From positions 1 to 22,626 of IMG/VR virus record IMGVR_UViG_3300047319_001189: a stretch of 22,626 nt of DNA; one strand, 5' to 3'. Both the position numbers and the translations under genes were made by a program. This document shows positions 1-22,626 of this stretch, in pieces (the first letter of the stretch is position 1; each line of letters starts with the position of its first letter). This DNA is from a virus. The notes beneath the pieces were generated by a model. The model worked only from the letters and a program-made list of their open reading frames with translations, had not been told where the DNA came from and ran no database searches.

Positions 1-1
1 A

Positions 2-115
2 GCGATGCGCGAGCCGAGCGAGGCGATGGTCAGCGCCGCCCCCGACCTGCGCGACGTTGACTTTTATCCAACGGACGTATGGCGCGCGATGATCGAGGCG
101 GCGCTGAGGGAATGA
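2..115 (+). CDS. C-terminal end of a small phage protein upstream of terminase (partial)
   Basis: The frame is open from the left edge and stops at TGA 113-115. The visible end contains MREPSEAMVSAA and later VWRAMIEAALRE. I recall this arrangement, MREP.EAM followed by a short linker and VW.AMI.AAL.E, from small uncharacterised proteins of proteobacterial phages, but I cannot confirm it here. The stop overlaps the ATG of the terminase gene (ATGA at 112-115), so the two are probably translationally coupled. The start lies outside the window. Function unknown. Confidence 0.6.
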   Translation, partial: AMREPSEAMVSAAPDLRDVDFYPTDVWRAMIEAALRE

Positions 116-2208
116 CCGAGGAGGCCGAGCACCTCGCACTTCTAAAGCGGCTGCGCGCCGACCGCTGGCTCGCGCACCGCTACCTCTTTGCCCACCGCCA
201 CCCCGACGCCTCGCCCGAAGCACACCGCCAGCTTGTCGCGGCGATCAACGACCCGGCCCCGCGCCTCTCGATCGAGGGGTTCCGCGGCGTCGCCAAGACG
301 ACCTATACCGAGGAGACCGCGCTTCTGAAGGCCACGTTCCGCGAGTTCCACAACCTCGTCATCATCGGCCCCAGCTTCCCGCGCGCCTGCGACCGCATCG
401 ACGCCATCGCCAACGAGATCGACGTAAACCCGTTTTTCGACGAGAAGGACGGGCTTTTCGGCAAGCTGCGCGGCGAGACCGAGCAGGCCGGCAAGCTCGT
501 GCTGGCGAGCGGCATCTGCATCCAGGCCCTCGGCCGCGACCAGAAGATCACCGGGTTGAAGTTCCGCCAGTGGCGACCGGACGCCTTTATCGTGGACGAC
601 ATCGAAGACCCGGAGGAAAAGCGCACCGACACCGAGCGCGAGGAAACCTGGCGCTGGCTGAAGCAGACCTTCCAGCCCTGCCTCGAAGACGCGCTCACGA
701 CCTGGGGGCGTTTCCTCGGCACCCGCCGCGGCTCGAACAGTCTGCCCGAGCGGCTCGAAAAAGACGGGATGAAGACCGTTAAATTCCCGATCGAGTCATT
801 GGGTGAGCGCGGCGAGCGCGTCGCGACCTGGCCGGCGAAGTGGCCCCTCGCGAAGATCGACCAGCTTAAGTACGACTACCGCGGCAACATGGACCTCTAC
901 GCGCAGGAATACATGTGCGAGGCGACGAGCTCGTCCGACCGCCGGTTCACCCGCGCGATGTTCAAGTACGAGCCCCGGGTGCGGACCTGGGAGGGCGTTT
1001 ACGCCTTTGTAGACCCGCGCCGGGCGAGCGGGAAACAGGCCGCCTCCCTCGGCTGGGCGGCCTGGTCCTGGGTCAACCGCCGCCTCGTCGTCTGGGCGAG
1101 CGGCTCCGAGTTCATCGCCCCGGACGAAACCGTCTCCCTCATCTTCGACATCGCCGAGCGCTTCGACCCCGTGTGGGTCATGGCCGAGCTGGACGGCCTC
1201 GAGCAATGGCTGATGCAGCCGATCCGCCAGGAACAGCTGCGGCGCGGAATTACCATTCCGGTCAAGGGTGTCCACGCGATCTCGGGCACGCGCGGCGGCG
1301 GCCAGGCGGCCTTTGTCGAGGGGCTGCAGCCGCTGTTCGCCGCGGGCGAGGTCATCTTCGCGAGGCCCCAGCCCGAACTGGAGGCGCAACTCCTCTCGTT
1401 CCCGCACGGCATCCGCGACACCGCGAACGCGCTGGCCTACGCGCAGACGCGCGACGGCGGCGGCGCCGCTGTCCCTATATATGACGGGTTCAACCCGGAG
1501 AACCACGTCGTCGAGGGCGCGGCGCTGGCCGCCGGGCAGCATCTTTTTCTGGCGGGCAACGCCACCGCCTCGATGACCACCGCAATGCTGGTCCAGGCGT
1601 TCGAGGGCAAGCTGCGGATTCTGGCCGACTGGGTGTTCGAGGGTGGACCCGCCGAGCGCGCCGGCGACATCGTGCAGGCGGCCGCGCAGGAGATCGACAC
1701 CTCCAGCGTGCGCGCGGTTCCGGTGGCGCGGCCGTGGGACGACATGCTGAAGCTGCCGCTGCCCGACCGGATGATCTCGCGGCCGAACCGCCCGGTATGG
1801 GTCGTGCCCGACCGGCACAGCGACCAGATGACGAATGTCGGGCTGATGCAGGCGGTGCGCGCGTCGGTCGCCGAGGCGCGGGTCGGCGGCGACCGGGTGA
1901 CGGGGCAGATGTTCCTGCGCGACGCGCTGGCCCGCACGGTGCGCGGGATGCCGGCGGTCGAGATAAGCCCCCGGGCGCGCTGGACGCTGCGCGCGCTGGC
2001 CGGCGGGTATACGAGGGAATTTACGCGCGGGCGGCTGCAGGACGACGCCGAGGAGGGGCCGTACCGGCTGCTGGTCGAGGGGCTGGAGGCGTTTTGCGGC
2101 CTGACGGCGACCCGCGCCCCCGAGGCGGAGGACGACCAACAGAACATGCGCATAGACGAACGCACCGGAAGGGCGTATGCGAGCGCGATGCCAACGAGGG
2201 CACGATGA
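112..2208 (+). CDS. terL: Terminase large subunit (ATPase plus nuclease) with a long C-terminal extension
   Basis: This is the DNA-packaging motor, which docks on the portal, pumps DNA by ATP hydrolysis and cuts it. The Walker A-like loop is GFRGVAKT (about residues 56-63) and the Walker B-like strand is AFIVDD (158-163), in the style of T7-like terminases. The RNase H-type nuclease candidates are Asp301 in YAFVDP, Glu359/Asp361 in MAELDG and Asp436 in RDTANALAYA. I chose ATG 112 over the in-frame ATG 79 because 112 forms an ATGA overlap with the upstream stop and has a GAGG nearby, while 79 would overlap the upstream gene by more than 30 bases. At 698 residues it is longer than usual. Residues from about 470 onward form an extra region that resembles a degenerate second nuclease fold. 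The stop overlaps the next ATG. Confidence 0.9.
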   Translation: MTEEAEHLALLKRLRADRWLAHRYLFAHRHPDASPEAHRQLVAAINDPAPRLSIEGFRGVAKTTYTEETALLKATFREFHNLVIIGPSFPRACDRIDAIANEIDVNPFFDEKDGLFGKLRGETEQAGKLVLASGICIQALGRDQKITGLKFRQWRPDAFIVDDIEDPEEKRTDTEREETWRWLKQTFQPCLEDALTTWGRFLGTRRGSNSLPERLEKDGMKTVKFPIESLGERGERVATWPAKWPLAKIDQLKYDYRGNMDLYAQEYMCEATSSSDRRFTRAMFKYEPRVRTWEGVYAFVDPRRASGKQAASLGWAAWSWVNRRLVVWASGSEFIAPDETVSLIFDIAERFDPVWVMAELDGLEQWLMQPIRQEQLRRGITIPVKGVHAISGTRGGGQAAFVEGLQPLFAAGEVIFARPQPELEAQLLSFPHGIRDTANALAYAQTRDGGGAAVPIYDGFNPENHVVEGAALAAGQHLFLAGNATASMTTAMLVQAFEGKLRILADWVFEGGPAERAGDIVQAAAQEIDTSSVRAVPVARPWDDMLKLPLPDRMISRPNRPVWVVPDRHSDQMTNVGLMQAVRASVAEARVGGDRVTGQMFLRDALARTVRGMPAVEISPRARWTLRALAGGYTREFTRGRLQDDAEEGPYRLLVEGLEAFCGLTATRAPEAEDDQQNMRIDERTGRAYASAMPTRAR
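2200..2208 (+). repeat. Direct repeat, left copy, flanking the small gene 2205-2420
   Basis: GCACGATGA occurs here at the end of the terminase gene and again at 2412-2420 at the end of the small gene. Removing one copy plus the intervening sequence would join the terminase stop cleanly to the downstream sequence. The ATGA part is constrained by the overlap, so five bases are unexplained identity. Confidence 0.6.
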
Positions 2209-2420
2209 TGGGAGATTTGAGCGACGATCTTAAAGCTAAGCTGCACGAGATATTTATTTCGTCATGCTTGCCGCCGCTCATCGAAAGCGAGCCTCGCCGC
2301 TATGTTGCTGCCGAGCGAGGCAAGGGGTGGGCCGTGTGGGATATGATCGAAAGCAGGTTTCTGGATGACGCCGAGATCGAGGCTATTCCGATGGACGTCA
2401 TCAAGGCACCTGCACGATGA
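2205..2420 (+). CDS. Small hypothetical protein (71 aa), lower-GC, between terminase and head genes
   Basis: Not recognised. It begins MMGDLSDDLKAKLHEIF and continues with SEPRRYVAAERGKGWAVWDM, looking like a small soluble domain with no membrane segment. The start is ATG 2205, overlapping the terminase stop, with GAGGG just upstream; ATG 2208 is equally possible. Its stop overlaps the next possible start (ATGA at 2417). Codon use is visibly less G/C-biased than the terminase, with codons such as AAA, ATA, TTT and TCA. The same 9-mer GCACGATGA ends both the terminase and this gene, so the gene looks like a cassette inserted at the junction. A moron-type gene is possible, but its function is unknown. 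Confidence 0.7.
   Translation: MMGDLSDDLKAKLHEIFISSCLPPLIESEPRRYVAAERGKGWAVWDMIESRFLDDAEIEAIPMDVIKAPAR
2412..2420 (+). repeat. Direct repeat, right copy, flanking the small gene 2205-2420
   Basis: This is an exact second copy of GCACGATGA from 2200-2208. It spans the stop codon of the small gene and the start of the His-rich reading frame. Confidence 0.6.
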
Positions 2421-2475
2421 GCCACCGCCGCCGTTTTCATCATCACCGGAGCCACCGCCGGCATCATCACCATAT
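2419..2475 (+). repeat. Imperfect tandem repeat encoding a His/Arg-rich stretch
   Basis: GAGCCACCGCCG occurs at 2419-2430 and 2449-2460, and CATCATCACC at 2438-2447 and 2462-2471, making two imperfect copies of a unit of about 30 bases. In the frame starting at ATG 2417 it encodes a His/Arg-rich run of about 19 residues. It may be a translated N-terminal extension of the Ig-like protein, or only a leader; the sequence does not decide. Confidence 0.6.
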
Positions 2476-2542
2476 GAGGGTGGCGCTCGTCATCGGCAAT
2501 ATCGCCGTTGAACTGTTCCCGAACTGGATAGGAGTAATCCAC

Positions 2543-2869
2543 ATGGCTTTCACCCTGGACGCCGGCAAGACCGAAAACCTCGCCATCGAGTACCTCGACG
2601 CCAACGGCTCGCCGATGCTGGTCACGCCGACCCCGGACTCGCCGCCCGCATGGGGACAGACCAATCCGGCGGCGGAAACCCTCACCCCCTCGGCGGACGG
2701 CAACACCGCGACCGCGCTCGGCCTGGACGCCGGCGGATCGGACACGATCCAGCTCACCGTAATCGTCGCCGGGGTCACTTACCAGGCCACGGTGGACGCG
2801 ACCGTCACCCCCGCCGTACCGGCTCAGGTGCTGACCAGTGTCCGCATCCTCGCCACCCCGGCGCCGTAG
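2543..2869 (+). CDS. Small Ig-like (beta-sandwich) phage protein
   Basis: This 108-residue protein starts MAFTLDAGKTENLAIEYLD and continues with alternating beta-strand patterns (GGSDTIQLTVIVAGVTYQAT, then VLTSVRIL). That fits a bacterial Ig-like fold as seen in capsid decoration and other virion accessory proteins. I chose ATG 2543 because AGGAG at 2530-2534 is well spaced. The same frame is open back to ATG 2417, which would add 42 residues beginning MSHRRRFHHHRSHRRHHHH and would form an ATGA overlap with the gene before. The longer form is a real alternative. Position between terminase and portal suggests a virion role, but no specific function can be read from sequence. Confidence 0.75.
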   Translation: MAFTLDAGKTENLAIEYLDANGSPMLVTPTPDSPPAWGQTNPAAETLTPSADGNTATALGLDAGGSDTIQLTVIVAGVTYQATVDATVTPAVPAQVLTSVRILATPAP

Positions 2870-2879
2870 GCCCGCCGCC

Positions 2880-3284
2880 ATGCCCGATTTCATCCCGGCG
2901 AAATCTGCGCCAACAGCGGGCGAGCCTCAACCCGCGATTCTGCCGCCCGACGCGCCGCCGCCGGTGGAAAAGCCCGATCCGAAACAGGTCGAGGCGTACC
3001 TGGCGGAAACCTGGGCTCATGTCGTCGGCCTCGTCGAGCAGGTCGTCGGCACGCTGCCGCAACTGCACGGCCTTGCCGGCCGGGCCGCGGCGATGCGCGC
3101 CGCCTTCGACGCGGCGCTGTTCCACGCCGGGCCGCCGCCCGAGGCTCCGCCGCCGTCCTACGAGGCGCTCCCCTTCGGGGCGACGAGGCAGGAAATCGAA
3201 GACCGCGTGAAGATGCTCGAAGCCCTGCCCAGGCTCTCGGACGAGCAGACGGTGGAACTGGCCCGGCTGAAAAGCACGCTGTAA
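2880..3284 (+). CDS. Hypothetical Pro/Ala-rich protein upstream of portal
   Basis: A 134-residue protein not assigned to a family. It has a Pro-rich N-terminus (ILPPDAPPPVEKPDP), a helical middle (VEAYLAETWAHVVGLVEQVV), a second Pro-rich linker around residues 82-94 and a short helical C-terminus ending ELARLKSTL. No signal peptide is visible. ATG 2880 is preferred because it avoids overlap with the Ig-like gene; ATG 2838 in the same frame would overlap by 32 bases and add an Arg-rich stretch. No good ribosome-binding site precedes 2880. The gene ends 3 bases before the portal ATG, so co-translation is likely. Confidence 0.65.
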   Translation: MPDFIPAKSAPTAGEPQPAILPPDAPPPVEKPDPKQVEAYLAETWAHVVGLVEQVVGTLPQLHGLAGRAAAMRAAFDAALFHAGPPPEAPPPSYEALPFGATRQEIEDRVKMLEALPRLSDEQTVELARLKSTL

Positions 3285-3287
3285 TCC

Positions 3288-5489
3288 ATGTCGGACAGCG
3301 GCGAGTTTGTCCTTGGGGCGGAATCAGCCGCCGGCCCCGAGCCCGAGGAGGACGAGGTTGCATCCGCTCCGGTGGACCGTGACCGCGACCTCCTCGGCGG
3401 CTCGCGCTCGAAGATCCGCGAGAAGCTCGGCAAGGTGTTCGACGACAACGCGCGGGGCTTCGAGGACCAGTCCCCCCGCGCCGACGACCAGGCGCGGTAC
3501 TGGGAAGCCTACAACTGCGAACTGAACGAGTGCCAGTATTACAACGGCATCGCGCAGATCTACATCCCGGCGGTGCGCGATGCGATAAACGCCATCGTCA
3601 CCCGCCTCGGCAACCAGATGTTCCCGCAGGGCGGAAGGGCGATCGAGGAGGTGTCGGCGGACGGCACGCAGTCCTCGGGCCTCATCGGGCTTCTGGAGCA
3701 CTATCTGCGCGAGGCCGAGTTCGAGATCAACGTCGTCAGGCCGCTCCTGCGCCACCTCTACATAGAAGGGCACGGCAACGTCTACGTCGACTGGGCCGAG
3801 ATCGAGCGACAGATTGTTTCACGTGAAACGCACGGCCCCCGGATCGAGATGGGCGGCCAGGAGGTCGAGGCGCCGGGCGAGGAAATCGACGACATCAAGG
3901 AGGAAACAATCGTCGAGGGGCGCCCGGTTTTCGAGGTGCTGCACGATTGCGACGTTCTGGTGCTGCCGCAATCGGCCGACACGATCGAGGAGGCGCTGGC
4001 AAAGGGCGGCTCGGCGACGGTCGTGCGGCGCTGGACCAAAGACAAGATCGAACAGATGGCCGAGCAGGGCCAGATCACGAAGCGCGCCGCCCGCGACCTG
4101 AAGGACGCGATGGCGAAGATGTCGCGCGGCGAGGCGAACCAGGAAAAGAAGCTCCTCGAACACGTCGGCATCCGGGCCGGGGGCAAGGAGGCGACGGTCT
4201 GGGAAACCTGGACGATGCTGCCGCTCGACGACAAGGGGGCCTACAGCGAGGACGGGCGGCCGCGCCTCTGCCGCGTCTTTTTCGGCCCCGAGCGCGAGCC
4301 TCTGGGGTGCAAGCGCAACCCGAACTGGAACGACCGGGTGCCGCTGTGGTCGAAGCCGGCCGAAAAAGTCGCGGGGGTTTTTAAGGGCGGCAGCCCGGCG
4401 GCGCGGGTGATGTCGATCCAGTACGAGATCAACGACGCGGTGAACGAGGGGGCGGACGCCGCGGTCCTCTCGGCCGGCCCGATCATCCGCCAGTCGCCCG
4501 ATGCCAGCGGGCCGCTTGTCCTCGCCATCGGCGCGATCTGGAAGGGGAAGGCGGGCGAACTCGAAATGATGCAGTTCCCCGATCTGACGCCGCGCGCCGT
4601 GACGCGGGTGCAGATGGGGCTGCAGATGATTTTTCAGTCGTTGGGGGTCAACCCGTCGATGCTGCCGCAGCAGACCCGCGCCGGCAGGCCCAATCAGGCG
4701 CAGGTCGCGCAGGAGCAGGCCATCGACCTCCTGACGACGGCCGAGGGGGTCAAGATCGCGAGCGACGCCGGCACCTGGGCCCTGGGGTGGATGGTGGACC
4801 TCGACTACCAGTACCGTGACACCGAGATCACGGTGCGCCAGTTCGGCGAGATGGGCCGGCAGGCCGAGTTGGAACAGGTCGCGCCCCTGCAGAACCGTGC
4901 CGGATTCTCGTTCCTGTGGCGCGGGGCCGAGCAGGTCAAGCTGATGGCGATGATGCAGCAGCAGGGCACCGCGCTCCTCAACGTCGCGCGCACGATGCGC
5001 CAGGAACTGATGGCCGAGGGGATGCAGCTACGCCTCGCGCCGCCGCTTCAGGCTGCGTTCCAGGCGGTCTTCGGATCGTTTCTTGGCTCGCAAACCCTGA
5101 TCGACCAGCGCCACCAGTTGACGGTGCCGCAGGCCGAGGAGAACGAATGGCTCGGCCAGGGCTTCGAGGTGCCGGTGCATCCGCTCGACCAGGACATCGA
5201 GCATCTGCGCGAACTCCTGCCGTGGATACAGCAGACCGGCGACCCGCACGGGACCGGCAAGGTCCACGCCCAGGCGCACATGCTCTCGATGCAGATGAAG
5301 AACATGGCCTCGATGCAGCGGAGCCAAGCCGCGCACGGTGGCGGCCCGCAACAGGGCGGCGGCGGCCCGGGCCAGCCGCAGCCGGGGGCGACGCCGGGCC
5401 AGCCACACGCCGTAAAGCGCCCGCCGGGGGCAATGCATCCCGACCAGGCGGCAGGCGGCGGCATCGTACAAATGCCACGTCGTTCTTGA
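3288..5489 (+). CDS. Portal protein (head-to-tail connector)
   Basis: Portals form the dodecameric ring at the capsid vertex through which DNA enters and to which the tail attaches. Support comes from length (733 aa), position between terminase and scaffold, and a region near residue 70-110 (QYYNGIAQIYIPAVRDAINA, then RLGNQMFP) that resembles podovirus connector proteins. Later segments SIQYEINDAVN and FQSLGVNPSMLPQ fit the stem/clip portion of such proteins. The C-terminus (about 665-733) is rich in Gln, Gly and Pro and is probably a flexible tail. Residues 177-181 (VSRET) are encoded by a 14-base palindrome matching the chromosomal parS core. No strong ribosome-binding site is seen before ATG 3288, 3 bases after the previous stop. 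Confidence 0.85.
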   Translation: MSDSGEFVLGAESAAGPEPEEDEVASAPVDRDRDLLGGSRSKIREKLGKVFDDNARGFEDQSPRADDQARYWEAYNCELNECQYYNGIAQIYIPAVRDAINAIVTRLGNQMFPQGGRAIEEVSADGTQSSGLIGLLEHYLREAEFEINVVRPLLRHLYIEGHGNVYVDWAEIERQIVSRETHGPRIEMGGQEVEAPGEEIDDIKEETIVEGRPVFEVLHDCDVLVLPQSADTIEEALAKGGSATVVRRWTKDKIEQMAEQGQITKRAARDLKDAMAKMSRGEANQEKKLLEHVGIRAGGKEATVWETWTMLPLDDKGAYSEDGRPRLCRVFFGPEREPLGCKRNPNWNDRVPLWSKPAEKVAGVFKGGSPAARVMSIQYEINDAVNEGADAAVLSAGPIIRQSPDASGPLVLAIGAIWKGKAGELEMMQFPDLTPRAVTRVQMGLQMIFQSLGVNPSMLPQQTRAGRPNQAQVAQEQAIDLLTTAEGVKIASDAGTWALGWMVDLDYQYRDTEITVRQFGEMGRQAELEQVAPLQNRAGFSFLWRGAEQVKLMAMMQQQGTALLNVARTMRQELMAEGMQLRLAPPLQAAFQAVFGSFLGSQTLIDQRHQLTVPQAEENEWLGQGFEVPVHPLDQDIEHLRELLPWIQQTGDPHGTGKVHAQAHMLSMQMKNMASMQRSQAAHGGGPQQGGGGPGQPQPGATPGQPHAVKRPPGAMHPDQAAGGGIVQMPRRS
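3815..3830 (+). promoter_or_regulatory. parS: parS-like ParB-binding site inside the portal gene
   Basis: TGTTTCACGTGAAACG matches the widely conserved chromosomal parS consensus TGTTTCACGTGAAACA at 15 of 16 positions, with a perfect inner palindrome GTTTCACGTGAAAC at 3816-3829. In the portal frame it reads GTT TCA CGT GAA ACG, and the first four are not the codons this gene prefers (GTC, TCG, CGC, GAG). That suggests selection on DNA rather than protein. ParB normally loads at parS near the replication origin. No ParA or ParB gene is in this window, so a host ParB is the likely partner (inference). Confidence 0.75.
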
Positions 5490-5514
5490 CAACACGCAAG
5501 ATGTAGCGGCATAG
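5486..5514 (+). promoter_or_regulatory. Possible sigma70-type promoter before the scaffold gene (weak)
   Basis: A perfect TTGACA lies at 5486-5491, overlapping the portal stop. A poor -10 candidate, GCATAG, lies at 5509-5514 with 17-base spacing. It falls in one of the longest intergenic gaps in the window (88 bases), upstream of the highly expressed scaffold and capsid genes. The weak -10 means it may be chance. Confidence 0.25.
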
Positions 5515-5577
5515 GCAAGGTTCGAGCGGGCGATCGCAGTCCGCACCGAGCGGGGGAACGCACCCCGAGGAGAGAGA

Positions 5578-6411
5578 ATGGCACGCACACGCGGCGCTGA
5601 AGCCGATCCTGTTGACGTCGAGGAGGAGATTGTCCTTGGCCCGGAAGATGAAGAAGACCTCGCCGAAGCCGACGCCCCTGAAGATGAAGGGGATGATGCC
5701 GGTGGGGATGCCGATGAACAAGAAGGGGAAGGCGAAGAAGCCGAAGATGTAACAGCGGAGCCTCCCGCACCCAGGCGCGGCGGCGGATCGCAGACGATCC
5801 GAGAGCAGCGGCGACGGGCGCAGGAGGCGGAGCAAAGGGCCGCTCAGCTTGAGCGGGAGTTGGCCGAGGCGCGCGGGTTCCAGCAGGGAATGCAGGCGCG
5901 GGCGGTTGACCCGCAGGCGGCGGCGAGGGCGGAGCAGGAGTTTTATGCGTCGCTGGAGCTGATGGCTCCGGCGGAGGCATACAGGCAGTTGATGCAGCGC
6001 GGGCAGCAGCAGATCGGGAATGTCGTTCAGAATCTTCAGTTTCAGACGAACGAGAGACTAGACAAACAGGCTTATGACGCAGCGGCACGCACATCGAGGG
6101 TTCACCAGCAGTATCGCTCGCAGGTCGAGTCGACGCTGGCCGCCGAGCGTGCCGCCGGCCGCAACCCCGATCGCGAGGTCATCCTCAAATATCTCGTGGG
6201 CAACGACGTGCTCGAACGCGCTAACCGCGCGGCTCCGGCGCAGCGCAACGGCGCGGCCCGCCGTGTCGCGGCGCAGCGCACGCAGCCGACCGGCGCTCGC
6301 GGCGACGTTGCGGCGCGCGGCCGCGGCGCACGCCTCGTTCCCGGCACACCCGAGCATGACGACTGGCTGGTCGCCGAGGGCATCCGATCAGGACACAACG
6401 TATTCGAGTGA
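5578..6411 (+). CDS. Capsid assembly scaffolding protein
   Basis: Scaffolds guide procapsid assembly and then leave. This 277-residue protein has the expected layout: a very acidic N-terminus (about residues 8-60, runs of Glu and Asp), a charged coiled-coil segment around 74-110 (REQRRRAQEAEQRAAQLERE), a helical Gln-rich middle (QLMQRGQQQIGNVVQNLQFQ) and a basic Ala/Arg-rich region near the C-terminus. It sits directly between portal and capsid, the usual place. GAGGAGAG at 5567-5574 gives a strong ribosome-binding site. Assignment is by composition, length and position rather than by a specific motif. Confidence 0.8.
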   Translation: MARTRGAEADPVDVEEEIVLGPEDEEDLAEADAPEDEGDDAGGDADEQEGEGEEAEDVTAEPPAPRRGGGSQTIREQRRRAQEAEQRAAQLERELAEARGFQQGMQARAVDPQAAARAEQEFYASLELMAPAEAYRQLMQRGQQQIGNVVQNLQFQTNERLDKQAYDAAARTSRVHQQYRSQVESTLAAERAAGRNPDREVILKYLVGNDVLERANRAAPAQRNGAARRVAAQRTQPTGARGDVAARGRGARLVPGTPEHDDWLVAEGIRSGHNVFE

Positions 6412-6444
6412 GCGGAGGCCCCGCCTCTGCTTTGTAGCGGAGGC
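6411..6444 (+). promoter_or_regulatory. Bistable hairpin over the capsid ribosome-binding site
   Basis: AGCGGAGGC occurs twice, at 6411-6419 and 6436-6444. Between them, GCCTCTGCT at 6423-6431 can pair with either copy over nine positions (one G-U). Pairing with the first copy makes a hairpin with a 3-base loop and leaves the capsid GGAGG (6439-6443) free. Pairing with the second copy makes a hairpin with a 4-base loop that buries that GGAGG. The first hairpin is followed by CTTTGT, so a weak terminator is an alternative reading. Confidence 0.55.
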
Positions 6445-6452
6445 ATGAACCG

Positions 6453-7799
6453 ATGGCCGTTACCGTAAACACCAGTTCCCAGTACGCCGGCGCAACGACC
6501 CGAATCATCGCCCGGAAGGCGCTGGAGGAAACCCAGCGCTACCTCGTCCTCTACCAGTTCGCCGACAAGGAAACCCTCGATCACGGGCACGGCGTCACGT
6601 GGTCGGCGATCCGCTGGTCCCGCCTGCCGCTGCCGCAATACCCGGTGGCCGAGGGGGTGGCGCCGGTCGCCAACCAGCTTTCGTTTACGCAGGTCATGGG
6701 CTCGGCGGTCCAGTGGGCCGGACGCCTCGTCTTCACCGACGTTTCGATCATCACGACCCAGCAGAACCTCATCACCGAGGGGTCGCGGATGCTGGGGATG
6801 CAGTTGGGCGAGATGAAAGAGCGCAACGCGATGGTCGCGCTGATGTCGGGTTCCCAGGTCAACTACGCCAACTCGGTCGGCTCGCGCGCCTCGCTCGCGG
6901 CCGGCGACAACCTCAACCCGACCGATGTCACCCGCACTTTCGCCAACATGGTCAACCTCGGCGTCCATATGTGGAACGGGCAGACCGGCGAGGACGTGCA
7001 GCGCTCGATCGACTACACCGCGCGGGCGAGCGAGAAGACGATCAAGGGGGTCGAGCACCTCGTCGCGGTCGGCAACGCCTTCCCCTTGGACGACCTCTCG
7101 AACAACCCGACCGTCGTCGCCGCGTGGCAGCGCTCGGACATAAACCGGCTTTACATCAACGAGATGGGGTACTGGAAGGGGATCACCTTCTGCCGCTCCA
7201 ACATGATCCCGACCTTCTTCGGCGTCGCCCAGGTCAACGGGACGCCGGGCACGGGGTCGCTCACCACCGCGACCTACACGATCCAGGTCACCGGCTGGGA
7301 CATCCAGAATTTCTACGAGAGCCGCATCTACCAGGTCTCGGCCGACATCGCGGTCGTCGCGGGCGGCATCAACGTCACGGTGCCCTCGACCCCGGGCTTC
7401 ACTTACGCGGTCTATGTCGGCGTCGGCTCGGGCGCGGCCCCGGCCAACCTCGGCCTGACGACCTCGGGGCCGCAAACCGGGCCGTTCGCGGGCCAGGCCA
7501 TCGGCATCGCGCCGGGCACCGCCGTCGTCATCACGGGCCTCGGCTCGATGGCGATCCCGCCGGCCGCGCCGACCACCGGCATCACGGTCTACCCGACATT
7601 CGTCTTCGGCAAAAATTCGTTTGCGTGCCTGAAGCTCGAAGGGGTTTCGTGGAACCGTCTGATGGAAGCCGACAAGTCGGACCCGCACAATCAACTCCGC
7701 TCGATCGGCTGGAAGGTCTTCGAGGGGTGGGTCATCAAGGACCAGCGCTATCTCGCGCGGATCGAGACCACCGCCAGCAACACCGGAACTTGGACGTAA
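6453..7799 (+). CDS. Major capsid protein, N4-gp56-like family
   Basis: This is the shell-forming protein. The N-terminal 200 residues show the pattern I associate with N4-gp56 family capsids: RKALEETQRYLVLYQFADKE, then G.GVTW..IRWSRLPLP, VAEGVAPV, a block FTDVSIITTQQNLITEGSRM, and MVALMSGSQVNYAN. Length (448 aa) and position after the scaffold agree. Between about residues 263 and 370 lies a Gly/Thr/Val-rich beta segment (for example GINVTVPSTPGFTYAVYVGV) that reads as an inserted Ig/Fn3-like domain, after which the core resumes with TVYPTFVFGKNSFACLKLEG. The ATG follows GGAGG at a spacing of 9. An ATG at 6445 in another frame makes only a 7-codon peptide and is too close to the ribosome-binding site. 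Confidence 0.85.
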   Translation: MAVTVNTSSQYAGATTRIIARKALEETQRYLVLYQFADKETLDHGHGVTWSAIRWSRLPLPQYPVAEGVAPVANQLSFTQVMGSAVQWAGRLVFTDVSIITTQQNLITEGSRMLGMQLGEMKERNAMVALMSGSQVNYANSVGSRASLAAGDNLNPTDVTRTFANMVNLGVHMWNGQTGEDVQRSIDYTARASEKTIKGVEHLVAVGNAFPLDDLSNNPTVVAAWQRSDINRLYINEMGYWKGITFCRSNMIPTFFGVAQVNGTPGTGSLTTATYTIQVTGWDIQNFYESRIYQVSADIAVVAGGINVTVPSTPGFTYAVYVGVGSGAAPANLGLTTSGPQTGPFAGQAIGIAPGTAVVITGLGSMAIPPAAPTTGITVYPTFVFGKNSFACLKLEGVSWNRLMEADKSDPHNQLRSIGWKVFEGWVIKDQRYLARIETTASNTGTWT

Positions 7800-7817
7800 T
7801 CCCGTAAGGAGGTCAAC

Positions 7818-8141
7818 ATGGCCGCAGGTAACGTAATCGTCATGCTGGAACTCCGCATTGCGCAGGTGCAAGGCGGGACGACGGCGGTGCAGGTTCAGCA
7901 GAACCAGTCGAACAACCCAGGGCAGGGGCAGTCGCAGGTGTCGATCATGATGCCGATCGACCAGTTCATGTACTTCCAGGACGCGGAGGCGGTGCCGGGA
8001 ACGGCGGGCGCGATCACGCTGGCGAACATCAACACGGCGCTGACCGCCGCGGTCGCGGCGCTGGCCGGGGCGAGCGGCACGCCGCTGATTACCCCGACGC
8101 TCCTCGCGCAGATAAATGCGTGGAACAGCGGCTCGCCATAG
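7818..8141 (+). CDS. Hypothetical protein after capsid (107 aa)
   Basis: Not recognised. MAAGNVIVMLELRIAQVQGG leads into a Gln/Asn-rich stretch (VQVQQNQSNNPGQGQSQVS), then an Ala-rich helical part. There is no signal peptide. A very good ribosome-binding site, AAGGAGG, sits at 7806-7812. Its position directly after the capsid gene suggests a head accessory protein. The stop codon is amber (TAG, 8139-8141), and the frame beyond it stays open through the whole next gene, which itself lacks a standard start codon in the expected place. Readthrough to a fused product of about 208 residues is therefore conceivable. Confidence 0.75.
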   Translation: MAAGNVIVMLELRIAQVQGGTTAVQVQQNQSNNPGQGQSQVSIMMPIDQFMYFQDAEAVPGTAGAITLANINTALTAAVAALAGASGTPLITPTLLAQINAWNSGSP

Positions 8142-8150
8142 GAGGCTCCC

Positions 8151-8453
8151 ATCGCCACAATCACCATAGGGACGACGGCCCAGACGACGCTGACCGGAGC
8201 CGTCTGGCACAGCAACATGGCGCAGGCCGATGTCCGTGCGATCAACACGGCGATCCTCAACGACCTGAACCTCCGGCATCCGCAGGCGCAGATCGACGGC
8301 GGCGGCGGATTCGTGCGCGAGGGCCTCCTCTACGTGCCCAATCGGGGGCCGTTGCAGCTATACGACGGCGACATCGTGGCGGTCGACGCGAGGGGCGGGG
8401 TGATCCTCGTTACCAAATACTCCGCCGCCGGCGCCAACTGGGTTCACACGTAG
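8151..8453 (+). CDS. Small phage structural-type protein with probable ATC start (100 aa)
   Basis: The protein reads ATITIGTTAQTTLTGAVW after its first codon, then continues to GFVREGLLYVPNRGPLQLYD and ends SAAGANWVHT. GGAGG at 8141-8145 is placed ideally for a start at 8151, but that codon is ATC, and no ATG, GTG or TTG occurs in frame between 8151 and the ATG at 8217. The ATG 8217 has no ribosome-binding site and would remove the N-terminal beta segment. Options are a true AUC start, readthrough of the upstream TAG in the same frame, an ATG-to-ATC change, or a sequencing error. Function unknown; its neighbours suggest a head or neck accessory. Confidence 0.65.
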   Translation: MATITIGTTAQTTLTGAVWHSNMAQADVRAINTAILNDLNLRHPQAQIDGGGGFVREGLLYVPNRGPLQLYDGDIVAVDARGGVILVTKYSAAGANWVHT

Positions 8454-8462
8454 GGAGTTTTT

Positions 8463-9173
8463 ATGGCCTGGACAGCCGAAATCCGAGCGAAGGCGCAGGA
8501 AACCAAGGCGCGCAAGAAGCGTGAGGCCGTCGAGGCGCTGGCGGTAAGGGCCGCCGCTCCCGAGGAGCCGGCGCCGGAAGTCATGCCCGCGCTGGGCGAC
8601 GCGCCGCAGGTGGTCGAGATCGAGGACGAGGTTGCCGTCAGCGAGCCGCCGGCCGCTGGAATGCCGAGCCCCTTCGAGCGTTTCCTCGCCGAAATTGACG
8701 ACGAGACGCGCGAGCTCTTGACCGAGGAAGACGGCAGCATCCCGCAGCTTGAGGCGATCTGGGCGGCGCGCGTGAAAGCCGCCAAGGAGGCAAGGCGCGA
8801 GGTCGCGAAGAAGCAGGCGACGGCGCAGGCCGACCGCATGGCGAAGACCGACGCCGGCCTCGTCTCGCCGGAGGACGCGGCCTCGGCCGCGCTGCAGCGG
8901 ATGCTGGCCCGCAAGGTGACCTGGAAAGTCGAGATGATGCGCGACTCGAAGGGCAACCTGCTCGACGAGGGCTACCGCATCGACGGGGAGCTGCTCTATC
9001 ATGGGCAGATGGTGACCAGAACCTACGGCCAGTGGCTCAGCTACCGCGAACAGTGGTGGCGGGCCAAGCAACACGAACTGGATTTCCAGGGCAGGGGTCA
9101 GGTGGACGAACTGCGCCGCGTCTCGACTGGCGCCCTCGACGTGAAATTCAACCCCAACGGAGCGCGCGCATGA
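8463..9173 (+). CDS. Hypothetical structural-region protein (236 aa), helical and charged
   Basis: Not recognised. The N-terminus is basic and helical (AEIRAKAQETKARKKREAVE), followed by an acidic Pro-rich linker (about residues 35-70), a helical charged centre (AARVKAAKEARREVAKKQ) and an aromatic C-terminal part (TYGQWLSYREQWWRAKQHEL). It ends GALDVKFNPNGARA. GGGAG precedes ATG 8463. The stop overlaps the next gene start as ATGA at 9170-9173. No membrane or signal segment is seen. A role in head completion is a guess from position only. Confidence 0.7.
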   Translation: MAWTAEIRAKAQETKARKKREAVEALAVRAAAPEEPAPEVMPALGDAPQVVEIEDEVAVSEPPAAGMPSPFERFLAEIDDETRELLTEEDGSIPQLEAIWAARVKAAKEARREVAKKQATAQADRMAKTDAGLVSPEDAASAALQRMLARKVTWKVEMMRDSKGNLLDEGYRIDGELLYHGQMVTRTYGQWLSYREQWWRAKQHELDFQGRGQVDELRRVSTGALDVKFNPNGARA

Positions 9174-9370
9174 GGGAGGGCGACGTTCGATACCACGACG
9201 ACACTCCCCTTGAGTTAGTTGATGGCGAATGGCGACGCTTGCCCGCCGGCTGGTATGTCGAGGTTTTCCGCAACGGCGAATGGCATCGCGAACTCGGCCC
9301 CTTTTGGGATTCGCTCATCGGGGTTCCGGATAGCGCGGTTGCTGCCGCCAAAAAAGCAGGATTGATATGA
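9170..9370 (+). CDS. Small hypothetical protein (66 aa), lower-GC
   Basis: Not recognised. It starts MREGDVRYHDDTPLELVDGE and has two similar blocks, VDGEWRRLPAGWYVEVF and FRNGEWHRELGPFW, both with G-E-W followed by basic residues, as in a small beta domain. ATG 9170 overlaps the preceding stop by ATGA, and its own stop overlaps the next ATG by ATGA at 9367. Codon use is less G/C-biased than its neighbours (GAT, TTT, GTT and AAA are common). It may belong with the other small lower-GC genes wedged between structural genes, but no flanking repeat is visible here. Confidence 0.65.
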   Translation: MREGDVRYHDDTPLELVDGEWRRLPAGWYVEVFRNGEWHRELGPFWDSLIGVPDSAVAAAKKAGLI

Positions 9371-9861
9371 CGGACAAGGCAATCGAGGTGCGGGCGACCG
9401 AGGTGCCCGGGATGCAGATCGAGTTTCAGGGGCCGATCGGGCCGGACGGCCTGGGCGTCGGTTTCAGGATCGCGGCCGACGCGACCATTTCCCTCGAAGA
9501 CCTCAACATCCAGCTTGACATCGTGGCCAAAGCGACCCGCCGTCAGCGGGCGATGGAGCAGTTGCCGCTCGAAAAGCAGCGCCTCTCCGCAAACCTCAAG
9601 CTGCTGAAGACCGCCGAGATCGACCGCGCCCGGCACAAGGCGCAGATGTCCGGGCGCGTCATCCAGCGCCGCGGCGGCTCGGTCGAGATGCCGCAGGACG
9701 TGAACGCCCTGGCGCAGTTCGATCAGCGCATCATGGAGATCAACGGCCAGATCGAGGGGGCGCGGGCCGCGATCCCCTACCTCGAAGCGGTCATCGCCGG
9801 CGAGGAGCCGCCCGAACTCTACCCGGACGCGGCCAACGACCAGCGCGAGGCGGCGGAATGA
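9367..9861 (+). CDS. Hypothetical coiled-coil protein (164 aa)
   Basis: Not recognised. The first part (about residues 1-45) is a beta-type segment, VPGMQIEFQGPIGPDGLGVG. After that comes a long charged helix, about 46-95, rich in Arg, Gln, Glu and Leu (AMEQLPLEKQRLSANLKLLK), and a second helix around 116-145 (FDQRIMEINGQIEGARAAIP). The shape suggests a small oligomeric accessory or chaperone, an inference only. It is joined by ATGA overlaps at both ends (9367 and 9858), which indicates tight translational coupling with the small genes on either side. Confidence 0.7.
   Translation: MTDKAIEVRATEVPGMQIEFQGPIGPDGLGVGFRIAADATISLEDLNIQLDIVAKATRRQRAMEQLPLEKQRLSANLKLLKTAEIDRARHKAQMSGRVIQRRGGSVEMPQDVNALAQFDQRIMEINGQIEGARAAIPYLEAVIAGEEPPELYPDAANDQREAAE
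9852..9859 (+). repeat. Direct repeat, left copy, flanking the small gene 9858-10100
   Basis: GGCGGAAT lies here at the end of the coiled-coil gene and recurs at 10091-10098. In each case it is followed by a stop codon with AGTG nearby. Short and GC-rich, so chance is possible. Confidence 0.45.
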
Positions 9862-10100
9862 GTGCCGATGATCCACACGCCTGTTTGATCGAGGTGCGGC
9901 GCAAGCGCGGCAATATCGGCATCCGCTTTGAAGCGCAGCATGTCGAGACAAAGGAGTGGGTCGAGGTGCGGCCGCTCACACCATTCTCCGAGGAAATCAC
10001 CGGAATCCTCCATGTCGAGATCGGTCACTTGCAGCGTCTGGCCCCGGAAGGGGTGAATACGCGGGTGATCTTCGAGGAAATGCCCGCCGAGGCGGAATAG
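9858..10100 (+). CDS. Small hypothetical protein (80 aa) flanked by short repeats
   Basis: Not recognised. It starts MSADDPHACLIEVRRKRGNI and continues with WVEVRPLTPFSEEITGILHV, a beta-rich small domain. ATG 9858 overlaps the preceding stop. The sequence GGCGGAAT is present at 9852-9859 across its start and again at 10091-10098 at its stop, similar to the repeat arrangement around the small gene after terminase. Codon use is more mixed than in the neighbouring virion genes. The GTG of the neck adaptor follows one base after its TAG stop, so translation is probably coupled. Confidence 0.65.
   Translation: MSADDPHACLIEVRRKRGNIGIRFEAQHVETKEWVEVRPLTPFSEEITGILHVEIGHLQRLAPEGVNTRVIFEEMPAEAE
10091..10098 (+). 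repeat. Direct repeat, right copy, flanking the small gene 9858-10100
   Basis: This is the second copy of GGCGGAAT, at the end of the small gene and immediately before its TAG stop is completed. Confidence 0.45.
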
Positions 10101-10101
10101 T

Positions 10102-11049
10102 GTGCTCACCGCAGGCCAAATCATCACGCGGGCGAACCAGATCGCCAAGGCTTCCGGCATGGCGAGCCAGGGCCTCGACGGGCTCAACATCGTCCTCGGC
10201 GGGATCTGCCAGAACGAGGACTTCGCCCTGGCGCGCGGCCTCTTTCAGTTCAATTTCAACCCCTCGCTGATAACCCTCTTTGGCAGCGGCCCCTATCCGC
10301 TGCCGCTCGACTATCTGCGCACCTCGGGCTCCTCGGGCGCGGAAGGCGTCACCAAGTCGGCGTGGTTCCTGTACCCGGCCCCGACCTTCCCGAGTGGTCA
10401 GCCGATGCCGCTCGTTCCCATCGACCTCGGCGAGTTCGACCAATACCCGCAGCTCAACGCGCAGGGGCTGCCCAGCGTCATCGCGACCGACATGGGCGGC
10501 CCGCTGACGCAGCGCATCATCCTCGCGACGACGGCAAGCCTCAGTGCGGGCAGCACCGCCGGCACGGTCGGCGTCAGCAGCGGCCTCTATAACGGGCTCT
10601 CGATGGCGGGCGAGGGGGTGCAGCCGGGGACGACGATCACGATCTCGGGATCTAACATCACGCTGAGCCTGCCGGCGACGGGGACCAGCACGATCGCCAG
10701 CGTCTTCTTCGGGATCGCGCCGGTGGCCTATGTCTACCCCCCTCCGGTCGGCCCGTACCCGGCCTTCATTCGCTATCAACGGGACATGCCGCAAATCTTC
10801 GATACCTCGCGCTATCCCTGGTTTCCCGACGAGGACTACCTCATCGAGAAGTTGGCGGCGTTGATGATGCCGATCACCGGCGACACCCGCAAGGCGGAGT
10901 TCGACGCGAGCGCCGAGCATACGCTGGGCAAATACAAGAGCATGGTGGACGACACGCGGAACCGGGCGCAGACGGTGCAGATGGACGCGCGGCGCTACGG
11001 CAACGGCTCGGGGCGGGCGCTGCGCATAACAAAGCAGGCCGGTTGGTGA
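10102..11049 (+). CDS. Neck / head-tail adaptor protein (P22 gp4-like position) with inserted repeat module
   Basis: This 315-residue protein starts at GTG 10102, with GAGG at 10089-10092. The N-terminal helix LTAGQIITRANQIAKASGMA and the C-terminal part (FPDEDYLIEKLAALMMPITG, then AEHTLGKYKSMVDDTRNRAQ) fit the helical head-completion adaptors that sit under the portal. Its place just before the nozzle gene supports this. Between about residues 143 and 206 lies a Gly/Ser/Thr-rich beta module (GEGVQPGTTITISGSNITLS) of the same type repeated in the nozzle protein; the core resumes with FFGIAPVAYVYPPPVGPYPA. Family assignment rests on architecture and context and is less secure than for terminase or capsid. 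Confidence 0.7.
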   Translation: MLTAGQIITRANQIAKASGMASQGLDGLNIVLGGICQNEDFALARGLFQFNFNPSLITLFGSGPYPLPLDYLRTSGSSGAEGVTKSAWFLYPAPTFPSGQPMPLVPIDLGEFDQYPQLNAQGLPSVIATDMGGPLTQRIILATTASLSAGSTAGTVGVSSGLYNGLSMAGEGVQPGTTITISGSNITLSLPATGTSTIASVFFGIAPVAYVYPPPVGPYPAFIRYQRDMPQIFDTSRYPWFPDEDYLIEKLAALMMPITGDTRKAEFDASAEHTLGKYKSMVDDTRNRAQTVQMDARRYGNGSGRALRITKQAGW

Positions 11050-11050
11050 T
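11041..11050 (+). repeat. Imperfect direct repeat, left copy, flanking the small gene 11049-11231
   Basis: GGTTGGTGAT here, at the stop of the adaptor gene, corresponds to GGCTGGTGAT at 11223-11232 at the stop of the small gene (9 of 10 identical). Both encode Gly-Trp-stop. Confidence 0.4.
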
Positions 11051-11231
11051 GCACACCGTAATGGAAATCTTTCGCCGAGCCGACGAGATGAAGGATCATC
11101 CCCTTCGGTGGCCTTGGTCTCACTGGTTCACACAATCATCCATGCGGCAACGGGGGCTTTGGATTCTATTTCGGGTAAGGAATCGTTTGCTTCCTCGCAC
11201 CCGAGTGGTGGGGAAGCGCCCGGGCTGGTGA
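11049..11231 (+). CDS. Small basic hypothetical protein (60 aa), lower-GC
   Basis: Not recognised. It reads MHTVMEIFRRADEMKDHPLR, then a Trp-rich stretch WPWSHWFTQSSMRQRGLWIL, then a basic tail RVRNRLLPRTRVVGKRPGW. The Trp/aromatic centre between basic ends could contact membrane or nucleic acid, but nothing more can be said. The start is ATG 11049, overlapping the adaptor stop; in-frame GTG 11046 and TTG 11043 are alternatives, and no ribosome-binding site is clear. Base composition is visibly lower in GC than both neighbours, and near-identical 10-base repeats flank it, so it looks like a recent insertion between two virion genes. Confidence 0.5.
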   Translation: MHTVMEIFRRADEMKDHPLRWPWSHWFTQSSMRQRGLWILFRVRNRLLPRTRVVGKRPGW

Positions 11232-11232
11232 T
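11223..11232 (+). repeat. Imperfect direct repeat, right copy, flanking the small gene 11049-11231
   Basis: GGCTGGTGAT matches the left copy at 11041-11050 at 9 of 10 bases. Joining the two copies would remove the small gene and leave the adaptor stop intact. Confidence 0.4.
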
Positions 11233-11234
11233 CG

Positions 11235-14198
11235 GTGCCGATCCGCAATTCCGCCACGACGAAATGGGTGCCGCGCGGGCTCACTGACGCGAGCGACGGC
11301 ACCAACTCGTTCCCGGGCGCGCAGCAGCAACTCGTCAACCTGATCCCCGACCCCTCGACCGCCGGCATCTACGTGCCGCGGCCGGCCGCCCAGATCGAGA
11401 CCAGCTTCACCGGCGTCAACGCCCCGACCGGGCCGGGCGACGTGCAGGCGATGCTGACGGTCGGCGACCTCGAATACGGCATGATCGCCTCGACCCGCTT
11501 TGCCGGGAAGGACGAACCCTACTGCTACGATTTGGCGAACGGCGTCTTCCTGCCGGTGGCCGGGGTCACCAACGCCAACACGCCGACGACGCAGCTGAGT
11601 TCGGGCGACTGGGTGCCGCCGATCATGGCGCAGGTCTCGCCGCGCGTCATCGTTTGCCACCCGGGCTTCCCCGGCGGCGCGATCAAGTTCGGCTGGTTCG
11701 ACGTTTCGGGGTTCAGCGAGGTCACGCTCGGCAACACCCACACCTCGACCCTCATCGACGGCAACCCCTCGGTCCTCGGCGTGCAGGTGGGGATGTCGGT
11801 CACCGGAGCGAACATCCCGGCCAACACCAACGTCGCCGCCACCACCGAGTTCGTGCTGACGACGACGGCACTCCTCAGCCTCAACACGCTGACCCATTTC
11901 GGGTCGTCCCTCGGCATCGCGGTCGGGCAGGACGTGGCGGGACTCGACATCCCGTTCGGCACGACCGTCTCCTCGATCACGACGGCGGCTGGCGTGTGGA
12001 CCGGCAGCACGCACTCCAACACGACCGTTGACAACCTCGTCTACGCCAGCGGCAACGCCGACTTCCCGATCATCGGCGACCCGATCTCGGGCGGCAGCAT
12101 CCCGGCGAATACCGAGGTCGCCGCCGTCGTGGCGATCTCCTTTCAGGTGCTCGCGAGCCTCAACGGCACGACGACGATCCAGGTGGATTCCATCGACGGC
12201 ATCGTCGCGAACCAGAATGTCACGGGGTTCGGCATTCCGGCCGCGACGACCGTCGTTTCCGCGACGCTGTTCACCCTGAACACGACGGGCGACATTACCA
12301 GCGGCTCCGCCGTCATCATCAACCTCGCATCGACCGCGGGACTGCTCGCCGGGCAGAAAGTGATCGGGTTTGGCATCCCCCCGATCAGCACGGGGATCTT
12401 TGCCCAGACCACGATCATCGTCTCCGTGGACAGCCCGACGCAGGTGACGATAAGCACCCCCGCCGACCACACCATCGTCGCCAACGCGATCACCTTCTCG
12501 GGCGGCTCCGTCGTCCTCAACAACGCCGCCACGACGACGGTGAACTTCAACCTCCTGACGTTCTCCAGCCTCGGCGTGACGCTGAGCCAACCGGCCGGGG
12601 CCACGGCAAACGGCGTCTCGATCACGGTCAACACGCTCACCGCCAACCTCTCGGCGGTGTCCCTCAATGCCGCCCCGATAAACGTCCCGGTCACGTTCAC
12701 CGGGGCAACGATCACGCTCTCCCAGGCGGCGACCGGCTCGGTCGCCAACACCAGCCTGACGATTGCCGGCGGCACCCGGGCCGCGCCGCTGTGGGGCGCC
12801 GGGGACTGCGACCGCAACCCGCTCCTCTCCACCCCACTCGGCGTCATGCAGATGAACGGGCGGGCTTACTTCGCCGACGGCCTCGACGGCATCCCGTTCT
12901 CCGACAGCGGCCTCCCGTGCCGGCGCTCGAACCAGCCCGACGTGCAGGCTCTGACGACCAATGACGGGACGGCGGTGACAATCGTCGCGCCCCTGGAACT
13001 CTCGGCTCCGATCACCGGCGGCATCGTCCAGGCGGCGATCGCCTTCTCGGGCGACGGAGCGATGCGCCAGATCACCGGCGACATGGCGACGGCCGACCTC
13101 AAGATGAACCTGTTGCCAATCGCGACGGGTTCGCTTGCTCCGCTCTCGGTCATCCCGTGCAGCCTCGGCACCGCCTTTGTCTCGCCGCAGGGTCTGCGCT
13201 TCGTGCGCCCCGACGGCTCGGTGACGGACCCCATCGGCGTCGACGGGCAGGGCGTGACGCATCCGTTCCAGTACGCGATCTTCCCCTCGCGCATCTGCGC
13301 CGAGGCGAATGTCGCGGTGCTGCGGATTACCGTGCAGCACGGCTCCGAGCCGGGCCAGCCGTTTCAGGAGTTCTGGTTCGACCTCAGCCGCAAAACCTGG
13401 TCGGGGCCGCACAGCTTCCCCGCGCGCCTCATCCAGCATTGGCGCGCGAGCTTCATCATGGCCCCGATCGGCGTCACGGCGAGCCTGTGGAAAAGCGACA
13501 CGGTGGGGCCGAGCTACGGCGCCGGCACGGCGGCGGATTTCATCGAGAACGGCGTGCAACTCTCGTGGACCCAGGAGACGGTGCTCCTGCCCGACAACGA
13601 GCACATGGCGATGAACTCGATGGTCGAGGCCAACCTGACGTGCTCGGCCGCGCCGGGCGATATTATCCAGGTGGTTGCCATCGACGAGCAGGGCGGCGCC
13701 CTCGACGCGGTGAACGTCGTCCCGACCGTGGTCAACGCGATCCTGCGCGAGCGCGCGCTGCATTGGCACGAGCCGGTCATCTTCAAGCAGATGTCGATGC
13801 AGGCCCGGGGAACAAGTAATTCCCGGGTCCGCATTGGAAACCTCTATATGAGGTACGAGATCCTTGGCTACAACAATGACGAGGACGCCGTGGCAACACC
13901 CTATCTGCGGGTGGTCCCGCTGACCGGAGACACCCTGACGGCCGTAGCGGGGCTACTGGCGTTCCGCATCGACCCGCTTGGCGAACTCGCGACGCTGGCC
14001 GTCGTCATGCCGCCGACACCATCGAACGGCGACAGCTTCTGCATCTCGACGACGCAGAGGCTCGCTGTCGTGACCGTGAGCGCGCCGGCCTCGACGACGA
14101 TGGCCGGAACCTCGGGCGGCCCGTTCACGCTAGAGGCCAACGGCGGAACCTGCTGGCAATACGACATGGCCCTCAACCAATGGCTGCCGGAGTTGTGA
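11235..14198 (+). CDS. Tail nozzle / hub protein, P22 gp10-like, with a large repeat insertion
   Basis: This 987-residue protein begins at GTG 11235. The N-terminal block GLTDASDGTNSFPGAQQQLV, then NLIPDPSTAGIYVPRPAAQI, and the later block KTWSGPHSFPARLIQHW (near residue 720) with SLWKSDTVGP fit the gp10-like packaged-DNA-stabilising nozzle proteins of P22-type tails. About residues 165-510 form a large insert of beta repeats built on a pattern like V.G..IP..T.V followed by a Thr/Val strand, for example NVTGFGIPAATTVVSATLF. After the nozzle core, residues from about 885 to the end form a separate beta domain ending CWQYDMALNQWLPEL, of a kind found at ends of phage tail proteins. The stop overlaps the next ATG (TGATG at 14196-14200). 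Confidence 0.8.
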   Translation: MPIRNSATTKWVPRGLTDASDGTNSFPGAQQQLVNLIPDPSTAGIYVPRPAAQIETSFTGVNAPTGPGDVQAMLTVGDLEYGMIASTRFAGKDEPYCYDLANGVFLPVAGVTNANTPTTQLSSGDWVPPIMAQVSPRVIVCHPGFPGGAIKFGWFDVSGFSEVTLGNTHTSTLIDGNPSVLGVQVGMSVTGANIPANTNVAATTEFVLTTTALLSLNTLTHFGSSLGIAVGQDVAGLDIPFGTTVSSITTAAGVWTGSTHSNTTVDNLVYASGNADFPIIGDPISGGSIPANTEVAAVVAISFQVLASLNGTTTIQVDSIDGIVANQNVTGFGIPAATTVVSATLFTLNTTGDITSGSAVIINLASTAGLLAGQKVIGFGIPPISTGIFAQTTIIVSVDSPTQVTISTPADHTIVANAITFSGGSVVLNNAATTTVNFNLLTFSSLGVTLSQPAGATANGVSITVNTLTANLSAVSLNAAPINVPVTFTGATITLSQAATGSVANTSLTIAGGTRAAPLWGAGDCDRNPLLSTPLGVMQMNGRAYFADGLDGIPFSDSGLPCRRSNQPDVQALTTNDGTAVTIVAPLELSAPITGGIVQAAIAFSGDGAMRQITGDMATADLKMNLLPIATGSLAPLSVIPCSLGTAFVSPQGLRFVRPDGSVTDPIGVDGQGVTHPFQYAIFPSRICAEANVAVLRITVQHGSEPGQPFQEFWFDLSRKTWSGPHSFPARLIQHWRASFIMAPIGVTASLWKSDTVGPSYGAGTAADFIENGVQLSWTQETVLLPDNEHMAMNSMVEANLTCSAAPGDIIQVVAIDEQGGALDAVNVVPTVVNAILRERALHWHEPVIFKQMSMQARGTSNSRVRIGNLYMRYEILGYNNDEDAVATPYLRVVPLTGDTLTAVAGLLAFRIDPLGELATLAVVMPPTPSNGDSFCISTTQRLAVVTVSAPASTTMAGTSGGPFTLEANGGTCWQYDMALNQWLPEL

Positions 14199-15556
14199 TG
14201 AAACGGATTCTCCCTATCGCGTTCAGCGTGATCGTCTCCGCGGCGATGGCGCAGGACATTCCATCCCGAGGGCCGACCACCGGGTTCAGGACTCCCCTGA
14301 CCGCAACTAAAAACCTGTACGTGGCAACTACGGGATCGGATGCCGCAAGCAACAGGTGTGACGTAAGCGCTACTCCGTGTAAGACGCTTCAGTATGCCGT
14401 CAATCAATACCTGAGTAATTACGACGGACGAAGCCATGTAACGAACATTTCCGTAGCTAATGGCACTTATGCCGGGTTTGTTTGTAGCGGCGTGCCGGTA
14501 GGAACGGCATTCGGCGGTACGACGCCCGCTTATCTGAGCGTCATAGGCACGAACGGATCGGCGAATGTCACGATCTCGGAAACGGGCGCCCCGGGGGCGG
14601 CCGCGGCGGCGGTTTCCGCTAACAACGGGTGTTTCGTCTCGTTGCAGGGAGTGAAGGTTCAAAGCACGAACAACAATGGGCTATTCGCCGGATCGGGCGG
14701 AACGGTACAAACGAACACAGATTATGTGGCGGGAGTTGCCGGCAGCGGGGCCGGAAAGTTTCACGCGGACTTCGGCGGCGGCATTATTAAAATAGCGGCG
14801 TCCTATACGTCAATTGGAAACGCCGGGGCAGAGGTCCAGGGTTCCCTGGCTGGGGCCATAATATATCCCGAAAGTGCAATAACCGTTACTCTATCGGGAA
14901 CACCGGCATATTCATTGGGATTTGTGTCTGCACTCGCTAATTCGACTATTTACATCAATTCAAATTTTGTTACATTTTCGGGGTCTGCTACTGGGAAGCG
15001 GTTTGATTTGTCGGGTGGTGCGGTTATTGAGACTATTGGCGGGGCGGCGGCTTCTTATCTTCCTGGGAATGCTGCCGGCACGGCGACGGGCGGCGCCTAT
15101 TACTCGCCAGGCACGCTTAATGTCGGCACCGCGCCGATCCCGGCGTCCAATGCCACCCAGAGCACGCCCGCGAATCCATCGGGAACGGTGAACATGACCG
15201 GGAATGGCGTGATGATGGGGTTGGCCGGTTCGATTACGCCTCGGACCTCGGGGACGATTTTGTTTACCTTTACGGGCTCTTGCGCCAACGGAACGATAAA
15301 TGACGGCGGACAGGTGACGATATATGTCGGGAATGGAGCCGCGCCCGCGAATGGCGATGCCCTTACCGGCAATCCGATTGGGGCCGGGGTTCTTTTCGAG
15401 GAGGCGGCCGCGGCGAAATTTATCCCTTGCACCGGAACCTCCATCGCCACCGGACAGGCTCTCAATACGGCCATGTGGTATGACGTGGCCCTGGTCGCGC
15501 GCACGGGCGGGACGGCTTCGATCTCACAGGTAATCATGACCGCAACGGAGCTTTGA
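14198..15556 (+). CDS. Exported beta-helix fibre/spike-like protein with signal peptide
   Basis: This 452-residue protein starts MKRILPIAFSVIVSAAMAQD, a typical Sec signal peptide with a likely AMA-QD cleavage site. ATG 14198 overlaps the nozzle stop; the upstream in-frame ATG 14180 would only add residues inside that gene. The mature N-terminus (LYVATTGSDAASNRC, then PCKTLQYAVNQYL and ISVANGTY) is the opening of a DUF1565-like parallel beta-helix. The C-terminal 140 residues (GNGVMMGLAGSITPRTSGTI to the end) form a beta domain I associate with phage tail proteins. The mature chain has six Cys. From about 14280 to 15060 the gene is much lower in GC and uses different codons from its ends, suggesting a replaced central domain. 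A receptor-binding or glycan-degrading role is likely; export is unexpected. Confidence 0.75.
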   Translation: MKRILPIAFSVIVSAAMAQDIPSRGPTTGFRTPLTATKNLYVATTGSDAASNRCDVSATPCKTLQYAVNQYLSNYDGRSHVTNISVANGTYAGFVCSGVPVGTAFGGTTPAYLSVIGTNGSANVTISETGAPGAAAAAVSANNGCFVSLQGVKVQSTNNNGLFAGSGGTVQTNTDYVAGVAGSGAGKFHADFGGGIIKIAASYTSIGNAGAEVQGSLAGAIIYPESAITVTLSGTPAYSLGFVSALANSTIYINSNFVTFSGSATGKRFDLSGGAVIETIGGAAASYLPGNAAGTATGGAYYSPGTLNVGTAPIPASNATQSTPANPSGTVNMTGNGVMMGLAGSITPRTSGTILFTFTGSCANGTINDGGQVTIYVGNGAAPANGDALTGNPIGAGVLFEEAAAAKFIPCTGTSIATGQALNTAMWYDVALVARTGGTASISQVIMTATEL

Positions 15557-15633
15557 GCGTCTCCCAAGACCGCGAAATGATAGCGCGCGGGGGCCATGTG
15601 TGTTATGGGGCGGAGGCTCTATAGGGGGCGAGG

Positions 15634-16140
15634 ATGAAACGGCTACCTTATCTTGTGCTGTGCGCGCTGATGTCGGCGGCTCCCGCCTTCGCGCAGACGC
15701 TGCCGATGCCGCTCCTCAAGGGGCCGCTCGACCCGTCGCAGACCCTGGCGACCCTCAATTCTCTCATCACCTCGATCAACAACGTCCTGGTGCCCGCGCT
15801 CGGCCCCTCCTCGACCCCCAGCGGGACGCTGGTCAACCAGATTTCGATGACCGGCGGCCTGACGGGCAGCCCCGGCGTCATCGGCCTGCAGCCGGGCGCC
15901 GACGCCAACGCGGGCATCCAGATCAATCCGAACGGTTCGGGCAACATCATCCTCTTTGGGCAGAGCGACACCGGCACCCTGCAATTCGGGTCGTCCAGTT
16001 CGCTCGTCACGGCGACCGGCTTTGCCGCCTGCCCCGGCGTCGTCCCCGGCAAGCCGCCCCTCGGGGTCAAGGGCACGGTCACGAGTTATGTCATCGTCAA
16101 GGACTGGCTCGGCAACTCGCACGGTTGGGCGACCTGCTGA
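15634..16140 (+). CDS. Small exported fibre-tip-like protein with signal peptide
   Basis: This 168-residue protein starts MKRLPYLVLCALMSAAPAFA followed by QTLPMP, a clear signal peptide with an AFA-Q cleavage site. The mature part includes TLATLNSLITSINNVLVPAL, probably helical, then GVIGLQPGADANAGIQINPN and GNIILFGQSDTGTLQFGSSS, beta repeats reminiscent of short phage fibres or trimerising tips. Two Cys remain after cleavage, in FAACPG and at the C-terminus (WATC). GGGGGCGAGG lies just upstream of ATG 15634. The 77 bases before the gene hold nothing else that I can support. The stop overlaps the glycosyltransferase ATG (TGATG). Confidence 0.7.
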   Translation: MKRLPYLVLCALMSAAPAFAQTLPMPLLKGPLDPSQTLATLNSLITSINNVLVPALGPSSTPSGTLVNQISMTGGLTGSPGVIGLQPGADANAGIQINPNGSGNIILFGQSDTGTLQFGSSSSLVTATGFAACPGVVPGKPPLGVKGTVTSYVIVKDWLGNSHGWATC

Positions 16141-16808
16141 TGGCAAACCGCCCGCCCGCGATCATGCTTGGGGTTCCTTCCGCCGGGGAATGGAAGGCCC
16201 CGATGGCGGTTGACGCGATCTCGGCGTCGGTCTGGGCGACGGCTCACGGCATCTATGTCGAGCCGCGCGGGGCCGAGAGTTGCTACACCGAGTTCAACCG
16301 GAACAACATCGTCCGCGCGGCGCTCAACTACGAGCATCCGATCGACGCGATCATGTGGACTGACGCCGACATGCGGTTTCCGGCCGACACGATCGCGCGG
16401 CTGTGGGGCCACGGCAAGGCTGTCGTCGGGTCCACCTATCGCGAGCGGCAGGAGCCATACCGCTACCTCGGCAAGTTCAGCGACAAGACCGACGAGTTAG
16501 CGACCGAGGGGTTGGTCCCGGCGGAGTTGCTGCCGGGCGGGATGATCCTCGTCAAGATGGAGGTTTACCGCCACCTGCCCCCGCCGTGGTACAAGCTCGA
16601 CGAGGACGGGTTGCGCGACGACTACTATTTCAGCAAGCGGGCGCGCGACGCGGGTTTCGAGATTTGGTGCGACATGCCCTTGACCCTCAAGGTTCGCCAT
16701 CGCGGCGAGCAGGAGGTCGGCTGGTTCGAGGAGGGCGAGGCGGTTGCCCGCAGGGACGACGACCCGCGCTGGCGGGTGTTCGACAATCCAGCGCTGACCG
16801 GTACGTGA
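16140..16808 (+). CDS. Glycosyltransferase, GT-A fold family 2-like
   Basis: This 222-residue protein begins MANRPPAIMLGVPSAGEWKA. It carries a DxD-type motif in IMWTDADMRFPADTIARLW (near residue 79), followed by VVGSTYRERQEPYRY, which fits phage-encoded family 2-like glycosyltransferases using a nucleotide-sugar donor and a divalent metal. A later DEDGLRDDYYFSKRARDAGF resembles the acceptor-site acidic region. No signal peptide or membrane segment is seen, so it should act in the cytoplasm or at the inner membrane face. It lies between genes for exported proteins, so it may modify a host surface glycan or decorate one of the neighbouring products; both are inference. ATG 16140 overlaps the previous stop. 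Confidence 0.8.
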   Translation: MANRPPAIMLGVPSAGEWKAPMAVDAISASVWATAHGIYVEPRGAESCYTEFNRNNIVRAALNYEHPIDAIMWTDADMRFPADTIARLWGHGKAVVGSTYRERQEPYRYLGKFSDKTDELATEGLVPAELLPGGMILVKMEVYRHLPPPWYKLDEDGLRDDYYFSKRARDAGFEIWCDMPLTLKVRHRGEQEVGWFEEGEAVARRDDDPRWRVFDNPALTGT

Positions 16809-16829
16809 GGCACAACTAGGAGCACGACG

Positions 16830-17351
16830 ATGAACAACTTGAAGAAGACCCTCCTGGCCGGCGTATCGGCCTTGGCGCTGCTGGGGACGGCCGCGATGGC
16901 CGACACCGCCGGTACGGCGGTCACCCAGAGCGCGACGCATCTCGACGCGGCCTCGTTCTGGGTCGGGCAGGCCAACGGTCTGACCGCCTGCAACGCGGTC
17001 TCGCAGACCTCCGCGTCGCAGACGATCACGATCACCCCGCCGGCGGGCCAGTACGTCTACCTGACCGCGCTCCTCATCCAGAAGAATACGGATGCGACCG
17101 GCGTTACCGAGGTGCCGACGATCTCGACGACCAATATCAGCAGCAACGGCGGCGCGACCGCCGGGGCGCTGAGCATCGCATCGACACTTTCCACGACCGG
17201 CACGACCTTCCCCGCCACGGTGATTCCCTTCCAGGTCGGCGGCCTGAAGTCGTCGGTTCCCGGCGTCGCCGTGACCTTCGTGCCGAGCGCGGCGCAGGCC
17301 ACGCATGGGATCATCTGCATGTCGGCGCTTGGCTACTACAACGCGAACTGA
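16830..17351 (+). CDS. Exported protein, paralogue A of a tandem pair
   Basis: A 173-residue protein starting MNNLKKTLLAGVSALALLGT and continuing AAMA-DTAG, a Sec signal peptide. The mature chain is Thr/Ala/Val-rich and beta-type, with conserved blocks GLTACNAVS, TITITPPAGQYVYLT, TTNISSNGGATAGA and PGVAVTFVPSA. It has two Cys (ACNAV and IICMS), able to form one disulfide. GGAG at 16819-16822 is well placed for ATG 16830. The next gene encodes a protein with the same blocks in the same order over the full length, so this is a tandem duplication. Function is unknown; a single beta-sandwich domain secreted to the periplasm or attached to the surface is the simplest reading. Confidence 0.75.
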   Translation: MNNLKKTLLAGVSALALLGTAAMADTAGTAVTQSATHLDAASFWVGQANGLTACNAVSQTSASQTITITPPAGQYVYLTALLIQKNTDATGVTEVPTISTTNISSNGGATAGALSIASTLSTTGTTFPATVIPFQVGGLKSSVPGVAVTFVPSAAQATHGIICMSALGYYNAN

Positions 17352-17361
17352 GGAGGCGACC

Positions 17362-17892
17362 ATGGAAAACACGTTCAGGAAGACCCTTCTGGCCGGCGTC
17401 TCTGCGCTGGCTCTTGTGGTCGGCGCGTCTTCGGCTTTCGCCGACGCGGCCGCCACGGCGGTCACCCAAACCGCGACGCATAGCGATGCGGCGACCTTTT
17501 GGATCGGGCAGACGGCGGGCCTGACGGCCTGCAACGCGGTCTCGGCAACCTCGCCCTCCGCCACGATCACGATCACGCCACCGGCCGGGCAGTATGTCTA
17601 CCTGACCGACCTGATCGTCCAGATCAATACGGACGCGACCGGCTCGACGGCGGTGCCCACGGTCTCGACGACCAACATCAGCTCGAACGGTGGCGCGACC
17701 GCCGGGGCATTCAGCCTGGCGACGACGCTCTCGACCACGGGCGCGACCAACACCGGCTTTGTGCTCCCCTTCCCGATCGGCGGCCTGAAGTCGGCAGCTC
17801 CGGGCGTGGCGGTGACCTTCGTGCCCTCGGCGACCCTCAGCGCGCACACCATCGCCTGCATGTCGGCGACGGGGTATTTCAACGCGAACTGA
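17362..17892 (+). CDS. Exported protein, paralogue B of a tandem pair
   Basis: A 176-residue paralogue of the upstream gene. It starts MENTFRKTLLAGVSALALVV and continues GASSAFA-DAAA, a Sec signal peptide with an AFA-D cleavage site. It shares GLTACNAVS, TITITPPAGQYVYLT, TTNISSNGGATAGA, IGGLKS..PGVAVTFVPSA and the YFNAN end with paralogue A, and keeps both Cys (ACNAV, IACMS). I chose ATG 17362 because GAGGAGG lies at 17350-17356 and the signal peptide begins there; ATG 17305 would start inside paralogue A and hide the signal. The two copies differ most in the signal peptide and at about residues 125-140 (GTTFPATVIPFQ against GATNTGFVLPFP). Confidence 0.75.
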   Translation: MENTFRKTLLAGVSALALVVGASSAFADAAATAVTQTATHSDAATFWIGQTAGLTACNAVSATSPSATITITPPAGQYVYLTDLIVQINTDATGSTAVPTVSTTNISSNGGATAGAFSLATTLSTTGATNTGFVLPFPIGGLKSAAPGVAVTFVPSATLSAHTIACMSATGYFNAN

Positions 17893-17899
17893 GGGCGGC

Positions 17900-18400
17900 A
17901 TGATTACGACACGAACAGCCCTTGCCGTGCTTGGGACGGCGGTGGCGGTCGCCGGCGTCGTCCTGTGGGCGCCGTGGGCCTCGCCGCCGGAACTGGCGTA
18001 TGAGACCGTGGCCGGGTATCCGATGAAGGTCTACTACCACAACACCGGGGCTCCGGTGAAAGTGGAGGCGTTCGGAGGAATACCGGCCCTCAGCGTCGGG
18101 GAGCCGCTGTCGGCGGACAGGATCGCGGCCTATGCCGCCGAGGCAAGAAAGCGCGTCCAGCCCGCTCCGGACCTTATCAGGACCGGGGACCGCGCCCGCT
18201 TTGTCCTCGACGACCCGGATCGGCTGGCGTGGCAGCAGGGGACGGAGGAGAGCCCGAACTACTTCTACATCTTCGCCGTCCTCGAATCGCCCCGTGCCTC
18301 GATCGTCAGCAGCCGATGGGTCCACGAGCTTTGCATCGTCGCCAAGACGGGAGAGCCGTTCAAGCCATGTCCCTCGCACAACGGCATATCTCCGGGGTGA
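17900..18400 (+). CDS. Membrane-anchored or exported protein of unknown function (166 aa)
   Basis: The N-terminus MITTRTALAVLGTAVAVAGV, followed by VLWAPWASPPE, is an uncleaved-type membrane anchor or long signal sequence: positive charge, then about 20 hydrophobic residues. The remaining 135 residues should face the periplasm and include YETVAGYPMKVYYHNTGAPV, a helical section (RIAAYAAEARKRV), and two Cys near the C-terminus (ELCIVAK and KPCPS). GAGGG at 17891-17895 precedes ATG 17900. The gene was considered as an i-spanin because a small gene overlaps its end, but it lacks a long periplasmic coiled coil. Function unknown. Confidence 0.7.
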   Translation: MITTRTALAVLGTAVAVAGVVLWAPWASPPELAYETVAGYPMKVYYHNTGAPVKVEAFGGIPALSVGEPLSADRIAAYAAEARKRVQPAPDLIRTGDRARFVLDDPDRLAWQQGTEESPNYFYIFAVLESPRASIVSSRWVHELCIVAKTGEPFKPCPSHNGISPG

Positions 18401-18612
18401 AAAAGGCCCTGCTGCTGCTGCTTCTGGCCGCCCCGGCGCTCGCCCAGGAACCGCCAAAGGTGACCGTCTCGATGACGGTGGAGCAGGCGCAACTGGTCGT
18501 GCAGACCCTGGGGCAGATCGGGTGCCAGAACGTGACGCAGATGGCCGTCTGCCAGCAGGCGGTCGAGTTGCTGCGGGACATGCGCGAGCAACTGAGAGCA
18601 CAGGTCAAATGA
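18397..18612 (+). CDS. Small exported protein with signal peptide and two Cys (71 aa)
   Basis: From GTG 18397 the protein reads MKKALLLLLLAAPALAQEPP, a textbook signal peptide with an ALA-Q cleavage site. The mature part is about 55 residues, helical and amphipathic (MTVEQAQLVVQTLGQIGCQN, then CQQAVELLRDMREQLRAQVK), with two Cys nine residues apart that could bridge two helices. GTG 18397 overlaps the preceding stop. In-frame ATG 18367 with GGGAG upstream is an alternative that adds ten residues before the signal. It has no lipobox, so it is not an o-spanin. Its stop overlaps the next gene ATG (ATGA at 18609-18612). Confidence 0.7.
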   Translation: MKKALLLLLLAAPALAQEPPKVTVSMTVEQAQLVVQTLGQIGCQNVTQMAVCQQAVELLRDMREQLRAQVK

Positions 18613-18989
18613 GCTTTTCCTGCACCTGTGCGCATTGCGTCTCGGCCTGCCGGATCAAGCCGGGCTGGTTCATGCCCGACGAGATCGAACCCCTGGCCGC
18701 GAACATGGGCCTCTCGGTTCAGGAGCTTTTCGATACCCGCATCTGCGTCGATCACCTGGGCGAGACGCTGGTGCTGTCCCCGGCGGTCGTCGGGGTGGAG
18801 CCGGGTGCCGAGTTCCCCCCGATCTCGCTCGGGGTCTGCGTCTTCTTCAAGGACGAGCGGTGCGAGATCCACACCCTCGGCAAGCCGCACGAATGCGCGA
18901 AGGCGACGCATTTCGGCGGCGCGAACCGTCTCCTCGTCGGCGAGGCTTGGGAGCCACACCAGGACCGCATTCGGGAATTGCTCGCATGA
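18609..18989 (+). CDS. Cys-rich zinc/iron-chelating-domain protein (YkgJ / CxxCxxCC-like)
   Basis: A 126-residue protein with an N-terminal cysteine cluster CTCAHCVSAC and a C-terminal block GVCVFFKDERCEIHTLGKPH followed by ECAKATHFG. This pair of clusters separated by about 75 residues, including PDEIEPLAANMGLSVQEL, fits the putative zinc- or iron-chelating domain family (PF03692-like). In that family the cysteines bind metal; a catalytic role is not established. It has no signal peptide although several neighbours do, so it probably acts in the cytoplasm. ATGA overlaps join it to both neighbours. Assignment is from the motif pattern only. Confidence 0.7.
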   Translation: MSFSCTCAHCVSACRIKPGWFMPDEIEPLAANMGLSVQELFDTRICVDHLGETLVLSPAVVGVEPGAEFPPISLGVCVFFKDERCEIHTLGKPHECAKATHFGGANRLLVGEAWEPHQDRIRELLA

Positions 18990-19198
18990 ACACGTCCTCA
19001 AATTTTGCCGGGATCACGACGCGGCGCAAGCCGAAGAAGGAGAGCGCGTCGCGGAAGAAGGTCCATCGCGTGATGACCGAGTTCGCGGACGGCAAGCTGC
19101 ATAGCGGCTCGAGGACCGGCCCCAAGGTCAAGAACCGCAAGCAGGCCATCGCCATCGCCCTTTCGGAAGCAGGCAAGAGCAAGCGGAGGAAACGCTGA
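18986..19198 (+). CDS. Small basic protein, DUF6496-like
   Basis: A 70-residue, strongly basic protein. The block VHRVMTEFADGKLHSGSRTG followed by PKVKNRKQAIAIALSEAGKS matches the pattern I associate with DUF6496, common in phages and bacteria and of unknown function. The Lys/Arg-rich ends (TTRRKPKKESASRKK and KSKRRKR) suggest nucleic-acid contact, an inference. ATG 18986 overlaps the previous stop by ATGA, and its own stop overlaps the next ATG. It has no Cys and no signal peptide, setting it apart from the exported proteins around it. Confidence 0.75.
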   Translation: MNTSSNFAGITTRRKPKKESASRKKVHRVMTEFADGKLHSGSRTGPKVKNRKQAIAIALSEAGKSKRRKR

Positions 19199-19581
19199 TG
19201 TTCGATCGCGTGATCGTAAGGCCGACCAGCTACGTGCCCGGCCACGTCACCGTCACCGAGAAGCGAGCCCCAACGGACGAAAGCGTGCGGCTCCTGCGCG
19301 AGATGGAGGACAAGGCCGAGCAGCAGGTCGTTGAGGCAGTCAAGGTCGGCGATGCGGTCTTCGAGTGCGTTGTTCACATGATCCGCGAGCCGATGTCGCT
19401 GGACACGATTTGCCGCGCCATTTTCTCGCTGAACGGCAAGCAAATCTCGGTGGACAGCCGAACCTCGGACTATAACAGCAAGCCGGAAGACGTGGCCCGC
19501 GCCCTTGTCGAGGCGGTGTCCCGGCGTATCGCCGAGGAGATTGTGTTGCCGTCGCTGCGCGGTCTTATGGGGAGGAAATGA
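19198..19581 (+). CDS. Hypothetical protein of phage type (127 aa)
   Basis: A 127-residue soluble protein beginning MFDRVIVRPTSYVPGHVTVT. Its centre EKRAPTDESVRLLREMEDKA is helical, followed by VGDAVFECVVHMIREPMSLD and FRAIFSLNGKQISVD-like strands (here CRAIFSLNGKQISVD). I recall similar small proteins from phage late regions but can name no function. It has two Cys but no signal peptide. Codon use is somewhat more mixed than in the flanking genes. ATG 19198 overlaps the previous stop, and the stop overlaps the next start region (ATGATG at 19578-19583), with GGGGAGG just before. Confidence 0.7.
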   Translation: MFDRVIVRPTSYVPGHVTVTEKRAPTDESVRLLREMEDKAEQQVVEAVKVGDAVFECVVHMIREPMSLDTICRAIFSLNGKQISVDSRTSDYNSKPEDVARALVEAVSRRIAEEIVLPSLRGLMGRK

Positions 19582-19946
19582 TGCTGCGACTGGCCGCGTT
19601 CGGGATCGCGCTCCTCGCCGGCCTCGGCATCGCGGCCGCGCAGCAGAACGCGCCGAAGAACTGCTCGCAATCGGCTGGCCCCGTCGCCGCGCTGGTGCCG
19701 TTTCCCGCCGCCGGCGCGAGCGGTCCGACAGCCCCGCTCAACTACCTCTCGATCTGCAACGCCCACGCGACGAACACGCTGGGGGTTAACGTCGTGGGCG
19801 GCACGGCGGCGATCGGCTCTGCGGGCACGCTGACGCTCAACCCCGGCGGCTGCCGCTGGTGGAACCTGGGCGGCGGCTCGCTCCCGGCCAAGGTCTCGGT
19901 CATCGGCTCGGGCGACCCGACGCCGACCGCCTGCGATTACCGCTGA
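19581..19946 (+). CDS. Small exported protein with four Cys
   Basis: A 121-residue protein starting MLRLAAFGIALLAGLGIAAA followed by QQNAPKN, a Sec signal peptide with an AAA-Q cleavage site. The mature domain is compact and beta-type (NYLSICNAHATNTLGVNVVG, then TLTLNPGGCRWWNLGGGSLP) with four Cys (KNC, SIC, GGC, TAC), enough for two disulfides. GGGGAGG at 19569-19575 favours ATG 19581 over ATG 19578, which would be too close. It resembles in style the single-domain tandem paralogues upstream. The stop overlaps the ATG of the large spike-like gene (TGATG), so the two may be made and exported together. Function unknown. Confidence 0.7.
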   Translation: MLRLAAFGIALLAGLGIAAAQQNAPKNCSQSAGPVAALVPFPAAGASGPTAPLNYLSICNAHATNTLGVNVVGGTAAIGSAGTLTLNPGGCRWWNLGGGSLPAKVSVIGSGDPTPTACDYR

Positions 19947-22573
19947 TGAAACGGCTCCTCGCCGCCGCTCTCGTGCTATGCGCCGGCACCGCCGCGGCGC
20001 AGGTGAGCAACCCGCCGACGCTCGGCACCCTTGGGGGGATGAACCAAAGCGGCTCCAACGCGACGCTGCCCAACGTGCTCAACAACTTCGGCATCGGCAG
20101 GACCGTTGTTTACGGCGCGAACAGCGGGATGCTTTGCAATGACGGCTCATTCGACAATACGAGCGCGCTCCAGGCCGCCGTCAACCTGACGCAGGCGCTG
20201 GCTTTCCCGGCGACCGGCAATGGCGGCGGGGTTTTGGTGCTCCCGGCCGGATTGTGCCACGTCAGCGGCACGATCAACATTACGAGCGGGATAAGCATCG
20301 TCGGCGCGGGGAAGGGGTCCAACCAGGGGACAGGCAATACCGGCGGCACGGTCGTCCGAGACACCCGCACGACGGGTGACGTGTTTGCCGTCGCCTCGCT
20401 GGGTGCCGTAACCATCCGCGATCTCTACATCGACAGCGATACTCCAAAGACATCCGGAGCCTGTCTTAGCTACACCGGCACCGGAGGCTCAACGTACAAC
20501 GAGCGGAGCTACGTCGATAGCGTCATTTGCTCGAACGCCTGGGACGGTATTCGCCTCGATTCCGCCTATGCGTTCAAGACGAATAACTTCGAGTCGATAA
20601 ATCACGGGCACGACGGTATCTTGAAGATAAACACCATCGTCAAGGACGGTGGCGAGGACGCCTACACTGCAACCCGGCTCCGTTGCCTTAATCGCTGCAC
20701 GACCGGCACCGAGGGCAACAACGCCTTCACGACGGTCAACACGACGCCGACCGTCACGGTGGCGCACACCGCGCACGGCATGTCCACCGGACAGATCGCC
20801 ATCTGGTACGGCGCGACCGTCTTCAACAACATCACGATCCACGGCTACTACCCGGTCACGGTCGTAGACGCCAACACCTTCACGATCACCGCCGACACCA
20901 ACGCGAACGCATCGAGCGCGGGCGGGGGCACGCCGACCTACTGGTACGGGAACACCGCCGGGTTCGAGTTCCGTGCCGGCGGCGACATCGCCATCGTTGG
21001 CTCAAAGCTCATTGGAAACGGCTTCGGATTTCTTGCCAACATGACAACCGGGCCGACCGGCACCGTGAGGATTTCCGCCGACTCGCTCGAAGAAAACCGT
21101 ATCTCCCCTATCGGCGTCATCCAGGCGATCTCCGGGGTCGAGTACGGCAACGTCATCATCACCGGCAATCAGATGTCGTCCATCGCGGCGCAGCCGGTAT
21201 TGAGCAACGGGCTCTATGTGGGAATCGGCACCCCGAACACCGCATCGAAATGGGTCCGTAATATCACTTACACTGGTAATGCCCACAACGATTCGGTCTC
21301 CAGCGGATCGGTGCTCAACCTCCTGGACGGCACCGGATACTCGATCACCGGGAACGTGTGGGACAACAACGGCACGGCTGGCGGAACGGTCCTCAACGTC
21401 GGCAGCGCGGCGCTGAGCGTCGCCTATTCCGGCAACCAGCTTATCGGGACGCCCTCGGGCGAGTTCACCTCGACGACGATGAACTGGTCGGCGATCGACT
21501 TCAAGCAGACGCCGGCTCCAAGCGTCCTCCTCAACGGCGGGGCGGAGGTCGATCAGGTCAACGAGAGCCTGGATGCAACGCGGCCCTACGCGACGCCAAC
21601 GGGCGGCAACACGAACACGCTCGACGGGTGGATTATTGGCAGTCAGACCAGCGCCACCGGATCGCCCACCACGACACGCTCAGCCGACGCTCCCCCAGGC
21701 GCGCAGCACAGCATCAAATACACCGTGGGAACGGGCGGGAGCGCGCCGACAGCCGGGCAGCGCACCTTCTTTTGGCAGAAGATTGAGGCCAACAACATCC
21801 GCAACTGGGCCTTTGGTGCGGCCGGGGCCAACACTCTTACCTTCAGCGCGTGGATGAAATCCTCGGTTACAGGCACCTATGGGGTAGCTCTCATCAACGC
21901 CGCCGCAACCCGTGCGTATTTCCAGAACTGCGCTCTGACAGCAGCGACGTGGACGAAGTGTGTCATTGTCATTCCGGGTGATACCGCTGGCACATGGATT
22001 CAGACTGGAGTAGCGGCAGGAGCCGGTGTACGAGTGTTGCTAGAATGCGGGTCCACATTCCAAGGAACGGCTGCCACATGGGCCGCCTCGGATATAGAGT
22101 GCAGCTCGGCGCAGACCGCGCTGACGACGACCTCGGCGGCGACCTTCCAGATGGGCAACGTCAAACTGGAGGTATCCCCGGTCCCGACGCCGTTCATCCC
22201 CCTGCAATACAAGGACGAGATCGAGATCGCGAGCCGCTACTACGCCAAGACCTTTCCGCAGGGGACGGCGGTGGCGCAGACCGGCGGCTTGGCCGGCTCG
22301 CTGTGTACGGTGGGCGAGAGCACGACGATAGCGACCCTCGGCGTCGAATGGCGCTTCCCGGTCGAGATGCGCGCGTCGCCGACGATCGTGACCTACAATC
22401 CGAGCGCCGGCAACGCCAACTGGCGCAACGTGACGGGCGCGGCCGACGTGACGGTCAGCGTCGATGTCCCGGTCGCCAAGGGCACGACGGGCGTGCCGAT
22501 TAACGAGATCACCGACGCCCCGACGGTCGCGAGCAAATACTGCATCCACGCCACGGCAGACGCGAGGCTGTAG
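19946..22573 (+). CDS. Large exported tailspike-like protein: beta-helix plus carbohydrate-binding-type domains
   Basis: An 875-residue protein with an N-terminal signal peptide, MKRLLAAALVLCAGTAAAQV. The block DGSFDNTSALQAAVNL with VLVLPAGLCHVSGTINITSG is the start of a pectate-lyase-3-type parallel beta-helix, as in phage tailspike depolymerases. A beta module (VAHTAHGMSTGQIAIWYGAT to about residue 330) is inserted in the helix. From about 535, VLLNGGAEVDQVNE and TFSAWMKSSVTGTYGVALI read as a carbohydrate-binding-type jelly roll, followed by EIEIASRYYAKTFPQGTA, a C-terminal domain common on phage fibres. The mature protein has 12 Cys, many for a cytoplasmic spike. Around 21840-22080 codon use shifts towards lower GC, suggesting domain exchange. 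A receptor-binding and glycan-degrading role is likely; catalytic residues cannot be assigned. Confidence 0.8.
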   Translation: MKRLLAAALVLCAGTAAAQVSNPPTLGTLGGMNQSGSNATLPNVLNNFGIGRTVVYGANSGMLCNDGSFDNTSALQAAVNLTQALAFPATGNGGGVLVLPAGLCHVSGTINITSGISIVGAGKGSNQGTGNTGGTVVRDTRTTGDVFAVASLGAVTIRDLYIDSDTPKTSGACLSYTGTGGSTYNERSYVDSVICSNAWDGIRLDSAYAFKTNNFESINHGHDGILKINTIVKDGGEDAYTATRLRCLNRCTTGTEGNNAFTTVNTTPTVTVAHTAHGMSTGQIAIWYGATVFNNITIHGYYPVTVVDANTFTITADTNANASSAGGGTPTYWYGNTAGFEFRAGGDIAIVGSKLIGNGFGFLANMTTGPTGTVRISADSLEENRISPIGVIQAISGVEYGNVIITGNQMSSIAAQPVLSNGLYVGIGTPNTASKWVRNITYTGNAHNDSVSSGSVLNLLDGTGYSITGNVWDNNGTAGGTVLNVGSAALSVAYSGNQLIGTPSGEFTSTTMNWSAIDFKQTPAPSVLLNGGAEVDQVNESLDATRPYATPTGGNTNTLDGWIIGSQTSATGSPTTTRSADAPPGAQHSIKYTVGTGGSAPTAGQRTFFWQKIEANNIRNWAFGAAGANTLTFSAWMKSSVTGTYGVALINAAATRAYFQNCALTAATWTKCVIVIPGDTAGTWIQTGVAAGAGVRVLLECGSTFQGTAATWAASDIECSSAQTALTTTSAATFQMGNVKLEVSPVPTPFIPLQYKDEIEIASRYYAKTFPQGTAVAQTGGLAGSLCTVGESTTIATLGVEWRFPVEMRASPTIVTYNPSAGNANWRNVTGAADVTVSVDVPVAKGTTGVPINEITDAPTVASKYCIHATADARL

Positions 22574-22626
22574 TTGTCGAGTTTCCAGGCTTGGCTCAAC
22601 ACCTTCCTCGCGGGTATCGGCCCGGT
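22574..22626 (+). CDS. Start of a further gene (TTG start), cut by the window edge
   Basis: Directly after the spike stop, TTG at 22574 opens a frame reading (M)SSFQAWLNTFLAGIGP to the edge. GAGG at 22564-22567 gives suitable spacing. Only 17 codons are visible, so neither product nor reality can be settled. No standard ATG alternative is present in the remaining bases. Confidence 0.4.
   Translation, partial: MSSFQAWLNTFLAGIGP

Follow-up and report, generated by a model that had tools for sequence, protein, structure and literature searches.

A candidate three-segment RNA switch between the scaffold and capsid genes of a soil phage group

Introduction

How tailed phages proportion scaffold and capsid protein from one mRNA is a general question. 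In P22, unassembled scaffold reportedly represses its own gene, and such autogenous control balances scaffold and coat post-transcriptionally within a scaffold-coat operon. Between neighboring genes, translational coupling occurs when upstream ribosomes open the downstream ribosome-binding site or reach it by scanning, and structure behind the upstream stop codon reduces the coupling (PMC12548453). In ermC-type attenuators, alternative hairpins are read by a ribosome on the leader (PMC12121999).

Here, we analyzed a gap of 40 bases between the putative scaffold gene and the capsid gene in a viral DNA of 22,626 nucleotides, the whole of which is called the window; the phages that carry such gaps form a soil phage group. 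As in ermC-type attenuators, the position of a ribosome on the upstream ORF would decide which of two exclusive hairpins forms, and one of these would sequester the downstream Shine-Dalgarno (SD) site. In ermC, there are four segments, and a leader ribosome stalled by a drug frees the SD and turns the gene on. The phage element has three segments; in the energy model, covering the first makes the SD costlier to open, and a ribosome there is expected to turn the gene off. The phage upstream ORF is also a full structural gene, and no inducer is known. The output would be inverted relative to ermC because the same logic runs with one segment fewer. RNA-unfolding coupling, as in MS2 coat-lysis and E. 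coli rpmI-rplT, likewise has a structured downstream ribosome-binding site controlled by ribosomes of the upstream gene; there, upstream translation opens the site, whereas the strand covered in the phage is the one that keeps it free. Geometry and energies place a ribosome at the stop codon on the first segment and the linker, favoring the sequestering hairpin, in a model limited to the ribosome at the stop. In contrast with P22-like control, the phage RNA device sits on the capsid gene and is proposed to need no protein. The gap element matched no covariance model of Rfam 15 up to E 1, and the literature search found no paper describing such a scaffold-capsid element.

Gene organization of the scaffold-capsid locus

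The gap lies between two genes that follow a probable promoter.

5486..5515, + strand: probable promoter of the scaffold-capsid unit, TTGACA N18 CATAGG, overlapping the end of the portal-like gene
5578..6411, + strand: upstream ORF, likely head scaffold, 277 aa, stop codon TGA at 6409-6411
6453..7799, + strand: major capsid gene of the N4-gp56 family, 448 aa, ATG at 6453

The capsid protein matched the TIGR04387 profile (E 4e-24, 85.5 bits, cut-off 60) and phrog_1357 (E 4e-20). The upstream ORF is likely the scaffold, judged by gene order (portal-like ORF, this ORF, capsid) and acidic composition; its best family match, phrog_12880 (head scaffolding), was not significant at E 0.56. For the portal-like ORF of 733 aa at 3288-5489, no family in PHROG, Pfam or NCBIfam passed the thresholds applied. 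Most relatives carry TTGACA/G followed 17-18 nt on by a (C/T)ATAG-like hexamer, and the distance to the scaffold start is similar. A conserved promoter-like sequence and a leader with tandem hairpins thus belong to the scaffold gene itself, and one transcript probably has scaffold and capsid as its first two genes. A search of 13 related records for a T7-type RNA polymerase gave no match, and neither did its control.

The scaffold leader (5523-5577) contains two tandem hairpins, at 5523-5538 and 5547-5562, each starting with CGAGCGGG, and the second lies directly 5' of the scaffold SD. In other clades, two GCGGGCCGTAACCCGC-like hairpin copies occupy the scaffold-leader position. These leader hairpins had no Rfam match.

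Two mutually exclusive hairpins in the gap

The gap of the window holds three segments that can be paired in two ways.

6411-6419, + strand: first segment (S1), AGCGGAGGC, 5' strand of hairpin H1, starting at the last base of the scaffold stop codon
6423-6431, + strand: second segment (S2), GCCTCTGCT, shared by H1 and H2, pairs with S1 or S3
6436-6444, + strand: third segment (S3), AGCGGAGGC, identical to S1, holds the capsid SD GGAGG at 6439-6443
6411..6431, + strand: hairpin H1 (S1:S2), SD-permissive state, -14.3 kcal/mol, 3-nt loop CCC
6423..6444, + strand: hairpin H2 (S2:S3), SD-sequestering state, -15.5 kcal/mol, 4-nt loop UUGU

An earlier sequence-only reading had described two identical segments, the first starting at the last base of the scaffold stop, and a strand between them able to pair with either over nine positions. 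All of this was found at 6411-6444, and the nine positions comprise eight Watson-Crick pairs and one G-U. H1 and H2 are mutually exclusive in the window, and one of them buries the capsid SD. Against shuffled sequences, the z-scores in the window were -4.2 for H1 and -5.9 for H2, and approximately 0.1% of the shuffles of the window gap with the SD kept gave two hairpins as strong.

The same reading had named a weak intrinsic terminator between the two genes as the competing view, pointing to the CTTTGT directly after H1 in the window. We rejected it and consider it hardly credible: most relatives have no U-run after H1, which is followed instead by, for example, ATAGC, GTAAC, AGCAA or GCACA, the site was not flagged in a terminator scan, and a terminator makes little sense just ahead of the most abundant structural gene.

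Conservation of the layout and covariation of the segments

We compared 26 non-identical scaffold-capsid junctions from IMG/VR, whose capsids are 47-100% identical. A search for near-identical DNA in named phages found none, no named phage being close, and a search of bacterial genomes with capsid patterns found no relatives. The gaps are 35-52 nt long. This length is not conserved modulo 3, and readthrough of the stop codon into the capsid was rejected on that ground. Counted from the first base of the stop codon, the first paired base of S1 lies at index 0-5 in 26/26 junctions and inside the stop codon itself in 22/26, while S2 starts at index 13-21 and 11-19 nt past the stop. S3 carries the capsid SD site across the 26 elements, and S1 is purine-rich and S2 pyrimidine-rich in every one.

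What relatives keep is the pairing of S1 and S3 each with S2, not the exact identity of S1 and S3; pairing aside, the segment and loop sequences are free to vary. Six relatives illustrate this (S1/S2/S3).

L034: GGCGGGGGC/GCCTCCGCC/GCGGAGGT
L074: GGCGGGGGC/GCCTCCGTC/GACGGAGG
L104: AGGGGGACGGT/ACCCTCCCCC/GGGAGGGT
L058: GGCGGGC/GCCCGCC/GGAGGC
L174: AGCGGGGGC/GCCTCCGCT/AGCGGAGGC
L082: AGCGGGGGC/ACCCTCGCT/AGCGGGGGT

A role of S1 as a decoy or standby SD is disfavored, since S1 of L058 and L068 is not SD-like yet pairs with S2.

In an alignment-free comparison of cognate with swapped segments, S1:S2 gave a z-score of -6.2 and S2:S3 one of -4.8, against -1.0 for the control S1:S3. With the middle segment exchanged between phages, pairing with S1 is weakened by about 3.1 kcal/mol and pairing with S3 by about 2.3 kcal/mol. 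The joint hairpin p-value was below 0.05 in 23 of the 26 junctions scored, while that of H2 alone was weak in several elements. The p-values that follow assume that related phages are independent, which makes them too small. Combined, they were 1e-16 for H1, 9e-9 for H2 and 2e-30 for both in gap shuffles with the SD fixed; 1e-5 for H2 given H1 when the H1 pairs were only reordered and 8e-15 when flips were also allowed; and 4e-16 for S1 given S2:S3. The flanks outside the SD core also covary (p 0.0004 for H2, 0.0006 for H1), with C-G/G-C exchanges at several positions. Evidence from the sister pairs L139/L140 and L174/L082 is free of the independence assumption, because their segments have been rewritten and still pair. 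The covariation check proposed along with the original reading thus came out in its favor, for each hairpin with the other held fixed, and strongly supports mutually exclusive hairpins with one burying the capsid SD. We are confident, on this comparative evidence, that hairpins of similar strength are kept by coordinated sequence change. An interaction of the linker with the capsid start region, seen in several minimum-energy folds, had no covariation support (p 0.37).

If only H1 mattered, it would act as an insulator: a hairpin behind the stop would keep post-termination ribosomes from scanning into the capsid gene, the two genes would be translated independently, and the pairing of S2 with the SD would be a by-product of G/C-rich strands. 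H1 is indeed the most constant part of the element (mean -15.6, sd 1.8 kcal/mol over 26 elements), and structure right after an upstream stop is described as correlating negatively with coupling (Chemla et al., as reported in PMC12548453). A plain hairpin need not keep its pyrimidine strand on the SD side, yet 26/26 do, and S2:S3 covaries beyond H1 (the combined p of 1e-5 above). We consider the insulator unlikely.

Stop-SD-start look-alikes elsewhere in the loci averaged -6.7 kcal/mol for H1 and -8.0 for H2, compared with -15.1 and -12.1 at the junction. Among the other gene junctions of the window and seven related genomes, only one or two reached similar values, and the gene calls there were doubtful. 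In this comparison, made with a crude gene caller, the device thus seems peculiar to the scaffold-capsid junction. The same layout is found in phages whose sequences have changed heavily, and the element therefore probably controls the amount of capsid protein made.

Predicted effect of the terminating ribosome

A ribosome at a stop codon covers about 12 nt downstream, as known from termination footprints and toeprints. With this footprint length taken from general knowledge, the positions of S1 and S2 match it, and the claim that the first strand lies within reach of a ribosome at the scaffold stop stood in every junction. With H1 formed, opening the SD has a mean predicted cost of 3.8 kcal/mol; with S1 covered, the mean is 9.5 kcal/mol. 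The rise exceeds 2 kcal/mol in 21/26 elements and is smaller or reversed in 5/26 (L121, L098, L137, L068 and L112). In the window, the permissive state still costs 5.5 kcal/mol, because capsid codons offer S3 another pairing partner once H1 is formed (GTAGCGG with CCGTTAC). The computed barriers have medians of 10 kcal/mol for H1 to H2 and 13.6 kcal/mol for the reverse, and barriers near 10 kcal/mol make it plausible that the hairpins exchange at a time scale comparable to translation events. S1 of the window is transcribed first and could pair with S2 before S3 is made. H2 often slightly exceeds H1 in strength (mean -17.7 vs -15.6 kcal/mol), so free RNA might be mostly in H2.

Mutually exclusive hairpins, one of them sequestering the SD, and a switching strand under the upstream-ORF ribosome as judged by the general footprint are two features that the gap shares with ribosome-responsive attenuators; a third, a change in downstream translation, is predicted by the energy model. 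On our model, it is an even bet that the gap is a three-segment, ribosome-responsive translational attenuator through which scaffold traffic restrains capsid initiation. During transcription, H1 would form first, with the capsid SD left accessible. A ribosome that has reached the scaffold stop would cover S1 and the linker but not S2; H1 would then be blocked, and S2 would capture the capsid SD, forming H2. With less scaffold translation, H1 would re-form and capsid initiation would resume. Capsid initiation would be held back in proportion to scaffold ribosome traffic, an anti-coupling that would balance scaffold and capsid proteins from one mRNA. The direction, negative coupling, is favored by geometry and the energy model because the terminating ribosome hides S1 and the linker and leaves S2 free; we put it at a little under even chances.

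With the direction reversed, H2 would be the resting state that hides the SD, ribosomes finishing the scaffold would open H2 or pass to the capsid start, and capsid would be made only where scaffold is translated. The slightly greater strength of H2 in many elements fits such positive coupling, as does the commonness of RNA-unfolding coupling, e.g. MS2 coat-lysis and rpmI-rplT (PMC12548453). A ribosome at the stop is predicted to cover S1, not S2 or S3, which favors H2, and coupling is reduced both by the gap length of about 40 nt and by the hairpin next to the stop (PMC12548453). Both positive coupling and the dependence of capsid on scaffold translation that it implies seem to us rather doubtful. 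The scaffold or another phage protein could instead bind one hairpin and set capsid or scaffold output. Scaffold genes are autoregulated in some phages such as P22, and the scaffold leader here likewise carries conserved tandem hairpins, while the free variation of segments and loops would be unusual for a protein-binding hairpin; we regard a protein-operated switch as improbable.

Returning to the ribosome-responsive attenuator, we only tentatively extend it to the claim that the terminating scaffold ribosome shuts the capsid start and that the three-segment switch thereby sets the scaffold-to-capsid ratio, whose tuning the sequence-only reading had suggested as possible. If true, this 40-nt switch, which would work without protein and is conserved by covariation across phages with capsid identity down to 47%, would be a compact and directly testable answer to how the two proteins are proportioned. 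It would also show a terminating ribosome coupling two genes negatively, opposite to classical translational coupling, and would offer a simple way to design operons in which two genes are expressed in anti-correlation.

Variation and replacement of the element

We looked for relatives that had dropped the upstream copy of the SD-bearing segment. Where the gap type is kept, the pairing of S1 is kept as well, in line with the original proposal; that S1 must copy S3 did not hold, and in four deeper relatives (L076, L077, L078 and L081) the element is absent or replaced. In L078 the scaffold-capsid gap is just 10 nt, and L081 has an unrelated hairpin in its place.

In the sister pair L139/L140 (approximately 2445-2500), the capsids are almost identical and the gaps completely different, with H1 and H2 formed in both, which suggests exchange or rapid co-evolution of the whole element. 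Upstream of the capsid start in L077 (near 1029) and L076 (near 2504), a different hairpin seemingly has the capsid SD within or close to its loop and may solve the same problem in another way.

Follow-up and report, generated by a model that had tools for sequence, protein, structure and literature searches.

How does translation begin on a phage gene that has a strong ribosome-binding site but no ordinary start codon? The question is raised by an IMG/VR virus record of 22,626 bases, analysed here at its full length (the window), which is a single metagenome-derived record. In the window, the Shine–Dalgarno (SD) core GGAGG is separated from an ATC codon by the spacer CTCCC (8146–8150), and the frame that follows ATC encodes a protein of 100 residues (Table 1).

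The original prediction placed these elements correctly. GGAGG is followed by ATC after five bases, the TAG that ends the preceding gene is in frame with this ATC, and the frame is open from TAG to the stop. The first in-frame ATG, GTG or TTG is the ATG at 8217, which has no ribosome-binding site, as the nearest upstream GGAG is 17 bases away. Two explanations were offered at that time: initiation at ATC and readthrough of the amber stop.

Table 1. Features at and around the proposed start site (window coordinates)
Feature	Position	Strand	Remarks
Major capsid gene	6453–7799		phrog_1357
Upstream 107-residue gene, ending with amber stop	7818–8141	+	From ORF list and translation; no PHROGs match
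Patch differing from otherwise 95–97% identical relatives	8102–8159	+	Carries the strong SD and ATC
Leader CATAGGAGGCTCC	8137–8149	+	One base different from AATAGGAGGCTCC; common to L009
TAG stop of upstream gene	8139–8141	+	Same frame as ATC; overlaps SD
SD core GGAGG	8141–8145	+	5 bases ahead of ATC; predicted pairing −10.2 kcal/mol
ATC, proposed start codon	8151–8153	+	Homologous codon in 36 contigs
100-residue gene, second after major capsid gene	8151–8453	+	Stop at 8451–8453
First in-frame ATG	8217–8219	+	Without SD; rejected as start; conserved residues upstream

The ATC codon and its gene

By itself, the arrangement is unremarkable. GGAGG-N5-ATC occurs three times in the window against 1.22 expected, a number reached in 12 of 100 shuffles, so that the pattern alone is not rare here. 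The site at 8151 stands above chance because its ATC is the homologous start codon of related genes and because both the SD and the ATC recur in a divergent contig, L009.

The 100-residue protein has no match in PHROGs or among named phages, and a search of the genome collection found neither a relative nor an exact copy of the longer leader. Its structure model is weak (mean pLDDT 60.6), and a fold search with this model against PDB and BFVD gave no match at E ≤ 0.001. The best solved structure, methanol dehydrogenase (E 0.025), was taken as a chance match. An Rfam search of the window returned nothing at gathering score. Elsewhere in the window, the neighbouring genes at 16830–17351 and 17305–17892 encode clearly similar, secreted-looking proteins and are apparently a tandem duplication, and a long frame at 15600–16808, without a Pfam match, overlaps a secreted-looking gene at 15634–16140.

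Start codons of homologous genes

Two IMG/VR protein scans yielded 36 distinct contigs with homologues; two loci of the second scan were other cuts of contigs already found. ATG is present at this place in 25 of the 36, and the others carry GTG (nine), TTG (one) or ATC (one). In L066, where the aligned stretch begins at residue 26, an ATG 38 codons upstream of that point was taken as the start. The sole other ATC belongs to L009, which comes from a different sample, is 54–56% identical and has its ATC behind the same TAGGAGGCTCC. Here, L009 reads AATAGGAGGCTCC-A-ATC and the window CATAGGAGGCTCC-C-ATC.

The predicted SD pairing in L009 equals that of the window, with values of −6.6 or −6.9 kcal/mol in ten NTG relatives and −4.1 kcal/mol in L065. 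The SD of the window is stronger than that of all 11 NTG-start relatives for which it was computed.

The window can also be compared with six close relatives (L003–L008), to which it is 95–97% identical over long matches (94.5% in one L004 stretch). All six have TAA-GTG at this place and a weaker SD. In the 60-base bin from 8100, identity is 62% against L003, L004 and L008, the three relatives compared in bins. It is this patch of about 58 bp that introduces the stronger SD and the ATC relative to the TAA-GTG relatives. Within it, the upstream gene differs at eight of its final 14 codons, at seven of them synonymously, and two codons differ synonymously after ATC. Both AGATAAATGCGTGG and ATAGGAGGCTCC are common to the window and L009 across the patch, whose simplest origin would be a short tract gained by recombination with a phage like L009.

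Two further observations concern this region in relatives. L010 has a short extra frame (L010:2780–3000) between two small genes, at the same boundary as the patch. L009 has an antisense Endonuclease_7-type frame (L009:345–983) between the capsid gene and the gene after it; two stops lie within 330–983, so the frame may be broken.

Recurrence of the leader in other phages

The leader is found elsewhere. ATAGGAGGCTCCNATSGC occurs in 26 contigs, followed by ATG in 24 and by ATC in two, which are the contig of L009 and L027. The L027 gene is unrelated to the 100-residue gene and matches baseplate families. As the leader scan had been seeded on an ATC example, the same leader was also scanned with other codons and unselected cases were sought. 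For AATAGGAGGCTCCN, these scans gave 43 contigs with ATH (ATA, ATC or ATT), 69 with ATG and 25 with GTG, TTG or CTG. A frame was counted as open if it had at least 60 residues, or 40 where the contig end cuts it. Open frames follow ATG in 64/69 cases, ATC in 20/22, ATT in 12/15, GTG in 6/7 and TTG in 3/6, and they follow ATA (0/6) and CTG (0/12) in none of 18. Clustering by similarity divided the proteins behind AATAGGAGGCTCCN into 35 families, and ATC or ATT occurs in 11 of them, which include capsid, portal, tail-fibre, baseplate and other structural proteins. In one phage family (MSSGAKVVSHII..., loci such as L110–L167), AATAGGAGGCTCC is kept before ATG in 40 matches, and three more distant members have AATAGGAGGCTCC before GTG.

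Annotated starts of 16 named-phage homologues were fetched, and these are ATG in 15 and TTG in one. By tblastn, the annotated start falls exactly on the ATC/ATT codon in seven of the 16 (MW202675, HTVC023P, DSL-LC04, MinM2, PaMx25, RDJL3 and RR1-A) and near it, but not exactly, in the other nine. In the exact alignments, MALDSVHPKY of PaMx25 is paired with ISLDDRHPQY, and MKYYPPYG of RR1-A with IQYNQPYG.

The pattern ATAGGAGGN5ATH, the only form counted, is present exactly once in 22 of 25 virus records, 21 of which (window included) were known beforehand to hold it. It is absent from the records of L003, L008 and L010, where the gene starts with GTG or ATG. No record has a second copy, and the reversed pattern occurs in none of the 25. 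The one-copy record not chosen for the pattern is that of L065, which was fetched as a protein relative. Here, an ATC behind ATAGGAGGTCAAA starts a homologue of another window gene, 10102–11049, which itself starts with GTG (38% identity over 273 columns, E 2e-50).

A search with the IGLFD family gave 25 loci, 14 of which the exact leader had missed. All 14 have an SD, their start codons are ATC (nine), ATT (two) and ATA (three), and their leaders vary; the search required Ile at residue 1 and therefore cannot count members that use ATG. The apparent fixity of the leader is partly selection, since it was found by way of an ATC example. With L084 as query, no IGLFD relative was found among named phages.

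As a control, the codons behind GGAGG were counted in 84 contigs that the ATG and BTG scans had yielded. At spacings of 4 and 6–9 there are 44 NTG and six ATH codons, the latter being at the background level of other codons (CTG 3, TTC 3, GTC 2, CTC 2). At spacing 5, where sites were largely selected, there are 32 NTG and one ATH. Lower mRNA structure at the ATC/ATT starts was not established in a comparison of 26 with 26 starts (mean MFE −13.95 vs −15.94, p 0.053), nor was a difference in accessibility (p 0.42). An in-frame NTG follows soon after ATC/ATT in L027 and the L072 group (five codons on), L080 (three) and L098 (two), and it could be the real start there.

Initiation at AUC

We conclude, with a probability of roughly 0.8, that 8151–8453 is translated from the AUC at 8151, by way of an SD-driven initiation region that was probably acquired as a patch and that recurs in unrelated phages. 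This reading is built on the position of the codon, the conservation of the N-terminus, the stronger SD, the patch and the recurrence, all of which are established by sequence comparison. AUC is probably used in the cell and the product would begin with Met.

The mechanism may be envisaged as follows. A six-base SD helix, AGGAGG, placed five bases before AUC, would hold the 30S subunit, enabling the ordinary initiator tRNA to start on a codon mismatched at the third position. The simplest route by which the phage would have gained this region, as a short patch, is recombination with a phage resembling L009. A region of the same type (ATAGGAGG, five bases, then AUC or AUU and sometimes AUA) recurs ahead of structural genes in phages that are unrelated. 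Regulation would most naturally fall to IF3, the AUC start probably being weak and IF3-sensitive as in infC. By analogy with that gene, expression may be lowered and under IF3 control. As for such codons before capsid genes, we can only guess that the hosts have little IF3 or an initiator tRNA that is permissive. Some Rhizobiales have unusual initiator tRNAs. A search for a phage tRNA that might read AUC as a start found no tRNA gene, either in the window or among 32 partial loci.

To our knowledge, AUH initiation is documented for few cellular genes only. In infC, which encodes IF3, an AUU, AUC or AUA start follows a strong SD at short spacing; in S. aureus, cvfC1/ccpN likewise has an AUH start that is closely preceded by a strong SD (PMC5472188, PMC13009471). 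For pcnB of E. coli, an AUU start is given in the title of a cited reference. The same sources describe S. aureus genes with an extended SD, in which AUU and AUA starts reach about 10% of AUG, one of them attaining as much as 30% in rich medium (PMC5472188, PMC13009471). Like infC-type genes, the window has an AUH codon at the homologous start position (ATC, where 35/36 relatives have ATG, GTG or TTG) and a strong SD, AGGAGG, with a spacing of 5 and −10.2 kcal/mol. Unlike infC, its product is not IF3 (TIGR00168 is without a match in the window), and the genes concerned are phage structural genes of several families, with one module per record.

A second comparison is with the Start-Associated Sequences (SAS) of Cluster K mycobacteriophages. 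These are conserved strings containing ATAGGAG, a few bases before starts; there are 11–19 per genome, before non-structural genes, and the starts are mostly ATG (80/93) (PMC3203893). The present leaders likewise contain ATAGGAG a few bases ahead of starts. Unlike SAS, the present pattern occurs once per record (22/25), before structural genes and with ATC or ATT, and the SAS consensus as given there, GGGATAGGAGCCC, is not matched by CATAGGAGGCTCC of the window. Among the best title and abstract matches in the open-licence PMC literature, no description of AUC or AUU starts of phage structural genes was found.

Alternative explanations

The alternative that survives best concerns the origin of the region and is compatible with AUC initiation. 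Here, the patch and the module would have been left by homing endonucleases, as flanks that were co-converted or as gene boundaries recoded against cleavage, and the odd start codon would be a by-product. Long frames in the 800 bases upstream were scanned for 26 ATC/ATT loci (57 of 99 frames) and 25 NTG loci with the same leader (55 of 96). Besides the window, the 26 comprise 25 of 37 ATC/ATT matches, after seven near-duplicates and five loci without a long frame had been left out; a 26th NTG locus yielded no frame. Upstream sequence is shorter than 400 bases in L077, L081 and the controls L031, L048 and L179. Endonuclease domains (HNH_3, HNH_5/HNH, NUMOD4 or GIY-YIG) lie upstream in six of the 26 (L067, L077, L080, L085, L103 and L106) and in none of the 25 NTG loci, which come from other phage groups (Fisher two-sided 0.023). 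L098 has a weak zinc-ribbon match only.

With seven endonuclease frames as tblastn queries, one further locus was found, L091, and no NTG control was matched. In L091 (minus strand), a decayed GIY-YIG gene of the L080 type occupies the last 160 bases before an intact ATT module, where it abuts the module as a deleted, frame-shifted copy consisting of the first 35 residues and of the last part in another frame. A similar remnant suspected in L095 was not found. In L080, the GIY-YIG gene (L080:5970–6640), which was not picked by its leader, has an ATA start behind AATAGGAGGCAAAA, and its leader shares TAAGAAATAGGAGGC with that of the next gene. The presence of TAAGAAATAGGAGGC on both sides resembles the outcome of a duplication of the initiation region around the gene.

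In favour of an endonuclease origin, one may add that the Endonuclease_7 frame of L009 lies one gene upstream and that the patch alters eight codons before the stop almost entirely synonymously. Against it, the window's own site holds neither an endonuclease gene nor a remnant, 19 of the 26 loci show none, and the endonucleases found belong to several types and lie in either orientation. In T4-like phages, free-standing HNH and GIY-YIG genes lie between conserved genes and their flanks are co-converted; these endonuclease genes are reported to start with AUG, or GUG in mobA (PMC2988022). The HNH and GIY-YIG genes at other module loci resemble this arrangement, unlike the site in the window. 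An endonuclease origin is conceivable, but we regard it as doubtful.

Somewhat less probable, and on balance unlikely, is termination–reinitiation, in which ribosomes that end at TAG 8139 restart at AUC and the weak codon is used mainly by such coupled ribosomes. The stop overlaps the SD and is nine bases before ATC; the corresponding distance in L009 is 16 bases. Modules behind antisense genes must, however, work without coupling. The upstream gene is antisense in L067, L077 and L098, and for this reason neither coupling nor readthrough is possible there.

A start at ATG 8217, giving a protein of 78 residues, is very improbable. This is the first in-frame ATG, GTG or TTG, but it has no SD at a usable distance, homologues start upstream of it and conserved residues precede it. 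Positions invariant in 11 homologues are present between ATC and ATG 8217, and the 22 N-terminal codons are, by the aligned sequences, conserved protein and not leader. Codons 2–22 differ from L003 and L004 only synonymously (three and two differences), though from L006 and L008 there are four synonymous changes and also five base changes in residue-altering codons. In the weak structure model, the better-predicted parts include both N-terminal strands.

Amber readthrough, in which ribosomes would sometimes insert an amino acid at TAG 8139 and ATC would be internal, is hardly credible. TAG and ATC share an open frame, and the upstream frame ends at this TAG also in L074, L079 and L080. The fusion would have 211 residues (107+1+103, with TAG counted as a residue), and not 208 as first stated. 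The in-frame stop is not kept: TAA stands directly before GTG in the six close relatives, and across module loci the upstream stop lies in varying frames and at varying distances. Readthrough is thus not conserved, and it could not reach the L009 protein, because the upstream gene of L009 ends with TGA in another frame. Of the two explanations first offered, ATC initiation is supported and readthrough is not.

A sequencing or assembly error hiding a normal start is no more believable: one base in this single record would be enough, but the same ATC and leader in the independent, divergent L009 contig mean that the error would need to happen twice, ATC and ATT recur in unrelated families, and the difference between the window and its relatives extends over a whole patch, not one base.

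Implications

Initiation at AUC thus remains the preferred reading for the window. A wider proposal, which we put forward tentatively and at less than even odds, is that ATAGGAGG, five bases and AUC, AUU or AUA form a horizontally spreading initiation module of environmental phages, which stands ahead of just one structural gene and often has a homing endonuclease, or what is left of one, next to it. Such a module might put virion assembly under start-codon discrimination, through the level of IF3 or a permissive host initiator tRNA, or it might be a scar that lets a gene boundary escape homing endonucleases. The link to endonucleases would then be a case from nature in which a gene boundary has been remodelled in response to a mobile nuclease.

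If AUH starts do recur at genes for capsid, portal and tail proteins, a class of phage structural proteins would be truncated or missed by gene finders that accept only ATG, GTG and TTG, and such programs may be overlooking a recurring mode of phage translation start. If true, this raises a testable question, namely how a phage produces an abundant virion protein in sufficient amounts when the start codon is one rejected by IF3.
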